DNA from: Tianweitania sp. UT-5YL-CI-8
Lineage (GTDB): Bacteria; Pseudomonadota; Alphaproteobacteria; Rhizobiales; Rhizobiaceae
Assembly (NCBI RefSeq): GCF_030010215.1
Contig: NZ_JASCRR010000003.1
Location: 310,001 to 374,000 of the forward strand
Direction of reading: 5' to 3'
DNA: 64,000 bases
In this document: in pieces, positions 1 to 64,000 of the stretch
Layout: each line of letters begins with the position of its first letter
How positions within the stretch are numbered: position 1 is the stretch's first letter
The notes under the pieces: generated by a model
Database searches by the model: none
Told to the model about the DNA's origin: nothing
Seen by the model: only the letters and a program-made list of their open reading frames with translations
Position numbers and translations under genes: made by a program

Positions 1-14
1 AACAGGAGAAGCCG

Positions 15-1820
15 ATGCCCGACCGCAGCAACAGCCCGAAACCCTGGACAGAAATGGCGACGACGCTGGTCGACGTCGCCACCGGCCGCAAACCGGCCGA
101 TCTGGTGGTGCGCAACGGCCGCTGGGTGAACGTGCATTCCGGCGAGATCATCGACGGCACCGATCTGGCCGTCATAGGCGGACGCTTCGCCTATTGCGGC
201 CCGGACGCCAGCCACGCCATCGGCGAGGGCACGGAGGTGATCGACGCCGGCGGGCGCTGTCTGGTGCCGGGGCTGTGCGACGGCCACATGCATGTCGAGA
301 GCGGCATGGTCACCGTCACCGAGTTTTCCCGCGCCGTCATTCCGCATGGCACGACCTCGATGTTCATCGACCCGCATGAGATCGCCAATGTGCTCGGCCT
401 GCCGGGCGTGCGGCTGATGCATGACGAGGCGCTCGCCATGCCGATCAACGTGCATGTGCAGATGCCGTCCTGCGTGCCTTCGGCGCCGGGGCTGGAGAAT
501 GCGGGCGCCGTGCTGACGGTCGCCGATGTCGCCGAGGCGATGACCTGGCCCAACATCATCGGGCTGGGCGAGGTGATGAATTTTCCCGGCGTCGCCAACA
601 ACGATCCGACCATGTCGGGCGAAATCGCGGCAACGGTGAAGGCAGGCAAGACCGTGGGCGGGCATTATGCCTCGCGCGATCTCGGCCTGCCGTTCCACGG
701 CTATGTCGCCGGCGGCCCGGAGGACGACCATGAGGGTACTTGCGTGGAGGACGCCATTGCCCGCGTCCGCCAGGGCATGAAGGCGATGCTCAGGCTCGGC
801 TCGGCCTGGTACGACGTCGCCACCCAGATCAAGGCGGTGACCGAAAGCGGGCTCGATCCGCGCAACTTCATCCTCTGCACCGACGACAGCCATTCCGGCA
901 CGCTGGTGCAGGAGGGGCATATGGACCGCGTGGTGCGCCACGCCATCCAGCAAGGGCTGAAGCCTGTGACGGCGATCCAGATGGCGACGATCAACACCGC
1001 TCAGCATTTCCGGCTGGAACGCGAGATCGGCTCCATCGCGCCGGGCCGGCGGGCGGACTTCCTGATCGTCTCGGACCTGGCGGGAATGACGGTCGACGAG
1101 GTCTATGCGCGTGGGGTGAAGCTGGCGGAGCAGGGCAGGCTGGTGGCCGACATTCCGGCCTATGCCTATCCCGACAGCGCCAAGAACACGGTGAAGCTGG
1201 GCAAGCAGTTGTCGGCGGAGGATTTCGATATCGCAGCCCCGCAGGGCAAGAACGAGGTGCGCGTGCGCGTCATCGGCGTCATCGAGAACCAGGCGCCGAC
1301 GCGTGCGCTGGAAGCCGACCTGCCGGTCGAGGACGGGCTGGTGGCGATGGACCGCAAGGGCGACGTCTGCCAGATCGCACTGGTCGAGCGGCATCGCGGC
1401 ACCGGCGGCGTCACCAACGCTTTCGTCTCGGGCTTCGGCTATCTCAAGGATTGCGCCATGGCCTCGACCGTTGCGCATGACAGCCACCACATGATCGTGG
1501 TCGGCACCAACAAATCAGACATGGCGCTGGCCGCCAACCGGCTGGGCGAGGTGGGCGGCGGCGTGGTGCTGTTTTCGGAAGGCAAGGAACTGGCGCTGGT
1601 GGAGATGCCGATCGCGGGGCTGATGTCGGACGAGCGCGCCGAGATCGTCGCCGAGAAAGCGGAAAAGCTGACCAAGGCGATGCGCGACATGGGCTGCTCG
1701 CTGAACAACGCCTATATGCAGCACTCGCTGCTGGCGCTGGTGGTGATCCCAGAGCTGCGGATATCCGATGTGGGGCTGGTCGACGTTCGGACGTTTGAGA
1801 AGGTCGATCTGTTCGTGTGA
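15..1820 (+). CDS. ade: Adenine deaminase
   Basis: Metal-dependent amidohydrolase that converts adenine to hypoxanthine plus ammonia in purine salvage, a cytosolic reaction. The 601-aa length fits the family. The amidohydrolase metal motif GHMHVESGM is near residue 90, PHGTT follows near 112, and CTDDSHSG, carrying the late metal/catalytic aspartate, is near 287. The last ~170 residues match the adenine deaminase C-terminal domain (GGGVVLFSEG, then a MSDERAE region). ATG at 15 has AGGAG six bases upstream, which fixes the start. The gene is convergent with the next one, and a perfect hairpin lies between them. Confidence 0.95.
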   Translation: MPDRSNSPKPWTEMATTLVDVATGRKPADLVVRNGRWVNVHSGEIIDGTDLAVIGGRFAYCGPDASHAIGEGTEVIDAGGRCLVPGLCDGHMHVESGMVTVTEFSRAVIPHGTTSMFIDPHEIANVLGLPGVRLMHDEALAMPINVHVQMPSCVPSAPGLENAGAVLTVADVAEAMTWPNIIGLGEVMNFPGVANNDPTMSGEIAATVKAGKTVGGHYASRDLGLPFHGYVAGGPEDDHEGTCVEDAIARVRQGMKAMLRLGSAWYDVATQIKAVTESGLDPRNFILCTDDSHSGTLVQEGHMDRVVRHAIQQGLKPVTAIQMATINTAQHFRLEREIGSIAPGRRADFLIVSDLAGMTVDEVYARGVKLAEQGRLVADIPAYAYPDSAKNTVKLGKQLSAEDFDIAAPQGKNEVRVRVIGVIENQAPTRALEADLPVEDGLVAMDRKGDVCQIALVERHRGTGGVTNAFVSGFGYLKDCAMASTVAHDSHHMIVVGTNKSDMALAANRLGEVGGGVVLFSEGKELALVEMPIAGLMSDERAEIVAEKAEKLTKAMRDMGCSLNNAYMQHSLLALVVIPELRISDVGLVDVRTFEKVDLFV

Positions 1821-1833
1821 GGGGGTGCGTCGC

Positions 1834-1862
1834 TTCCCTTCTCCCCCTGCGGGAGAAGGGAA
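1834..1862. terminator. Hairpin between convergent genes
   Basis: Perfect 12-bp inverted repeat (TTCCCTTCTCCC / GGGAGAAGGGAA) with a 5-base loop, placed between the stop codons of two convergent genes. There is no long T run, so factor-independent termination is uncertain. The composition (CTTCTCCC...GGGAGAAG) also resembles dispersed intergenic palindromes common in rhizobial genomes. Confidence 0.5.
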
Positions 1863-1880
1863 AGGCGCAGGCCTAACGAC

Positions 1881-2951
1881 CTACTCCAGCAGCTTGATGC
1901 GGTCGGTGATGTCGCGGTCGGTGGCGAAGCCGTCATCCTCGCGCAGCCGCTGGCCGAGCAGGCGGATAAGCGCGGGGTTGTCGGCGAATTTGTTGTGGTT
2001 GAACGGATCGTTGCCGGTCTCGGTCGACAGGTCCACCACCTGCACGCCGTAGCGGGCGAGGTCGGCGGCATCGCGATAGCCGCCGAGGCGGGGGCCTGCG
2101 CCGGCCAACAGGCCGGAGAGCTTCAAGGCGCGGTCGTCGGCCGACAAGAGTAGCACGAACGGCTTGGTCGGCTTGCCGTAGCGGCGCATCTGGCTCTTGA
2201 ACACGTCGACATCGATATCGGGCGAGGCCAAAACGACGTCGCCGAGCTTGCCGCCGAGATCGCGGTCGCCGGTGATGGCGAGCTGGCGCAGCGTCTCCAT
2301 CGTCACCCAGGTTCCCATCGAGTGGGCGATGATGTCGATGCGCCGCGCGCCGGACTGGGCGAGCATGCGCAACGTCACTTCGAGCTGGTCGCGCGCCACG
2401 CTGGCGCTTTCGCGGTCATAGACATAGCCGCTGGTGGTGCCGCCCGAAGCCCAGGAAAACAGCACCGGCGTGCCGGTGTAGCCGGAATCGTGCACCACCT
2501 GGGTGACACGGTAGACGGCCGAGTCGAAGCCCGTGTTGTAGCCATGCACGAAGACCATGACGCGCTCGCCGCGCGCGGCGATGTCGGCGTTGATCGCCTG
2601 CATGAATTTCGGCTGGGTATCATAGGCGGTGACGTTCGTCGCCGTGAAGAACTTGGCTTGGTCGGCCGAGTCGCGCCGGCCGCGCTGCTCGATCTGCCCG
2701 CTCTTGTGCACCAGCGGCACGGTCACGTTGGCCATGGCGTAGTTGAGCGTCGCCGAGCGCTCGCCGGCAAACACCTGCTTCTGGTCTTCGGCTGCGCCGC
2801 GCGTGGTGGTGATGAAGATGGCGTGGGCGCCTGCGATTTGGGTGACGGGCGCGGAGACGATGGCGCTGGTCAGCAATTCCTGGGCGGGCTGATTGATGCA
2901 ACCTGCGAGCAGCAAGGACAGAAGGGCAACTGCGTATTTGGGCGATGGCAC
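1881..2951 (-). CDS. Alpha/beta hydrolase (DUF900 family), probable lipoprotein
   Basis: Serine hydrolase of the DUF900/COG4782 family; substrate unknown. FVHGYNTGF forms the oxyanion-hole region, HSMGTW is the nucleophile elbow with its serine, and SPDIDVD and DPFNHNKF near the C-terminus supply candidate Asp and His. The N-terminus is a short hydrophobic segment ending in LLLAGC, a lipobox, so the protein is probably an envelope lipoprotein. I chose the GTG at 2951 because GGAAG lies at the right distance upstream and it gives a compact lipoprotein signal; a longer ATG start at 2996 would add 15 polar residues before the signal. The function is inferred from fold motifs only. Confidence 0.82.
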   Translation of the reverse strand: MPSPKYAVALLSLLLAGCINQPAQELLTSAIVSAPVTQIAGAHAIFITTTRGAAEDQKQVFAGERSATLNYAMANVTVPLVHKSGQIEQRGRRDSADQAKFFTATNVTAYDTQPKFMQAINADIAARGERVMVFVHGYNTGFDSAVYRVTQVVHDSGYTGTPVLFSWASGGTTSGYVYDRESASVARDQLEVTLRMLAQSGARRIDIIAHSMGTWVTMETLRQLAITGDRDLGGKLGDVVLASPDIDVDVFKSQMRRYGKPTKPFVLLLSADDRALKLSGLLAGAGPRLGGYRDAADLARYGVQVVDLSTETGNDPFNHNKFADNPALIRLLGQRLREDDGFATDRDITDRIKLLE

Positions 2952-3152
2952 GGCAAATCTTCCGGTAGGCGATACGGATACACACTGTCGGGACACCCTT
3001 CCCCATAGGGTGAAGGTGGCAGAAGTAAGTCTTGCGGACCGTATTTGCTGCGCTGCGGCATCACGCGTCGGTGCGGTGTTGCAGGAATGCAGCGCCTTTT
3101 TCTCAGGCTTCGTCCCTGGCTCAGGATAGCCAGTCGCAGCAGAAGGGGTGCC

Positions 3153-4634
3153 CTACCGAACCCAGAAAGCCGGGGTAAAAATCACCAGAACAGCGAGGAT
3201 TTCGAGGCGGCCAAGCAGCATGGCGGCTGAACAGATCCACTTCGCGGCATCGGGCAGCGACGAAAAGTTACCGACCGGGCCGATGATCGGACCGAGGCCG
3301 GGGCCGACATTGGTGAGCGAGGTCAAAGCGCCGGTGACGGCGGTGATGAAGTCCAACCCTGTCGCGCCGAGCAGCACGGTGATGATTGCCCACAGCACCA
3401 TAAATGCCGCGATGAACAGGATGACGGCGCGCTGCATGTCGTCGCCGATGGTGCGGTCGCCATAGCGCACCGGCGTGACCGTGTTGGGGTAGATCAACCG
3501 GCGCAGACCGTTGGCCAGAAGCTCGAACAGGATGAGGAAGCGATAGGCCTTGATGCCGCCGGTCGTCGACCCAGAGCAGCCGCCCAGAAAGGTCGCGACG
3601 AAGAAGCAGACCACGGCGAACGGCCCCCACAGGGTGTAGTCGTCGCTGGCAAAGCCCGCCGTGGTGATGATGGAGATGAGGTTGAAGGCCGAATGCGTCA
3701 CCGCCTCGAAGAACGGCGTGCCGTTGGCGACGGTGAGGTAGATCGCGACCGCCAGCGAGAAGACGAGGCAATAGCCGCCATAGATCCTGATCTGCGGATC
3801 GCGCAGCGCATCGACATGGCCGCGCAGGAAGAACAGGATCATGATCGAGAAGGGCAGGCCGCCGATGAGCATGAAGACGATGCCGGTCCAGAGGACGGCC
3901 ATGTTGTCGGCATAGCGGATGAAGGAGGTGTCGTGGGTGGAGAAGCCGCCGGTCGCCACCGTCGACATGGCGTGGTTGACGGCGTTGAAGCCGTCCATCC
4001 CGGCCATGGCATAGCAAAGCGCGCAGGTGAAAACGAGCGCCGAGTAGATGCCGATCAGGCTGAGCGTAAAGGTCTGGAATCGCTCGAAGGGCCGGTCCTC
4101 GATGTCCGAGGACTCGATCTTGAAATAGGACACGCCGCCGATGTTGAGAAACGGCAGCAGGAACAGGCCGAGCGCGATGACGCCCAGCCCACCCATGAAG
4201 GACAAGAGCGAGCGCCACATCAGGATGCCGGGCGGGGCCTGGTCGAGCCCGTTGATGACGGTGGAGCCCGTGGTGGTGATGCCCGAGACCGATTCGAAAA
4301 CAGCATCGGCCAGGCTGAGATCGAGCGACGACAGCATGAAGGGAACCGCACCCGCGATCGCCAAAGTCAGCCACAGCAGGTTGACGAGCAGGAAGCCGAA
4401 GCGCGTGCTGACGGGGGGCGGGCGCCCTTGCGTGGCCAGTGCGACGGCCAGCGCGAGCCCCCCCATCAGCACGGCGGAAAAGGCGAAGGCCTGCCAGTCG
4501 TCGTTCTCGTAGAACAGATCGACCGCCGCCGGGATGAGCATCGCCACCGACAGGTAGATCGCAAAGATTGCAGCGACATGGATTGCGGCGCGGACGGTCA
4601 GCCTGTTCACTGGTACCCCAAGAATTCGCAGCAT
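3153..4634 (-). CDS. trkH: TrkH-family potassium uptake protein
   Basis: Inner-membrane K+ translocating subunit of the Trk/Ktr superfamily. The ~493-aa protein has about ten hydrophobic segments and four pore-loop repeats with the expected filter glycines: ITTTGST, VATGGFSTH, ITTAGFASDD and LTNVGPG. TrkH works with a cytosolic NAD-binding TrkA subunit, which is not in this window. I start at the ATG at 4634, just before the first membrane helix; upstream in-frame starts would run into the divergent threonine ammonia-lyase promoter. The exact start is uncertain because no strong ribosome binding site is seen. Confidence 0.9.
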   Translation of the reverse strand: MLRILGVPVNRLTVRAAIHVAAIFAIYLSVAMLIPAAVDLFYENDDWQAFAFSAVLMGGLALAVALATQGRPPPVSTRFGFLLVNLLWLTLAIAGAVPFMLSSLDLSLADAVFESVSGITTTGSTVINGLDQAPPGILMWRSLLSFMGGLGVIALGLFLLPFLNIGGVSYFKIESSDIEDRPFERFQTFTLSLIGIYSALVFTCALCYAMAGMDGFNAVNHAMSTVATGGFSTHDTSFIRYADNMAVLWTGIVFMLIGGLPFSIMILFFLRGHVDALRDPQIRIYGGYCLVFSLAVAIYLTVANGTPFFEAVTHSAFNLISIITTAGFASDDYTLWGPFAVVCFFVATFLGGCSGSTTGGIKAYRFLILFELLANGLRRLIYPNTVTPVRYGDRTIGDDMQRAVILFIAAFMVLWAIITVLLGATGLDFITAVTGALTSLTNVGPGLGPIIGPVGNFSSLPDAAKWICSAAMLLGRLEILAVLVIFTPAFWVR

Positions 4635-4815
4635 CCATAGGACGCTCACGGCGTCGCCGACGCGAAGCGCTGTGGCTTCCCGCTGCTTGATATGCAATAG
4701 CGCACAGGAGTTCTTTCGCAAACCCCGCGCGACCGTTCACACACGGCGTTTTCGGGTGGTAGCCACAACGGATGCCGAGCGCCTTTTCCGTGTCGGCAAC
4801 ATTTGGAGCGCACCG

Positions 4816-6072
4816 ATGACAGGTTTCACCGACAGGGTTCACGAGGCCACAGAGGCGGTACGCGGCCTGTTTCCGCCCACGCCGCTGCAGCAGAACGATT
4901 ACCTCTCACGCAAGACCGGCGCGAAAATCCTGCTCAAGCGCGAGGATCTGACGCCGGTGCGGTCTTACAAGATCCGCGGCGCGTTCAACTTCTTCCGCAA
5001 GAGCATCGCCGGCGGCGAAAAGGCCGATCTGTTCGTCTGCGCGTCCGCCGGCAACCACGCCCAGGGTTTCGCCTTCGTCTGCCGCACTTTCGGCAAGAAA
5101 GGCGTCGTCTTCATGCCGGTGACGACGCCGCAGCAGAAGATCGACAAGACGCGGCTGTTCGGCGGCGAGTTCGTCGAGATCAAGCTGTTCGGCGACTTCT
5201 TCGACGAATGCTATCGCGCTTCCATCGAGTTCGCCGAAAGCTCGGGCGGGCACATGGTGCCGCCTTTCGACCACAAGGACATCATCGAGGGGCAGGCGAC
5301 CGTGGCCGCCGAAATCCTCGAGCAGATGCCGGACGGCAAGACGCCGGACATGGTGATCCTGCCGGTCGGCGGCGGCGGCTTGTCTGCGGGGGTCACGCGC
5401 TATTTCGCTGATATGGAGCGGCACTCACGCTTCGTCTTCTGCGAGCCGGTCGGCGGGCCGAGCCTGAAGGAGAGCCTGCTTGCCGGCAGGCGAGTGAAGC
5501 TTCCCAAGGTCGACAATTTCGTGGACGGTGCGGCGGTGGCTGAGATCGGCCGCGAGCCGTTCCGGCATCTCAAGGATTTTCCCGCCGATTCGGTGCGGCT
5601 GATTCCTGAAAACCGGCTCTGCGCCACCATGATCGAGATGCTCAATGTCGAGGGCGTGGTGCTGGAGCCCGCAGGCGGTCTGGCGATCGATGCGCTCAAG
5701 GATTTTCCGCGCAAGGAGATCAAGGGCAAGACGATCGTGCTGGTCGTGTCGGGCGGCAATTTCGATTTCGAGCGCCTGCCGGATGTGAAGGAACGCGCGC
5801 TGCGCTTCGAGGGGCTGAAGAAGTACTTCGTCATCCGCCTGCCGCAGCGGCCCGGCGCGCTGCGCGACTTTCTCGAACTGTTCGGACCCGACGACGACAT
5901 CGCACGCTTTGAATATCTCAAGAAATCGGCGCGCAATTTCGGCTCGGTGCTGATCGGCATCGAAACCAAGGAGCGTCGCAACTTCGACCTGCTGCGGGCC
6001 AAGTTCGATGTCGAGGGCGTCCAGTATCAGGATATCACCGACAATGAGACGATCGCCGGGCTAGTGATTTAG
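4816..6072 (+). CDS. ilvA: Threonine ammonia-lyase
   Basis: PLP enzyme converting threonine to 2-oxobutanoate plus ammonia, the first step of isoleucine synthesis. The PLP lysine lies in SYKIRGAFN near residue 56; ASAGNHAQG follows near 83; the phosphate-binding glycine loop is PVGGGGLSAG near 187. The final ~85 residues (from KKYFVIRLPQRPGALRDF) form an ACT-like regulatory domain, so this is the shorter IlvA form with one such domain, probably feedback-regulated. ATG at 4816 has GGAG at a normal distance; longer in-frame starts upstream lack sites and overlap the divergent trkH region. Confidence 0.94.
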   Translation: MTGFTDRVHEATEAVRGLFPPTPLQQNDYLSRKTGAKILLKREDLTPVRSYKIRGAFNFFRKSIAGGEKADLFVCASAGNHAQGFAFVCRTFGKKGVVFMPVTTPQQKIDKTRLFGGEFVEIKLFGDFFDECYRASIEFAESSGGHMVPPFDHKDIIEGQATVAAEILEQMPDGKTPDMVILPVGGGGLSAGVTRYFADMERHSRFVFCEPVGGPSLKESLLAGRRVKLPKVDNFVDGAAVAEIGREPFRHLKDFPADSVRLIPENRLCATMIEMLNVEGVVLEPAGGLAIDALKDFPRKEIKGKTIVLVVSGGNFDFERLPDVKERALRFEGLKKYFVIRLPQRPGALRDFLELFGPDDDIARFEYLKKSARNFGSVLIGIETKERRNFDLLRAKFDVEGVQYQDITDNETIAGLVI

Positions 6073-6130
6073 AGCCTGTTGGAAACCCGTGAAAGCGGGC
6101 TGAAAAAGCCTCTTCGCTTCCAACCCCAAG

Positions 6131-7450
6131 CTATACCGCGTCCCCATAGAGATCGTAGGCGTCGGCGCGGCCGATCTTGACGGTGACGATGTCGCCGACG
6201 CGCAGCGGACGCCGCGACTGGATATGGACGTTGCCGTCGATCTCGGGCGCGTCATATTTGGTGCGACCTTTGGCGGACAGGCCATTCGCCTCGTCGATGA
6301 TGACGGGCAGGCGCTTGCCGACCTTCTTCTGCAGGATCCCGGCCGAAACTTTCTGCTGACGCTGCATGAAACGATGCCAGCGCGATTCCTTGACCTCCTG
6401 CGGCACTTCGGGCAGGCCGAGCGCGTTGGATCGCGCGCCCTTCACCGGCTCGTATTTGAAGCAGCCGGCCCGCTCGATTTTGGCTTCGTCCAGCCAGTCG
6501 AGCAGCATCTCGAAGTCCTCGTCGGTCTCGCCGGGGAAGCCGACGATGAAGGTGGAGCGGATGGCGAGGTCGGGGCAGACGGCGCGCCAGGAATGGATGC
6601 GCTCCAGCGCCTTTTCGCCATGGGCGGGACGGCGCATATTCCGCAGAACCGCGGGCGAGGCATGCTGGAAGGGGATGTCGAGATAGGGCAGGATCTTGCC
6701 GTCGGCCATCAGCGGAATGACATCGGCGACATGCGGGTAGGGGTAGACATAGTGCATGCGCACCCACATGCCCATCTCGCCAAGCTCGCGCGACAGATCG
6801 AAGAACTTTGCGCGGACCTCACGGTCCTTCCACAGGCTCGGCTGGTATTTGATGTCGATGCCGTAGGCGCTGGTATCCTGCGAAATGACCAGCAGCTCTT
6901 TCACGCCGGCATTGGCGAGCTTTTCGGCCTCGCGCAGCACGTCCGCCGCCGGCCGCGACACCAGGTCGCCGCGCAGATCGGGGATGATGCAGAAGGTGCA
7001 GCGGTTGTTGCAACCCTCGGAAATTTTGAGATAGGCGTAGTGACGCGGCGTCAGCTTCACGCCTTGCGGCGGGATCAGGTCGATATAGGGTTCGTGGGCG
7101 GCGGGCACCGCCTCATGCACGGCCGCCATGACGCTTTCATAGGCCTGGGGGCCGGTGATGGCGAGCACGTTGGGGTGCTTCTCGCGGATCAGCTCGGGCG
7201 TCGCGCCCATGCAGCCGGTGACGATGACCTTGCCGTTTTCCGACATCGCCTGGCCGATGGCATTCAGCGATTCGTCGCGGGCGGAATCGAGGAAACCGCA
7301 GGTGTTGACCACGACGAGGTCGGCGCCGTCGTGCTTGCGGGCGATTTCGTAGCCTTCGGCGCGCAGGCGGGTGATGATGCGTTCGGAATCGACGAGTGCC
7401 TTGGGGCAGCCAAGGCTAACGAAGCTGACGCGAGGTGCGGCTGAGGACAT
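6131..7450 (-). CDS. rimO: Ribosomal protein S12 methylthiotransferase RimO
   Basis: Radical-SAM enzyme that adds a methylthio group to an aspartate of ribosomal protein S12. Domains in order: UPF0004 N-terminal domain with cluster cysteines (SLGCPK, NTCGF, TGCMG); the radical-SAM core with the CxxxCxxC triad in [10 protein letters not shown]; and a TRAM RNA-binding domain at the C-terminus (VIIDEANG to the end). The order and spacing favour RimO over the tRNA-modifying relative MiaB. The ATG at 7450 is used; an upstream TTG would add four residues. Convergent with ilvA. Confidence 0.94.
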
Positions 7451-7581
7451 CGGTTTATCCAATAAGCAAGGGCCGGAAACCTAAGCTGCCGGCCCGAAAT
7501 TCGCTGTGTCTGAGGTGCGCCTGGGCGCCGAGTTGCGCGGGCTTTAGCACATTTCGGATTTCAGGCAAACATGGGCTGCCC

Positions 7582-7608
7582 AAAAGAAAGGGGGCGCCGA
7601 AGCGCCCC
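7582..7608 (-). terminator. Rho-independent terminator of terC
   Basis: On the reverse strand: a 7-bp GC stem (GGGGCGC/GCGCCCC) closed by a UUCG tetraloop and followed by CTTTCTTTT, starting a few bases after the TerC stop codon. Confidence 0.85.
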
Positions 7609-7619
7609 GATCCGAAAGC

Positions 7620-8315
7620 TCAGTGGGCCGTCCCATGCGCCCCAAAACCCCATTGGGCGAAGACGCCGAACTGATCCGGCCATTGCTGCACGGCACCGTC
7701 GAGCATCATCTTGACCGCGACGTAGAGGATGATGAGCAGGCCGATATAGGCGATCCAGCGATATTTGTGCAGCAGGTTGGCGACGAAGGAGGCGGCGAAG
7801 CCCATCAGCGCGATCGACAGCGCAAGGCCGATGATCAGGACCGTGGGATGACCTTTCGCAGCACCGGCGACGGCCAGCACGTTGTCGAGCGACATGGAGA
7901 CGTCGGCGATGACGATCTGCCAGGCGGCCTGGGCGAAGGTCTTGCGCGGTGCCTTGGCAGCGACCCGGCCGTCGGCATCGAGATCGGAATCCGCCAGCGC
8001 TTCGGTGCCTTCATGCTCGTCGGCGTGGCTGACGCTCAGCTCGCGCCACATCTTCCAGCAGACCCAGAGCAGAAGCAGACCGCCGGCAACCAACAGCATC
8101 GGCCCGAGTTGCAGCAGCCACTGCGTGATCAGCGCGAAGCCGATGCGCAGGACGGTGGCGGCGACGATGCCGATCAGGATGGCTTTCTTGCGCAGATCGG
8201 CGGGTAGACCCGCGGCTGCCATGCCGATGACGATGGCGTTGTCGCCGGCGAGCACCAGATCGATGGCCATGACCTGGAGAAGTGCGATGAAACCCGAATA
8301 GGTAAAGATTTCCAT
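7620..8315 (-). CDS. TerC-family integral membrane protein
   Basis: Multi-span inner-membrane protein of the TerC/YjbE family, linked in other bacteria to metal (Mn2+) export or tellurite resistance; the substrate here is not known. The 231-aa protein shows about seven hydrophobic helices and the two family signatures with conserved acids: LVLAGDNAIVIGM near residue 17 and ADVSMSLDNVLAVAG near 140. ATG at 8315 opens directly into the first helix; longer in-frame starts add a non-conserved leader. Its upstream region borders the left end of the integrated element. Confidence 0.88.
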   Translation of the reverse strand: MEIFTYSGFIALLQVMAIDLVLAGDNAIVIGMAAAGLPADLRKKAILIGIVAATVLRIGFALITQWLLQLGPMLLVAGGLLLLWVCWKMWRELSVSHADEHEGTEALADSDLDADGRVAAKAPRKTFAQAAWQIVIADVSMSLDNVLAVAGAAKGHPTVLIIGLALSIALMGFAASFVANLLHKYRWIAYIGLLIILYVAVKMMLDGAVQQWPDQFGVFAQWGFGAHGTAH

Positions 8316-8475
8316 ATCTGCCGTCTTTCCCTGTGCCGGTGCGAAATCAAAGACTTCAGCGGCTAATACCGCATCTTCAGATACGGTCAACCGCTGTTCG
8401 GCCGTGATCCGCAAGTTTGGCTGATATAACCGGGGAAGGGGCGGCGCGAGCGAACGATCCGGCGCGGGTTGGAAC

Positions 8476-8490
8476 TGGCGGAAGAGGTGG
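8476..8490. repeat. attL core (copy of tRNA-Ser 3' end)
   Basis: TGGCGGAAGAGGTGG is identical to 21083-21097, the last 15 bases of the tRNA-Ser gene read on the opposite strand. It marks the left end of the element; sequences diverge immediately after it. Confidence 0.8.
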
Positions 8491-8525
8491 AACTGGTGAG
8501 ATCCAAACAAACCAAGTGCTTGGAC

Positions 8526-8586
8526 TGTCAAACCTCCAAAGACCCCCTCGCTGTTTTCCTTCGGCTTTTGTCCAGATTGTCAAACC
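8526..8586. repeat. Integrase arm-type site candidates, left end
   Basis: Two direct copies of TGTCAAACC (8526-8534 and 8578-8586), 52 bases apart, just inside attL. The same word recurs twice inside attR (21012-21020 and, inverted, 21031-21038). Placement at both ends fits arm-type integrase or excisionase binding sites. Nothing else is seen between attL and the primase gene. Confidence 0.5.
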
Positions 8587-8616
8587 ACTTGCAGGGCCTT
8601 GCAAAAGGAACTGCAG

Positions 8617-10836
8617 ATGCAAACGACCTACGAACGGTTTATCCGCTCGACCCTCGAGCCGCCTACACCTGAAAATGAAAACGCCGCTCCGAGGGCAAAT
8701 CGGAACGGCGTCAAAACAAATCAGGAAAAGTATCCGCAACCAAAATATCAAAGCCAGCCTCGTAAGGCAACAGATTTTGCCGAGGTTCTCGGCCCGTCGA
8801 TGCTCGATCTTCCGGTGGCGGTCACCCGTTTCCCATCGCAGGCAGCCCAAACAAAAGCCGAACGGCAATTGAGCATGCGCCAGCTTGCCGAAGAGATCGG
8901 CCAGGCCACGGCGCAGGACAAGTCTGGATTGCCTTGGTTCAAGCTTGGCTCTTTTGGTGAGCGGCGGACCGAGAAGAACTGTCTTCGGAACAATGAGAAC
9001 CTGCTTTTCGTGTCGGGGATAGAAGCCGACTACGATGCCGGAACAATGTCGCCGGATGAGGCAGAACGTCGACTCAGCGCGGCCGGCATCGCTGCCATGG
9101 TCTACACAACGCCAAGTCATGCGCAGGAAGGGAAGGGCAGCCGATGGCGCGTTCTCGCTCCTTTCGACACGCCTCTATCGCCAGAGAAGCGCGCCCAGCA
9201 CGTCGCAAGGTTAAATGGAATTCTCGATGGGGCGCTCGACGGAACGTCTTTCGTGCTCTCCCAATCCTATTTCGGCGGGAGTGTTAAAGGGCGACCCCAT
9301 GTCGACGTTCGTTTGATCGACGGGATGGCAATCAATAGGGCAGGGCACTTGGATGCAGGTGCTGTCGGCAAAAGGACTGCTGCAACTGCCGCGATGCATG
9401 ACCTGTTCGAGGATATCCTTGGCGGCGCTCCCAAAGCTAAAGAGCAGTTAGGCATCGAAAGGTGTCGCGAGATCCTGGCCGACCTGCCGCCCGAGTGGTG
9501 CGAGGATCGGGATTCATGGATTCGCGCAGGCATGGCCCTGCATCATGAGTTCGGCGGGAATTCAGAAGGCTTCGCAGTCTGGGATGCGTGGAGCCGGCAT
9601 TCTCGGAAATATGATGCTGCCGACATCAAGCGGGACTGGCGCTCGTTCCGCGATAAGGCGCAGATCGTGACTATGGGCACGCTGGTGAAGGCGGGCGAAG
9701 CCAATCGTCAAGCGCGGATCGATCGGCAGCTAGATAGCGAATTCGAGAATCTGGGCGAGGACGATCTAGCAAAGCCCGCACCTAAGCCGAAATCCGGTCT
9801 CACCTTCCTGTCGCCGTCCGACTGTTCCGCCATGCCTTCACGCGGCTATGTCATCAAGGGTTTCATAGCACCCGGTGACATCGCCTGCATCTTCGGCGAG
9901 CCGGGCGCGGGCAAGTCGATGATTGCGCCGTATCTCGGCTATGCCGTTGCGCAGGGTCGGGAAGCCTTCGGCATGCGGACGAAACCCGGCAAGGTCTTCT
10001 ATCTACCGATGGAAGACGAGACGGGCATGCAGATGCGTGTTCGCGCGCTCCATGAGCAGCACGGCGATGCGGAAAACTTCTTTGTCGTGCGCGGTGCGTC
10101 GATCCATGGCGATGAAGGGCTTAAAGAGCTGTTGCTCGAGGTCAAACGACAGCAGCCTGCACTCATTATCATAGACACGCTTGCCGCTTCCTGGCCCGGC
10201 CTCGAGGAGAACAGCAGCGAAGCCATGTCGAAGGTTGTAGCCGTCGGCAAGCGCCTGGCGCGGTTCGGCGCTGCTGTCGTTTTTATCCACCATTCGACCA
10301 AGGACTCGAACGGCACCCCGCGCGGGCACTCTGTCTTGAATGGCGCGCTGGACGTGAGCATGGAGCTGTTCAAGCCGGATGAAGACGGCATCGCACGCGG
10401 TCGCTTGCGCAAGAACCGCAACGGGCCTTGCGAGCTGGACATGGCTCTCCGAATTCAGTCGCATGAGTTCGGCCTCGATGAGGATGGCGACCCGATCACA
10501 GCCGGCTATTGCGAGCCATGCCAGCCGGGAAGCGCTCCAAAGGCCGTGCGTCTCACCATTCCCCAACGCGAAGCTCTAACCATCCTGCGCGACATGGCGA
10601 CAACCGGCGACATGTCGCCGGTTGTAGCCATGGAAGAGTGGCGGCAGGCCTGCAGCCAATCAGCCAAGATCAGCACAAGCGACAACCGCAAGTCAGTCAT
10701 GACCGCAGTTCGGCGAGCAATAGAGGGCCTATTGCGAGAAGGCTTTGTCGAGAAAGTCGGCGAGACCGTCGTCATTCATGATCCTCACGGCGTAACCGAT
10801 GACGAAATCGACGACTTGGGAGACGACGATGCGTGA
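8617..10836 (+). CDS. Primase-helicase (PriCT_2 and RepA-like AAA ATPase), satellite replication protein
   Basis: Replication initiator of the element. The N-terminal third looks like an archaeo-eukaryotic primase-polymerase domain: a metal motif EADYD near residue 136, then TPSH near 167 and a basic/hydrophobic VDVRLIDG strand. A PriCT_2 (primase C-terminal 2) domain follows at ~278-360 (CREILADLPPEWC to GTLVKAG). The C-terminal half is a RecA-like hexameric helicase domain with Walker A GEPGAGKS near 426 and Walker B LIIIDT near 516. ATG at 8617 has AAAGGA upstream. The 3' end holds a long palindrome and the first iterons. Such fusions are typical of phage and satellite Rep-Pri proteins. 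Confidence 0.88.
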   Translation: MQTTYERFIRSTLEPPTPENENAAPRANRNGVKTNQEKYPQPKYQSQPRKATDFAEVLGPSMLDLPVAVTRFPSQAAQTKAERQLSMRQLAEEIGQATAQDKSGLPWFKLGSFGERRTEKNCLRNNENLLFVSGIEADYDAGTMSPDEAERRLSAAGIAAMVYTTPSHAQEGKGSRWRVLAPFDTPLSPEKRAQHVARLNGILDGALDGTSFVLSQSYFGGSVKGRPHVDVRLIDGMAINRAGHLDAGAVGKRTAATAAMHDLFEDILGGAPKAKEQLGIERCREILADLPPEWCEDRDSWIRAGMALHHEFGGNSEGFAVWDAWSRHSRKYDAADIKRDWRSFRDKAQIVTMGTLVKAGEANRQARIDRQLDSEFENLGEDDLAKPAPKPKSGLTFLSPSDCSAMPSRGYVIKGFIAPGDIACIFGEPGAGKSMIAPYLGYAVAQGREAFGMRTKPGKVFYLPMEDETGMQMRVRALHEQHGDAENFFVVRGASIHGDEGLKELLLEVKRQQPALIIIDTLAASWPGLEENSSEAMSKVVAVGKRLARFGAAVVFIHHSTKDSNGTPRGHSVLNGALDVSMELFKPDEDGIARGRLRKNRNGPCELDMALRIQSHEFGLDEDGDPITAGYCEPCQPGSAPKAVRLTIPQREALTILRDMATTGDMSPVVAMEEWRQACSQSAKISTSDNRKSVMTAVRRAIEGLLREGFVEKVGETVVIHDPHGVTDDEIDDLGDDDA
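10594..10631. repeat. 38-bp near-perfect palindrome inside the primase gene
   Basis: Arms meet at ACATGT; the central 26 bp are perfectly symmetrical (ACAACCGGCGACA and its complement), flanked after one mismatched pair (10599/10626) by ATGGC/GCCAT. It contains three copies of the GGCGACA word that recurs downstream, within the coding frame of the protein. Confidence 0.7.
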
Positions 10837-11190
10837 TCCCCGAAACGGATTCCTTGCCATATCCGTGCGGCGACAAGTGGCGACAACACGGCGACATGTC
10901 GCCACTTGTAGCATCCGCAAATGGCGGGCCGGAAGGCGACAGACAGCGACATGCCCCTTTAGGGGCTGTCGTCTTGTCGCCACCTGCCATGACCCTCGAA
11001 CTGAAACCTATCGAAGGTCTGCCCGATCTCCGGACTTTGTAGCCTGCCGATCATCTCAGCGTGACAGCTTGCGGTTGAACGCAACACATCACCCTAGCGC
11101 GGGTCCTCTGCGGCGGGGGGCCGTTTGCGGGGGCGCCGAACTCTCGAAGTTTTGCTCTTTCCGAAAAATTCAGAATCGAGATTCCCGGCG
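10837..11190 (+). other. Non-coding region with GGCGACA iterons: candidate replication origin, and cos region before terS
   Basis: Within 10596-10981, including the end of the primase gene, GGCGACA or its complement TGTCGCC occurs nine times (10596, 10606, 10613, 10869, 10879, 10890, 10897, 10935, 10975). Three copies at 10869-10896 are tandem, with centres 10-11 bases apart (one helical turn), and the arms ACAAGTGGCGACA / TGTCGCCACTTGT form a 13-bp inverted repeat (10874-10886 and 10897-10909). A GCCCC-TTTA-GGGGC hairpin lies at 10953-10966. The stretch at ~11095-11140 is G-rich and sits where cos sites of lambda-type terminases lie. No convincing gene is seen here. Confidence 0.6.
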
Positions 11191-11751
11191 ATGAAAAATC
11201 TAAGCGTGACATCCGCAAACGATTTCGATGACATCTTGGGCGGCTCGCCAGCAAGCTTCGAAACAAATCGATCCTTCGAGACTTCGGCATCAGAAAAACC
11301 AACCGGAAAACGGCCATGGCTGGCCCGTGAGCCCGATCTTGCTGCGTTCTGGGGAGTGGACGGACGGACGGTGCGTAAACTCGTCAGCGAGGCTGCAATC
11401 GAGAAGTTGGAAGATGGCCGTTTCGACGTTTCCGAATGCACCAAGCGCTATTTGAAACGGCTAGTTGTATCGGCCAAGGTTCGAAACTCGAACGATCCGG
11501 AATTGCGCGCACAGAAACTGCGCATCGCGCAAGAGCAAGCCGATCAGCTTGAACTCAAAAATCAGGAAAAGCGCGGCGAACTCGTTTCGGCAAAGGACGT
11601 CGAATCCGAGTGGGCCGATGTTCTGAGAACAGTCCGCGCGGGTCTTCTGGCCGTGCCGGCTAGAGTCGGCGCGCGCCTGGCCTTGCCGCAAACGCACCTT
11701 TCAGAGATCGACATCGAAATTCGCGCCGTGCTGAAGGAGTTGGGCGAATGA
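11191..11751 (+). CDS. Small terminase subunit (Nu1-like)
   Basis: DNA-recognition subunit of the packaging motor; expected to bind cos and load the large subunit. The 186-aa protein has an N-terminal winged-helix/MerR-like DNA-binding segment (REPDLAAFWGVDGRTVRKLVSEAAIEKLEDGRFD, described here by its core DGRTVRKL at ~60-67) and a charged coiled-coil segment (KLRIAQEQADQLELKNQEKR), followed by the DVLRTVRAGLLAVPARVG region found in Nu1-type proteins. ATG at 11191 is preferred; a longer in-frame start at 11125 would add 22 residues. It overlaps terL by ATGA. Confidence 0.8.
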   Translation: MKNLSVTSANDFDDILGGSPASFETNRSFETSASEKPTGKRPWLAREPDLAAFWGVDGRTVRKLVSEAAIEKLEDGRFDVSECTKRYLKRLVVSAKVRNSNDPELRAQKLRIAQEQADQLELKNQEKRGELVSAKDVESEWADVLRTVRAGLLAVPARVGARLALPQTHLSEIDIEIRAVLKELGE

Positions 11752-13520
11752 CTGCCACACTCGAGACTATCCGCCGCAATGCGATGCGTTCGCTCATTCC
11801 CCCGCCGCGCTTGCGATTGTCGGATTGGGTCGAACAGCACATGCGACTTCCGGAGACCGTCTCAGCGGCACCCGGTCCGATCCGTCTTTGGCCACCTCAG
11901 ATCGGCATTGCAGACGCAATCACCGATCCGACGATTGAGCGCATCACGCTGGTGAAGCCGGTCCGCGTCGGATTCTCAACGCTGCTGACGGCCACACTCG
12001 CGAGCTTCATCGCAAACGAACCCAGCCCGATCTTGCTTTTGCTTCCCACCGAAGCCGATTGCCGTGACGTCATGGTGTCTGACCTCGAGCCGATCTTCAG
12101 CGCAAGTCCGACGTTGCAGGGCCTGCTTTCGAGCGATTCCGATGAGGGCGGGCGCAACACGCTTCTCAGCCGGCGCTTCCCAGGTGGAAGTTTAAAAGTC
12201 GTGGCGGCAAAGAGCCCGCGCAACCTGCGTCGGCACAACGTCCGAATCCTGCTCTGCGATGAAGTCGACGGCATGGAGTCCGGCCCGGAAGGCAGCCCGA
12301 TAGTTCTTGCCGAGAAGCGCACCCTGTCGTTTGCCAACCGCAAAATCATCATCGGGTCGACTCCTGTCTATGAAGCCACCTCGCATGTGCTGAGATCCTA
12401 CGAAAACAGCGACAAGCGGGTTTTCGAGTGCCCGTGCCCGGAATGCGGGGAATTCAAGGAAATTCTGTGGAATCACATCCAGTGGGATGTCGGGAAGCCT
12501 GAAACCGCCGCTTTTTGCTGTCCGCATTGCGGCGCCGTTTCCGAAGAAAGCAAAAAGGCGGGAATGGTCTCTCTCGGCCGCTGGCGCATCACGGCGCCGG
12601 AGGTGATCGGGCATGCCGGCTTTCGAATGAACGCGCTTATCTCGCTTTTGCCGAATGCATCGTGGGGCAAGCTCGCGCAAGAATTCCTTGCCGCGAAGAA
12701 ATATCCCGACCTGCTGCAGGGCTTCGTGAACACGATTCTTGGCCAAGGCTGGAAAGAATCTGCTGAAGAGCTTGACGAAAATGAACTGGCTGCCCGCGCC
12801 GAAGATTTCAGCCTGTCCAAGATCCCCGCCGAGGTGATCATCGTCACCGCAGGCGTCGACGTCCAGCGCGACCGGTTGGAAATCCTCTTTTTGGGCCATA
12901 CGGCAAGCGGCGACGTGCTGGTTTTGGGGCAGAGCGTCATCTGGGGACCGCCCGACGAAGATCATGTTTGGGGCGAACTGGACGATGCGCTTAAAACAGC
13001 ATGGCCGCATGCGAATGGCGGCACGTTGCGAGTCGATGCGTGCGCGGTTGACTCCGGCGACGGCATGCACTCGGACAAGGTGCTGAATTACTGCCGCTCA
13101 CGGTTCGCCCGGCGCGTGGTGGCAATCAAGGGTGTGCCAGGCAACCGGCCGCACATACAGGCCTCGCAGACACAAGGCTCGAAGCTGTTCATCGTCGGCG
13201 TCGACGGCCTGAAAACGCTGATCACAACAAGGCTTTCCCGTGGTCGATCGATCCGCTTCTCGAACATGCTCGAACCGCGGTTCTTTGAAGAGCTGGCGAG
13301 TGAGAGGCTTATCGTCCGCTACGTGCGGGGCGCGCCCGCTCGCCAATGGATGCGCACGCCTGGACGGCGCGCGGAAAGCCTTGATTGTCTAGTTTACGGG
13401 CTGGCAGCTCGGAATCTGGTGAACATCGATACTGATCGGCGCACAACTGAATTGGCGACGGCTGCAGCGCCTACGCGGCAATCCCCTGCTGTGGTGCGGT
13501 CTAAATGGCTGGCTCGCTAA
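11748..13520 (+). CDS. Large terminase subunit (GpA family)
   Basis: ATP-driven motor and nuclease that cuts concatemeric DNA and fills the capsid. The 590-aa protein follows the lambda GpA plan: a deviant Walker A at KPVRVGFST near residue 66, Walker B ILLCDEVDGM near 166, a four-cysteine zinc-ribbon-like insertion (CPCPECG ... CCPHCG, ~228-262), and a C-terminal RNase H-like nuclease opening with TAGVDVQRDR near 366. This family normally packages from cos sites, so linear ends with cohesive overhangs are expected. The start codon overlaps the terS stop. Its own stop overlaps the stop of the convergent cargo gene by 3 bases. Confidence 0.92.
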   Translation: MTATLETIRRNAMRSLIPPPRLRLSDWVEQHMRLPETVSAAPGPIRLWPPQIGIADAITDPTIERITLVKPVRVGFSTLLTATLASFIANEPSPILLLLPTEADCRDVMVSDLEPIFSASPTLQGLLSSDSDEGGRNTLLSRRFPGGSLKVVAAKSPRNLRRHNVRILLCDEVDGMESGPEGSPIVLAEKRTLSFANRKIIIGSTPVYEATSHVLRSYENSDKRVFECPCPECGEFKEILWNHIQWDVGKPETAAFCCPHCGAVSEESKKAGMVSLGRWRITAPEVIGHAGFRMNALISLLPNASWGKLAQEFLAAKKYPDLLQGFVNTILGQGWKESAEELDENELAARAEDFSLSKIPAEVIIVTAGVDVQRDRLEILFLGHTASGDVLVLGQSVIWGPPDEDHVWGELDDALKTAWPHANGGTLRVDACAVDSGDGMHSDKVLNYCRSRFARRVVAIKGVPGNRPHIQASQTQGSKLFIVGVDGLKTLITTRLSRGRSIRFSNMLEPRFFEELASERLIVRYVRGAPARQWMRTPGRRAESLDCLVYGLAARNLVNIDTDRRTTELATAAAPTRQSPAVVRSKWLAR

Positions 13521-14086
13521 CTGTTGATGAGCCTCTTTGTAATTCGGTGCAATGTGGCAGTTGCTGAAATGAGTTCTTCATAACCTGGCACCTCAAGGCC
13601 GTGCACAATTGCGTTTCTCCACTGCAATGCCGTGTGAAGTTCTCTCTCCTCACTGTGGGAGATGAGACTTGCCTCTAGGAGAGTGCTAATCAATGAGCGG
13701 GGAGAATTTGCTGCGACCGGACGCTGCAGCGATAACAGTGCGGTTTTCCCCATCTCTTCGAACGTAGCCCACGCCGTAACGAAACGTGACTCCGCTTGCT
13801 GCCTCGCAACCTCCATGGCTTCAAGTGACGTTCGCTTTTGCCTCATCCGAAGAATGGCGTAAGACAGGATGGATATCATCACCCCACTTCCGGCAAAGAT
13901 CAGGCTGATACTCTCCTTTTCACTCAGCTGTACCTCATACAATGAGAAAATTAAGTACATCGACGACGAGAGGAATATGATAATTCCAATCACGACGTAG
14001 ATCATCAAAAGAGCATCGAAGGACGTTCGCTCGCGAAGGCGCATCAATCTTAAAAATTCTCGCTCCTTCTGACGATTTAAATCCAT
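13517..14086 (-). CDS. Two-helix membrane protein with HEPN-like C-terminal domain (candidate effector)
   Basis: 189 aa. Two membrane helices (~24-50 and ~59-81) are followed by a helical cytosolic region ending in WRNAIVHG at 156-163. R157-N158-x3-H162 fits the R-polar-x3-H catalytic motif of HEPN ribonucleases, which are common in toxin-antitoxin, abortive-infection and CRISPR effectors. The HEPN call is inference from this motif and the all-helical context; no known family is recognised. The start codon follows directly on the stop of the upstream membrane protein gene, so the two form one transcript on the reverse strand. The region is clearly lower in GC than the head genes on both sides, suggesting separate acquisition as cargo. 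Confidence 0.7.
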   Translation of the reverse strand: MDLNRQKEREFLRLMRLRERTSFDALLMIYVVIGIIIFLSSSMYLIFSLYEVQLSEKESISLIFAGSGVMISILSYAILRMRQKRTSLEAMEVARQQAESRFVTAWATFEEMGKTALLSLQRPVAANSPRSLISTLLEASLISHSEERELHTALQWRNAIVHGLEVPGYEELISATATLHRITKRLINS

Positions 14087-14479
14087 CTAATCTCTCCACG
14101 CCGATGCAATAACCGTAACAACTGTTGTAGCAAATACTATCATAAAAATAGTCATATAAAACGGATCTCTTAATCGCTCGCTGTCATACATCATTCCCGT
14201 GACTAACGCTGATAGCGAAGAAGTTATACTGAGAAAAATTCTCATTTTACTTCGTTTTCGTGGTGAAAGAGCAGTATTTCGGCTCGTTATTGTGGCGAGC
14301 TCAACCATTGTTTTTGTGATTTCGGGTGTTCCCTTTGCAGCGTTTTGCCCACTTTCAATGCGATTGACTTCGGCTAGGAACTCTATCGAATGCTGCTGTA
14401 ATGATTTCTGCAGTTGGTCCTTTGCATGGTCAGAGAACCCAAGCAAATCGCCATCATCTATAGTGATTGTAATTGCCAT
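14087..14479 (-). CDS. Small membrane protein, partner of the HEPN-like protein
   Basis: 130 aa, family not recognised. A polar, partly helical N-terminal half (FSDHAKDQLQKSLQQHSIEF) is followed by two hydrophobic helices (~80-97 and ~107-127) and a short tail. ATG at 14479 has GGAG eight bases upstream; a TTG five codons earlier is less likely. The stop abuts the next start codon exactly, so translation is probably coupled. It could be a sensor, an anchor or the antitoxin of a pair; the sequence alone does not say which. AT-rich relative to neighbours. Confidence 0.65.
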   Translation of the reverse strand: MAITITIDDGDLLGFSDHAKDQLQKSLQQHSIEFLAEVNRIESGQNAAKGTPEITKTMVELATITSRNTALSPRKRSKMRIFLSITSSLSALVTGMMYDSERLRDPFYMTIFMIVFATTVVTVIASAWRD

Positions 14480-14518
14480 GCCATCTCCGCCCAATATTCT
14501 GGCCGTACCAGCATAGTA

Positions 14519-14530
14519 AAAGCCGGCTTT
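14519..14530. promoter_or_regulatory. 12-bp palindrome upstream of the membrane/HEPN pair
   Basis: AAAGCCGGCTTT, a perfect palindrome about 40 bases upstream of the ATG at 14479. Its position in the presumed promoter region makes it an operator candidate; nothing else supports this. Confidence 0.35.
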
Positions 14531-14594
14531 AAGAAATAGGCTTCAAGGGGTTGCTCCCACAGGAAAATTGACTGCAAGTCTGAGACGAAGCTCA

Positions 14595-14828
14595 TCACCC
14601 AAGAATATCACTGAATCCAGTCTGCCGCTCATAGCGTTCAAGGCTGAATTCCTCTTTCGCCCCTAGCTCTTGCAAAGTCATCCGTTCTGAGAACCAGGCG
14701 CATGCAAGCCAGTAGGCGCGGTCGCGGGATTCCTTGCCGCCGTTTGCCGACCGAAATCCGCGATAGAGCTCGAGCCAGTCGCGCCGAAGGTCGTCTGTGA
14801 TGAAGTGGGGAGGGATGAGTTTCTTCAC
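14595..14828 (-). CDS. Small hypothetical protein of the element
   Basis: About 77 aa, rich in aromatic and charged residues (DWLELYRGFRS, WLACAWFSERMTLQELG); no family recognised and no signal or membrane segment. The GTG at 14828 has GGAAAC upstream; a TTG at 14840 is an alternative start. It is divergent from the gene at 14982 across a short region with inverted repeats, an arrangement typical of a regulatory switch, but it shows no clear DNA-binding motif. Confidence 0.5.
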   Translation of the reverse strand: MKKLIPPHFITDDLRRDWLELYRGFRSANGGKESRDRAYWLACAWFSERMTLQELGAKEEFSLERYERQTGFSDILG

Positions 14829-14842
14829 GCAGGTTTCCAAAC

Positions 14843-14868
14843 CCTACGGCGAGTTCACCCGCCGTAGG
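14843..14868. repeat. 9-bp stem hairpin upstream of the small reverse-strand gene
   Basis: CCTACGGCG and CGCCGTAGG separated by 8 bases. It lies in the leader of the reverse-strand gene and in the divergent intergenic region. No T run follows on either strand, so an operator or leader structure is more likely than a terminator. Confidence 0.45.
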
Positions 14869-14938
14869 TCTTAGCGTTGAAAGGAGCCGCCATGGCTAGC
14901 GGTCAAGGATGATATTCCTACAAAACTTCTTGCGTGTC

Positions 14939-14962
14939 AACTCGACTTGAGTTATGAGTCGA
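14939..14962. promoter_or_regulatory. Overlapping inverted repeats before the gene at 14982
   Basis: Two nested dyads: AACTC-N5-GAGTT (14939-14953) and TCGACT-N9-AGTCGA (14942-14962). A weak promoter (TTGCGT at 14930 and TTATGA at 14952) would overlap them, so a bound protein would block transcription. The regulated gene has a perfect AAGGAG at 14969. Confidence 0.4.
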
Positions 14963-14981
14963 TTTAGCAAGGAGATGCCGC

Positions 14982-15500
14982 ATGAAGCCCCTTTCCGAAA
15001 TAGCGAACGTTTTCAGTGACTTGGATATGCTGCCAGAGGAGCGCCGCCGCCATTTCGACAAGGCGTTGCGCAATCTCTCGCAGCGCCACTTTTTCCCACC
15101 AGACGCTCAGGAGGGTAAGGCGTTCTTGTACGATCGCGACTCTGTCGCCGTCCTTCGCCTTGTTCAAATCGCAGCAGGCTTTGGTCTTGATCGAGTGATG
15201 TTGGACGGCATCAACTTCTGGCTTAGAGCCGCTGGCACGAAGAGGGTGCGAGTCACGGGCGGCTATCAGGGTGTAACCCGCATTCGTGAAATGCTCGAAC
15301 GCGCCCGCGATGGGGAGGACTTCAATCTCCACATCATCATGGATTCGACAGGTAAGGTTTACCACTCGCTTGATTGGTCGACAGAAGCGACAAGCGAACG
15401 CGCGTCCCGAACGTTAGACCTGATTTCCGCTCCAGAGTTGGCACGTGTGACGCTGCCGGCTTCAACTCTGCTTCGCCAGTTGCCGGCGAGCGAGGGCTGA
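14982..15500 (+). CDS. Hypothetical protein with MerR-like N-terminal region
   Basis: 172 aa, family not recognised. The first ~80 residues (RHFFPPDAQEGKAFLYDRDSV, then LRLVQIAAGFGL) have the wing/helix pattern of MerR-type winged-helix proteins, and the downstream VRVTGGYQGVTRIREMLERARDG could be helical. The C-terminal part is predicted beta/loop with no motif I know. It starts the head-gene transcript, 3 bases before the portal gene, behind a pair of inverted repeats; a regulator of head genes or of the element's switch is plausible. The AAGGAG site and ATG at 14982 are clear. Confidence 0.72.
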   Translation: MKPLSEIANVFSDLDMLPEERRRHFDKALRNLSQRHFFPPDAQEGKAFLYDRDSVAVLRLVQIAAGFGLDRVMLDGINFWLRAAGTKRVRVTGGYQGVTRIREMLERARDGEDFNLHIIMDSTGKVYHSLDWSTEATSERASRTLDLISAPELARVTLPASTLLRQLPASEG

Positions 15501-15503
15501 GCA

Positions 15504-16889
15504 ATGCTGGACGGCCTGCGCTCCAAACTCGCACGCATGCTCGCACCGGAATCGGTTCGCCGCTTCGATGGTGCGGCGGGCGGTCGGCGTTTGACGAATG
15601 CAGGCACCTTTGGCCGACTAAATGCGGAGATCGGCGCGGCCGGGCAGACGCTTGCCAGCCGAGCGGCCTACCTCGCAACAAACCAGCCCTATATTGCCAA
15701 TGCCGTCCAGAACTGGACTGGCGCGCTTGTGGGCTCGGGCATCCGCGCAACCTCAAAGCATCCCGACGACGCAATCCGCACACGGCTCGGCCTGCGCTTC
15801 GACCGCTTCTGCGAAACTGCCGACATCGAAGGCCGCACGGATTTTCACGGAATGCTAGCCGTTGCCGCGCGTGAGCTTGTGGTGGCCGGCGAAGCGTTCC
15901 TGCTGATTGAATGGGATGACGACGGCTTCCAGCTTCGCCACATCCCCGCCGAACAGATCGACCGCAGCATCACTCGCAACATCTCCGAAGGCGCGCAAGA
16001 CGTCCAAGGCGTGCGTTTTGATGCACGTGGCCGACGTGTTGGCTACTGGATTCAGCCCGTTCGAGAAACTTCGGCCTTCGCGTCCTGGACCGAACCGGTT
16101 TTCGTGCCGGCTGAGAGCGTCCTGCACCTTATGAAGCCTATCGGTCCCGGCCAGGTGCGCGGCGTGTCGTGGCTTGCGCCGATCATCCTGCAGGCCGGCG
16201 AATTCGACAAGCTCTGCGATGGGCTGCTGATGGGCGTTTCCGTCGGCGCCATGTTTGCCGGCGTGATCACCGATGAGAACGCGATGGGCGGTGATTCCGA
16301 CCCATTCGACGGCGCAGAACAGCCTTCACTCGAACCGGGAACAATGATCCGGCTTCGTGGCGGTCAAAAAGTGACCTTTGCCAATCCGCAGCAGGCATCC
16401 GAGACCACAGGCTTTCTAAAGCAGAACCTGCATGCGCTTGCGGCCGGGCTCGGCCTGCCGACGCATCTTCTCGACAACGATTTGAGCGGCGCCAACTACT
16501 CGAGCTTGCGGGCTGGTCTGTTGCCGTTCCGGCAGCGTGTCGAGGCAATACAGTATCAGGTCTTCGTCCCGCAGATCCTGCGGCCAGTCTGGGCGAATTT
16601 CGTTCGATCAGAGATCCTTGCCGGCAACCTCGCTGCATCCGAGTTCGATGCAGCGATGGCCGTGGAATTTATCATGCCCAAACCGATGCAGGTCGACCCT
16701 GCAAAAGACGTCGCCGCATCGGTGGACATGATCGACGCTGGTCTCATGTCCCGCCGCCAGGCCGTCAATGAACTCGGCTGGTCGGTCGAAGAGCTTGATG
16801 CCGAAATCGCGGCGGATCGCAAACGGCAAGCGCTCCTTGGGCTGGATTTCTCGAAAACGAAAACTGTACCGAAGGAGTCCGCCGAATGA
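15504..16889 (+). CDS. Phage portal protein (lambda family)
   Basis: Twelve-subunit ring at the capsid vertex through which DNA enters and leaves. The 461-aa length and the signatures LATNQPYIANAVQNWTGALVGSGI (given by its core AVQNWTGALVG near residue 65), GEAFLLIEWDDDG, and the late DLSGANYSSLRAGLLPF motif with the conserved SS/SYSS-like turn near 330 mark the lambda-type (PF05136) portal. GAGGG precedes the ATG. The stop overlaps the start of the protease/capsid gene by ATGA, so portal and capsid are translationally coupled. Confidence 0.92.
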   Translation: MLDGLRSKLARMLAPESVRRFDGAAGGRRLTNAGTFGRLNAEIGAAGQTLASRAAYLATNQPYIANAVQNWTGALVGSGIRATSKHPDDAIRTRLGLRFDRFCETADIEGRTDFHGMLAVAARELVVAGEAFLLIEWDDDGFQLRHIPAEQIDRSITRNISEGAQDVQGVRFDARGRRVGYWIQPVRETSAFASWTEPVFVPAESVLHLMKPIGPGQVRGVSWLAPIILQAGEFDKLCDGLLMGVSVGAMFAGVITDENAMGGDSDPFDGAEQPSLEPGTMIRLRGGQKVTFANPQQASETTGFLKQNLHALAAGLGLPTHLLDNDLSGANYSSLRAGLLPFRQRVEAIQYQVFVPQILRPVWANFVRSEILAGNLAASEFDAAMAVEFIMPKPMQVDPAKDVAASVDMIDAGLMSRRQAVNELGWSVEELDAEIAADRKRQALLGLDFSKTKTVPKESAE

Positions 16890-18745
16890 CTCGCACCCTC
16901 AAGCATCCGCGCTTGGCCAAGCCTGCCGTGCAGACCGGCCGGCGCAAGTATGACCGGCTGGTGTCGAGCAATCCAGATGCCATTCGCGAGGGTTTAGCTG
17001 AAGACCTGGCGCCGATCTATCGGAAGGCCAGCTTCGGACAGAACAGCTTCGATGAGGCGACCTATACTATAGATGCGATTTTCTCGACGTTCGCACCAGT
17101 CCAGCGGCGGGGCTTCATTGAGATGCTTGATCCGGCTGGCCTTGACATGGCTGGCATCGTCGGGGCGCCCGTTCTGGACGGCCACCGCAACAGCAGCGGA
17201 CGGCATGTCGTCGGCGTCATCACCGATGCCCTCATCGAACACGACCAGCTTGTCGGAACGGTGCGCCTTGTGCAGTCGGACGACGCGAAGCCCATAGTCG
17301 ACCGCATTCGCGGCGGCTTCCTTCGCGACGTCTCGATTGGCTATCGCGTCCTGCAATGGTCCGACTCAACCAGCCCTGAGACCCGCGAGCGCATCCGCAC
17401 GGCAGTTCGATGGTCGATCTTTGAGCTTTCTGCCGTGCCGATTGGAGCCGATCCCGGCTCGAAATTTAGGAGCTTCCATATGGACCCCGAACTAGAAAAC
17501 ACCGAACTCGCCATGTCGGAAGCCGCCGAGACGGCTATCCGCAGCATTGGCGAGCTTGCCGATCTCCCGCCTTCGTGGGCTGCTGCCCAGATCGAAGCCG
17601 AAGCGACCATTGAAGAGGCACGCACGGCAGCCCGTGGCGAACTCGTCAAACGCTCTGCACCGACTCAGCGCATCCGAGTGCAGGCGCCTTCGCTGGAAGA
17701 CGGGACCGCTCTTGTTCGCCGTCAGTCCGATGCAATGGCCTTCCGCATGGCAGGCGGCACGCTGCCGGAAGACGCTCGGCCTTTTGTCGGTATGAGCCTT
17801 CGCGAGTACGCGGCAGCCAGCCTCGAGCGCGCTGGCATCAATACGCGCGGCATGCCCGTCGACAACATCTTCACCCGCGCCGGGCAGCACACCACCAGCG
17901 ACTTCCCGCTGTTGGTCTCGAATGCAATGGGCAAGGTGGCACTGGAGTCCTACAAGGCTGCAGAATCGCCTTTGAAGATCCTTGCTCGCCAGCGCACTCT
18001 GCCGAACTTCAAAGACTCCGCCGCAATCCGCCTCGGCGAACTCGGCAAGCTGTTGCCTATGACGGAGTCCGGAGAATTCCAGCACACGACTCGGGCTGAG
18101 AATGGCGAAATCCTGAAGCTGCAGACCTTCGGCCGGGCAATCAACGTCTCGCGTCAACTGCTGATCGATGACGATCTGGGGATGCTCGGCGATATGACCG
18201 CCGCAATGGGCCAAGCTGCTGCGCAGACCGAAGCCGATGAGCTGGTCGAGCTGCTGCTGTCCAACCCGAACCTATCGGACGGCACAGCGGTCTTCCACGC
18301 CACGCGGGGCAACATCGGCGCGCCATCGCCAATCACTATCGAGGCTCTTGGCGATGCTCGCCAGGCGATGCGCATGCGCAAAGGCTTGGACGGCAAAACG
18401 ATCATCTCTGCCGCGCCGAAGTACCTTGTCGTCGGTGCTGATCGGGAAACCGAAGCCGAGAAAGTTTTGGCCTCGATTGCTCCCGCCACAAACGACGATG
18501 CCAATCCGTTTGCCGGCAAGCTGACGCTTCTGGTTGAACCGCGGATTACCGATGGCAGCTGGTATCTGTTCGCAGATCCCGCACGGCTTGCATCTCTTGC
18601 CTATGCCTACCTGTCAGCCGCGCAGGGCGTGCAGATCCAGCAGTCCGATGCATGGTCGACACTCGGCACTCGCTTCCGGGCATGGCTGGACTTCGGCGCC
18701 GGCTGGACCGACTGGCGTGGCGCCCACAAGAACGCGGGCGACTGA
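16886..18745 (+). CDS. Prohead protease / major capsid protein fusion
   Basis: One 619-aa polyprotein. Residues ~40-195 are a HK97-type prohead protease (U35-like): DGHRN near 100 carries the likely catalytic histidine and RDVSIGYRV near 148 the serine. A charged helical segment (~205-300, EAEATIEEARTAARGELVKR) could act as a built-in scaffold. The rest (~320-619) is a HK97-fold capsid protein (PLKILARQRTLP, INVSRQLLIDDD, WLDFGAGWTDWRG). Fusion of protease, scaffold and shell makes self-processing during head assembly likely. This family is known from several phages; here it supplies the satellite's own head. Confidence 0.9.
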   Translation: MTRTLKHPRLAKPAVQTGRRKYDRLVSSNPDAIREGLAEDLAPIYRKASFGQNSFDEATYTIDAIFSTFAPVQRRGFIEMLDPAGLDMAGIVGAPVLDGHRNSSGRHVVGVITDALIEHDQLVGTVRLVQSDDAKPIVDRIRGGFLRDVSIGYRVLQWSDSTSPETRERIRTAVRWSIFELSAVPIGADPGSKFRSFHMDPELENTELAMSEAAETAIRSIGELADLPPSWAAAQIEAEATIEEARTAARGELVKRSAPTQRIRVQAPSLEDGTALVRRQSDAMAFRMAGGTLPEDARPFVGMSLREYAAASLERAGINTRGMPVDNIFTRAGQHTTSDFPLLVSNAMGKVALESYKAAESPLKILARQRTLPNFKDSAAIRLGELGKLLPMTESGEFQHTTRAENGEILKLQTFGRAINVSRQLLIDDDLGMLGDMTAAMGQAAAQTEADELVELLLSNPNLSDGTAVFHATRGNIGAPSPITIEALGDARQAMRMRKGLDGKTIISAAPKYLVVGADRETEAEKVLASIAPATNDDANPFAGKLTLLVEPRITDGSWYLFADPARLASLAYAYLSAAQGVQIQQSDAWSTLGTRFRAWLDFGAGWTDWRGAHKNAGD

Positions 18746-18747
18746 TC

Positions 18748-18966
18748 ATGGCCGCAAGCCTTGCCCAGCTGATTGCATGGCGTGAAGCGCTTTTTGAATC
18801 CCGCATGAGCGGCGTCTTTTCCGTCACCGATCAGAACGGGGAGCGCGTCACCTACAAATCCGATGCCGAGATGGCCCGCGCGCTTGCTGCGGTGGAGTCC
18901 ATGATCGCGGCAGCGGGAAGAACCAGAACAGGCACCTTCAGGGTGCAAACCTCGAAAGGCTTATGA
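18748..18966 (+). CDS. gpW-like head-tail connector protein
   Basis: 72 aa, the size of lambda gpW (68 aa), which seals the filled head and forms the tail docking site. LAQLIAWREALFESRMSG forms the first helix, VTDQNGERVTYKS the beta hairpin, and DAEMARALAAVESMI the second helix, matching the gpW order. It begins 2 bases after the capsid gene stop. If the element borrows tails, this protein is the interface with the helper's tail. Confidence 0.8.
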   Translation: MAASLAQLIAWREALFESRMSGVFSVTDQNGERVTYKSDAEMARALAAVESMIAAAGRTRTGTFRVQTSKGL

Positions 18967-18967
18967 G

Positions 18968-19297
18968 ATGAAGAACTATGTCCAGAAGGGTGAGAACCTT
19001 ACCGTCCCTGCACCCGCCAACGTCCTCAGCGGCGCGGGCGTCGTGCTCGGCTCAATCTTCGGCGTTGCAGCCGGGGACGCTACATCGGGCGCGCCCGTCG
19101 ATCTGGTGACGGAAGGCGTCTTCGAACTGCCGAAGGTCTCAGCTTTGGCCATTGCTATTGGTGATGTCGTCTACTTCGACAACGCTACCAAACTCGTCAG
19201 CAAGACTGCCTCGGGCAATATCAAGATTGGATATGCCACGGCGGTCTCTGCGAATCCTTCGGCCATCGCAACAGTGAAGCTAATACCGACGATCTAA
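18968..19297 (+). CDS. DUF2190 family capsid protein
   Basis: 109 aa. The family occurs next to capsid genes and is thought to decorate or stabilise heads. The sequence starts MKNYVQKGENLTVPAPANV and is mostly small and beta-prone residues (GVVLGSIFGVAAGD, DVVYFDNATKLV), as expected of DUF2190. It is the last head gene before a strong terminator, so the packaging/head transcript ends here with no tail genes behind it. Confidence 0.85.
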   Translation: MKNYVQKGENLTVPAPANVLSGAGVVLGSIFGVAAGDATSGAPVDLVTEGVFELPKVSALAIAIGDVVYFDNATKLVSKTASGNIKIGYATAVSANPSAIATVKLIPTI

Positions 19298-19336
19298 AAT
19301 TGCAGCAGGGTTTCCCCTTCCTTTCCTTGCTGCCGA

Positions 19337-19383
19337 GCCCGACGCGGAGTTGCTTCCTCTTCGCCGCGTCGGGCTTTCTTTTG
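19337..19383 (+). terminator. Rho-independent terminator after the head genes
   Basis: 11-bp perfect stem GCCCGACGCGG/CCGCGTCGGGC, 16-base loop, followed by TTTCTTTT. It ends the head-gene transcript and separates it from the small protein-excisionase-integrase transcript. Confidence 0.85.
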
Positions 19384-19441
19384 TCGGACCAATAAACAGC
19401 CAGTTTACTTACTCAGGTTTTTGTTGATTTAGTCGTCATTT

Positions 19442-19498
19442 TGTTTACAACTATTTGTTTTTGCTTGCACATTTCCGTTTGACCGAATGTTGTAAACA
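19442..19498. promoter_or_regulatory. Paired inverted operator-like sites before the integrase transcript
   Basis: TGTTTACAAC (19442-19451) and its exact complement GTTGTAAACA (19489-19498), with centres 47 bases apart in an AT-rich stretch upstream of the excisionase/integrase genes. A related GTTTACT word is at ~19403. Dyads of this kind suit a repressor or the AlpA/Xis protein acting on its own promoter. No gene is seen between the terminator at 19383 and 19543 apart from a possible longer start at 19504. Confidence 0.5.
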
Positions 19499-19542
19499 GC
19501 ATTATGGGTGGGGTTACTAGAGAAATTATATGGATATGTCCC

Positions 19543-19716
19543 ATGGCCCGCCCGCTTGGTTCCTTCAAAGTCACGGATCTAGAACGCGCTATAAAAGGCG
19601 CCCGCAACGTTGGCCTTCCGATCCTCAGAACCGAAATCGGAAAAGACGGTCGCATCATCCTGATTCACTCGGAGACGCCGGCGATGCCTGCGGACCAGGA
19701 AACGATTGAAATCTAG
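19543..19716 (+). CDS. Small hypothetical protein upstream of excisionase
   Basis: 57 aa from the ATG at 19543; an in-frame ATG at 19504 would give 70 aa. The pattern KVTDLERAIKGARNVGLPILRTEIGKDGRIILI is a helix followed by a beta-strand pair, a layout I associate with small uncharacterised proteins next to integrases in alphaproteobacterial elements. Described by its core, LERAIKGARNVGL at ~12-24. Function unknown. The ribosome binding site is weak for either start. It lies 2 bases before the excisionase-like gene. Confidence 0.6.
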   Translation: MARPLGSFKVTDLERAIKGARNVGLPILRTEIGKDGRIILIHSETPAMPADQETIEI

Positions 19717-19718
19717 TC

Positions 19719-19967
19719 ATGCCCGCTGCATCCCCGCAATCTGCTCTGCCATTGCCGTTTCAGCGCATGCTGTCGCGCATTCAGGCGGCGGCATATGTCG
19801 GGATCGGCCTCACCAAGTTTGACGAGATGGTGGCAGACGGTCGTATGCCTCTCGCTCGGAAGATCGATACGAGGCGCGTTTGGGACGTTCGACAGCTCGA
19901 CTTAGCCCTCGACAGGTTGCCGTCTGAAGGTGATGATTCAAGTCCCGAAACAAACGATTGGGACTGA
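19719..19967 (+). CDS. AlpA/excisionase-like helix-turn-helix protein
   Basis: 82 aa. LSRIQAAAYVGIGLTKFDEM (residues ~18-37) is a MerR/AlpA-type helix-turn-helix, followed by the wing DTRRVWDVRQLDLALDRLP (~50-68). Small proteins of this kind next to an integrase act as excisionases or, as AlpA in Gram-negative PICIs and P4/CP4-57 elements, as activators of excision. The stop codon is one base before the integrase ATG (TGA-T-ATG), so both are made together. Confidence 0.75.
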   Translation: MPAASPQSALPLPFQRMLSRIQAAAYVGIGLTKFDEMVADGRMPLARKIDTRRVWDVRQLDLALDRLPSEGDDSSPETNDWD

Positions 19968-19968
19968 T

Positions 19969-21009
19969 ATGAATCTACTTCGAAAACCACCCAAATATTG
20001 CCAGGGGTTCGAGGATCGTCACGGCACAATTCGCTGGTACTACCGGCGCAAAGGGTTTCCGCTGTCGCCGCTTCCTGGTTTGCCTTGGACGCCTGAATTC
20101 ATGGCGGCATACGAGAAGGCCGCAGAAGGCGAGAAGATCGAGATAGGGAAGGCAAAGTCCGCACCCGGCTCGGTGTCGACTCTGATAGCCAGCTTCTACA
20201 AAACGTCAGGTTTCGTATCGCTGTCGGACTCTACAAAAACCACCTATCGAGGCATACTGGAACGCTTTCGGGAAGAGCATGGCACGAAGCGGGTATCGCA
20301 CCTACAAGCCCAGCACGTCCGGAAAATTATAGACGAAAAGACAGCAACCCCGGCTGCTGCAAACAACCTACTTCGAATGATTCATCTCCTATTGGCGCAT
20401 GCCGTCGATATGGGGTGGCGTCGTGACGATCCCACTCGGGACGTCAAGAAGGTCAAACACAAGACCGCAGGCTTTGCCACATGGGATGAACAGCACATCT
20501 CACAGTTCAAGGCCTTCCACGGGCAGGGGACGCGGGCTCACTTGGCCCTCGGACTGTTGCTTTATACCGCTCAGCGCCGAAGCGATGTCGTCCGCATGGG
20601 ACGGCAGCACGTCCGAGATGAGTGTCTATCTATTGTGCAACAGAAGACAGGCCAGCTTGTCGAGATACCTCTGCATCCCGAGTTTCAGACGCTCTTGGCA
20701 GCCCTGCCACTGAAAAACATGACCTTTCTCACAACGGCACAAGGCAAGCCGTTTTCGCCTGCCGGCTTTACGAACTGGTTTCGCGACATGGTGCGAGAAT
20801 CAGGATTACCGGATAAACTGTCGCCACATGGTCTGCGAAAGGCAGCTTGTCGTAGACTGGCAGAAGCAAAGTGTTCGCCGCACCAGATCATGGCAATCAG
20901 TGGGCACAAGTCTCTTGACGAGGTGACCCGATACACGGTGGCCGCAAACCGTCGTGAACTCGCTAAGGAGGCCGCTCCACATCTCTATGGGGTCAAAACA
21001 AGAACCTAG
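19969..21009 (+). CDS. int: Tyrosine recombinase integrase
   Basis: 346-aa site-specific recombinase that inserts and excises the element at tRNA-Ser. An N-terminal arm-binding segment (GTIRWYYRRKGFP), a core-binding SAM-like domain (~75-165) and a C-terminal catalytic domain are present. Catalytic residues seen: Arg in TAQRRSD near 202, His-x-x-Arg in HGLRKA near 287, His in SGHKSLDE near 311 and Tyr in VTRYT near 321. ATG at 19969 is chosen by its coupling to the excisionase stop; an upstream TTG adds 13 residues overlapping that gene. It ends 73 bases from the tRNA. Confidence 0.94.
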   Translation: MNLLRKPPKYCQGFEDRHGTIRWYYRRKGFPLSPLPGLPWTPEFMAAYEKAAEGEKIEIGKAKSAPGSVSTLIASFYKTSGFVSLSDSTKTTYRGILERFREEHGTKRVSHLQAQHVRKIIDEKTATPAAANNLLRMIHLLLAHAVDMGWRRDDPTRDVKKVKHKTAGFATWDEQHISQFKAFHGQGTRAHLALGLLLYTAQRRSDVVRMGRQHVRDECLSIVQQKTGQLVEIPLHPEFQTLLAALPLKNMTFLTTAQGKPFSPAGFTNWFRDMVRESGLPDKLSPHGLRKAACRRLAEAKCSPHQIMAISGHKSLDEVTRYTVAANRRELAKEAAPHLYGVKTRT

Positions 21010-21011
21010 AA

Positions 21012-21038
21012 TGTCAAACCTAGGCATATAGTTTGACA
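21012..21038. repeat. Integrase arm-type site candidates, right end
   Basis: TGTCAAACC (21012-21020) and the inverted GTTTGACA (21031-21038) lie between the integrase stop and attR. They share the word TGTCAAAC with two sites just inside attL. Confidence 0.5.
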
Positions 21039-21082
21039 ATTTGCTCTGCAAGTATTTGATTTAAATGGCTAATTTTAAAGGA

Positions 21083-21097
21083 TGGCGGAAGAGGTGG
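21083..21097. repeat. attR core (3' end of tRNA-Ser)
   Basis: TGGCGGAAGAGGTGG, identical to 8476-8490. It contains the encoded CCA end and acceptor stem of the tRNA, so insertion leaves the tRNA intact. Confidence 0.8.
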
Positions 21098-21172
21098 GAT
21101 TCGAACCCACGGTACGGTCTCCCGCACGCCGGTTTTCAAGACCGGTTCCTTAAACCACTCGGACACTCTTCC
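21083..21172 (-). tRNA. tRNA-Ser (anticodon UGA)
   Basis: 90 bases on the reverse strand including an encoded CCA. Acceptor stem GGAAGAG/CTCTTCC with discriminator G; anticodon arm CCGGT-CTTGAAA-ACCGG gives anticodon UGA; a long variable arm (class II) follows, as expected of serine tRNA; the T loop is TTCGAAT. It is the integration target of the element to its left. Confidence 0.95.
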
Positions 21173-21312
21173 AAGCCTTGGATGTCGTTCGGTTTCGCTG
21201 GATTTCAAGCGCCTTAATTCCGACGCTTCGTAGCTCTGCCGCCGAACGGCTTTGACGGTTTTGCCTTACCGCGCTCGCGATAGCCGCGTCAACTCGTCAG
21301 CAGCTTGAGCCG

Positions 21313-21753
21313 TCACTTCTCGCGAAGCAGCAGCCCGCAGGCGACGGCGGTGTCGGTCTCGGTGACGTGGGTATAGCAATAGTCGAGCGTGTCTTTGTCC
21401 ACCAAGGTGCCGTTGAAGGAGCCGTCCTTGTCGGCGATGACGAAGCGCTTGCCGTCCACCGAGATCGCCCCGATCAATTTCTCCGACACTTTGCCTGAGG
21501 ACAACTCTCCCCAGAAGGTGCGGCCTTCCTGGCCTTCGAAGCGGAAAGTGAATTTGGTCGTGTGGGTCTGCAGCGTGTCGTCGCCCGGCATGGGTACGGT
21601 GCCGCTCTCCGAGTGGTGGCTCTGTCCGCTGACGATATGAGCGCCCTGGGAGGGTGTCCAGGTCCCTTTCAGGTCCGGGATCTCCTGCGCCATGGCAACC
21701 TGGCCGCCGGCCAGCAGGATGGCGAGCGCGCCGATCGCACGAAGATGTTTCAT
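21313..21753 (-). CDS. Secreted hypothetical protein
   Basis: 146 aa with a clear signal peptide (MKHLRAIGALAILLAGGQVAMA, cut after AMA) and a beta-rich mature part (GTWTPSQGAHIV, TTKFTFRFEGQEGRTFWGE, VDGKRFVIADKDGSFNG), so probably a periplasmic beta-barrel or lipocalin-like fold. Function unknown. ATG at 21753 with GGGGGA upstream is chosen; longer in-frame starts put 66 Arg-rich residues before the signal peptide. Divergent from rlpA across 333 bases in which I see no other gene. Confidence 0.75.
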   Translation of the reverse strand: MKHLRAIGALAILLAGGQVAMAQEIPDLKGTWTPSQGAHIVSGQSHHSESGTVPMPGDDTLQTHTTKFTFRFEGQEGRTFWGELSSGKVSEKLIGAISVDGKRFVIADKDGSFNGTLVDKDTLDYCYTHVTETDTAVACGLLLREK

Positions 21754-22086
21754 TTTGAAGTCCCCCGATTGTGCTGGAACTCTAGCGTGGCGGAAGGCTG
21801 CGCTGCAATGGTCGATCTGCTGGGACAAAGGGAAATCGGCCGGATGAGTGGAGCGTCGTCGCGGCCGAGAGCGGCGGCGTCGGCCTCGACCATTGAACTC
21901 GGACGTAAAACGCGACATGGTTAGGTCACATTCTTGCCGGTTTCGCGTCATACTCGCTTAATCGCCTGATAAACAATTCCTGTGCACAAAGGGTGTGGGG
22001 CCCGTACAGGATGTGTTTCGAAAAGCAGGTTCCGCCTGTGTTTTGCGTAGCGGTTTGTGAATGAAATTGTCTGGGGACGAACGATA

Positions 22087-23436
22087 ATGCAGTCTTCGAC
22101 GCGGTTGCCGCTCGGCCGAGCGGCCAAGTTCGGTATTCTTGCCATCTGTTCGGCATTGCTCGCGAGCTGTGCTTCGCCGCAGCCCAAGGCCACTGCGAAG
22201 AAGCGCTCCAAGGAATATTTCGCCGAATCCATCTATGGCGTGAAGGCGAGCCCCCGCGTCGCCTATGGCAAATCCAACCTGCCGCGCGGCGGCGGACGCG
22301 ACCAGACCGGAAAGCCCTACCAGGTCCGGGGCAAATGGTATTACCCCAAGGAAGACAAGAAATATTCCAAGGTCGGCGGTGCGTCCTGGTATGGCGATGC
22401 CTTTCACGGCCGCCTGACGGCGAACGGCGAAATCTACGACATGACGCATCTGACCGCCGCGCATCCGACCATGCCGCTGCCGAGCTATGCTCGGGTGACC
22501 AATATGAAGAACGGCGCTTCGGTGATCGTCCGCGTCAACGACCGCGGCCCTTATTCCAACGGACGCATCATCGACCTGTCCCACCGTGCGGCCAATATGC
22601 TGGACTACGCTCATCACGGCATCGCCCAGGTCAAGGTCGATTATGTCGGCCGCGCGCCGCTCGAGGGCAGGGACGACCAGTTCCTGATGGCGTCCTATCG
22701 TCCCGGCAGCGTTGACGGGCGCAAGCCCGATCCGCTGTCAGATGGTTTGCCGACGGGCGTGATGATCGCGATGAACGGCCCGACGCCGAGCGCGCCGGTG
22801 CGTGCGCCCATACCGGCGGCAGCACCGACAATGGTGGCGGCTGCCTCGTTCCCGACCGTGGTGCCCTCGCTGCGGCCGCAGGCTGAGGAACCGGTGCTGC
22901 CGGAGGCGGCGCCGGCCGTGGCGATTGCGCCGGCCAACACATTGGACGGCCAGCTTCAGAATTTGCAGGCCGCGCCGAGCGTCGGCTATGGCGATATCAC
23001 GCTGCCCGACATCGGCCCGATCGTGCCGCAGCGCCCCGACTCCGGCGAGACCGTGCAGATGGCGCTGGCCAAGATGTCTTACGCCGACGAGCGCATCCAG
23101 AGCGCGGCCCAGGCCTTCGCAGCGCTCGACGGCAATGCGATGTCACCCGATGACGTGGCGAAATCCTGGAAGCGTCTCAACGGTCAAACCGCTGCCGCCC
23201 AGCCTTCGGCAACACAGCCTTATGTGGCGGCTGGAACCTTCTCCGACACGGACGAAGCCGAGCGCGTCGCGCGTGAGCTTTCGGCTTTTGGTAGGATCGT
23301 GACCGATAAGACGACGCAAGGCGACACGCAGTGGACGTCCGTCAGCGTCTATCCAGACGGCCGCGAGACCACGGACGGCCTTTTGGAGCGCGCATGGTCG
23401 CATGGCGCACCGGACGCCATTGTCGTACGCGATTGA
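22087..23436 (+). CDS. rlpA: Septal ring lytic transglycosylase RlpA family lipoprotein
   Basis: Outer-membrane or periplasmic murein-acting protein. The lipobox LLASC ends a short signal. A double-psi beta-barrel follows at ~105-200 with the RlpA signatures GGASWYGDAFHGRLTANGE, HPTMPLPSYARVTN and VRVNDRGPYSNGRIIDLS. After a long Ala/Pro-rich linker the final ~75 residues (YVAAGTFSDTDEAERVARELS) resemble a SPOR domain that would bind septal peptidoglycan. ATG at 22087 has GGGGACGA upstream. It precedes a D,D-carboxypeptidase gene, a cell-wall pairing. Confidence 0.88.
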   Translation: MQSSTRLPLGRAAKFGILAICSALLASCASPQPKATAKKRSKEYFAESIYGVKASPRVAYGKSNLPRGGGRDQTGKPYQVRGKWYYPKEDKKYSKVGGASWYGDAFHGRLTANGEIYDMTHLTAAHPTMPLPSYARVTNMKNGASVIVRVNDRGPYSNGRIIDLSHRAANMLDYAHHGIAQVKVDYVGRAPLEGRDDQFLMASYRPGSVDGRKPDPLSDGLPTGVMIAMNGPTPSAPVRAPIPAAAPTMVAAASFPTVVPSLRPQAEEPVLPEAAPAVAIAPANTLDGQLQNLQAAPSVGYGDITLPDIGPIVPQRPDSGETVQMALAKMSYADERIQSAAQAFAALDGNAMSPDDVAKSWKRLNGQTAAAQPSATQPYVAAGTFSDTDEAERVARELSAFGRIVTDKTTQGDTQWTSVSVYPDGRETTDGLLERAWSHGAPDAIVVRD

Positions 23437-23473
23437 GGGCAGGGCCGGTCTGCCGCCTGGGGAGGCAGTTCAT

Positions 23474-24652
23474 ATGATGCTCGGAGCCGACAGGTTGAAA
23501 CTCTGCGCCCTGGCGCTTGCGTCCCTGGCGATTGCGTTTTCCCTGTCCGTCGGTTCGGCCTCCGCGCAGCTTTTCGAGACCAAGGCCGAGCAGGTCTACA
23601 TGATCGACGCCGAGACGGGCGCGGTGCTGTTCTCCAAGGATGCCGACAAACCTGTGCCGCCGGCGTCGCTCGCCAAGCTGATGACCATGGAAGTCGTCTT
23701 CAACGCCATAAAGGCGGGGCGCTACGGGCTGGACGATACCTTCGTGGTCAGCGAAAACGCCTGGCGAAAGGGCGGGGCGGGTTCGGGCGGTTCGACAATG
23801 TTCGCCAAGGTCAAATCCGCGATCAGGCTGGAAGACCTGATGCAGGGCGTGGTCGTGCAATCGGCCAACGATGCCTGCATCACCATCGCCGAAGGCATGG
23901 CGGGCTCGGAGGAGAATTTTGCCCTGCAGATGACCGAACGCGCGCGGCAACTGGGCCTGCAGACCTCCGTGTTCAAGAATTCGACCGGCCTGCCCGCCGA
24001 AGGTCAGCTGGTGACGATGAAGGAACTGACCCTTTTAGGGCGGCACATCTGGCAGACCTATCCGGAATTCTACAGGATCTATTCGCACCGCGACTTCACC
24101 TGGAACAAGATTTTCCAACGCAACCGCAATCCGCTTCTGGCCATGGATATCGGCGCCGACGGGATGAAGACCGGCTTTACCGAGGAATCCGGCTACGCCA
24201 TCGTCGGCTCCGTCAGCCGCGACGGCCGGCGTATCTTCGCGGCGATGAGCGGCATGAAGACCGACAAGGAACGGGCCGAGGAGGCGCGCAAGCTGCTCGA
24301 CTGGGGCATGCGCTCGTTCGAAAAGCGCCAGTTGTTCGAAAAGGGCGAGGTCGTCGGCCAGGCCAGCGTCTACGGTGGAGATAAGCCGACTATTAACCTG
24401 CGCGCGGATTCGCCTGTCTTCGTGTTCTCACCCATCGTCAACCGCGACCGGATGACGGCGCATGTGATCTATGACGGGCCGCTGAGCGCGCCGATCGAGC
24501 AGGGCACGCAGGTAGGGCGGCTGGAAGTGCGGATCGGCGATACGGTGAGCCAGGAGCAGCCGCTGTTCGCAGCGGAAAGCGTCGGTGTCGGCTCGCTGCA
24601 CAGCCGGGCGCTCGATGCCGTCAAGGAGATCGCCGTCGGCTGGCTGCGCTGA
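23474..24652 (+). CDS. D-alanyl-D-alanine carboxypeptidase (PBP5-like)
   Basis: Penicillin-binding protein that trims the terminal D-Ala from peptidoglycan pentapeptides. The 392-aa protein has a signal peptide ending SASA-QLFETKA, the catalytic triad motifs ASLAKLM (SxxK), SANDA (SxN) and KTGFTEESG (KTG), and a C-terminal PBP5 beta domain (~280-370) with an amphipathic tail (DAVKEIAVGWLR) that would anchor it to the membrane. ATG at 23474 has GGGGAGG upstream. First gene of a forward run with tmk and holB. Confidence 0.93.
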   Translation: MMLGADRLKLCALALASLAIAFSLSVGSASAQLFETKAEQVYMIDAETGAVLFSKDADKPVPPASLAKLMTMEVVFNAIKAGRYGLDDTFVVSENAWRKGGAGSGGSTMFAKVKSAIRLEDLMQGVVVQSANDACITIAEGMAGSEENFALQMTERARQLGLQTSVFKNSTGLPAEGQLVTMKELTLLGRHIWQTYPEFYRIYSHRDFTWNKIFQRNRNPLLAMDIGADGMKTGFTEESGYAIVGSVSRDGRRIFAAMSGMKTDKERAEEARKLLDWGMRSFEKRQLFEKGEVVGQASVYGGDKPTINLRADSPVFVFSPIVNRDRMTAHVIYDGPLSAPIEQGTQVGRLEVRIGDTVSQEQPLFAAESVGVGSLHSRALDAVKEIAVGWLR

Positions 24653-24739
24653 GCGATGTTTGCCAAAGCATCGGCGGTGGACCTTTGCAACGCATCCGCA
24701 TAAGACGAAACCGACGAACAACGGCAGAGGCTCGGACGG

Positions 24740-25396
24740 TTGCGGCGCGGCTTTTTCATCACATTCGAGGGCGGAGAGGGGGCGGGCAAGTCCACCCAGA
24801 TCCAGCGCCTCGCCAAAGCGCTGCAGGACAAGGGACATGACGTCGTCGTGACCCGCGAGCCCGGCGGATCGGCCGGCGCGGAAGCGGTGCGGCATGTCAT
24901 CCTGTCGGGTGCGGCGGAGCCGTTGGGGCCGGAGATGGAGGCGCTTTTGTTTGCCGCCGCCCGCTCCGACCATGTCGAGCAGCTGATCCGGCCGGCCGTC
25001 AAGCGCGACGCCATCGTTTTGTGCGACCGCTTTCTCGATTCATCGCGCGTCTACCAGGGCATCACCGGCAACCTCGATCCGCAGTTCATGGCGGCGGTCG
25101 AACGGGTCGCGATCAACGGGATGATGCCGGACCTGACCATCATCCTCGATATCGATCCGGCGGAAGGCCTGCGCCGCGCCGCCGCGCGCCGTGGCGGCGA
25201 TGTGGCCGACCGATTCGAGAAAGAGACCATCGACATTCACCGCAAACGCCGCGAGGCCTTCCTCGATATCGCCAGCCGCGAAGCAGAACGGTGCGTGGCC
25301 ATCGACGCCTCGGCGGAGCCGGATGCGGTTGAAGCTGCCATCGCTCATGCGGTATTCGCCGCCATTAATGCGGCGGAAGAAAAGGCGGTTATCTGA
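24740..25396 (+). CDS. tmk: Thymidylate kinase
   Basis: Phosphorylates dTMP to dTDP, an essential step of dTTP synthesis. P-loop GGEGAGKST at ~10-18, [12 protein letters not shown] (the DR motif and substrate loop) near 94, and a LID region rich in Arg ([15 protein letters not shown]) near 148. Start is a TTG, supported by the family N-terminus [12 protein letters not shown]. The stop overlaps the holB start (TGATG), so the two are coupled. Confidence 0.94.
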
Positions 25397-26448
25397 TGTT
25401 CGAACGCATGGCTCCGGAACAGCACGACACGCTGGACGGCGTGCCCGAGCCGTCAGAAAATCCCAGCCTGTACGGACACAGTGCTGCCGCTTCCATGCTG
25501 ACGGCAGCCTATCGCGCGGGAAAGCTGCCGCATGCCGTGATCCTGGCGGGGCCGCAAGGCATCGGCAAAGCCACATTTGCGTTTCACCTCGCCCAGTATC
25601 TGCTTATGCACCCGGATCCGAACAGCGCGCCCGCCACGTTCCCTGAGATCGATCCGAGATCCGCGCTGTTTCGCCAGGTAGCACAAGGCGCACATCCCGC
25701 CGTGCTGCATCTGACCCGTCCGGCGAATGAAAAAACCAAGGGGTTCAAGACCGTCCTGACCGTCGACGAAATCCGCAAGGTGTCGCGCTTCCTGTCGATG
25801 ACCTCGCATGACGGCGGCTACCGCGTCGTTATCGTCGACCCCGCCGACGACATGAACACCAATGCCGCCAATGCCTTGCTGAAGAATCTGGAAGAACCGC
25901 CTTCACGAACGCTGTTCATTCTCATCGTCCACGCCCCCGGCAGCCTTCTGCCCACCATCCGCTCGCGTTGCCAGACGATCCGCATGACGCAGCTGGGCGA
26001 AGCCGACCTCGTGGCGGCGCTCGACGCGGCCGGACAGCCCGTTCCAGACGATCAGGCAGCGCGTCGGACGCTTCTGAACAAGGCTTCTGGCAGCGCCCGC
26101 CACGCAATCCTCCTGACCCAATATGGCGGCATCGAAATCGCCGAGGCCCTGGATGCTCTGGTGTCTGCTCCGACTATGGATGTCGGCGGCGCACATCGCC
26201 TGGCCGGCGCGGTCAACGGGCGCGACTCGGCGGTGCAGTTCGAGATCTTCAATCGCCGCGCCCTCGACATTCTTTCCGATGCGGCGGGCGCCGCTGCTTC
26301 TGACGGGCAGGGCGCGCGCGCCAGCCGTCTCGCCGAACTGTGGCAGGAAGCGAAGGACCGGACCGCTGAAACCGAAACCTACAACCTCGACAAGAAGCAG
26401 CATGTGCTGTCGATGATCGGGCGGCTGCATCAAGCTATGCATGGCTGA
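25396..26448 (+). CDS. holB: DNA polymerase III subunit delta'
   Basis: Clamp-loader subunit that helps load the sliding clamp. The 350-aa AAA+ protein has AGPQGIGKATF (P-loop-like) near 53, VVIVDPADDMNTNAANALLKNLEEPP (Walker B/sensor region, core ADDMNTNAANALLK) near 150, and the SRC motif in RSRCQT near 193. Overlap with tmk is a common bacterial arrangement. It is followed by metG after 74 bases. Confidence 0.93.
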   Translation: MFERMAPEQHDTLDGVPEPSENPSLYGHSAAASMLTAAYRAGKLPHAVILAGPQGIGKATFAFHLAQYLLMHPDPNSAPATFPEIDPRSALFRQVAQGAHPAVLHLTRPANEKTKGFKTVLTVDEIRKVSRFLSMTSHDGGYRVVIVDPADDMNTNAANALLKNLEEPPSRTLFILIVHAPGSLLPTIRSRCQTIRMTQLGEADLVAALDAAGQPVPDDQAARRTLLNKASGSARHAILLTQYGGIEIAEALDALVSAPTMDVGGAHRLAGAVNGRDSAVQFEIFNRRALDILSDAAGAAASDGQGARASRLAELWQEAKDRTAETETYNLDKKQHVLSMIGRLHQAMHG

Positions 26449-26522
26449 ACCTGCCCGGTGAGGTAGCAATCGCTGCTGCGATGCGCTATCTGACCGCCAT
26501 ACTTCAGTAAAAGACGGCTCTC

Positions 26523-28073
26523 ATGTCCCGCGAAAAATTCTATATCACGACGCCCATTTTCTATCCGAACGGCAAGCCGCATATCGGCCACGCCTACACG
26601 GTGATTGCCACCGACGCGCTTGCGCGCTTCCAGCGGCTCGACGGCAAGGACGTGTTCTTCCTCTCCGGCACGGACGAACACGGGCTGAAGATGCAGCAGA
26701 CCGCAGAGAAAGAAGGCGTGACGCCGAAGGAACTCGCGGACCGCAATTCGGCGATCTTCCGCTCCATGGTCGAGACCGTCGGCGGTTCGAACGACGACTT
26801 TATCCGTACCACCGAGCCGCGCCACTATGAGGCCTGCCAGGCAATCTGGAAGAAGATGGCCGACAATGGCGACATTTATGTCGATCGCTACAGCGGCTGG
26901 TATTCGGTTCGGCAGGAAGCCTATTTCGACGAGAGCGAGACGACCGTCGGCGAAGACGGTGTGCGCCGCGAACCGCTTGGCTCGCCAGTCGAGTGGAACG
27001 AGGAAGAGAGCTACTTCTTCCGCCTTTCCGCCTACCAGGACAAACTCCTGGCGCTTTACGAGGAGAATCCCGGCTTCGTCGGTCCCTCAGAGCGCCGCAA
27101 CGAGGTGATGAGCTTCGTGAAGTCCGGCCTGAAGGATTTATCGATTTCGCGCAGCACCTTCGACTGGGGCGTTCCGGTGCCTGGCGACGACAAACATGTG
27201 ATGTATGTCTGGGTCGATGCGCTGACAAACTACATCACCGGAGCTGGCTATCCCGATGAAAACGCAGAGAAATGGAGCTACTGGCCGGCGACGCACATCA
27301 TCGGCAAGGATATCGTGCGCTTCCACGCGGTCTACTGGCCGGCCTTCCTGATGTCGGCCGGCATCCCGTTGCCCAAGCGCGTCTATGCTCACGGCTTCCT
27401 GTTCAACCGCGGCGAGAAGATGTCGAAGTCGGTCGGCAACGTGGTCGATCCCTTCGCCATGATCGAACATTACGGGCTTGACCAGGTGCGCTATTTCTTC
27501 CTGCGCGAAGTACCTTTCGGACAGGACGGCAGCTACAGCCACGAGGCTATCGTCAACCGCACCAATGCCGATCTTGCCAACGATCTCGGCAATCTCGCGC
27601 AACGCTCGCTGTCGATGATTGCCAAGAACTGCGGCGGCGTGGTGCCGGCGCGCGGCGCACTGAGCGAAGCCGATACGGCAATCCTGAACCAGGCCGAAGC
27701 GGCTTTGGCGACGGCGCGCAAGGCCATGGGCGAACAGGCCTTGCATGTGGCGCTCGCGGCGATTTTTTCCGTGGTGGCCGATGCCAACCGCTATTTCGCG
27801 GGTCAGGAACCCTGGGCCCTGAAGAAGACCGATCCGGCGCGCATGGAAACCGTGCTGTGGACCACGGCCGAGGTGATCCGCCGCGTTGCGCTGATGTGCC
27901 AGCCTTTCATCCCGGGATCGGCCGCCAAGCTGCTCGACCTATTGTCGGTGGATGCTTCGGATCGCGATTTCGTTGCGGTTTCTGAGGCCAAGGCACTTGT
28001 GCCGGGCACGGCGTTGCCGGCGCCGCAAGGCGTGTTTCCGCGCTATGTCGAACAGGTCACCGCGGAAGGCTGA
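26523..28073 (+). CDS. metG: Methionine--tRNA ligase
   Basis: Class I aminoacyl-tRNA synthetase charging initiator and elongator tRNA-Met. HIGH at residues ~21-24, KMSKS near 300, and the helical anticodon-binding domain at ~370-500. At 516 aa it is the shorter form without the C-terminal dimerisation domain. Part of the tmk-holB-metG-tatD-MBL run, the usual rhizobial order. Confidence 0.96.
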
Positions 28074-28078
28074 CGGGC

Positions 28079-28870
28079 ATGCTTGTCGACAGCCATTGCC
28101 ACCTCGATTTTCCGGATTTCGAGGCTGAACGAGCCGATGTGATCGCGCGTGCGGTGGCGGCCGGCGTGGGCAGGATGGTCACCATCTCCACCCGCGTCCG
28201 CCGCTTCCCCGACATCCTCAAGATCGCGGAAAGCTTCGACGAGGTTTACTGCTCGGTCGGTACGCATCCGCACAACGCGCATGAGGAACTCGATATCACG
28301 GTGGACCAGCTTGTCGCCCTTGCCGAGCATCCCAAGGTAGTGGCGATCGGTGAGGCGGGACTGGATTATTTCTACGACCACGCCCCCAGGGAGGCGCAGG
28401 CGCAGGGGCTGCGGACCCATATCGAGGCAGCCCGGCGCACCGGCCTGCCGCTTGTCATCCATGCCCGCAACGCCGATGACGATATGGCCGATATTCTCAA
28501 GGACGAGACGGGGAAGGGGCCCTTCCCGTTCATCCTGCACTGCTTTTCCTCCGGCGCGGAGCTGGCGCGGCGCGGCGTGGCTTTGGGCGGCTATATCTCG
28601 TTTTCCGGCATTCTGACCTTCAAGAACTCGTCCGATCTGCGGGAGATCGCAAGGACCGTGCCGACCGATCGTCTGCTGGTCGAGACGGACGCGCCGTATC
28701 TGGCGCCGATGCCGCATCGCGGAAAGCGCAACGAGCCCGCTTTCGTGGCCAATACCGCGCAGGTTCTGGCCGAGACGATCGGCATCAGTGCCGACGAGAT
28801 CGCCGGGATCACGACGGAGAACGTTTTCCGGCTTTTTTCCAAGATGCCGCGACCGGCGGATATCGGTTAG
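28079..28870 (+). CDS. tatD: TatD family metal-dependent hydrolase
   Basis: TIM-barrel hydrolase with DNase activity in characterised members. Metal motifs in order: DSHCHLDF at the N-terminus, a glutamate in IGEAGLDY near 95, HARNADDD near 127, HCFSSG near 157, and ETDAPYLAP near 203. 263 aa, the family's normal length. It starts 5 bases after metG, so it is in the same operon. Confidence 0.94.
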   Translation: MLVDSHCHLDFPDFEAERADVIARAVAAGVGRMVTISTRVRRFPDILKIAESFDEVYCSVGTHPHNAHEELDITVDQLVALAEHPKVVAIGEAGLDYFYDHAPREAQAQGLRTHIEAARRTGLPLVIHARNADDDMADILKDETGKGPFPFILHCFSSGAELARRGVALGGYISFSGILTFKNSSDLREIARTVPTDRLLVETDAPYLAPMPHRGKRNEPAFVANTAQVLAETIGISADEIAGITTENVFRLFSKMPRPADIG

Positions 28871-28872
28871 CC

Positions 28873-29685
28873 ATGACCGATCTGCTGCGCCTCACCATTC
28901 TCGGCTGCGGCTCTTCGCCGGGCGTGCCGCGCATCACTGGCGATTGGGGCGCCTGCGACCCCTCCAACCCGAAGAATCGCCGTATGCGGGCTTCGGCGCT
29001 TGTCGAGCGGATCAAGCCGTCGGGCGCCACGACGCGCGTGGTCATCGACACCGGACCGGATTTTCGCGAGCAGATGCTGATGGCGCGAGTCCCGCTGCTC
29101 GATGCGGTGATCTACACCCATCCGCATGCCGACCACATCCATGGCATCGACGATCTGCGCGGCTACGTGATCGAACAGCGCCGGCTGTTGGACATTTATG
29201 CCGATGCCGCCACGCTGGCGCGGCTGCGCGAAGGCTTTGGCTATTGCTTCGAGACGCCCGAAGGCAGCTCCTATCCGCCGATCCTGCGCGCGCATCTGAT
29301 CGACCATGACAAGCCGGTGGTGATCGAAGGCGAGGGCGGTCCCCTAGCCTTCCAGCCGCTGCCGCAAGTGCATGGCGAGACCCTTTCGCTCGGCTTCCGC
29401 ATCGGCGACCTCGCCTATTGTTCGGATGTCTCCGACTTTCCCGAGGCAACGGTGGCACGGTTGGCAGGTCTAAAAGTCCTGATCGTCGACGCGCTGCAAT
29501 ACCGCACCCATATCAGCCATTTCTCGCTGGCCGAGGCGCTGGAATGGATCGAGCAGCTGAAGCCGGAACGCGCTGTTCTGACTCATATGCATGTTCCGCT
29601 GGACTATGAGACGGTGCGCACCGAGACGCCGGATACTATCGAGCCGGCTTATGACGGCATGGTGCTCGAGATTGCTATCGACTGA
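28873..29685 (+). CDS. MBL-fold metallo-hydrolase (PhnP-like)
   Basis: 270 aa. The metallo-beta-lactamase motif is THPHADHIHG near 80, preceded by the GCGSSPGVPR opening strand typical of PhnP/RNase Z-type cyclic phosphodiesterases; LTHMHVPLDY near the C-terminus supplies further metal ligands. PhnP itself is a cyclic phosphodiesterase; the substrate here is unknown. Two bases after tatD, last gene of the operon. The 262 bases that follow to the cupin gene contain no gene I can support. Confidence 0.88.
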   Translation: MTDLLRLTILGCGSSPGVPRITGDWGACDPSNPKNRRMRASALVERIKPSGATTRVVIDTGPDFREQMLMARVPLLDAVIYTHPHADHIHGIDDLRGYVIEQRRLLDIYADAATLARLREGFGYCFETPEGSSYPPILRAHLIDHDKPVVIEGEGGPLAFQPLPQVHGETLSLGFRIGDLAYCSDVSDFPEATVARLAGLKVLIVDALQYRTHISHFSLAEALEWIEQLKPERAVLTHMHVPLDYETVRTETPDTIEPAYDGMVLEIAID

Positions 29686-29947
29686 CTTCTGATATCGACT
29701 TCAAGGTTTTGATATAATTATCTGAATCGGACCTCGGGATGGGTCATCCATCCAAGCGACGCTGCGGCCAAGAGGCAGAATAACAGATACCGATCAGCGC
29801 TTCATATATGGGCCAGGCCTTTGTCCTTCGAATTCGGGGAGCCTAGTAAACCGCCGAAGGTACATCCAGAGACATAGGCCTTAGTTCCATAATCTATCTT
29901 ATGCGACTGAAGTATGTAGGCGGGTGGGTTCAAGAATGAAGTGCGAA

Positions 29948-30964
29948 TCAATCCTCGCCTTCTCCATCCCAATACCGGCGTACACCCGCCATGTCGAAAA
30001 TGTCGCTCTCGCTGCGCAAGGCGCGGACCATGATCTTGTTGGAATCCGGATAGACACAAACGTCGCTCGGATTGTGCTCGCCTATCATCAGATAGCGGCA
30101 TGGTCCGGAGCCACTGTTGAGAAACGAATGGCCGATTTTCATGCCGGCGGGAAAGCAGACGTAGTCGCCGGGTTTCATGTCGTAGCGTTCGTCGCCGAGC
30201 AGTAGTGCGACCTCGCCCTCGAGGATCAGCGCATGCTCTTCCTCGAGCATGTGATAATGCCGTGGCGCAAGCCGCATGCCCGGCGATGGCGACTCGATGA
30301 GGATGCCCACGTGGTAGTCCTTGCCGACGGCTGCATATGTCAGATGCCGGGAACGTCCGCCGAATTTTGGACCTTCGCCTTCTATCCGCCACTCGACGGC
30401 GTCGCCGGCAATCGGCGGCTTGGGTCGTGCCTGTGGCTCGGGAACATAGCGCTCGGTGTCGGCTGGAACTGCGTCCTCAGCCAAGCCCGTCGCCTCGCCA
30501 TCCCAATAGCTTCGTGTTGCCGCGAGATCGAACAAGGCGCGCCGTCCGAGCGAACGCACCAGAATCTGGTTGGAATCGGTGTAGACCACGACGTCACGCG
30601 GATTGCGCTCGCCGACAATGACGTAGCGGCAAGCAGCCTCGCCCTCGTTGATCAGGCAATGTCCCGCCTTCTGCCCGGCCGGGAAGCAGACGTAACCGCC
30701 TGCCTTCAACGGATAGCTCTCGTCGCCGATGCGAACAGTGAGCGCGCCTTCCAGAATGAAAAGGTGCTCTTCCTCGAAGATGTGATAGTGCGCCGGCGAG
30801 CTTTGCTTGCCCGGCGGCAGTTCCTCGATGGCCACGCCGACCCGGTAGCTGTCGCCCAGCGCTGCTGCGCTCAAATGTTTGTAGCGCACGCCGAAGCGCG
30901 GAATGTCGGACCATTCGGTCCAGGCAATATCCGCTGTTGTGATCGGCTTTTGCTGCCCCGTCAT
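29948..30964 (-). CDS. Tandem cupin-domain protein
   Basis: 338 aa made of two similar cupin domains (~40-160 and ~205-330). Each has HYH(I/M).EEEH for the first metal histidines/glutamate, YVCFPAG, and a GH late histidine, and each ends in a (S/R)YWDGE-like motif, so an internal duplication with intact metal sites is clear. No signal peptide. Bicupins include dioxygenases, isomerases and ureidoglycine aminohydrolase; which of these applies here cannot be decided from motifs. Single gene on the reverse strand, divergent from lexA. Confidence 0.8.
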   Translation of the reverse strand: MTGQQKPITTADIAWTEWSDIPRFGVRYKHLSAAALGDSYRVGVAIEELPPGKQSSPAHYHIFEEEHLFILEGALTVRIGDESYPLKAGGYVCFPAGQKAGHCLINEGEAACRYVIVGERNPRDVVVYTDSNQILVRSLGRRALFDLAATRSYWDGEATGLAEDAVPADTERYVPEPQARPKPPIAGDAVEWRIEGEGPKFGGRSRHLTYAAVGKDYHVGILIESPSPGMRLAPRHYHMLEEEHALILEGEVALLLGDERYDMKPGDYVCFPAGMKIGHSFLNSGSGPCRYLMIGEHNPSDVCVYPDSNKIMVRALRSESDIFDMAGVRRYWDGEGED

Positions 30965-31108
30965 GACGATGAGCTCCGGCTACTCGCGCCTGCAGTGAAG
31001 TTTACAATGGCCGCCCGCGCAACCCCCATCCAGCTATACGCCTAGAATGAGACGACCGACCGCGACACGATTGTAAGAGCCGCCTTCACGGAATTTAAAC
31101 CGGTTGCG

Positions 31109-31123
31109 GAACACACATGGAAC
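31109..31123. promoter_or_regulatory. LexA (SOS) box
   Basis: GAAC-ACACATG-GAAC, a perfect GAAC-N7-GAAC site of the alphaproteobacterial LexA type, about 50 bases before the lexA start. A half-degenerate GTTC-N7-GTTT lies at 31135-31149. It implies autoregulation of lexA. Confidence 0.85.
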
Positions 31124-31171
31124 AGATAGTGTTTGTTCTGGTTTTGTTTTTCCGATTCCGATGAGGCTGTT

Positions 31172-31897
31172 ATGCTGACGCGCAAACAACATGAGCTTTT
31201 GCTCTTCATCCATGAGCGCATGAAGGAAAGCGGCATCCCGCCCTCGTTCGACGAGATGAAGGAAGCGCTCGATCTGGCTTCCAAATCCGGAATTCACCGC
31301 CTGATCACCGCGCTGGAAGAGCGCGGCTTCATCCGCCGGCTTCCGAACCGCGCACGTGCCCTGGAAGTGTTGCGTCTTCCGGATTCGATAGCGACGGGGC
31401 TTGGCACACCGAAAAGGTTTTCGCCCAGCGTCATCCAGGGAAGTCTCGGTCGGCCGCCTGTCGAACACAAGCCTGCCCGCAGCTTTGCCGCGCAGAACGA
31501 CGACGACGCTTCCGCGGCGGTGTCGATCCCTGTCATGGGTCGGATTGCAGCGGGCGTTCCCATCGAGGCTATTCAGCACAAGACCCGCTCGATCTCGGTG
31601 CCGCCGGATATGATCACGGGTGGCGAGCACTATGCGCTCGATGTCAAGGGCGACTCAATGATCGAAGCCGGCATCTTCGATGGCGACACGGTCATCATCA
31701 GGAGCGCGGATACGTGCAGCCCCGGTGAGATCGTGGTGGCGCTGGTCGACGACGAAGAGGCAACGCTGAAGCGGTTTCGACGCAAGGGCGCGTCCATCGC
31801 GCTCGAGGCCGCCAACCCGGCCTATGAAACCCGGATCTTCGGCCCGGACCGCGTCAAGGTCCAGGGCAAGCTCGTCGGGCTCATCCGCCGCTACTGA
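31172..31897 (+). CDS. lexA: LexA repressor
   Basis: SOS-response repressor that self-cleaves when RecA is activated. The N-terminal winged helix-turn-helix ([21 protein letters not shown] to [12 protein letters not shown]) is followed by the cleavage site Ala-Gly in GRIAAGVP near 132, catalytic Ser in GDSMIEAG near 162 and catalytic Lys in EEATLKRF near 199. ATG at 31172 is the family start. The consensus SOS boxes upstream support autoregulation. Confidence 0.96.
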
Positions 31898-31974
31898 GTG
31901 ACAGAGGTGCGGTGCGCGTCGCGGGTACGCACACTTCGGAGACGTTAGTCAGCACCCGCGTTGCGTTCAATGCC

Positions 31975-34428
31975 TCATTGAGGCGAAACGTCGCCGGAGG
32001 CTTTCGAATCTTCGGTCGGCCCTTCCCGCTGCTCCGGCCTGACATAGGGCGGCAAGCCCCTCGCCTCGCGTGAATACAGGCGCTGAGCATGCCAAGAACG
32101 ATAGGGCTGTTCAATGGCGTGGTCGATGGTGAGCGGGCTGGCGGATGAACTGCTCTGGCCGAACAAGGGCGAATAGATCGCGGCGCTTCCAAGACGAGCG
32201 AGATCGCGCTTGGTGACGACCATCGTCTCGCCGCTCGGACAGCCCCTGAAGGTCGCGTCGTCCACGATCAGGATGGCGACCTCACCGCAATAGGCTTTCG
32301 CCGCATCGCCAGTCGCGGCATGGATGACTTGCCAAGTGCCGGAGCGTGCGGCGCAGACCTCGCCGGCGCAGGCAAACCCTTCCGGCACATTTTCGTCGAG
32401 CGACGCCAGGACATTTCCGTGAAGCGACGCTGTTGCGGAGGTCGGCCGTAAAACGGTGTCGGTGCCAAAAGCATATTTCCAGTTGTCGACCGTAAAGCTG
32501 CCGGCGCGCGGCCTGTTGACCGCGATGGCTTCGTTGCCATTCTTGTCTTCGGCGGGGATGGCGACCAGCCGGGCGTCCTCGGAAATCAGGGCGAGCGGCT
32601 GCATGGCCAAGGGCATGGCGGCGACGCCGCCGATAGCAAAGGGCAGCGCGAGCACACGCAACCGCGTCGACAGCATAGTCGCGGCGACGAGCGCGACCGT
32701 CATCAGCAGGGCCGACCAGACTGGGATGATGCCGACAGCATCGATCGGAGATCGTTCGGAAAACCAGTGCGACATCGCAATCACGGCGGTCAGCGCGTAG
32801 CCCATGACCGCTAGAAACGGGCCGTCGAGGCCGAACGGCATGGCAAGGGCAGCGCCCACCGCGAATGGCATGACGATGACCGAGACGATCGGCATAATGG
32901 CCAGGTTTGCCAAAAGGCTGAGCGGCGCGACGCGCTGAAAATGCCAGATGCCGTAGACGGCGGTGGCAAGGCCGGCGATCAGCGATGTTGCAGCAAGGGC
33001 GCCGAACACAACGAGGCCGCGCCGCCACAACCATCCGGCGACGCCGCTTTGCCGGACTGTTTGGCGCTGCTCGTGCTTTCGGTTGCGCTCGCTCCAGAAG
33101 GCATAGGCGCCGACAAGAGCGGCGGTGGCGGCAAAGGACATCTGGAAGCTCGGCCCCATGACCTCGTGCGGCGACAGGACGAGCACCACAATTGCGGAAA
33201 TGGCGAGATTGCGCATCGTCAGCGCCGCGCGATCGCAAAGGACGGCGATCAGCATCACCGCCAGCATGATGTAACTGCGTTGGGCAGCGACCTCCCCGCC
33301 GGAAATGCTTAGATAGGCGGTGGTCGCCAGCAGTGCGACCGCGGCGGCATTTTTCTTGGTGTTGTGCCGCGACGCCCAGGCGGGAAACAACGCAAGGCAG
33401 GCGCGCATCAAGCCCATGACGGTGCCTGCGACCAGCGCCATGTGCAGGCCGGAAATCGAGATCACATGATAGATGCCGGTGCGTCGCATGGCTTCGTTGA
33501 TCTCTTCGGGGATGCCGCCGCGCGTGCCGACCATCAGCGCCGCCGCTACGGCTCCTTCCGGGCCGCCGATGCGGTCATGGATGTGCTTGGCGATGGCTTC
33601 GCGGGCACTGCCGAGCCAGAGGCCGATTGCCTCAACTGCGGTCGGCGGCTTGGCCGGTTGCGATGCCGTTCTCTCCACCGCGCCGAGGAAAAAGCCCGAC
33701 GCGCCGATGCCGTCGAAATAGCTCTGGAACGAAAAGTCGTAGCTGCCCGGACGGACGGGTCCGGATGGCGGCATGAGCCGGGCGATGCCTGAAACCACGT
33801 CGCCGGTCTTCAGGGCATCGGGGATTTGGCGCGCCGTCACGCGGACCCGCTCGGGCGCATAGCGCAGTGTCGGCCTGCTGGTGGACAGCACGTCGAGAGT
33901 CAGACGAAAGCGGCCCTCGGCGGTCTCTTCCAACGCTGCTACGCGACCTTCGAGAAGGGTGGAGATAGTGCTGCCCAGCATTTTTGTATCGAGCCGCCAG
34001 GTTTCCAGTTTGGCCAGGCAGGCGCCGGCGAGCACCAGAAACAGCGACAGAGAGGCGAGGTGAAGGAGCCGATGGTTGCGTGTTGCAAAGACCGCCCCGC
34101 AGGCCACAAGCGTAAGCAACAGCATCGGCACGGCGTTCGGCTCGCCCGTCATGCCGAAATAGAAGATCGCCCCGGCAGCCAGATGAACAGGCACGAGCAG
34201 GAATCCCAGCCCACGCTCGAATTCCAGTTCCCACAAATCCGCAACGGTTGCCGGTCGGGCCGGCAGCACCTTGCGGAAAAGCCGCTTGACTCGGGGCGGC
34301 CTGATCTCGGGAGTTGTTTCTTTTCTCGCGAAGCGTTGAAGGGGTTGAGTGGGCTCGAACTCCATCGCCCGTTCACTCGCCAGCAGAACGGCTTCGTCAG
34401 TCGCGGCACTCGTCTCACCGCCGGCCAT
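31975..34428 (-). CDS. comEC: ComEC/Rec2-family DNA uptake membrane protein
   Basis: Inner-membrane channel protein that moves single-stranded DNA into the cytosol in competent bacteria. About 817 aa with many hydrophobic helices; a DUF4131 N-terminal region and the competence domain signature [17 protein letters not shown] near 320 are clear. The C-terminal metallo-beta-lactamase motif (HxHxDH) found in many ComEC proteins is not seen, as in other rhizobial members. The ATG at 34428 with a purine-rich GGGGC stretch upstream is chosen; an ATG at 34464 is possible. Divergent from gltX. Confidence 0.88.
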
Positions 34429-34551
34429 GTGGCAGCCCCGCCCCTTGCACCCCGAGCCTATCATGCTACATCAGCGCCAACGAAACGTCATGTGCCCGCC
34501 CTCCGCCCTTTCCGGCCCGGGCGCCCGACACAGCCTGTCTCTGGAATTTCA

Positions 34552-35976
34552 ATGTCCGACACAATCGTCACCCGTTTTGCCCCCTCGCCTACCGGCTATC
34601 TGCACATTGGTGGCGCGCGCACCGCGCTGTTCAACTGGCTGTATGCCCGGCATACCGGCGGCAGCATGTTGCTTCGCATCGAAGACACTGACCGTGAGCG
34701 GTCCACCGATGCCGCGACCGCCGCGATCCTCGACGGATTGAGCTGGCTCGGACTGACCAGCGACGGCGAGCCGATCTCGCAGTTCGAGCGTGCGCCGCGC
34801 CATCGCGAGGTTGCCGAGGAACTGGTGCGCCTCGGCAAGGCCTATTACTGCTATGCGACGCCGGCTGAGCTGGAGGACATGCGCGCGACGGCACGCGCCG
34901 AGGGCCGGCCGCCGCGCTATGACGGCCGTTGGCGCGACCGCGACCCCTCGGAGGCGCCGGCGGGCGCCAAGGGTGCAATCCGCATCAAGGCGCCGACTGA
35001 AGGTGAGACCATCGTTCATGACAAAGTGCAGGGAGACGTGCGGTTTCCCAACAAGGATCTGGACGATTTCATCATCCTGCGATCGGACGGCAACCCGACC
35101 TATATGCACGCGGTGGTGGTCGACGACCACGACATGGGCGTTACGCACATCATCCGCGGCGACGACCACCTGACCAACGCCGCGCGCCAGACGGTCATCT
35201 ATCGGGCGATGGGCTGGGACGTGCCCGTGATGGCGCATATCCCGCTGATCCATGGCGCGGACGGCGCAAAGCTCTCCAAGCGCCATGGTGCGCTCGGCGT
35301 CGATGCCTATCGCGCCATGGGATATCTGCCCAAGGCGCTGCTCAACTATCTCGCGCGTCTCGGCTGGAGCCATGGCGACGACGAGATCATGAGCATCGAG
35401 GACATGATCGCCTGGTTCGAGATCGAGGATGTCAACAAGGGCGCTGCGCGCTTCGATTTCCAGAAACTCGAGGCGCTTAACGGCGTGCATATGCGGGCTA
35501 TGAGCGATGAGGAACTGGTGGCAGCGCTGATCGACACCCTGCCCTACATCGAAAACGGCCAGGCGCTGCTTGAGAAGATCGACAAGGCCGGCCGTGCGAA
35601 GCTTCTGGCGGCGATGGCCGGCCTGAAGGAGCGTGCGAAGACGCTGGTGGAGCTTGCCGACAGTGCTGCCTATCTGTTCGTGATGCGCCCGCTTCCGCTG
35701 GACGAGAAGGCCTCCGCGCTGCTGGCGGGGCCTGCAAGGGATGTGCTGAAGGGTGCACATGTGGCGCTGGCTTCTATTTCCGACAGCTGGGATTCGACCT
35801 CGACCGAAGCGGCTGTGAAGGCCTATGCCGGAGAACAGAATCTGAAGCTGGGCGCAGTCGCGCAACCCTTGAGAGCGGCTTTGACGGGCCGCAGCACGTC
35901 CCCGGGGGTGTTCGACGTGCTGGCCGTCTTGGGACGCGAGGAAAGCCTGGCGCGCATTTCCGATCAAATCGATTAG
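34552..35976 (+). CDS. gltX: Glutamate--tRNA ligase
   Basis: Class I synthetase charging tRNA-Glu, and possibly tRNA-Gln in organisms that use GatCAB. 474 aa; [19 protein letters not shown] holds the HIGH-type motif, KLSKRHG near 242 the KMSKS-type motif, and the C-terminal helical anticodon-binding part follows. ATG at 34552 matches the family N-terminus [12 protein letters not shown] with GGAA upstream; the open frame extends far upstream but without homologous sequence. Confidence 0.96.
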
Positions 35977-36159
35977 GTCAGTATCACTTTCCTAAATTCG
36001 GATTGAAATGAACGGGGTGCAGTGCAACATTGCGGCGGCATTTCACACGGTCATATATCCCGCGCTGGAGGCACTGTTGCGCATGCCAGTGACGCCTTGT
36101 GTAAGAATTTGAAAGTCGGCCGTCGTTCAGATGGCGCAGAAAAACTTAGGGAGTTTGCG

Positions 36160-37449
36160 ATGACGGAATCCAACGCGAAACTGGAATTGAACGGAAAAAC
36201 GCACGAATTGAAGGTTCGCAGCGGATCTGTCGGCCCGGATGTCATCGACATCGCCTCACTCTACGCGACGACCGGCGCCTTCACCTACGATCCCGGCTTC
36301 ACTTCCACGGCGAGCTGCGAGTCTGAAATCACCTACATCGATGGTGACGAAGGTGTGCTTCTGCACCGCGGCTACCCGATCGACCAGCTCGCCGAGCACG
36401 GCGATTTCCTCGAAGTCTGCTACCTGCTTCTGTATGGCGACTTGCCGACCAAGGCGCAGAAGGAAGACTTCGACTATCGCGTGACCCGCCACACCATGGT
36501 GCATGAGCAGATGGCGTGGTTCTTCCGCGGCTTCCGCCGCGACGCTCACCCGATGGCCGTCATGTGCGGCGTGGTCGGCGCGCTGTCGGCCTTCTATCAC
36601 GATTCGACCGACATCTCCGATCCGCACCAGCGCATGGTCGCCTCGATCCGGCTGATCGCCAAGATGCCGACGATTGCGGCGATGGCCTACAAATACCACA
36701 TTGGCCAGCCCTTCGTTTATCCGAAGAACGAGCTCGGCTACGCGTCGAACTTCTTGCATATGTGCTTTGCGGTGCCGTGCGAGGAGTACAAGGTCAACCC
36801 GGTGCTGGCACGCGCGATGGAACGCATCTTCATCCTGCATGCCGACCACGAGCAGAATGCGTCGACCTCGACGGTGCGGCTTGCCGGCTCCTCGGGCGCC
36901 AACCCGTTTGCCTGCATCGCTGCCGGCATTGCCTGCCTGTGGGGGCCTGCTCATGGCGGCGCGAACGAAGCAGCGCTCAACATGCTGGCGGAGATCGGCT
37001 CCGTCGACCGCATCCCGGAATACATCGCCAAGGCGAAGGACAAGGACGATCCGTTCCGCTTGATGGGCTTCGGACACCGCGTCTACAAGAACTACGATCC
37101 GCGCGCCAAGATCATGCAGAAGACCACGCATGAGGTCCTCGGCGAACTCGGCATCAAGGACGACCCGATGCTCGACGTGGCAATGGAACTCGAAAAGATC
37201 GCGCTGACCGACAGCTACTTCATCGAAAAGAAGCTGTATCCGAACATCGACTTCTATTCCGGCATCACCTTGAAGGCGCTGGGCTTCCCCACGACCATGT
37301 TCACCGTGCTGTTCGCGCTTGCGCGCACCGTCGGCTGGATCGCGCAATGGAAGGAAATGATCGAGGACCCCCGCCAGAAGATCGGCCGTCCCCGCCAGCT
37401 CTACACCGGTGCGACCGAGCGCGACTACATCGCCATCGCCAAGCGCTGA
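36160..37449 (+). CDS. gltA: Citrate synthase
   Basis: Condenses acetyl-CoA and oxaloacetate to citrate, entry to the TCA cycle. 429 aa; catalytic histidines in HADHEQNAS near 277 and [10 protein letters not shown] near 312, [13 protein letters not shown] near 345 and the aspartate in PNIDFYSG near 370. This is the hexameric Gram-negative type, usually NADH-inhibited. The GGGAG site before ATG 36160 sets the start. It ends in a strong terminator. Single-gene transcript with a 183-base leader that I could not resolve into promoter elements. Confidence 0.96.
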
Positions 37450-37467
37450 GCGTCTTTACGGAAATCG

Positions 37468-37501
37468 AAAGCTCCGGAGCCACACGCCCCGGAGCTTTTT
37501 T
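37468..37501 (+). terminator. Rho-independent terminator after gltA
   Basis: 10-bp stem AAAGCTCCGG/CCGGAGCTTT with an 11-base loop and a run of six T. It also covers the stop codon of the convergent lpxB gene and may act weakly in that direction. Confidence 0.88.
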
Positions 37502-38660
37502 ATTGCGCTATGTGCCTGAGAACAACGTCGGCCGCGAGTTCGCCGGACGGTCGGTCTGTCTGCATCCGGCTGCGGATTTCGGCAAAACCCTGCCTTTGCC
37601 AGGCCCGCAATTCGGTATCCTGGAACAGCGCTTCCATATGTCGGGCCATGGAGTTGGGCCGGGCATAACGGTCATAGAATTCCGGAACCACCGGTGCGTC
37701 GGCAATGAGGTTCGGCAGCGAGGCGCTCCAGATTTTCACCAGCCCCTGCATGATGCGCATCAGCGGGTCGAGCTTGTAGCAGGACATCATCGGCACCCCG
37801 GCCAAGGCCAATTCCAGCGAAACCGTGCCGGAGGCGATAAGCGCCGCATCCGCCTCGCCGAACGCCCTGCCCTTATCGGCAAGGTCGGTGGTGATTTCCG
37901 GCTTCTGCTCCCAACCGGAGACGGCTTCGGACACCATCTGCTCGACATGCGGAACCGTCGGCAACAGCAGCCGCAGGCGATGCCCGCGCGCCTTGAGCAG
38001 GGAAACGGCCTCGCCGAACGGACCGATGAGATGCCGCACCTCGCTGCGCCGAGAGCCGGGCAACAGAAGCAGATTTTTCACGCGGTCCGGCGAAAGATCG
38101 CGCGGCACTGACTGCTTCTCCCGGGCCGCCTGGATCGTCGGCTCGGTCGACAGGCGGTGTCCGACAAAGGTTCCCTTCGGGCCGTCCAGCGCTTCGAGCG
38201 CTTGCGGTTCGAACGGCAGGATGCAGAGGATTTCATCGACATAGGGCTTCATCGCGGGCGCCCTGCTCTCCCGCCACGCCCACACGCTGGGGCAGACATA
38301 ATGGACAATGGGAATGGATGGGTCGAGCGCACGAACCTTTTTGGCGACACGCAGGGAAAAATCAGGGCTGTCGATGGTGACCAGGCAGTCGGGGTTCTCT
38401 GAAGCGACAAAGCGGGCGGTTTCGCCGATGCGGCGCATGAGCCGGGGCAAATCCCGCACGATCGCGCTCAGCCCCATCAGCGCGATATCGCTGGCGTTGA
38501 ACAGCGAGCGCAGACCGAGAGCCTGCAGATGCCGCCCGCCGACGCCGACGATCTCGACGTCGCGGCCGGCGATGGCTTTGAGGGACTCGATCAGGTTGGC
38601 GCCCAGCAGGTCGCCGGATTCTTCGCCGGCGACAACAGCGATTTTCAGCGGAATGATCAT
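37500..38660 (-). CDS. lpxB: Lipid-A-disaccharide synthase
   Basis: Glycosyltransferase joining UDP-2,3-diacylglucosamine and lipid X to the lipid A disaccharide at the inner membrane. 386 aa; GEESGDLLGANLIESLK at the N-terminus, LLPGSRRSEVRHL near 187, and SGTVSLELALAGVPM near 268, all family signatures. Last gene of the long reverse-strand cluster; it overlaps lpxI by 4 bases. Confidence 0.95.
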   Translation of the reverse strand: MIIPLKIAVVAGEESGDLLGANLIESLKAIAGRDVEIVGVGGRHLQALGLRSLFNASDIALMGLSAIVRDLPRLMRRIGETARFVASENPDCLVTIDSPDFSLRVAKKVRALDPSIPIVHYVCPSVWAWRESRAPAMKPYVDEILCILPFEPQALEALDGPKGTFVGHRLSTEPTIQAAREKQSVPRDLSPDRVKNLLLLPGSRRSEVRHLIGPFGEAVSLLKARGHRLRLLLPTVPHVEQMVSEAVSGWEQKPEITTDLADKGRAFGEADAALIASGTVSLELALAGVPMMSCYKLDPLMRIMQGLVKIWSASLPNLIADAPVVPEFYDRYARPNSMARHMEALFQDTELRAWQRQGFAEIRSRMQTDRPSGELAADVVLRHIAQ

Positions 38661-39553
38661 GGCAACTCCTCGCGGCGCAGCCCGAGAACGAACATGCCGT
38701 AGCGGTCGGCTTTTTCAATCACCGAAGCGGTGTCGAGCACGATCGACCGATTGGCCTCGACCACAACGCCAGCCAAGCCAGCGGCATGCGCCGACTCGAT
38801 GGTTTCAGGGCCGATAGTGGGCAGGTCGACGCGCAGTTCCTGCTGCGGCTTGGCGCATTTGACCAGAACGCCGCGTTGACGCCCGGCAAGCCGGCCATGG
38901 CCGCGCAGACCCTTCACACGGTCCAGCAGGCCGGCAGTGCCTTCAATGCCTTCCAGCGCGATGACGCGAGAGCCTATTGAGACCGCAGCTTGGCCGATAT
39001 CGAGCCGGCCGATGGTTTTGGCCGCAGTAAAAGCCACCTCAATGTCCGACCAGTCGCTTTTTCGTGGGATGGCTTTGGTCAGCACCATCTCGCTCGCCAG
39101 GATGTCCGGCACGATGTCTTGTGCGCCGACAATGGTGATGCCGCGCGCTTCAAACCCCCTGATGACGATTCGCAACAGCCCGTCGTCGCCCCGCGTCAGC
39201 GCTTTCAGGAGTTCGGGAAGGACTTTCAACAGCCCGAGATTGATCTTAATGGCGCTCAGCTTCGGGCGCCGCTTGATTTCGCCTGCCAAGACAAGATGCG
39301 TCACGCCATGGCGCTGCAGGACGGTGACGAGATTGCCCAGGCGTTCGAGCGCCAGCGTCTCATGCTCGAACTGCCTGAGTTCGTCGAGATGGACGGTAAC
39401 TTCACCCTCGACGATCAGGATGAAAGGAGGTTTTCCCTTTGCGCTCAGGCTTTTGGCGACCTCCACCGGCAGCATGCCGCCACCGGCGATGATCCCGACC
39501 TTGCCGCCGGCTGGAAGACGTTGGTCTGTCTCAGACGTCGTCTGTGTCGTCAT
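38657..39553 (-). CDS. lpxI: UDP-2,3-diacylglucosamine diphosphatase LpxI
   Basis: Hydrolyses UDP-2,3-diacylglucosamine to lipid X and UMP; LpxI (DUF1009) replaces LpxH in alphaproteobacteria. 298 aa from the ATG at 39553: VGIIAGGGMLPVEVA at the N-terminus, the LAGEIKRRPKL segment near 90, and DLPTIGPETI near 248. It lies between lpxA and lpxB, where the missing pathway step is expected; its start overlaps the lpxA end by 23 bases. Confidence 0.93.
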   Translation of the reverse strand: MTTQTTSETDQRLPAGGKVGIIAGGGMLPVEVAKSLSAKGKPPFILIVEGEVTVHLDELRQFEHETLALERLGNLVTVLQRHGVTHLVLAGEIKRRPKLSAIKINLGLLKVLPELLKALTRGDDGLLRIVIRGFEARGITIVGAQDIVPDILASEMVLTKAIPRKSDWSDIEVAFTAAKTIGRLDIGQAAVSIGSRVIALEGIEGTAGLLDRVKGLRGHGRLAGRQRGVLVKCAKPQQELRVDLPTIGPETIESAHAAGLAGVVVEANRSIVLDTASVIEKADRYGMFVLGLRREELP

Positions 39554-40373
39554 CGACAACAGCTTTGAGCGGCGGCATCGCATAATGCCGCATGCCGCGC
39601 GAACTCATGAATTCAATAATCTTCATCGCCGCGGGCGAGTCCGCGAATTCAACCCGAGCCCTGTCGACATTCTCGGCAATGGTGTGCGAGCGGTCGAAAA
39701 TGAAGCGATAGGCGCGGCGAAGCGTATGGATGTCGGAGCGCTCAAGTCCCGAGCGCTTCAGGCCTATGATGTTGAGGCCTCGCAGGCTGGCGCGGTTGCC
39801 CACCGCGATGGCGTAGGGGATGACATCGCCGACCACGGCCGAGCAACCGCCGATGAAAGCGTTATCGCCGATGCGCACGAACTGGTGGACCGCGGTCAAT
39901 CCGCCGATGTTGACGTTATTGCCGATCTCGACATGACCACCCAGCGTCGCGCCGTTGGCGAATGTGACGTTGCGGCCGACGACGCAATCATGCGCGATAT
40001 GAGCATAGGCGAGGAAATTGCCATTGGCGCCGACAGCGGTGTGGCCACGGCTCGTATCGGTGCCGGTATGCATCGTCACGCCTTCGCGGATCGTGCAGTT
40101 CGCGCCGATCTCAAGCGTCGTCTTGCCACCCTTGTGCTTGCCGTTCTGAGGCGGCGCACCGAGGATAGCCATTGGATAGACCTTGCAGCCTTTGCCGATC
40201 GTCGTTCCGCCCATGACCGAGACATGACCGAACAGTTCGACATTGTCTTTGATGCGCACGTCGGGGCCGATGTGACAGAACGGTCCGATACGAACGCCGG
40301 TGCCGATTTCCGCACCGGCTTCGACCACCGCCGAAGGATGGATGATTGTTTCGGTATTCATACCCATGTCCAT
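39531..40373 (-). CDS. lpxA: UDP-N-acetylglucosamine acyltransferase
   Basis: First enzyme of lipid A synthesis, transferring a hydroxyacyl chain from ACP to UDP-GlcNAc. 280 aa: a left-handed beta-helix of hexapeptide repeats (~8-190; e.g. VGRNVTFANGATLGG), the catalytic histidine in HIAHDCVVG near 128, and a helical C-terminal domain. It begins one base after the fabZ stop; ATGs at codons 1, 3 and 5 are all possible starts. Confidence 0.95.
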   Translation of the reverse strand: MDMGMNTETIIHPSAVVEAGAEIGTGVRIGPFCHIGPDVRIKDNVELFGHVSVMGGTTIGKGCKVYPMAILGAPPQNGKHKGGKTTLEIGANCTIREGVTMHTGTDTSRGHTAVGANGNFLAYAHIAHDCVVGRNVTFANGATLGGHVEIGNNVNIGGLTAVHQFVRIGDNAFIGGCSAVVGDVIPYAIAVGNRASLRGLNIIGLKRSGLERSDIHTLRRAYRFIFDRSHTIAENVDRARVEFADSPAAMKIIEFMSSRGMRHYAMPPLKAVVDDDTDDV

Positions 40374-40374
40374 C

Positions 40375-40842
40375 TCAGTCTTTTGCAGCCATCATGGCAG
40401 CGACTTCCGCCTCGGCTACCAACGCACCATCCACACGGGCCTCGCATGCGAATTTCAGCAGATTGCCTCGCCTCTTCATCTTCTTGACGTGGATGCGCAT
40501 CTGGTCGCCGGGCACAACCGGCTTGCGGAACTTGGCGTTGTCGACCGTCATCAGATAGACGAGCGCAGGGCCGTCGTTGAGCGCCTTGCGGATGCAGATC
40601 GCGCCTGCGGTCTGGGCCATCGCCTCGATGATCAAGACACCGGGCATCACCGGCTGGTCGGGGAAATGGCCCTGGAAATGCGGCTCGTTGATGGTGACGT
40701 TCTTGATGCCTGTGGCCGAATCGTCGCCGTCGATATCGATGATCCGGTCGACTAGCAGGAAGGGATAACGGTGCGGCAGCAGCTTCATCATCTCCATGAT
40801 GTCGGCGACGCCAAGCGTCGAATCCGCTATCTGCTCCGTCAT
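40375..40842 (-). CDS. fabZ: 3-hydroxyacyl-ACP dehydratase FabZ
   Basis: Hot-dog-fold dehydratase of fatty acid elongation. 155 aa; [12 protein letters not shown] near 25 carries the catalytic histidine, and [22 protein letters not shown] near 60-80 the catalytic glutamate. Sits between lpxD and lpxA, linking acyl-ACP supply with lipid A acylation; overlaps lpxD by 4 bases. Confidence 0.96.
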
Positions 40843-41897
40843 TCCTCTGTACCTTTCTTACGCGGTGGCCGGGCCACCAGCCGTCTGATCATAGCCACCT
40901 CACGCATCATCGATGACATGGGCTGAGCCGGATATCCCGCCCACACTTCACCAGCCGGGACATCGTTCATGAAGCCGCTGCGGGCTGCGAGCTGCGCACC
41001 GGCGCCGATGGTCAGGTGATCCGCCAAGCCGACAGCGCCACCCATCTGGACGTTGTCCCCTACCGTGACCGAGCCGGAAATACCAGTGTGCGCAGCAATA
41101 AGGCAGTTTCGGCCGATCTTCACGTTATGCGCGATCTGGACCAGATTGTCGATTTTGGTGTTCTCGCCAATGACCGTATCGCCGAGCGCGCCACGGTCGA
41201 TCGTGGTGTTGGCGCCGATCTCGACATTGTCCTGGATGACCACGCGGCCGATCTGCGGCATGCGTTCGGGTCCGCGCGCGCCGCCGACGAAGCCGAAGCC
41301 GTCCTGGCCGATTCGCGCGCCGGCGTGGACGATGACGTCATTGCCGAGCAGCGCATATTGAACGGTGCTTTGAGGCCCGATGTAGCAATTGCGACCGATC
41401 TGCACGGAGCTGCCGATCACCGCATGGGCTGCGACGATGGACCCCTCGCCGACCGCCGCATGTGCGCCGATCACCGCGCCCGGTTCGATCACGGCGCCAG
41501 GCTCAATGGATGCGGTCGGGTCGACATGGGCAAAGGAAGAAATACCGGTAGAGTTGGTGAGTGGAACCGGCTTGGCAGCATCGGGAAACAGTATTCGCCC
41601 GATCATGGCGAATGCCTGCTGCGGCCGCCGCACAACCAAAGCGGCGGTGTTCGCGGGCACGCGGTCGGCAAGCTCGGCGGAGCATAGAACAGCGGCGGCG
41701 GTTACGGTGGAGAGCGGTGCGGCGTTGCGCTTGCCTTCAACGAAAACGAGGGCTTCTGCGCCGCCTTCGGACAAGGATGCGATGGTCGAGATGATCGTGC
41801 CGGCGTGAGCATCATTGAGCAGCGACGCACCGGTCAGGCTCGCGACCTCGCCCACCGTCAAGCGGCGGGACGGCACGAAAAATACCGGATCCGTCAT
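40839..41897 (-). CDS. lpxD: UDP-3-O-(3-hydroxyacyl)glucosamine N-acyltransferase
   Basis: Third lipid A enzyme, adding the second hydroxyacyl chain. 352 aa: an N-terminal uridine-binding domain (~1-100), a hexapeptide-repeat beta-helix (~105-300) with the catalytic histidine in IAHNVKIG near 247, and a C-terminal helix. Follows bamA by 76 bases in the transcribed direction. Confidence 0.95.
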
Positions 41898-41973
41898 AAG
41901 AGAAATATATCCAGTTTACGCCTGGCCAAAAAGACTTCCGGGCCGAACCGGTCCGGAAGATGCGATCCGCGTC

Positions 41974-44334
41974 TTAGAAGCGGGTCGATATGCCGAAGTT
42001 GAACTCCTGCGTGTCGTCGCTGTCTTCCTTGGAGACCGGAACAGCGTAGTCGATACGGAGCGGACCGAAAGGCGATGCCCAGAGAAGCCCGACGCCGACC
42101 GATGCGCGCCACTTGGAGTCGGTGCCCAACACGCTGTCGCTAGCGTCAACCCTGATTTCACTTCCATACAAGGTCGCGGCATCCGCGAAGACCGCGCCAC
42201 GAAGACCAAAGCTTTCGGGAACGATCGGAACCGGGAACTGCGCTTCGACCGACGCATTGAAATACGTGGTGCCGCCAAGATGCGTATCGTCGGACGCACC
42301 AGGATCGTAAGGACCAAAACCGTTCTGCTTGAAGCCGCGGATCATGCGGCTGTTCGCCTGGAACTGGTCGAATACACGAAGACCGTCGTCGCCAAAGCCT
42401 ACGACATGACCGGCACCACCGGACACGAGACCGACGACGTCGAGTTCTTCGGACAGCGTCTTATAATAGGTCGCACGCCCGGTGAACTTCGCGAACTTTG
42501 CATCGCCGCCAAGGCCTGCAACTTCGACATTGAAGTTGGCATAGATGCCGTCATGCGGGCTCTTCATGTCGTCAATGGTGTTGTACACCAGCGTTCCACT
42601 GACGGACGACTTGATCCATGGGCTGATTTTAGCCGCATCGACGATAGCGAACGAAGGGGTGCACTCGGGGTTGCCAATACAATCCTCTGAAATCTCGTAC
42701 TCTTCGCGCGACAAGTTGTACGCGAGCTGGGTCGAGATGTTTTCGGTGATCGGCAGGCCGAAACGCACGGTACCGCCGGTCACATCGCTGTCGTAGGTAT
42801 CGTATTCGCGGGTGCGGCGATACACGTCGAAGCCGGCGGCAACGCGGTAGCCGAGGAAATATGGCTCGGTGAAGGAGAAGCCGAAGTCGCGCGAGTTTTC
42901 ACCGCCGCCTGCGGAAACGCGGATGAACTGGCCGCGGCCGAGGAAGTTGCGCTCGGTGATCGAACCTTCGACAGTCGCACCGGCGTTTTCGCCACCGGTC
43001 GAATAACCGGCGCCGATGGAGAACTCACCCGTCGACTTTTCAACGACGTCGACGACCAGCACGACCTGATCGGGCTGCGAACCCGGCGCAGTGGAGACCT
43101 GGACGCTCTCGAAGAAGTTCAGGGCTTCCAGACGCTTCTTGGCGCGCTGGATCAGAACCTGGTTGAACGCATCGCCTTCGGCAATGTCGAACTCACGACG
43201 GATCACGAAGTCACGCGTACGCTCGTTGCCGCGGATTTCGATGCGCTCGACATAGGCACGCTGGCCCTGGTCGATGGTATAGACAACCGAGATCGTGTGG
43301 TTTTCGAAATTGCGGTCGCCACGCGGAGTGACCTGGGCGAATGCATAGCCCATGCCGGCCGCGCGCTCGGTCAGAGCCACGATGCTGTCTTCGACATCCT
43401 TGGCGCTATAGACGCTGCCCTTGGTCGTCTCGACCAAAGACTGCAACTTGGTCGGATCCAGCTCTGGGATCGAGCTTTCGACGCTCACATCGCCGAAGGT
43501 GTAACGCTGACCTTCATCGATGGTGAAGTTGATGGTGTACTGGTTGGTCGCCGGGTCGAGAACGCCCTCGGCCGAGATCACCTGGAAATCCGCATAGCCG
43601 CGGTTGAAATAGAAGCGACGCAGAGCCTCTTCGTCGGCGCGAAGGCGGTCGGCATCATAGATGTCGTCGCGCATCAGGAACGACAGGAAATTCGAGCGCT
43701 TGGTGCTGATGACGTCGGACAGGCGACGGTCGCTGTAGGCGCTGTTGCCTTCGAAATTGATCGAAGCGATCTTCGTGCGGTCGCCTTCGGTGATTGTATA
43801 GACGACGTTGACGCGGTTTTCGCCGAGATCCATGACTTGAGTTGTCACGGTGACATCGTCACGGCCGACGCGGCTATAGGCGCTCTTGATGGCCTCGATA
43901 TCGGCATCCATCGCGGCCTGGGAGAAACCGCCACGGGGCTTGAGTTGCACGGCCGCGGCAAGTTGCGCGTCCTTGACCTTCTTGTTGCCCTGGAAAATGA
44001 CCTGGTTGACGACCTGGTACTCGGAAACCTGAACGACCAGCGAAGAGCCGACCTGGTTGACGCGGACATCCGAGAACAGGCCCGTGCCGAAGAGCGCCTT
44101 CACGGCATCGTCGATGTCGGTGGCGCTGAACTGGCGGCCTGGCTTGATCGCGATGTAGTTGCGGACGGTTTCAGCATCGACGCGCTGGTTGCCGCGCACC
44201 TCGATCCGGCTGACCACGGCTGCTTCTGCAGCCGATACGGCAACAAACTGAAGCATCGCTGAACCTGGAACGATCAGCGCGGCTGACAAAGCTGCCGCAG
44301 ACACGGCGCTCTTGAATTTAAATGCTGCCTTCAT
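41974..44334 (-). CDS. bamA: Outer membrane protein assembly factor BamA
   Basis: Central Omp85-type barrel that inserts beta-barrel proteins into the outer membrane. 786 aa with a signal peptide, five POTRA domains (~35-430; e.g. VSRIEVRGNQRVDAETVRNYI, core EVRGNQRVDAETV) and a C-terminal 16-strand barrel that includes the MIRGF motif near 670 and ends in a terminal Phe (STRF), the outer-membrane insertion signal. The 219 bases upstream contain a dyad (GCGTGAC-N6-GTCACGC, 44467-44486) but no gene. Confidence 0.96.
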   Translation of the reverse strand: MKAAFKFKSAVSAAALSAALIVPGSAMLQFVAVSAAEAAVVSRIEVRGNQRVDAETVRNYIAIKPGRQFSATDIDDAVKALFGTGLFSDVRVNQVGSSLVVQVSEYQVVNQVIFQGNKKVKDAQLAAAVQLKPRGGFSQAAMDADIEAIKSAYSRVGRDDVTVTTQVMDLGENRVNVVYTITEGDRTKIASINFEGNSAYSDRRLSDVISTKRSNFLSFLMRDDIYDADRLRADEEALRRFYFNRGYADFQVISAEGVLDPATNQYTINFTIDEGQRYTFGDVSVESSIPELDPTKLQSLVETTKGSVYSAKDVEDSIVALTERAAGMGYAFAQVTPRGDRNFENHTISVVYTIDQGQRAYVERIEIRGNERTRDFVIRREFDIAEGDAFNQVLIQRAKKRLEALNFFESVQVSTAPGSQPDQVVLVVDVVEKSTGEFSIGAGYSTGGENAGATVEGSITERNFLGRGQFIRVSAGGGENSRDFGFSFTEPYFLGYRVAAGFDVYRRTREYDTYDSDVTGGTVRFGLPITENISTQLAYNLSREEYEISEDCIGNPECTPSFAIVDAAKISPWIKSSVSGTLVYNTIDDMKSPHDGIYANFNVEVAGLGGDAKFAKFTGRATYYKTLSEELDVVGLVSGGAGHVVGFGDDGLRVFDQFQANSRMIRGFKQNGFGPYDPGASDDTHLGGTTYFNASVEAQFPVPIVPESFGLRGAVFADAATLYGSEIRVDASDSVLGTDSKWRASVGVGLLWASPFGPLRIDYAVPVSKEDSDDTQEFNFGISTRF

Positions 44335-44553
44335 CGGGCTTTATAACCTTTTCTCGAAGTCCCCACGGCGAGAAAACCGGACGTCGCGGTAAATTCCCAT
44401 TCCGTATTAACCGGATTTTCCCTACACGCAAGACTTCTGGTTAATTTGTATTTACTTAGCTCGCCAGCGTGACATTCGCGTCACGCATATTGCCCGTCAT
44501 GGTAAACGGGCGGTCAACAGGTGGTGGTGACTGGTAGAAATTCCTTAATGATT

Positions 44554-45693
44554 TCAGCATCCAAAAAGGTCATTCCAGAACACGAAAGCCATAAAGGCCA
44601 ACACCGCGACGAAGCCGACACGGTAGACCGCTTCCATGGCGCGTTCCGATACCGGCCTGCCTTTCACCGCTTCGATTGCATAGAAGAGCAGGTGCCCGCC
44701 ATCAAGCGGGGGAATCGGTAAAAGATTGAGAAATCCAATGCCAACTGACAGCAGGGCAGCCAATTGGATCAGGCTCTCGAACCCGACCTTTGCCGCCTGG
44801 CCCGCCATGCCGGCAATCTTCACCGGGCCGCCGAGCTGGCACTTGTCCTCACGACCAAAAGCGAAGCGCTGAAGAAATTGCCCAGTGCGCGCAATGACAT
44901 AGCCTGTGTCGTTCACAGCCTGAACGAACGCTTCGCCCGGCGAATAGGTGATCAGCCGGGGCTGGCCAACCTCTTCATTGTTGACCACGCCGATGACGGC
45001 AACCTTGACGGAGTTGCCGAAACCGTCCTGCTGCTCGGCCAGTTCAGGCGTGGCGGTGAGCGTAACGTTCCGGCCATCGCGTGACATGACGAAAACCAGC
45101 GGATCCCCGCCCCTCGCCGAAACGATGCGCTGGACATCGGAGAAGGTTGTGACTGGTCGGCCATCGACGCTGACGAAGCGGTCGCCCGGCTCGATGCCGG
45201 CAATTGCGGCAGGACTGTCCGGTCGAACCTCAGCCACGACGGGGTCCATGACGTAGCGGCCATAGACGCCGAAGAAGACGGCAAAGACCGCGATTGTCAG
45301 GATGAAATTGAACAGAGGACCAGCGACCACGGTGGCGGCCCGTTTCCAAACCGGCTGGGTGTGGAAGGCGATCTTACGATCCTCGGCCGAAAGCTGGGCT
45401 TCGGCGGCGGCGTCCGGCGTGCTCGTCGCGTTCATGTCGCCAACGAATTTGACGTAGCCGCCGAGCGGAATCGCGCTGAGCTTCCACCGCGTACCGTGTC
45501 GATCGTTGAAACCGACGATCTCCGGCCCGAAGCCGATCGAGAATGCCTTGACGCCGATGCCGCACCAGCGGCCGACCAGATAGTGGCCCATTTCGTGCAC
45601 AAAGACGACGATCGTCAGCACGAAAAGGAAGGGTATGATCGTGCCGACCAGGATTCCATCCGTGCTCAGGAAGCTGGGAAGATAGTCAGTCAA
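44554..45693 (-). CDS. rseP: Site-2 protease RseP (M50)
   Basis: Intramembrane zinc metalloprotease that cleaves anti-sigma factors and signal-peptide remnants. 379 aa; HEMGH in the first membrane helix near 34, a periplasmic PDZ domain at ~125-200 (GIEPGDRFVSVDGRPV) and the LPIPPLDGGHL motif near 325. TTG start with GAGGG upstream. In E. coli it is next to bamA and cdsA too; dxr, often between cdsA and rseP, is not here. Confidence 0.94.
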   Translation of the reverse strand: MTDYLPSFLSTDGILVGTIIPFLFVLTIVVFVHEMGHYLVGRWCGIGVKAFSIGFGPEIVGFNDRHGTRWKLSAIPLGGYVKFVGDMNATSTPDAAAEAQLSAEDRKIAFHTQPVWKRAATVVAGPLFNFILTIAVFAVFFGVYGRYVMDPVVAEVRPDSPAAIAGIEPGDRFVSVDGRPVTTFSDVQRIVSARGGDPLVFVMSRDGRNVTLTATPELAEQQDGFGNSVKVAVIGVVNNEEVGQPRLITYSPGEAFVQAVNDTGYVIARTGQFLQRFAFGREDKCQLGGPVKIAGMAGQAAKVGFESLIQLAALLSVGIGFLNLLPIPPLDGGHLLFYAIEAVKGRPVSERAMEAVYRVGFVAVLAFMAFVFWNDLFGC

Positions 45694-45777
45694 ATCGTGC
45701 CCTCGAACTTCGGCGTCGCCGCCAGCTTCCCTTGAAACCCGGCTAAACCGTGGCGTGCCCGAAAGGGGCCTTTTAGC

Positions 45778-46608
45778 TCAGACCGGAAACAGCACTTGCG
45801 AAGGTGATCCCGCCTCGCCCGCTGCCCAGCCGATCAGGTACAGTGCGAGGGCTGCGACCACAAGCCCGTCGACACGGTCCATCACGCCTCCGTGACCGGG
45901 AATCAGCCAGCCCGAATCCTTGGCACCGTGACGACGCTTCACCCAGGATTCGAACAGGTCGCCTGCCTGGGAAACAATGGACAGCAGCAAGGCTGCGAGC
46001 GCCAGGAGCGGAAGGTTTCCCGTGCCGGCAATAGAGACAACGATTATCCCGGCGATCACAGCACCCGCGGCGCCGCCAAGCGCCCCGCTGCGCGTTTTTC
46101 CCGGCGAGATCGAGGGCGCGAGTTTCTGGCCGCCCACGGCCTTGCCGACGAAATAGGCCGAGATGTCGGTCGACCAGACGACCGCGAACAGAAAGATGAT
46201 GGCAAGGCAGCCGGAAACATTATCTCCGCGCAACAGCGCCAGCGGTGCGGCCGACAGCATGGCGTAGATGAGACCAGAGAGCTCCCACCATGACGCTTTG
46301 CGCCAGAGGGTGAGAATCGCCAGCAAGACAGCCAGCGCTACGCCAAGGCCGATCAGCGTCAGCGCTTCGACGCCTATGAGCAGGCAGACGAGAAAGATGG
46401 CAAGCAAAACTTCGGGCACGACACTCAGTCCGCCCTCGCCCCAGCGACGTGGCGTCGAGCGGCGCGACATCTGCGTCCATTCGAAGAAGACGCAAGCGCC
46501 AATAACTGCGCTCAACAGACGAAACCAGGGACCGCCGAGCCATGTCAGCAAAAGGACGACGATTGCCAGGACGATAGCGGAGATCGTGCGAACCTGGAGG
46601 TTGCTCAT
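45778..46608 (-). CDS. cdsA: Phosphatidate cytidylyltransferase
   Basis: Makes CDP-diacylglycerol from phosphatidate and CTP, the precursor of all membrane phospholipids. 276 aa with about seven membrane helices and the family signature SPGKTRSGALGGAAGA to GDLFESWVKRRHGAKDSGWLIPGHGGVMDRVDG (key core SWVKRRHGAKD) near 210-250. It begins 6 bases after uppS. Confidence 0.95.
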   Translation of the reverse strand: MSNLQVRTISAIVLAIVVLLLTWLGGPWFRLLSAVIGACVFFEWTQMSRRSTPRRWGEGGLSVVPEVLLAIFLVCLLIGVEALTLIGLGVALAVLLAILTLWRKASWWELSGLIYAMLSAAPLALLRGDNVSGCLAIIFLFAVVWSTDISAYFVGKAVGGQKLAPSISPGKTRSGALGGAAGAVIAGIIVVSIAGTGNLPLLALAALLLSIVSQAGDLFESWVKRRHGAKDSGWLIPGHGGVMDRVDGLVVAALALYLIGWAAGEAGSPSQVLFPV

Positions 46609-46614
46609 ACCGGA

Positions 46615-47334
46615 TTACGACGCGGCTTCGCGTTCGACCAGGCCGCCGAAACGGCGGTCGCGGCTGGTGTATTCGCCGATCGCCTCAAGCAATTGCTCGC
46701 GGCCGAAATCGGGCCAGTAGCAAGGCATGAACACCAGTTCTGTGTAGGCAAGTTGCCAGAGCAGGAAGTTCGAAAGCCGCACTTCGCCGCTGGTCCGGAT
46801 CAGCAGGTCGGGGTCGGGTATGTCGAGCGTATCCAAAAACCCCTCGAAACGCTCCGGCGTGAGTTCGTCGGCTGAAAACCGACCCTCCGCAATTGCCTGG
46901 GCCGCTTTCGCGGCCGCGCGGGCGATTTCGTCGCGACCGCCATAGTTGAAGGCGATCACCAGCGTCATCGACGAATTTCGCGCAGTCAGCGTCTCCGCTT
47001 CCTCGAGCAATCCGCGAATGTCGGCCTTGAGATTTTGGCGGTCGCCGATGATCTTCACGCGCACGCCGCTATTGTGCAGTTCGGCAAGGTCACGCCTGAT
47101 GAAGATTTTCAGGAGGCTCATCAGGTCGCTGACTTCGGTCTGCGGCCGTGACCAGTTTTCCGAGGAGAAGGCGTAGACGGTGACCCATTTCACGCCGAGA
47201 TCACCCGCGGAGCGCACCGTCCGACGCAGCGCATCCACGCCCGCCTTGTGACCGGCAGCGCGCGGCAGGCCGCGCGCTTTCGCCCAGCGGCCATTGCCGT
47301 CCATGATGATCGCAATGTGAGTGGGCGTACTCAT
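46615..47334 (-). CDS. uppS: Isoprenyl (undecaprenyl diphosphate) synthase
   Basis: Cis-prenyltransferase making the C55 lipid carrier for peptidoglycan and O-antigen. 239 aa: [20 protein letters not shown] with the catalytic Asp near 13, [11 protein letters not shown] near 63, and [21 protein letters not shown] near 185. The ATG at 47334 is the family start; the longer frame upstream overlaps frr and has no homology. Confidence 0.95.
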
Positions 47335-47357
47335 GTCCAGCCTTTGGCTAGGAGGTC

Positions 47358-47912
47358 CTAAACCTGCATGATCTCGGTTTCTTTGCCGGCAAGCAAGCCG
47401 TCGATCGCGGTGATCGTCTCGTCTGTGAGCTTCTGCACACGGTCGGACTGAACGCGCTGATCGTCCTGGCTGAGCTCGCCGTCCTTTTCCGCCTTCTTGA
47501 GCGCGTCCATGCCGTCGCGGCGCACATGCCGGACAGCCACGCGGGCATTTTCGGCATAGGTGTGGGCAATTTTGACCAATTCCTTGCGGCGCTGTTCGTT
47601 CAGCTCCGGCAAGGGGATGCGCAAGGTCGTGCCGTCGACGATGGGGTTGAAGCCGAGATTGGATTCGCGGATGGCACGGTCGACGGCACTGACCATCGAC
47701 TTGTCCCACACCGAGACCGAGATCATGCGCGGTTCGGGGACAGAGACGTTGGCGACCTGGTTGATCGGCATCGCCGATCCGTAAGCCTGGACGGTCACTG
47801 CATCGAGCAGATTGCTCGACGCGCGTCCCGTGCGCAAGGAAGCCAGGTCGGTCTTGAATGCGTTGATGGCGCCGTCCATGCGGCGCTGAAGGTCTTTGTA
47901 GTCCGTGCTCAT
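47358..47912 (-). CDS. frr: Ribosome recycling factor
   Basis: Splits post-termination ribosomes together with EF-G. 184 aa, the standard length; [20 protein letters not shown] near 26 and [33 protein letters not shown] (core [16 protein letters not shown]) near 130 are diagnostic. 39 bases downstream of pyrH in the transcribed direction. Confidence 0.96.
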
Positions 47913-47951
47913 CTGGCCTCCTTGCCCGCCTTTCGACGGAGTCTTTTCAAA

Positions 47952-48674
47952 TCAGGCATCCGCCACGACAGTGCAGCGGCCGCCACCTTTCAAAATCTCG
48001 CCGAAACCGCCTTTTTCGTGGATCGAGTAGACGATTATCGGGATGTTGTTTTCGCGCGCAAGAGCAATGGCTGCCGTGTCCATGATGGAAAGGCCCCTGC
48101 TGAGAACTTCCTGGTGCGAAATGCGCTCATAGCGCGTCGCGGTCGGATCCTTCTTGGGATCGGCCGAATAGACGCCGTCCACCTGCGTGCCCTTGAACAG
48201 CGCGTCGGCGCCGATCTCGGCTGCCCTGAGAGCAGCGGCGGAATCGGTGGTGAAGAACGGGTTGCCAGTGCCGCCGGCAAAGATCACGACCTTGCCTTCG
48301 TCCATATAGGCTGTGGCCTTGCGCTGGGAAAAGCCTTCGCACAACTCAGGCATGGCGATAGCCGACAGAACGACGGCATCAACCCAGAGCTTGGTCAGCG
48401 ACGTGCGCAGCGCCAGCGAATTGATGACGGTCGCCAGCATGCCCATATGGTCGCCGGTGACACGGTCGCCGCCCTTGGAGGCTACGGCCACGCCGCGAAA
48501 GATGTTGCCGCCGCCGATGACGACGCCGACCTCGACGCCAAGCGCCCGCGCCTCTGCGATGTCGGAAGCGATGCGGTCGACAACAGAAACGTCGATGCCG
48601 AAATGCTGTTCGCCCATCAAGGCTTCGCCCGACGCTTTCAGCAGGACGCGCCTGTAGAGTGGCTTGGCCGTCAT
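47952..48674 (-). CDS. pyrH: Uridylate kinase
   Basis: Bacterial hexameric UMP kinase of the amino-acid-kinase fold, making UDP for pyrimidine nucleotide synthesis. 240 aa: RVLLKASGEALMG near 10, VVIGGGNIFRG near 56, and FAGGTGNPFFTTDSAAALRA near 133. ATG at 48674 matches the family start; a longer frame adds 13 unrelated residues. Confidence 0.96.
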   Translation of the reverse strand: MTAKPLYRRVLLKASGEALMGEQHFGIDVSVVDRIASDIAEARALGVEVGVVIGGGNIFRGVAVASKGGDRVTGDHMGMLATVINSLALRTSLTKLWVDAVVLSAIAMPELCEGFSQRKATAYMDEGKVVIFAGGTGNPFFTTDSAAALRAAEIGADALFKGTQVDGVYSADPKKDPTATRYERISHQEVLSRGLSIMDTAAIALARENNIPIIVYSIHEKGGFGEILKGGGRCTVVADA

Positions 48675-48797
48675 GTATTTTCCCCGTATGCGGTAGTCGA
48701 AGCCCGGATACACGAAGGGCGCCGCGTTGTCACGCAGCGCCCAACAGTATTCCCAGAAAGGGTCGGCTTAGGACCAATCGACAATCATGGATCGGTC

Positions 48798-49718
48798 CTA
48801 CTGCTTGACGGCAGCTGCCACTTCGGCGGCGAAATCGGACTCTTCCTTCTCGATGCCCTCGCCCAGCGCGAAGCGGATATAGCCGGTGATCTTGGCCGGA
48901 GCGCCGATCTGCTTTTCCGCGTCCTTGAGCGCTGCCTCGACCGTCAGGTCGGGGTTGAGCACGAAAGCCTGCTTCAACAGCACCACTTCCTCATAGAACT
49001 TGCGCAGACGGCCTTCGACCATCTTCTCGATGATGTTTTCCGGCTTGCCCGACTGGCGGGCCTGGTCGGAGAAGATCGCTTTTTCGCGTTCCACGGCCGA
49101 TGCGTCGACTTCTTCGGGCGTCAGGGCCAGCGGATTGGTGGCTGCGACATGCATGGCAACCTGGCGCGCAAAGGCGCTGGCGGCTTCCGCATTGCCAGCG
49201 GTCTCGATGGCGACGAGAACGCCGAGCTTGCCGAGGCCGTCGGCGACAGCGTTGTGCACGTAGCTCGCAACTGCCCCTTGGGAGACCGAAAGCTTGGCCG
49301 AGCGGCGGAAGCTGAGGTTCTCGCCGATGGTGCCGACGGCGTCCTTGATGGTCTCGGTCACGCTCTTGTCGGAATGCGGGTACTTCGCTGCCGCGACGGC
49401 TTCCGTGGTGCCATAGGCCAGCGCGACCTTGGCGACATTGGTGACGATCTCCTGGAAGGCCGCGTTGCGGGCAACGAAGTCGGTCTCGGAGTTGACTTCG
49501 ACGACGACCGCTTCGCGAACGCCGGAGTCGACACCGATCAGGCCTTCGGCGGCGGTACGGCCGGCCTTCTTGTCGGCCTTGGAGATACCCTTCTTGCGCA
49601 GCCAGTCGACCGCGGCTTCCATGTCGCCGCCGGTCTCGGTCAGAGCCGCCTTGCAATCCATCATGCCCGCGCCCGAGAGTTCGCGGAGTTCTTTCACCTG
49701 TGCAGCCGTAATCGTCAT
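48798..49718 (-). CDS. tsf: Elongation factor Ts
   Basis: Nucleotide exchange factor for EF-Tu. 306 aa; N-terminal UBA-like domain with [16 protein letters not shown] (first Ts signature), and [12 protein letters not shown] near 78 (second signature). ATG at 49718 is the family start. Follows rpsB, as in nearly all bacteria; a hairpin between the two may reduce its transcription. Confidence 0.96.
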
Positions 49719-49808
49719 GTTAGCCTCTTTGTCTTGAAACACGCGGGCGCACCACCGGGATTGCGATGGTGCGCCTGACGCTGGCGCAGACGCGCCTGAA
49801 ACAGTGGT

Positions 49809-49832
49809 AAAAGGCCGGAGACCGGCCTTTTT
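49809..49832 (-). terminator. Hairpin terminator/attenuator between rpsB and tsf
   Basis: On the reverse strand, AAAAGGCCGG-TCT-CCGGCCTTTT starts a few bases after the rpsB stop: a 10-bp perfect stem, 3-base loop and four T. Partial termination here would set rpsB above tsf levels. Confidence 0.65.
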
Positions 49833-49835
49833 GAA

Positions 49836-50618
49836 TTAAGCCTGCGGCGCTTCGCTGGCCGGCTCTTCGCCCAGAGCGGGCTCGACCGGAGCTTCGGCCG
49901 ATGCGCCGACGTCGACGCCGAGAGCGCCCTGCTGGCGAGCGATACCGTCGATGGCAGCCTTGGCAATCAGGTCGCAATAGAGCTGGATGGCGCGGGCCGC
50001 GTCATCGTTGCCGGGAATCGGATAGTCGATCTTGTCCGGATCGCAGTTCGAATCGATGATCGCGACGACCGGGATGCCGAGACGCTTGGCTTCGAGGATC
50101 GCAATCGCTTCCTTGTTGGTGTCGATCACGAACATCAGGTCCGGGGTCGAGCCCATGTCCTTGATGCCGCCGAGGGCCTTGTCCAGCTTCTCGCGCTCGC
50201 GGTCGAGGTTCAGGCGCTCCTTCTTGGTGAAGCCCTGGGCTTCGCCGGCGAGCATCTCGTCGAGCTTGCGCAGACGGGCGATCGAGTTCGAGATCGTCTT
50301 CCAGTTGGTCAGCATGCCGCCGAGCCAACGCGAGTTGACGTAATACTGGGCCGAACGCTGGGCAGCGTCAGCGACGATGTCCGAAGCCTGGCGCTTGGTG
50401 CCGACGAACAGGACGCGACCGCCGCGAGCGACGGTGTCGGAAACCTGCTTGAGCGCCTGGTTCAGAAGCGGAACCGTCTGGCTGAGGTCGATGATGTGGA
50501 TGTTGTTGCGGGCGCCATAGATGTATGTCGCCATCTTCGGGTTCCAGCGGTGGGTCTGGTGGCCGAAGTGAACGCCAGCTTCCAAAAGCTGGCGCATGCT
50601 GAAATCAGGCAGTGCCAT
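49836..50618 (-). CDS. rpsB: 30S ribosomal protein S2
   Basis: Small-subunit protein S2. 260 aa; [22 protein letters not shown] with the S2 signature at residues ~7-28, and [36 protein letters not shown] (core [20 protein letters not shown]) near 160-190. The C-terminus has an Ala/Glu-rich tail. It leads the reverse-strand cluster; the leader region upstream (50619-50760) has several small GC hairpins that could be regulatory, but I recognise no known leader motif. Confidence 0.97.
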
Positions 50619-50806
50619 TCGTTATTGTCCTTTCCGGTTGGCCTCCACGGATTTTGACGCGTCGGGCGAAAGCCCTTGCGCCACCGGAGGTCTCGGCCGG
50701 ATTTCTCCCGGAAAAGACCCATATCCGTGTGTGGAATGCTGCGGCACATACACGGGTCGCTGGTCGAAAGCAACACAAAGCGGTAAAGATGCTGAGCGAG
50801 ACCTGC

Positions 50807-50880
50807 TGCCTCATAGCGGTTGCGGGGTCGGAACCTCTGGAAGGTCCTCGCACCGGGTTCGATTCCGGGTGAGGCCTCCA
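50807..50880 (+). pseudogene. tRNA-like sequence or tRNA 3'-end remnant
   Basis: The 3' part has a complete T arm (CCGGG-TTCGATT-CCGGG) followed by TGAGGCC-T-CCA, exactly as at a tRNA 3' end. A partly matching 5' strand (GCCTCA, then U8-A9-like TA) sits 73 bases before the CCA, but D-arm and anticodon-arm pairing fail (the middle folds only as GGA/CCT with AGG/TCC, a bulge and a 5-base loop). Either a decayed tRNA gene or a tRNA fragment left by a past integration event. No working tRNA is claimed. Confidence 0.35.
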
Positions 50881-50971
50881 GCCTCTCTTGCCCTCCCCAC
50901 ATCAAACCGTCATGGACTTGAGATAACAGCGCCGGCAAACCACCGATCTCTCAGAGCCGGACAAGCCTTTC

Positions 50972-52174
50972 ATGCCCGAATCCCACAGCCCACACCGAGG
51001 CAGTTTTGTCGAAGTTTTTCTCGCTTTCCTCAAGCTCGGCTTCATCTCCTTCGGCGGTCCCATCGCGCATCTCGGCTATTTCCGCGACGAATTCGTCGGC
51101 CGGCGCACATGGATCGATGATAAGGCCTATGCCGAACTCGTCGCGCTGTGCCAGTTCCTGCCGGGACCGGCTTCCAGCCAGGTTGGGTTTTCGCTCGGCC
51201 TTCTCCGCACCGGCACGCTTGCCGGCGGGTTGTCGGCGTGGCTTGCCTTCACGCTGCCGTCGGCCGCGCTCATGGCGGCACTCGGACTCGGAGCCGCAAG
51301 CTTCAGCGGCGAGACGGCGGATGCCCTGCTGCATGGTTTGAAACTGGTTGCGGCTGCAATCGTCGCGCAGGCGGTGTGGGGCATGGCCAAAAGCCTCACT
51401 CCAGACCTGCCGCGCATCGCAATCGGTGCTGCGGCGCTCATCCTGGCTTCTCTTGTGGCAGGCGCTCCCGGCCAACTCGGCGCCATCGTGCTAGGGGCAA
51501 TTGCCGGCGTCCTTCTCTGCGCCGGGCACACCCGGCTTGCCCGCGAAGGCCGATTCGTTCCGGTGCCGAAGCGGTCCGCGTGGATTGCGCTGGCGCTTGC
51601 AGGCCTTCTGTTCATCGGCTTGCCGGCTTTGGCGCAACTCGCAGTATCGCCGTTCCCAGTCTTTTTCGAAGCCTTCTACCGCTCCGGTGCGCTGGTGTTC
51701 GGCGGAGGTCACGTCGTCTTGCCGCTGCTCAAAGCCTCGGTGGTCGCCCCGGGATGGGTCAGCCCGGACAGTTTTCTGGCCGGATATGGCCTGGCACAGG
51801 CCATGCCAGGGCCGCTGTTCACCTTCGCAGCCTATCTGGGCGCTGCAGCCGTGCCGCCTGTGGGCGGCCTGCTTGCGGCCTGCCTCGCACTGATCGGCAT
51901 ATTTCTGCCGGGCCTGCTTCTGGTCTACGGCGCCCTGCCCTTCGCAGCTGACCTTCAGGCGAGGCCGAAAGCCGATGCCGCGATTCGCGGCGCCAATGCT
52001 GCTGTTGTCGGCATTCTCGCAGCGGCCCTTTACGATCCGGTGCTGCGGGCGACCGTGTTGAGCTGGCAGGACGCTGCGATAGCCGTCGTTGGCTTCTGCC
52101 TGCTGGTCTACGCACGCATTCCGTCCTGGGCGGTGGTCGTCGTGTTGCCGCTGGCCTCGTTGGCATTATCCTAA
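50972..52174 (+). CDS. chrA: Chromate transporter ChrA
   Basis: CHR-superfamily inner-membrane protein that exports chromate, probably by anion antiport. 400 aa with two homologous CHR domains (~10-180 and ~215-395): the N-half motif LGFISFGGPIAHLGYFRDE and the C-half motif LVFGGGHVVLPLLKA, each followed by a CQFLPGP- or AQAMPGP-type signature. Single gene; its end overlaps the convergent DUF4031 gene by 4 bases. Confidence 0.93.
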   Translation: MPESHSPHRGSFVEVFLAFLKLGFISFGGPIAHLGYFRDEFVGRRTWIDDKAYAELVALCQFLPGPASSQVGFSLGLLRTGTLAGGLSAWLAFTLPSAALMAALGLGAASFSGETADALLHGLKLVAAAIVAQAVWGMAKSLTPDLPRIAIGAAALILASLVAGAPGQLGAIVLGAIAGVLLCAGHTRLAREGRFVPVPKRSAWIALALAGLLFIGLPALAQLAVSPFPVFFEAFYRSGALVFGGGHVVLPLLKASVVAPGWVSPDSFLAGYGLAQAMPGPLFTFAAYLGAAAVPPVGGLLAACLALIGIFLPGLLLVYGALPFAADLQARPKADAAIRGANAAVVGILAAALYDPVLRATVLSWQDAAIAVVGFCLLVYARIPSWAVVVVLPLASLALS

Positions 52175-52449
52175 CGCGGCTTCTTGCCGCCGCGTACGCG
52201 CACCCGGCGAAAAATCTCGACGATTTCCTGCCGGCTGCTTTCCACAGCGCCCAGCCTGATAGCGCGGTCGCGCTCCAGGCCGGTGATGTCGTAATGGGGC
52301 GCCGAGGTCTTGGGCGGTCCCTGATATGACGAGCGCTTTATACCAAGCTGTGCTGCAAAGCGGTGCAACTCCGCCTCGTCGTCGGCCAGAAGATGACACC
52401 AGCGCCGCCCGGCGAAATGCCAGATGGCGGCATCGACATAGACCGCCAT
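52171..52449 (-). CDS. DUF4031 domain-containing protein
   Basis: 92 aa, cytosolic. MAVYVDAAIWHFAGRRWCHLLAD is the DUF4031 opening (core YVDAAIWHFAGRRWCHL), with DEAELHRFAAQLGI and HYDITGLERDRAIRLGA following. The family is widespread in bacteria and has no assigned function; the pattern of Asp, Trp and His hints at a nuclease-like or metal site, but that is speculation. It lies just downstream of the eipB gene on the same strand. Confidence 0.8.
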   Translation of the reverse strand: MAVYVDAAIWHFAGRRWCHLLADDEAELHRFAAQLGIKRSSYQGPPKTSAPHYDITGLERDRAIRLGAVESSRQEIVEIFRRVRVRGGKKPR

Positions 52450-52464
52450 GCGAGCGTCTTCAGG

Positions 52465-53295
52465 CTACTGGTCGCATGTCTCGCCAGCGGGCGGGCTGTC
52501 GAACACGGTCAGGTTGACCAGCTTGCCGGTGATGGAGAAATCGCCATAGTCCATCGTCATATCGCGGGTCAGGCCGTTCTCATGCAGCTTGAAGCTGATA
52601 CGGTAGGTCGGCACTTCCTCGCCACCCTCGCCTTCCGGGTTGAAGTAGGCGATGTCCACCGGCCAGTATTTGTCCTTGGACAGGCCGGCCAGAGCTGAAA
52701 CCTCGGGGTCGGTACTCGCCGTTTCGGCTTTCTTGCCCACGATCACAGTGGTGGTCATGATTTTGTCGGCGTCTTCCGAGCCATCGAACAGCGTCGTCTC
52801 ATAGAAGGTCTCGCCCTTCTCCGCATTGTCGATGAGTTCAACGAGATGCTGGGTTGGAAACTGCGTCGCCGCCAGATCTAGCTTCTCGGACTCGGGTTTG
52901 TCGATGGACACTTTGAGACCGTTGCCCTCGCTGGTCGCAGTCCCCTTCACTTCGCGTTCGAGCTGCTGGTCGACGAAGGATTTCGTGGCAAACGAGAAGG
53001 ATTTGCCGCCGGCTTCTTCGAACGTGGTTGTCTGCTGGTCGGTGACCCGAGACGTTTCGCCGTTTTCGATGTTGGTCACGAAGCGGAACTTGACCGTATA
53101 GCCCTCGCAGGCCGATCCGTTGAACTCATAGACCATGCGGCCGCTCAACGATGTGATTCCCGAACGGTCCGAAGCTTCGTCGAGCGCCACGTCATAAACC
53201 GCACGATGCGGGACGAGCACCGGCGCGGCCGACGCGTAGCCGACTGCAGATGCCGACGAGGCCAGGGCGAGAACTGCGAGGCGCACAACGCGCAT
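52465..53295 (-). CDS. Cell envelope integrity protein EipB family (DUF1849)
   Basis: Periplasmic beta-spiral protein needed for envelope stability in Brucella. 276 aa; signal peptide (VVRLAVLALASSASAVGYASA-A), the opening APVLVPHRAVYDVAL, GRMVYEF and the paired cysteines in GSACEGY and the C-terminal GETCDQ, which form the conserved disulfide in EipB. ATG at 53295 precedes the signal peptide; the longer frame adds 42 residues with no function. Confidence 0.88.
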   Translation of the reverse strand: MRVVRLAVLALASSASAVGYASAAPVLVPHRAVYDVALDEASDRSGITSLSGRMVYEFNGSACEGYTVKFRFVTNIENGETSRVTDQQTTTFEEAGGKSFSFATKSFVDQQLEREVKGTATSEGNGLKVSIDKPESEKLDLAATQFPTQHLVELIDNAEKGETFYETTLFDGSEDADKIMTTTVIVGKKAETASTDPEVSALAGLSKDKYWPVDIAYFNPEGEGGEEVPTYRISFKLHENGLTRDMTMDYGDFSITGKLVNLTVFDSPPAGETCDQ

Positions 53296-53444
53296 GGGGA
53301 TGCTCCGGACGTTGGGCCGGTCAGGCCGCTGGAAATGATGGTCCACGTTAAAAAAAGTCATGGCGGAAGCGAGGCAAACAGAGCAGTTTCGACAAGGCGT
53401 TTCGCCTTCGCAGACGCACACTACGTTGAAATTAGGAAAAGATC

Positions 53445-53909
53445 ATGAGCGACACAATCGAAAAGCGGCTTGCCGGGCTTGGAGTTACGTTGCCTGTCGC
53501 AGCAGCACCCGCGGCCAACTACGTGCCGTTCATGCAGAGCGGTTCGCTGCTGTTCACCGCCGGGCAGCTTCCGCTCAAGGATGGCAAGCTGGTCGCAACA
53601 GGTCTTCTCGGTCAGGATATCGACGTAGCCGCCGGGCAGGAAGCCGCAAAATACTGCGCAATCAACATACTCGCCCAGGCGAAAGCAGCGCTCGGCGACC
53701 TTGAGAAAATCGGCCGTCTGGTCAAGATCACCGTATTCGTCGGCTCTGCACCGGGCTTTACCGAACAACACCTCGTCGCCAACGGCGCCTCCGATTTCCT
53801 GGTTGCCGTTTTGGGCGATGCCGGCAAGCATGCGCGCGCCGCGGTCGGCGTGGCAGCATTGCCATTGAACGCCGCCGTCGAGATCGACGCCATTTTCGAG
53901 ACCAAGTGA
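53445..53909 (+). CDS. RidA family (YjgF/UK114) protein
   Basis: 154 aa. RidA proteins deaminate reactive enamine/imine intermediates formed by PLP enzymes such as IlvA. The sequence has GSLLFTAGQLPLKDGKL and the late VGVAALPLNAAVEIDA, but the typical C-terminal R-x-x-V substrate arginine is replaced by V/A-A-L-P context, so it is closer to the wider YjgF-like subfamily whose activity is less certain. ATG at 53445 follows AGGAAAAG. It is next to a glycerophosphodiesterase gene. Confidence 0.85.
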   Translation: MSDTIEKRLAGLGVTLPVAAAPAANYVPFMQSGSLLFTAGQLPLKDGKLVATGLLGQDIDVAAGQEAAKYCAINILAQAKAALGDLEKIGRLVKITVFVGSAPGFTEQHLVANGASDFLVAVLGDAGKHARAAVGVAALPLNAAVEIDAIFETK

Positions 53910-53913
53910 CGTG

Positions 53914-54645
53914 ATGACCACCGCTCCCTCCTGGCTGACCGCGCGGCCCATCGCTCATCGCGGCTATCATGACCTTAATAAGACGCGGTGGGAAAACACG
54001 CTGTCGGCCTTCTCAGCCGCCGTGGAAAAAAACTTCGCAATCGAGTGCGACGTCCACCTCTCGTCTGACGGAGTGCCGGTGGTGTTCCACGATGACGATC
54101 TCAAGCGCCTTGCGGGCATCGAAGGCTATGTCTGGCAGCGCAGCGCCGCCGAAATGGGCGCATTGCGCATCGGCGGCACGGACGATCATGCGCCCACCCT
54201 CGACGAAATGCTCGCCTTCGTTGCGGGCCGCGTCCCATTGGTCATCGAGCTCAAGGGCATCCCCGGCAAGGACGATGGGCTGGTCGCAGCGGTAGGCGAG
54301 CGACTGGCGCGCTACGACGGGCCGGCCGCCATCATGTCATTCGATCATTGGCTGATCCGTGATTTCGCCGGCAAGGCGCCTGGCATTCCCGCCGGCTTGA
54401 CGGCATGGGGCGACAAGGACCACGAGTTGGAGGCGCATTTTTCCATGCTGGCGCACGGGATATCCTTCGTCTCCTATGGCGTGGTGCACCTTCCCAACCG
54501 CTTCGTGTCGTTCGTGCGCGACAAGCTTTCCATGCCGGTGATTACCTGGACGGTTCGGGATCAGGCAGCAGTCAGAACGACCTTCGACCATGCCGACCAA
54601 ATGACGTTCGAGGGATTCGATCCCGATTCCGCGCCGACCGCCTGA
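53914..54645 (+). CDS. Glycerophosphodiester phosphodiesterase
   Basis: Hydrolyses glycerophosphodiesters to glycerol-3-phosphate plus an alcohol. 243 aa TIM-barrel: AHRGYHDLNKTRWENTLSAF holds the HRG and EN motifs, IECDVHLSSDGVPVVFHDD the metal-binding E-x-D and H-D-D, and ITWTVRD the late conserved Trp. No signal peptide, so cytosolic. Starts 4 bases after the RidA stop (GTG at 53911 also possible), so co-transcribed. Confidence 0.91.
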   Translation: MTTAPSWLTARPIAHRGYHDLNKTRWENTLSAFSAAVEKNFAIECDVHLSSDGVPVVFHDDDLKRLAGIEGYVWQRSAAEMGALRIGGTDDHAPTLDEMLAFVAGRVPLVIELKGIPGKDDGLVAAVGERLARYDGPAAIMSFDHWLIRDFAGKAPGIPAGLTAWGDKDHELEAHFSMLAHGISFVSYGVVHLPNRFVSFVRDKLSMPVITWTVRDQAAVRTTFDHADQMTFEGFDPDSAPTA

Positions 54646-54687
54646 TGGGTGCTTGTATCGCCACAGTCTGGAGCTAAATACTCGGCT

Positions 54688-55920
54688 ATGGCAAAACGCA
54701 TGGACGACGATGGGGCGGGCGAAGAATTCACGATCCGCGTCGTTTCCGGTATGGATAAGTTTGGGAGTGACGAATGGAAATCGCTTTCCGGAACTTCTAA
54801 GGCCAATTTAGAAACTCCTTATAACCCGTTCGTTTCGCACGAATTTCTATCGATTGCCGAAGAATCGGGCTGCGCCTCGTCGAAGACCGGTTGGCAGCCG
54901 CAGCATCTTCGCCTCGAAGACGGCCGAGGACGCCTTCTGGGCGCCGCCTTCTGTTATGCGAAGTCGCACAGCCAGGGCGAATATGTCTTCGACCATGGCT
55001 GGGCCGATGCCTTCGAGCGAGCCGGCGGCCGCTACTATCCCAAGCTGCAATGCGCCGTACCATTCACGCCAGCGGCTGGACCGCGCCTGCTGGTTGCGCA
55101 AGGCATGGATCGGGTTTCCGTTCAGGCAGCGCTCGCGCAAGGGCTTGCCACCTTGACCGACCGGCTGAGCCTGTCATCGGCCCATGTGACCTTTGCGACC
55201 GTGGAAGAGGCGGAGGTGCTGGAGCAGTCCGGCTATCTTCACCGCAACGATCAGCAATTCCATTTCTTCAACGAGGGCTTTTCCAGCTACGAGGATTTCC
55301 TCGACACGCTCGCCTCGCGCAAGCGCAAGAACCTGCGCAAGGAGCGCCGCGAAGCGCTGGAGCCCGGCATCTCCATCGAATGGCTGACCGGCAAGGATCT
55401 AACCGAGCGTGTCTGGGACGATTTCTACGCCTTCTACATGGACACGGGCGCGCGCAAATGGGGCCGGCCCTATCTCAACCGCACTTTCTTTTCGCTGATC
55501 GGCGAACGCATGGCCGAGGACACGCTGCTGGTCATGGCCAAGCGCAACGGACGCTACATCGCCGGCGCCATCAATTTCATCGGCTCGGACACGCTGTATG
55601 GCCGCAACTGGGGCTGCATCGAAGACCACCCCTTCCTGCATTTCGAGGTCTGCTACCATCAGGCCATCGACTTCGCCATAGATCGCAGGCTGAAGGTGGT
55701 GGAGGCCGGTGCGCAGGGGGAACACAAGCTGGCGCGCGGCTATCGACCTGTAACCACGCACTCGGCGCACTACATCTCCCATCCCGGCCTGAGGCACGCC
55801 ATCGACGACTATCTGCGCCGCGAGCGTCTTGAGGTGGCGCGCGCCGCCGAGTATCTCGAAGAGCACGGTCCCTTCCGCAAGGGAGAGAGAACCGACGCCG
55901 AGGCCCGCGACGAAGATTGA
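54688..55920 (+). CDS. GNAT/FemAB-like N-acyltransferase (DUF482)
   Basis: 410 aa, COG3146 family (FemAB-like, PF04339). Signatures: NPFVSHEFLSIAEESG near 53, EYVFDHGWADAFERAGGRYYPKLQ near 100, LASRKRKNLRKERREAL near 210, and GRNWGCIEDHPFLHFEVCYHQAI near 310. Members are predicted aminoacyl or acyl transferases acting on amino groups; the substrate is unknown. ATG at 54688 has GGAG upstream at a long spacing; a second ATG lies at 54700. Confidence 0.87.
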   Translation: MAKRMDDDGAGEEFTIRVVSGMDKFGSDEWKSLSGTSKANLETPYNPFVSHEFLSIAEESGCASSKTGWQPQHLRLEDGRGRLLGAAFCYAKSHSQGEYVFDHGWADAFERAGGRYYPKLQCAVPFTPAAGPRLLVAQGMDRVSVQAALAQGLATLTDRLSLSSAHVTFATVEEAEVLEQSGYLHRNDQQFHFFNEGFSSYEDFLDTLASRKRKNLRKERREALEPGISIEWLTGKDLTERVWDDFYAFYMDTGARKWGRPYLNRTFFSLIGERMAEDTLLVMAKRNGRYIAGAINFIGSDTLYGRNWGCIEDHPFLHFEVCYHQAIDFAIDRRLKVVEAGAQGEHKLARGYRPVTTHSAHYISHPGLRHAIDDYLRRERLEVARAAEYLEEHGPFRKGERTDAEARDED

Positions 55921-55972
55921 CCGGCGCGTCGAGCAACATGCACAATTGCCCAACACGATTACGGGGACTGAC

Positions 55973-56395
55973 ATGGCAGATTACGACCAGAACAATGTTT
56001 TCGCCAAAATCCTGCGCGGCGAACTGCCCGCCCATAAGCTCTACGAGGATGACGATACATTCGTTCTGATGGACATCATGCCGCGCGGCGACGGCCATTG
56101 CCTGGTTCTCCCCAAAAAGCCGTCACGCAACCTGCTGGACGTTGACGCCGACAGCCTGGCGGCGGTGGCGCGAACCACGCAGAAAATGGCGATTGCCGTG
56201 AAAAAGGCGTTCGCGGCTGACGGTGTCACCGTCCAGCAGTTCAACGAGACGGCAGGCGGTCAGGTCGTGTTCCACCTGCATGTGCATGTGATTCCCCGCT
56301 TTGACGGCGTGGCGCTCAAGCCGCATACGGGAGAGATGGAAAAGCCGGACATTCTGGCCGCGAACGCGGAGAAGATCAGGGCTGCTTTGGGTTAG
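55973..56395 (+). CDS. HIT family nucleotide-binding protein
   Basis: 140-aa histidine-triad protein, probably a nucleotide hydrolase of the Hint type. The catalytic motif is HLHVHVIP near 102; GDGHCLVLPKKP near 40 and NETAGGQVVFH near 90 are typical. ATG at 55973 follows GGGGACTG. It is convergent with the azlD gene, with stop codons overlapping by 4 bases. Confidence 0.93.
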   Translation: MADYDQNNVFAKILRGELPAHKLYEDDDTFVLMDIMPRGDGHCLVLPKKPSRNLLDVDADSLAAVARTTQKMAIAVKKAFAADGVTVQQFNETAGGQVVFHLHVHVIPRFDGVALKPHTGEMEKPDILAANAEKIRAALG

Positions 56396-56742
56396 AAACC
56401 CAAGAAAATACCGACTTCCAACACGCCTATCGCCACCGCGATCCCCAACACAACGTGACGGCCCAGCCCCAGAAACGCGGCGAAACCGGAAGCCATCGCC
56501 ACCAACCGTAAGATCAGGCTGGTGTTGGCCAGTTCTCCGCTTGGAAAGACGACAAGATTGCCGATGACGGAGGCGACCAATGCGGTGGCCACACAGCGGA
56601 CCAGCACCAGAGCATCCGATTCGTCGGAAATCCGGCCGCCAAAATAGACGCCGAGAAAGCGCCATGTGTCGGTAGCCAGCCAGCCTCCGACAAGGATGAA
56701 CAGAAACGGCCACCACCAGCTATCAATGGACTGGAATGTCAC
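56392..56742 (-). CDS. azlD: AzlD family branched-chain amino acid exporter subunit
   Basis: Small partner of AzlC in the branched-chain amino-acid exporter (BrnFE/AzlCD). 116 aa with four hydrophobic helices. GTG at 56742 overlaps the azlC stop (GTGA), so the two are translated together; the frame upstream of it is antisense to azlC coding sequence and is not used. Confidence 0.88.
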   Translation of the reverse strand: MTFQSIDSWWWPFLFILVGGWLATDTWRFLGVYFGGRISDESDALVLVRCVATALVASVIGNLVVFPSGELANTSLILRLVAMASGFAAFLGLGRHVVLGIAVAIGVLEVGIFLGF

Positions 56743-57485
56743 GCGGTGGCCCTCGCCTGTTGCTTGCGATGGAACAGATAGGCGATACCGCCGCCGACAA
56801 GACCTGCGATCAACAGGTCGAAGCCTGGAACGACCAGGTGCAGCAGCGGCCCCAACGCGATGCCGACGACCATCGCGACATGGCTCGCCCGTTCGCGCGC
56901 CGAGCCCCACAGCGACAACAGGAAATAGATCGGCGTGATCAGGAACAGTGCGGCCGCGACCGCCGGCGGCAGTTCGTCGGCCACGGCGTAAACGACGGCG
57001 ACGACGCCCATATTGACGACCACCAGCGTCCAGCCGAGCCCTCCGTAGAACACGGTGCGCATATCCTGCGGAACCCGCTTGAACCGCTCCATGGCGAGTA
57101 CCCAGGATGTCACCGCGACGCAGTGGGACAGCAGATAGAGCACCCACGAGCGCGTTTTCGCCGTCCGCATCTCCGGCACAAGGGCTACGACCATCGGCAT
57201 CAGCCTGACCGAGGACAGCGCCACGGCAAAAGCCGCGGCCGGCAGAGACGCACCGGCGACGATGTTGCCGATCAGAACGACATTTGCGGGCAGCGCCCAG
57301 ACCGTCCCCACCATGAACACGGCTTGCAGCAGGCTGATGCCGGACTCTTTCGCCAGCCCGCCGAAACCGATGAAGGCGCTGCTGAGAATCAGGCCCGGCA
57401 CGGAAAAGGCCGTGGCGATACCGCGCAGGAACCAATACAGGGAACGCCGGCTGGAGCCTGCTCTATCGTCTGAAGTCTCGGACAT
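56739..57485 (-). CDS. azlC: AzlC family branched-chain amino acid exporter subunit
   Basis: Large subunit of the AzlCD exporter. 248 aa, about seven membrane helices; FIGFGGLAKESGISLLQAVFMVG near 39 and ALSSVRLMPMVVALVPEMR near 88 are AzlC signatures. Substrate range (branched-chain or other neutral amino acids) is not determined by sequence. Its start lies 145 bases from clpA's end, with a clpA terminator between. Confidence 0.9.
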   Translation of the reverse strand: MSETSDDRAGSSRRSLYWFLRGIATAFSVPGLILSSAFIGFGGLAKESGISLLQAVFMVGTVWALPANVVLIGNIVAGASLPAAAFAVALSSVRLMPMVVALVPEMRTAKTRSWVLYLLSHCVAVTSWVLAMERFKRVPQDMRTVFYGGLGWTLVVVNMGVVAVVYAVADELPPAVAAALFLITPIYFLLSLWGSARERASHVAMVVGIALGPLLHLVVPGFDLLIAGLVGGGIAYLFHRKQQARATA

Positions 57486-57575
57486 ATCAGGCGATTACCA
57501 CAAGGTATTCGGCCTGGCGACGCGCAATCTAGCCATCATGCCTGCCAGTTCGGGGTCATTGCTTACACCACGCTC

Positions 57576-57607
57576 AAACGGAAACGGGCCTGCTTTCGCA
57601 GGCCCGT
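57576..57607 (-). terminator. Rho-independent terminator of clpA
   Basis: On the reverse strand: 10-bp perfect stem ACGGGCCTGC/GCAGGCCCGT with a GAAA loop, followed by TTCCGTTT, 22 bases after the clpA stop. Confidence 0.8.
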
Positions 57608-57629
57608 CATCATGCGTTCCCTGGCTCAA

Positions 57630-60110
57630 TCAGCCCTTGCGCGGCAGTTGCGGAACCAGGCTGCGCTTGCTTCCGCCTTCCTTGCCCTTGGGCTCGGGGG
57701 CCTTCCGCTTCTGCGTAGCGGCTGCCTTCTTGGCAACCGGCTTCTTGGCCTTCGCCTTACGGCTCGCCGGCTTCACCGGTTCTTCCTTCTTCGGCTTGAC
57801 CGGAGCCTCGTCGGCCAGCGACTCGAGCTTCAGGCCGGTATCGCCGGTCTCCTTCTTCTCGACGGTGACGCGCACCGTACCGCCCTTCTTGAGCTTGCCG
57901 AACAGCACTTCGTCGGCCAACGGCTTCTTGATGTGCTCCTGGATGACCCGGCCCAGAGGGCGCGCGCCCATGCGCTCGTCGTAACCGCGGTCGGCAAGCC
58001 AGGCGATAGCCTCGGGTGCGAGGTCAAAGGTGACGCCGCGTTCCGAAAGCTGGGCTTCCAGTTGCATGACGAACTTCTCGACCACCTGGTGGATCACAGG
58101 GATTGGCAGCGAGCCGAACGGGATGATCGCATCGAGACGGTTGCGGAACTCGGGCGTGAACAGGCGGTTGATTGCCTCCACGTCGTCGCCCTCGCGCTTG
58201 GACGAGCCGAAACCGATCGCGGCGCGCTGCGCATCCGCAGCACCCGCATTGGTGGTCATGATCAGGATCACGTTGCGGAAGTCGATCTGCTTGCCGTTAT
58301 GATCCGTCAGCTTGCCGTGGTCCATGACCTGCAACAGGATGTTGAACAGATCCGGATGCGCCTTCTCAACCTCGTCGAGCAACAGCACGCAATGCGGATG
58401 TTGGTCGACGCCGTCCGTCAGAAGACCGCCCTGGTCGAATCCGACATAGCCGGGAGGCGCGCCAATCAGCCGTGAGACCGTGTGCCGCTCCATATATTCC
58501 GACATATCGAAGCGGATAAGCTCGACGCCGAGCGAGGCTGCGAGCTGCTTGGCCACTTCCGTCTTGCCGACGCCCGTCGGGCCTGAGAACAGGTAAGAGC
58601 CAATTGGCTTCTCCGGTTCGCGCAGTCCGGCACGCGCCAGTTTGATCGCAGCGGACAGCGCTGTGATAGCGGTATCCTGTCCATAGACGACGCGGCGCAG
58701 TTCGGTCTCGAGACCGGCCAACACCTTCTCGTCGTCGGCTGAAACGGTCTTCGGCGGAATGCGCGCCATGGTGGCGATGGTGGCTTCGATCTCCTTGATG
58801 CCGATCGTCTTCTTGCGCTTGCCTTCGGGCAAAAGCATCTGCGACGCTCCGGTCTCGTCGATCACGTCGATCGCCTTGTCCGGCAGCTTGCGGTCGTTGA
58901 TGTAGCGCGCGGAAAGCTCGACCGCCGCCTTGATGGCGTCGGGGGTGAACTTCACCTTGTGGAAGTCCTCATAATAAGGCCGCAGCCCCATCATGATCTC
59001 CACCGCATCGTCGATGGAAGGCTCGTTGACGTCGATCTTCTGGAACCGGCGGACAAGCGCCCTGTCCTTCTCGAAGAACTGGCGGAATTCCTTGTAGGTT
59101 GTGGAGCCAATGCAGCGGATCGCACCCGACGACAGCGCCGGCTTGAGCAGGTTGGATGCATCCATCGCGCCGCCCGAAGTCGCACCTGCGCCGATGACGG
59201 TGTGTATCTCGTCGATGAACAGGACGGCGCCCGGATAATCCTCGAGCTCCTTGACGACCTGCTTCAGCCGTTCCTCGAAATCGCCGCGATAGCGCGTGCC
59301 CGCCAGAAGCGTGCCCATGTCGAGCGAAAAGATGGTGGCGTCCTGCAGGACTTCAGGGACGTCGCCCTCCACGATCCGCTTGGCCAAGCCTTCGGCAATC
59401 GCCGTCTTGCCGACGCCGGGATCGCCGACATAGAGCGGATTGTTCTTGGAACGCCTGCACAGCACCTGGATGGTGCGGTTGATCTCGGACGAGCGTCCGA
59501 TCAGCGGATCGATCTTGCCAGTGCGGGCCTTGACGTTGAGGTTGACGCAATAAGCCGTCAGGGCGTCCTGCTGCTTCTTCTTGCCGCCGTCCTCGCCGCT
59601 GGCCTCAGGGCCGGTGCTGCCATTGCTTTCCTCTTCAGCGCCGCGCGGCGTCCGGCTTTCGGAAGCGCCGGGACGCTTGGCGATGCCGTGGGAGATGTAG
59701 TTGACCGCGTCGTAACGCGTCATCTGCTGCTCCTGCAGGAAGTAAGCTGCATGGCTTTCGCGCTCGGCGAAAATCGCGACGAGCACGTTGGCGCCGGACA
59801 CTTCCTCGCGTCCCGAAGACTGCACATGGATCACCGCGCGCTGGATTACGCGCTGGAAGCCGGCCGTGGGCTTCGAATCCTCGTCATAGCCGGTGATCAG
59901 ATTGTCGAGTTCCGTATCGATATAGGTCAGCACGATCTGGCGAAGCTCGTCCAGTTCGACGTTGCAGGCCCGCATGACGGCTGCGGCCTCCTGGTCGTCG
60001 ATCAGCGCGAGCAGAAGGTGCTCGAGCGTTGCATATTCGTGATGACGCTCATTGGCAAACGTCAGCGCCTGGTGAAGCGCCTTTTCTAGGCCTTGGGAGA
60101 AAGCCGGCAT
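57630..60110 (-). CDS. clpA: ATP-dependent Clp protease ATP-binding subunit ClpA
   Basis: AAA+ unfoldase that feeds proteins to ClpP. 826 aa: N-terminal Clp-N repeats (~1-145), first AAA module with GDPGVGKT near 225 and the [12 protein letters not shown] Walker B, second module with [15 protein letters not shown] near 507, and a D2-small domain. Unusually the C-terminus continues for about 65 residues as a Lys/Ala/Pro-rich tail (e.g. [19 protein letters not shown]). It follows clpS, the adaptor for N-end rule substrates. Confidence 0.95.
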
Positions 60111-60117
60111 TCGAACC

Positions 60118-60456
60118 TCACTTCTTCTCCATCACGCATTGCAGCGGATGTTGATTTTGACGGGCGAAATCCATGACCTGAGACACTTTGGTCTCGGCCA
60201 CTTCGAACGTGTAGATGCCACATTCCCCAACACCGTGGTTGTGGACGTGCAGCATGATGCGTGTTGCGGCTTCACGATCCTTCTGGAAAAAGCGTTCAAG
60301 TATGTGAATGACAAACTCCATGGGCGTGTAGTCGTCGTTTAGGATCAAGACACGGTAGAGGCTGGGCTTCTTCGTCTTCGTTTTGGTGCGCGTGATGACA
60401 GCCGTGCCGCGACCCGGTCCGTTGTCCTTGTTGTCGCCGCCCTGCATGTTCGACAT
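60118..60456 (-). CDS. clpS: ClpS adaptor protein
   Basis: Delivers N-degron substrates to ClpA. 112 aa; [24 protein letters not shown] with the N-degron pocket residues ([10 protein letters not shown] core) and [21 protein letters not shown] are diagnostic. The ATG at 60456 matches family starts; a GTG at 60483 with a stronger AGGTGAAG site is an alternative that adds nine residues. 7 bases before clpA. Confidence 0.94.
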
Positions 60457-60621
60457 CTTCAATGCGTGCCACCCGCGAGTCACTTAGCTTCACCTCTACG
60501 CCGCGTCTGGCGTCCTTCATCATGTAGGTGCCCATCGTCGGATTTTAAGCCCTTCTGGCGCGGTGACAATACGGCGTGTGGCTAACCCCTTTCCGATTGT
60601 GTGTGCGGACGAGAAAAACAT

Positions 60622-60670
60622 CCCTAAAACGCAACAAACCCGGCTGCGAGGGGCGCAGCCGGGTTTGTTG
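60622..60670 (-). terminator. Strong hairpin after the phasin gene
   Basis: 17-bp perfect inverted repeat (CAACAAACCCGGCTGCG, 60632-60648, and its complement 60654-60670) with a 5-base loop, followed on the reverse strand by CGTTTTAGGGA. It separates the phasin gene from clpS. Confidence 0.75.
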
Positions 60671-60718
60671 GGTCCGGATCGATTCGATCCCCCGACACCG
60701 ACAGATTGGCAAATCTGT

Positions 60719-61048
60719 CTATTTGGCTTTCGCAACGAACGACTCGAATGGCTTGTAAGCGTCCTTGGCAAGGCCGGTGTAGAGTTCGCCGAATTTACGT
60801 GCTTCGGCCACGAGGCTTTCATAGCTCTGCTTCATATAGTCGGACTGGATAGCGATGACGTTCTCGATTGATTTTGCTGTGGACAGTTTTTCGAAGGCCG
60901 CTGTGCCGGCCTCAAAACTCTTTTTTGTATAATCGCTCGCCTCGGCGGCAATCACCTGCGCCCCTTTGGAGAAAGAGGTCAGGCTCATCATGCCGGTATC
61001 GACGAATTCTTTTCCGTATTTGCTGAAATCTTCATAAGTCTGGGACAT
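60719..61048 (-). CDS. Phasin family protein
   Basis: Polyhydroxyalkanoate granule-associated protein. 109 aa, helical and amphipathic: MSQTYEDFSKYGKEFVDTGM, FSKGAQVIAAEASDYTKKSFEAG and VIAIQSDYMKQSYESLVAEARKFGELY are typical phasin_2 segments (core YMKQSYESLVAEARKFGEL). ATG at 61048. Two PhaR-like operators lie upstream. Confidence 0.88.
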   Translation of the reverse strand: MSQTYEDFSKYGKEFVDTGMMSLTSFSKGAQVIAAEASDYTKKSFEAGTAAFEKLSTAKSIENVIAIQSDYMKQSYESLVAEARKFGELYTGLAKDAYKPFESFVAKAK

Positions 61049-61095
61049 GTCCGCATCCTTTGTTCCGCTAACGGCCAATAAGGTCAAAGCGCATT

Positions 61096-61127
61096 GTGCA
61101 ACGCACGAAGATTATGGTGCAACGCAC
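61096..61127. promoter_or_regulatory. Two PhaR-like operator repeats before the phasin gene
   Basis: GTGCAACGCAC occurs twice (61096-61106 and 61117-61127), centres 21 bases apart, i.e. two helical turns. Each is a TGC-N3-GCA dyad, the core of the PHA regulator PhaR site described in Paracoccus/Rhodobacter (CTGC-N3-GCAG). They lie 48 and 69 bases upstream of the phasin ATG, where a repressor would block transcription when PHA is absent. Confidence 0.6.
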
Positions 61128-61236
61128 AAACTGTCAATCTTTCGCCTCATTTGATATCGGCCCGGCGTCGCATGCCATGGTTAATCGGCTTCAACGAAAA
61201 TTCGAATAAACCTTTGCCCAAATGGTGAACGCGCCG

Positions 61237-61259
61237 GTTACCATAAACGGATTGGTAAC
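61237..61259. promoter_or_regulatory. Inverted repeat upstream of the SPOR carboxypeptidase gene
   Basis: GTTACC-N11-GGTAAC about 80 bases before the GTG start, in the divergent region with the phasin gene. The spacing of a dyad this size suits a dimeric regulator, but I do not recognise the site. Confidence 0.3.
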
Positions 61260-61338
61260 GACGCGTCCCTAAAGTTGGTCTCGATGAGGCAGGAACCTTT
61301 GCCGTCTCCGGGTCCAACAACAAATCAAGGGTGTAACG

Positions 61339-62694
61339 GTGCGTCAGGCGTTGTCGAAAACTACGATCAAATCCGGCTTTTTCTCGTTCCGATCTCTCGC
61401 GCTCGTGGTGGCGACAGCAGTCGGCGTATGCGCCCCAGCCGCCGCCTGGGCGAACTCGAAATACGCCGCGGTCGTCATCGACGCGCGCACGGGCAAGACC
61501 CTGTATTCCGCCAGTGCCGACGAAGCACGGTTCCCGGCATCGCTGACAAAGATGATGACGCTGTATCTCACCTTCGAGGCCTTGGCAGCCGGCAAGATCA
61601 ACAAGTCGAGCCCAGTCACCTATTCCGCAAAAGCTGCTGCCGAATCGCCCACCAAGCTCGGCGTTCGCGCCGGCGGTTCCGTTTCGGTCGAGACCGCTAT
61701 CTTGTCGCTTGTCACACGCTCGGCCAACGACTCGGCCACCGCGCTCGGCGAGATGCTTGCCGGCTCCGAGCAGAACTTCGCCCGCGCCATGACTGCTAAG
61801 GCACGCAGTCTCGGCATGGCCGGCACGGTGTTCCAGAATGCGCATGGCCTGCCCAATCCGGCGCAGAAAACCACCGCGCGCGACATGGCCAAGCTCGGCA
61901 TCGCCCTGCGCGAGCATTTCCCGCAATATTACGCGTATTTTTCCACCCGTTCGTTCAAATACGGCAAGCAGAACATAGCCAACCACAACCGCCTGCTCGG
62001 GCGCGTCAAGGGCGTGGACGGCATCAAGACGGGCTATACCCGCGCTTCCGGCTTCAACCTCGTGTCTTCGGTTTCCGAAGGCAATCGCCGGATCGTCGCC
62101 GTCGTGATGGGCGGCACCAGCGGTGCTGCGCGCGACAACCAGATGGCCGACCTGATCGCCGCCTATCTACCTAAGGCATCAACGTCCGGCGGCGGTGCGT
62201 TGATCGCACGGTCGGGCGCCGGAACCGCCACCGCGGCGCTCGCCAGCGTCATGCTGCCAAAGGGAAACGTCCCCACGCCCGACAGCCGCCCCGGCAGCGT
62301 CGAGGCACTGCTTGCCCAGGCTCCGATGCCGGTAGCGCCGGTCCGCCGCCCTGCAAAGTCGGTGCCGACGGCCGAGGCTGTCATCCAAGCCTATGCCGCG
62401 CCTGCTTCGGAAGAGGCAGTCGATCCGGTCAGCACCGGGTCCATTCCCGCCGGCTGGTCAGTCCAGGTCGCCTCGTCGCCGAGCGCCGCCGAAGCGCAGG
62501 CACTGCTCGACGCCACCAACCGGCAGGCTTCGGCCGTTCTGGCATCGGCCGCCGGCTACACCGTGCCTTTCGTGAAGGATGGCGTGACCTACTATCGCGC
62601 CCGGTTCGGCGGCTTCTCGTCGAAGGATGCGGCGTGGAACGCCTGCACCGCGCTCAAGAAGCAGAAGATCGCCTGCTATGCCACCCAGCAATAG
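61339..62694 (+). CDS. D-alanyl-D-alanine carboxypeptidase with SPOR domain
   Basis: Second D,D-carboxypeptidase in the window. 451 aa: signal peptide (ALVVATAVGVCAPAAAWA), SxxK in PASLTKMM near 68, SxN in SANDSAT near 130, KTG in IKTGYTRASG near 230, then an Ala/Pro-rich linker and a C-terminal SPOR domain (~375-451, WSVQVASSPSAAEAQALLD to ACYATQQ) that would target it to septal peptidoglycan. Start is GTG at 61339. The separate protein at 23474 lacks a SPOR domain. Confidence 0.93.
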   Translation: MRQALSKTTIKSGFFSFRSLALVVATAVGVCAPAAAWANSKYAAVVIDARTGKTLYSASADEARFPASLTKMMTLYLTFEALAAGKINKSSPVTYSAKAAAESPTKLGVRAGGSVSVETAILSLVTRSANDSATALGEMLAGSEQNFARAMTAKARSLGMAGTVFQNAHGLPNPAQKTTARDMAKLGIALREHFPQYYAYFSTRSFKYGKQNIANHNRLLGRVKGVDGIKTGYTRASGFNLVSSVSEGNRRIVAVVMGGTSGAARDNQMADLIAAYLPKASTSGGGALIARSGAGTATAALASVMLPKGNVPTPDSRPGSVEALLAQAPMPVAPVRRPAKSVPTAEAVIQAYAAPASEEAVDPVSTGSIPAGWSVQVASSPSAAEAQALLDATNRQASAVLASAAGYTVPFVKDGVTYYRARFGGFSSKDAAWNACTALKKQKIACYATQQ

Positions 62695-62749
62695 GCGTGG
62701 CGGAAACACTGAAGAGCAGTCTCCAGGAATGTTGTGTGTCGAGGGAGAA

Positions 62750-63445
62750 TTAGTCGTGATCGGAGAGAAGGATATCCTTAGCCTCGTTGATGCGGGAAGC
62801 AAGGAAAGACGAGCCGCCGAGGTCGGGATGCAGGCGCTGCATCAGGCGTCTATGCGCCTTTCGGATGTCCGCCGTGGCGGCCCCCGTTTCAAGACCAAGG
62901 ATCTTGTAGGCCTCCTCCTTAGTCATGGCGCCAGAACTTGGCGGAATACCCTGCCGGTTGCGGTCGTCAGGCTTCGCGTGTTCTCTCCAGAGGGGAAAAC
63001 GGCCGTCAAGATAAGTCTCAAGTAACTGCCGGCTGTCCTGGTCTGAGAATAGCTCGCTGTAGAGTTTGATCAAATCCTGCTCGCTGAGTTCGGCGAGCGA
63101 CCTGCCTTCCTGGTGTCCGGCAAGAACGAAGCCGTCGAGACCGCCGCTGTCGTGATCCAGTTCCATTTCCAGCGCAGCCGTCCGAACTGTCGACCGCCGC
63201 CCCGGCGTTCTGGCTGCAGCGCGCTTTCGGCCCTGAGACGTATACCAGCCGACGGCGAGGGTTAGCATGCCGCCGCCAATGGCAGCGCGGCCGGTCAGAA
63301 GCAGGATGGCGCCGATAGCACCGAGCGCAATTGGACCTGCCGACGGCAGCAGTCTGGCAAGCTGCGCCGCATCCAGCCGCAGAAAAAAATAGACCAGCGC
63401 CAAAAGCGCGATCACGGCAGCGAGAAGCGCCAGCACGACGGTCAT
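62750..63445 (-). CDS. J-domain membrane protein (DnaJ-like)
   Basis: 231 aa. Two hydrophobic segments at the N-terminus (~1-20 and ~35-65) anchor it to the membrane; the last ~60 residues are a J domain with the HPD motif in LHPDLGG near 215. J domains recruit and activate DnaK. The arrangement (membrane helices first, J domain last) resembles DjlA/TIM14-like proteins. The start overlaps the next gene's stop (ATGA), so it is co-transcribed with it. Confidence 0.88.
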   Translation of the reverse strand: MTVVLALLAAVIALLALVYFFLRLDAAQLARLLPSAGPIALGAIGAILLLTGRAAIGGGMLTLAVGWYTSQGRKRAAARTPGRRSTVRTAALEMELDHDSGGLDGFVLAGHQEGRSLAELSEQDLIKLYSELFSDQDSRQLLETYLDGRFPLWREHAKPDDRNRQGIPPSSGAMTKEEAYKILGLETGAATADIRKAHRRLMQRLHPDLGGSSFLASRINEAKDILLSDHD

Positions 63446-64000
63446 GTCCCTCCCCGCAGATGCTCGATCAGCAGGCGATCCTCCTGCCGGTCCCGCGCTT
63501 GTAGCGCCGGTAAGCCGCCCGTTGCGAACACAGCGATGGACGACAAAAGACGCGCCAGGCGATCGGCGGCGTTACGGTCGAACCGGAACCACGCGCCTTT
63601 AGACAGGCGCGCAACCTCCTTCATCGCACGGCCGGCGACATCGTCCCGTCCCTCCTGAAACACGAAGACGGGCGTGCCGAGCAAACCCAGTTGCCCGGCC
63701 TTGTCGGCGAGATCGTCGACGCTCTCTTCCACCGCATCGCCGATATAGATAAGGGCGCTGACCTTCGAGCGGGCGGTTTCCTTCAGCGTGTGCGACAGAA
63801 CCTTGCCGATCTGGGTGTGGCCGGCGCGGCAGTCGATTGAACTCATCAATGTCTTGAGAGCGCCGGTGTCGGTGACGAATTTCGACGCACGGCATTCGCC
63901 GAAACCACGGAAATAGACGAGTTGGACATTGAGACCGCCTGTGCGGCCGACAGCATCGAACATCTCGCCTTGCAGATTGCAGGCGAGGTCCCAGGTCGGC
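63442..64000 (-). CDS. VWA-like protein, 5' part beyond the window (partial)
   Basis: The visible C-terminal part is 186 codons, open to the right edge. It reads WDLACNLQGEMFDAVGR, LQLVYFRGFGE(C)-type and then DLADKAGQLGLLGTPVFVFQEG, a von Willebrand A-like fold; the metal motif lies upstream of the window edge and cannot be seen. An internal ATG at 63963 should not be taken as the start, because homologous sequence continues upstream of it. It is followed directly by the J-domain gene. Confidence 0.8.
   Translation of the reverse strand, partial: PTWDLACNLQGEMFDAVGRTGGLNVQLVYFRGFGECRASKFVTDTGALKTLMSSIDCRAGHTQIGKVLSHTLKETARSKVSALIYIGDAVEESVDDLADKAGQLGLLGTPVFVFQEGRDDVAGRAMKEVARLSKGAWFRFDRNAADRLARLLSSIAVFATGGLPALQARDRQEDRLLIEHLRGGT

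Follow-up and report, generated by a model that had tools for sequence, protein, structure and literature searches.

In the SaPI and PICI elements, the replication origin lies immediately 3' of the initiator gene, to which a primase is sometimes fused, and two iteron sets are described as always flanking an AT-rich region (PMC6092414). RSF1010 and the IncQ plasmids combine a helicase of the RepA fold with iterons and with hairpins that serve as primase start sites (PMC4434180, PMC4234260); RepA, RepB' and RepC are separate proteins there. In pRN1, a stem-loop of ~100 nt directly behind the gene of a fused primase-helicase-winged-helix protein has been shown to be required for replication; the helicase belongs to SF3 and no iterons are described (PMC4234260). 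In SCCmec, helicase and primase-polymerase are separate proteins (Cch2/CCPol-MP). The C-terminal domain of the helicase Cch2 was shown by experiment to read iterons downstream of the operon, inverted repeats were dispensable for this binding, and priming sites map to the putative origin (PMC7581432).

The locus described here would function in the manner of the SaPI, RSF1010 and pRN1 origins, yet in each comparison one defining feature is missing. It is situated at the 3' end of the initiator gene of a mobile element in the window, by which we mean the whole 64-kb stretch of DNA that was analyzed. It shares with SaPI/PICI the position behind an initiator gene with a fused primase and the two iteron sets, and to this extent the original prediction of a SaPI-type origin stands. 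However, no AT-rich stretch separates the iteron sets: GC content is 0.56-0.66 in 50-base windows over 10850-10999, an AT-richer dip (GC 0.38) at 11150-11199 lies outside the array, and in place of the AT-rich region we find a conserved GC-rich hairpin. Moreover, the helicase of the window is RepA-type, whereas the SaPI Rep belongs to another helicase family. The RepA fold and the iterons are shared with RSF1010, and a hairpin is present here as well, but a single protein combines the helicase with the winged helix and, in most cases, with an N-terminal domain. The exact hairpin core CCCTTTAGGG did not turn up in two IncQ plasmids; the candidate hairpins there (their identity as ssi sites is guessed) carry other tips. 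As in pRN1, a stem-loop follows a fused primase-helicase-winged-helix gene, but with an AAA_25/RepA-like helicase and with iterons. As in SCCmec, iterons downstream of the gene are apparently read by the C-terminal domain of a helicase, but primase and helicase are fused. The PICMI and PLE origin systems were also compared and, as far as their sources were available, found to be different. We therefore regard the locus as a new variant among iteron origins and as a member of none of the SaPI/PICI, RSF1010, pRN1 and SCCmec systems. Among the papers listed, no title or abstract describes the element and no title appeared relevant to the CCCTTTAGGG hairpin; subscription journals were mostly outside the coverage, and such a description may be in print.

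The array spans 10596-10981 and contains nine exact copies of GGCGACA/TGTCGCC, the number originally counted in fewer than 400 bases. The mean in shuffled sequences, 15.11 copies per 64-kb window, scales to ~0.09 per 386 bp, in agreement with the earlier estimate of well under one by chance. The whole window has 36 copies, and the 27 copies outside the array reach at most two per 386 bp. Genome-wide we counted only the spaced pair GGCGACANNNGGCGACA, the single 7-mer being counted in the window only. The exact pair occurs twice in the 5.22-Mb genome, both times in the array, and 14 sites with one mismatch exist, two of them in the array; for the spaced pair, the equal density elsewhere that would have refuted the prediction is not observed. 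Chance as the source of the array was rejected by the shuffle, window-density and genome counts.

The copies can be grouped as three palindromic units, one within the helicase-primase gene and two behind it. Unit 1 (10593-10632) has 21-nt arms at 95% identity and lies inside the initiator ORF, so that the assumed position directly behind the primase gene applies only to units 2 and 3, which occupy the bases 33-145 beyond the stop codon. Unit 2 (10869-10913) consists of three direct iterons facing an inverted and a degenerate iteron, with inverted arms of 16 nt at 94% (10870-10885/10897-10912); its tandem copies at 10869, 10879 and 10890 are spaced by 10 and 11 bp and bear out the three copies a helical turn apart. 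The 13-bp inverted arms reported before do exist as a further 13-nt pair (85%), but the arms of units 1 and 2 are longer. Degenerate iterons are found at 10623, 10678, 10907 and 10945. Unit 3 (10935-10981) comprises iteron pairs on either side of a hairpin on the plus strand, GCCCC-TTTA-GGGGC (10953-10966), which is supported by sequence, DNA folding and relatives and had previously been overlooked. Its conserved core CCCTTTAGGG (CCC-TTTA-GGG) occupies 10955-10964, and it is the coding strand that carries TTTA.

As single-stranded DNA, units 1, 2 and 3 fold far better than shuffled sequences (z -8.2, -5.1 and -5.7, respectively). Stem-loops of such strength, one of them in an intergenic gap, could also indicate an RNA structure or a transcription terminator behind the primase gene. 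The sole Rfam match up to E 1, though, is a miRNA model (E 0.74) far below its gathering score, no T-run follows the stem, and direct iterons lie a helical turn apart, one base of which follows a DNA-binding helix as detailed below. On the lack of Rfam support and of a T-run, and on the tracking of the iteron base with this helix, an RNA element was rejected; we find it scarcely credible.

From its coordinates, unit 1 encodes the loop region that links the first helix of the winged-helix domain to the second. It is a perfect-looking palindrome kept in frame within the gene for the domain that probably reads it. In 12 of 63 loci, three or more copies of the locus's own iteron word lie upstream of the core at a similar distance.

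The initiator is a primase-helicase of 745 residues (8599-10836, plus strand); its ORF starts with TTG at 8599 and has an in-frame ATG at 8617. PriCT_2, a RepA-type AAA_25 domain and a C-terminal winged helix are encoded by this one ORF. Both by fold and by profile, the best solved relative of the helicase is RepA of RSF1010 (Foldseek best match 1nlf, E 5.5e-12; profile match 1g8y, E 2.4e-15). The C-terminal domain, residues 640-745 (10516-10833, plus strand), was modeled with a pLDDT of 82 and a pTM of 0.69. Since Foldseek gave no match for it at E 0.001 or better (best 0.017), the winged-helix fold rests on the model and on structural matches by VIA-align to winged helices, with a best Z of 9.8, a value of the kind common for winged helices. 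The N-terminal domain is variable: among ten relatives examined, AAA_25 is present in all ten and a Prim-Pol domain in four. Two of the ten, both plasmid-borne, are helicases of 407 residues without a recognized primase domain, and one of these adjoins an annotated toprim-domain gene.

The surrounding mobile element of ~12.6 kb (8476-21097) is delimited by 15-bp att repeats TGGCGGAAGAGGTGG at 8476-8490 and 21083-21097, the second at the 3' end of a tRNA-Ser gene. Besides the initiator it encodes a small terminase subunit (TerS, PHROG 57; 11191-11751, plus strand, with the likely ATG at 11191 within the ORF 11125-11751), a large terminase subunit of the GpA type (TerL, by domain and PHROG matches; 11748-13520, plus strand), a lambda-type portal, a protease-capsid protein, a cement protein, a head-tail adaptor, a regulator/excisionase-like gene and an integrase. 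Set beside cf-PICI, the element has its own terminase, portal, capsid and head-tail adaptor; no tail family was detected among 17 ORFs compared with PHROGs, namely 16 larger ORFs of the element and one flanking ORF, with small ORFs incompletely covered. Between terminase and portal, at 13517-14494 on the minus strand and thus opposite to the other genes, two ORFs could represent cargo; neither has a PHROG match, and for the first Pfam gives no more than a weak match below threshold. The same genome carries a second primase-type gene (L024, contig C12 near 19285-20076) that has the N-terminal part in common with the window initiator (44% over residues 14-264) and differs in the C-terminal part.

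A plain protein query with the initiator returned one genome contig and no viral contigs, and at E 1e-30 it matched only two of 394 genomes of the family, one of them the window's own. The family of loci was opened up by DNA patterns and then by an alignment query. A 24-base pattern from unit 1 matched one viral contig (L025), in which gene order, iteron word and hairpin core are all identical to those of the window. In Heliomarina (L021) and in L023, from the window's own family, different iteron words surround an unchanged CCCTTTAGGG. The hairpin pattern GACA-CCCTTTAGGG-TGTC with variable gaps was found in at least 120 stretches of viral sequence, compared with 26 for a control with rearranged loop letters (CCCATTTGGG) and 19 for one with an inverted stem (GGGTTTACCC). 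The conservation of GACA/TGTC itself is not counted because it was part of the search pattern. Removal of duplicates by shared 70-mers reduced the 120 listed loci to 99 for the initiator count and to 96 for the stem count, for which three listed loci too near a contig end had been dropped.

Among the matches listed, an initiator homologue (phmmer, E 1e-4) was detected near the hairpin in 65 of the 99 non-redundant loci. In the other 34 listed loci phmmer found none near the hairpin, although six of ten examined have a diverged helicase/primase-type ORF near by. Homologues of the window proteins were absent from the control loci (0/26 and 0/19). The gene is on the same strand as the core in 61 of the 65 listed loci; its frame ends upstream of the core in 56 of them, at a distance of 42-137 bases in 47, and runs into or past the core in five. 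The orientation of the hairpin is not absolute since the gene is on the opposite strand in 4 of the 99 listed loci. One position further out from CCC/GGG, the stem remains complementary in 76 of 96 listed loci (shuffle mean 47.8, maximum 59), and two iteron blocks are visible by eye in many of 78 aligned relatives.

In many relatives, inspection by eye shows two further recurring words: between the iteron blocks a spacer that contains GCAAA (10917-10921 in the window), and behind the last block a word resembling (C)GATGCCC (10988-10995). ATGCCC is present in 12 of the 78 aligned relatives against 0.6 expected, and CGATGC in 13 against 0.9. A satellite-like family of contigs is represented by 17 of the 120 listed hairpin loci (L025, L033, L042, L047, L055, L062, L066, L070, L078, L091, L097, L102, L108, L120, L121, L130 and L144), in which initiator, TerS, TerL, portal and capsid all have homologues, arranged mostly as in the window.

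An alignment of 20 initiators retrieved 76 viral loci by protein, some of them on contigs common to the pattern-driven set; removal of three duplicates left 73. The architecture of array and hairpin at the 3' end of homologous genes is found in satellite-like and phage contigs and in some plasmids. In the interval from -200 to +1500 relative to the match end, the exact CCCTTTAGGG is present in 35 of the 73 loci, in identical orientation in all 35, and 79-263 bases after the match end in 34 and 792 bases in one. No exact copy was found upstream of the protein match in these loci, where the control stretch was up to 1700 bases and shorter near contig starts; five of the 76 downstream stretches were also short. 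The remaining 38 loci lack the exact core, but 12 of them show, flanked by iterons, a hairpin whose tip is related (CTTAG or CTATAG, for example), judged by eye and without statistics. A repeat array at this position, scored as present when some 6-mer exceeded its count in every 400-bp control window of that locus, was detected in 61 of 73 loci: 29 of the 35 that have the exact core and 32 of the 38 that lack it. Loss of the array in relatives that keep the primase, which would have spoken against the original prediction, is therefore not the rule, although the same test found no array in 12 of 73. Nine named records with distant homologues differ among themselves: CTTTAG hairpins occur in Rhizobium phage 16-3, Roseobacter phage CRP-811 and the Polaromonas plasmid pPNAP03 (here without clear iterons), iterons with hairpins of other tips in EBPR siphovirus 5, Caenibius p1, Salicola phage CGphi29 and a Methylobacterium plasmid, and neither iterons nor a hairpin were found in Caulobacter phage GB2A and a Manatee Spring myovirus.

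We wrote the iteron as N-GACA and, for 64 non-redundant loci, compared N with 77 well-filled winged-helix columns. These loci were obtained from 157 loci with the core, 92 of which had a winged-helix match, by requiring at least four GACA words and removing identical sequences. The best of the 77 columns is that of T702 (codon 10702-10704, plus strand), inside the predicted recognition helix 697-714, and none of 1000 shuffles did as well; K698 (codon 10690-10692, plus strand) is the second-best covarying column. Lys or Arg occupies the T702 column in 54 of 54 loci in which the base before GACA is G. With T, the residue is Gln in four of five and Ala in one, and with C it is Thr (three), Asp (one) or Ser (one); the window itself has C and Thr. 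Contacts of Lys or Arg with guanine, and of Gln with adenine (the base opposite T), are usual ones. The second iteron base N2 showed weaker associations, for which we claim no code.

The rule also held outside the main set. Of 47 such loci, nine had no winged-helix match and 12 no usable GACA iteron; in the 26 testable ones it was fulfilled in 23/23 cases for G, 1/1 for C and 1/2 for T, where Rhizobium phage 16-3 has the expected Gln and L191 has Val. Clear GACA iterons were judged by eye in these loci, L200 is weak, and the helix of L218 is the same as that of L234. In a helicase-domain tree, for which 83 of 88 labeled rows had enough of the domain (L200 and L218 are outside the 88), G or not-G coincides with Lys/Arg or not in 83 of 83 rows, and seven of seven independent pairs agree (sign test, p 0.0156). 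The window, with C and Thr, falls into a supported clade with six relatives that carry G and Arg or Lys. L067 (T, Gln) and L101 (G, Lys) have closely related helicase domains and form a natural swap pair; so do L073 and L143, which likewise differ in the iteron base and in the matching residue, T with Gln against G with Lys.

Arrays without GACA lie beside initiator homologues in L182, L189, L197, L216, L232 and L235. Such iteron words include ACGTTAC, CGGATC, GGTTGCA, GGAACCA and CGCACGG, and the recognition helix has other residues or contexts in these loci, which offer material to extend the residue-base code.

The covariation is strong evidence, by comparison and without binding data, that the winged helix of the initiator contacts the iterons, and it supports the earlier suggestion of iterons bound by the initiator next to the gene that encodes it. 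It also bears on the question of whether the array is instead a packaging site (cos/pac), with TerS bound to the iterons and the hairpin as the cut site. The array is directly upstream of the small terminase gene, where lambda-type cos sites are also found, and the 17 satellite-like loci have terminase, portal and capsid homologues as well. However, it is the residue in the T702 column of the initiator that tracks the iteron base, so that the initiator itself rather than the terminase very probably reads the iterons, though binding data are lacking here too. The rule also holds where phmmer finds no terminase, for example in L067, L073, L101 and L143 (partial contigs), and no terminase is annotated in the 7 kb around the locus of Rhizobium phage 16-3, which argues further against a terminase as the reader. 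On these grounds we rejected the packaging site, which has very little left in its favor.

Covariation speaks for binding and not for replication, and the initiator could bind the iterons as an operator that controls its own gene or the terminase operon, with replication starting elsewhere. Units 2 and 3, between the initiator and terminase genes, would suit this function. Yet the arrays follow the initiator gene despite different downstream genes, an operator would not need a conserved and oriented hairpin tip, and the origins of SaPI, SCC and pRN1 are at the same place. A role as operator alone thus appears improbable to us, but operator and origin roles may coexist.

Overall, we assign a probability of roughly 0.87 to the array being the replication origin of a head-encoding phage satellite of 12.6 kb, an activity inferred from sequence. 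Comparison supports the iterons as putative binding sites of the initiator and the hairpin as part of the same site; by inference, the iterons would give the element its specificity and the hairpin would be the invariant part. Bound to paired iterons with a spacing of one helical turn, the winged helices may load RepA-type helicase subunits on either side of the GC hairpin. This hairpin, presumed to be extruded, would present TTTA on one strand and serve as a fixed, strand-specific start or loading site, at which the fused or a partner primase would make the first primer for extension by a host polymerase. We are less sure whether the hairpin is the primase's own start site than of a role in loading because it accompanies helicase and winged helix even where no Prim-Pol domain is recognized. 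Beyond the window, we lean with reservation towards a widespread, unnamed class of origins, used by elements with RepA-type initiator helicases: satellites, tailed phages and a number of plasmids. In this class, variable iterons would be read by a one-residue-to-one-base code and an invariant, oriented CCC-TTTA-GGG hairpin would be the start or loading site, whatever the primase. The signature could help to locate origins in numerous satellites and phages that lack annotation. How a fused helicase-primase distinguishes its own origin becomes testable, namely by a residue-base code that is separate from the shared hairpin, and elements that share a cell but differ in their iteron words could then replicate together without cross-talk.
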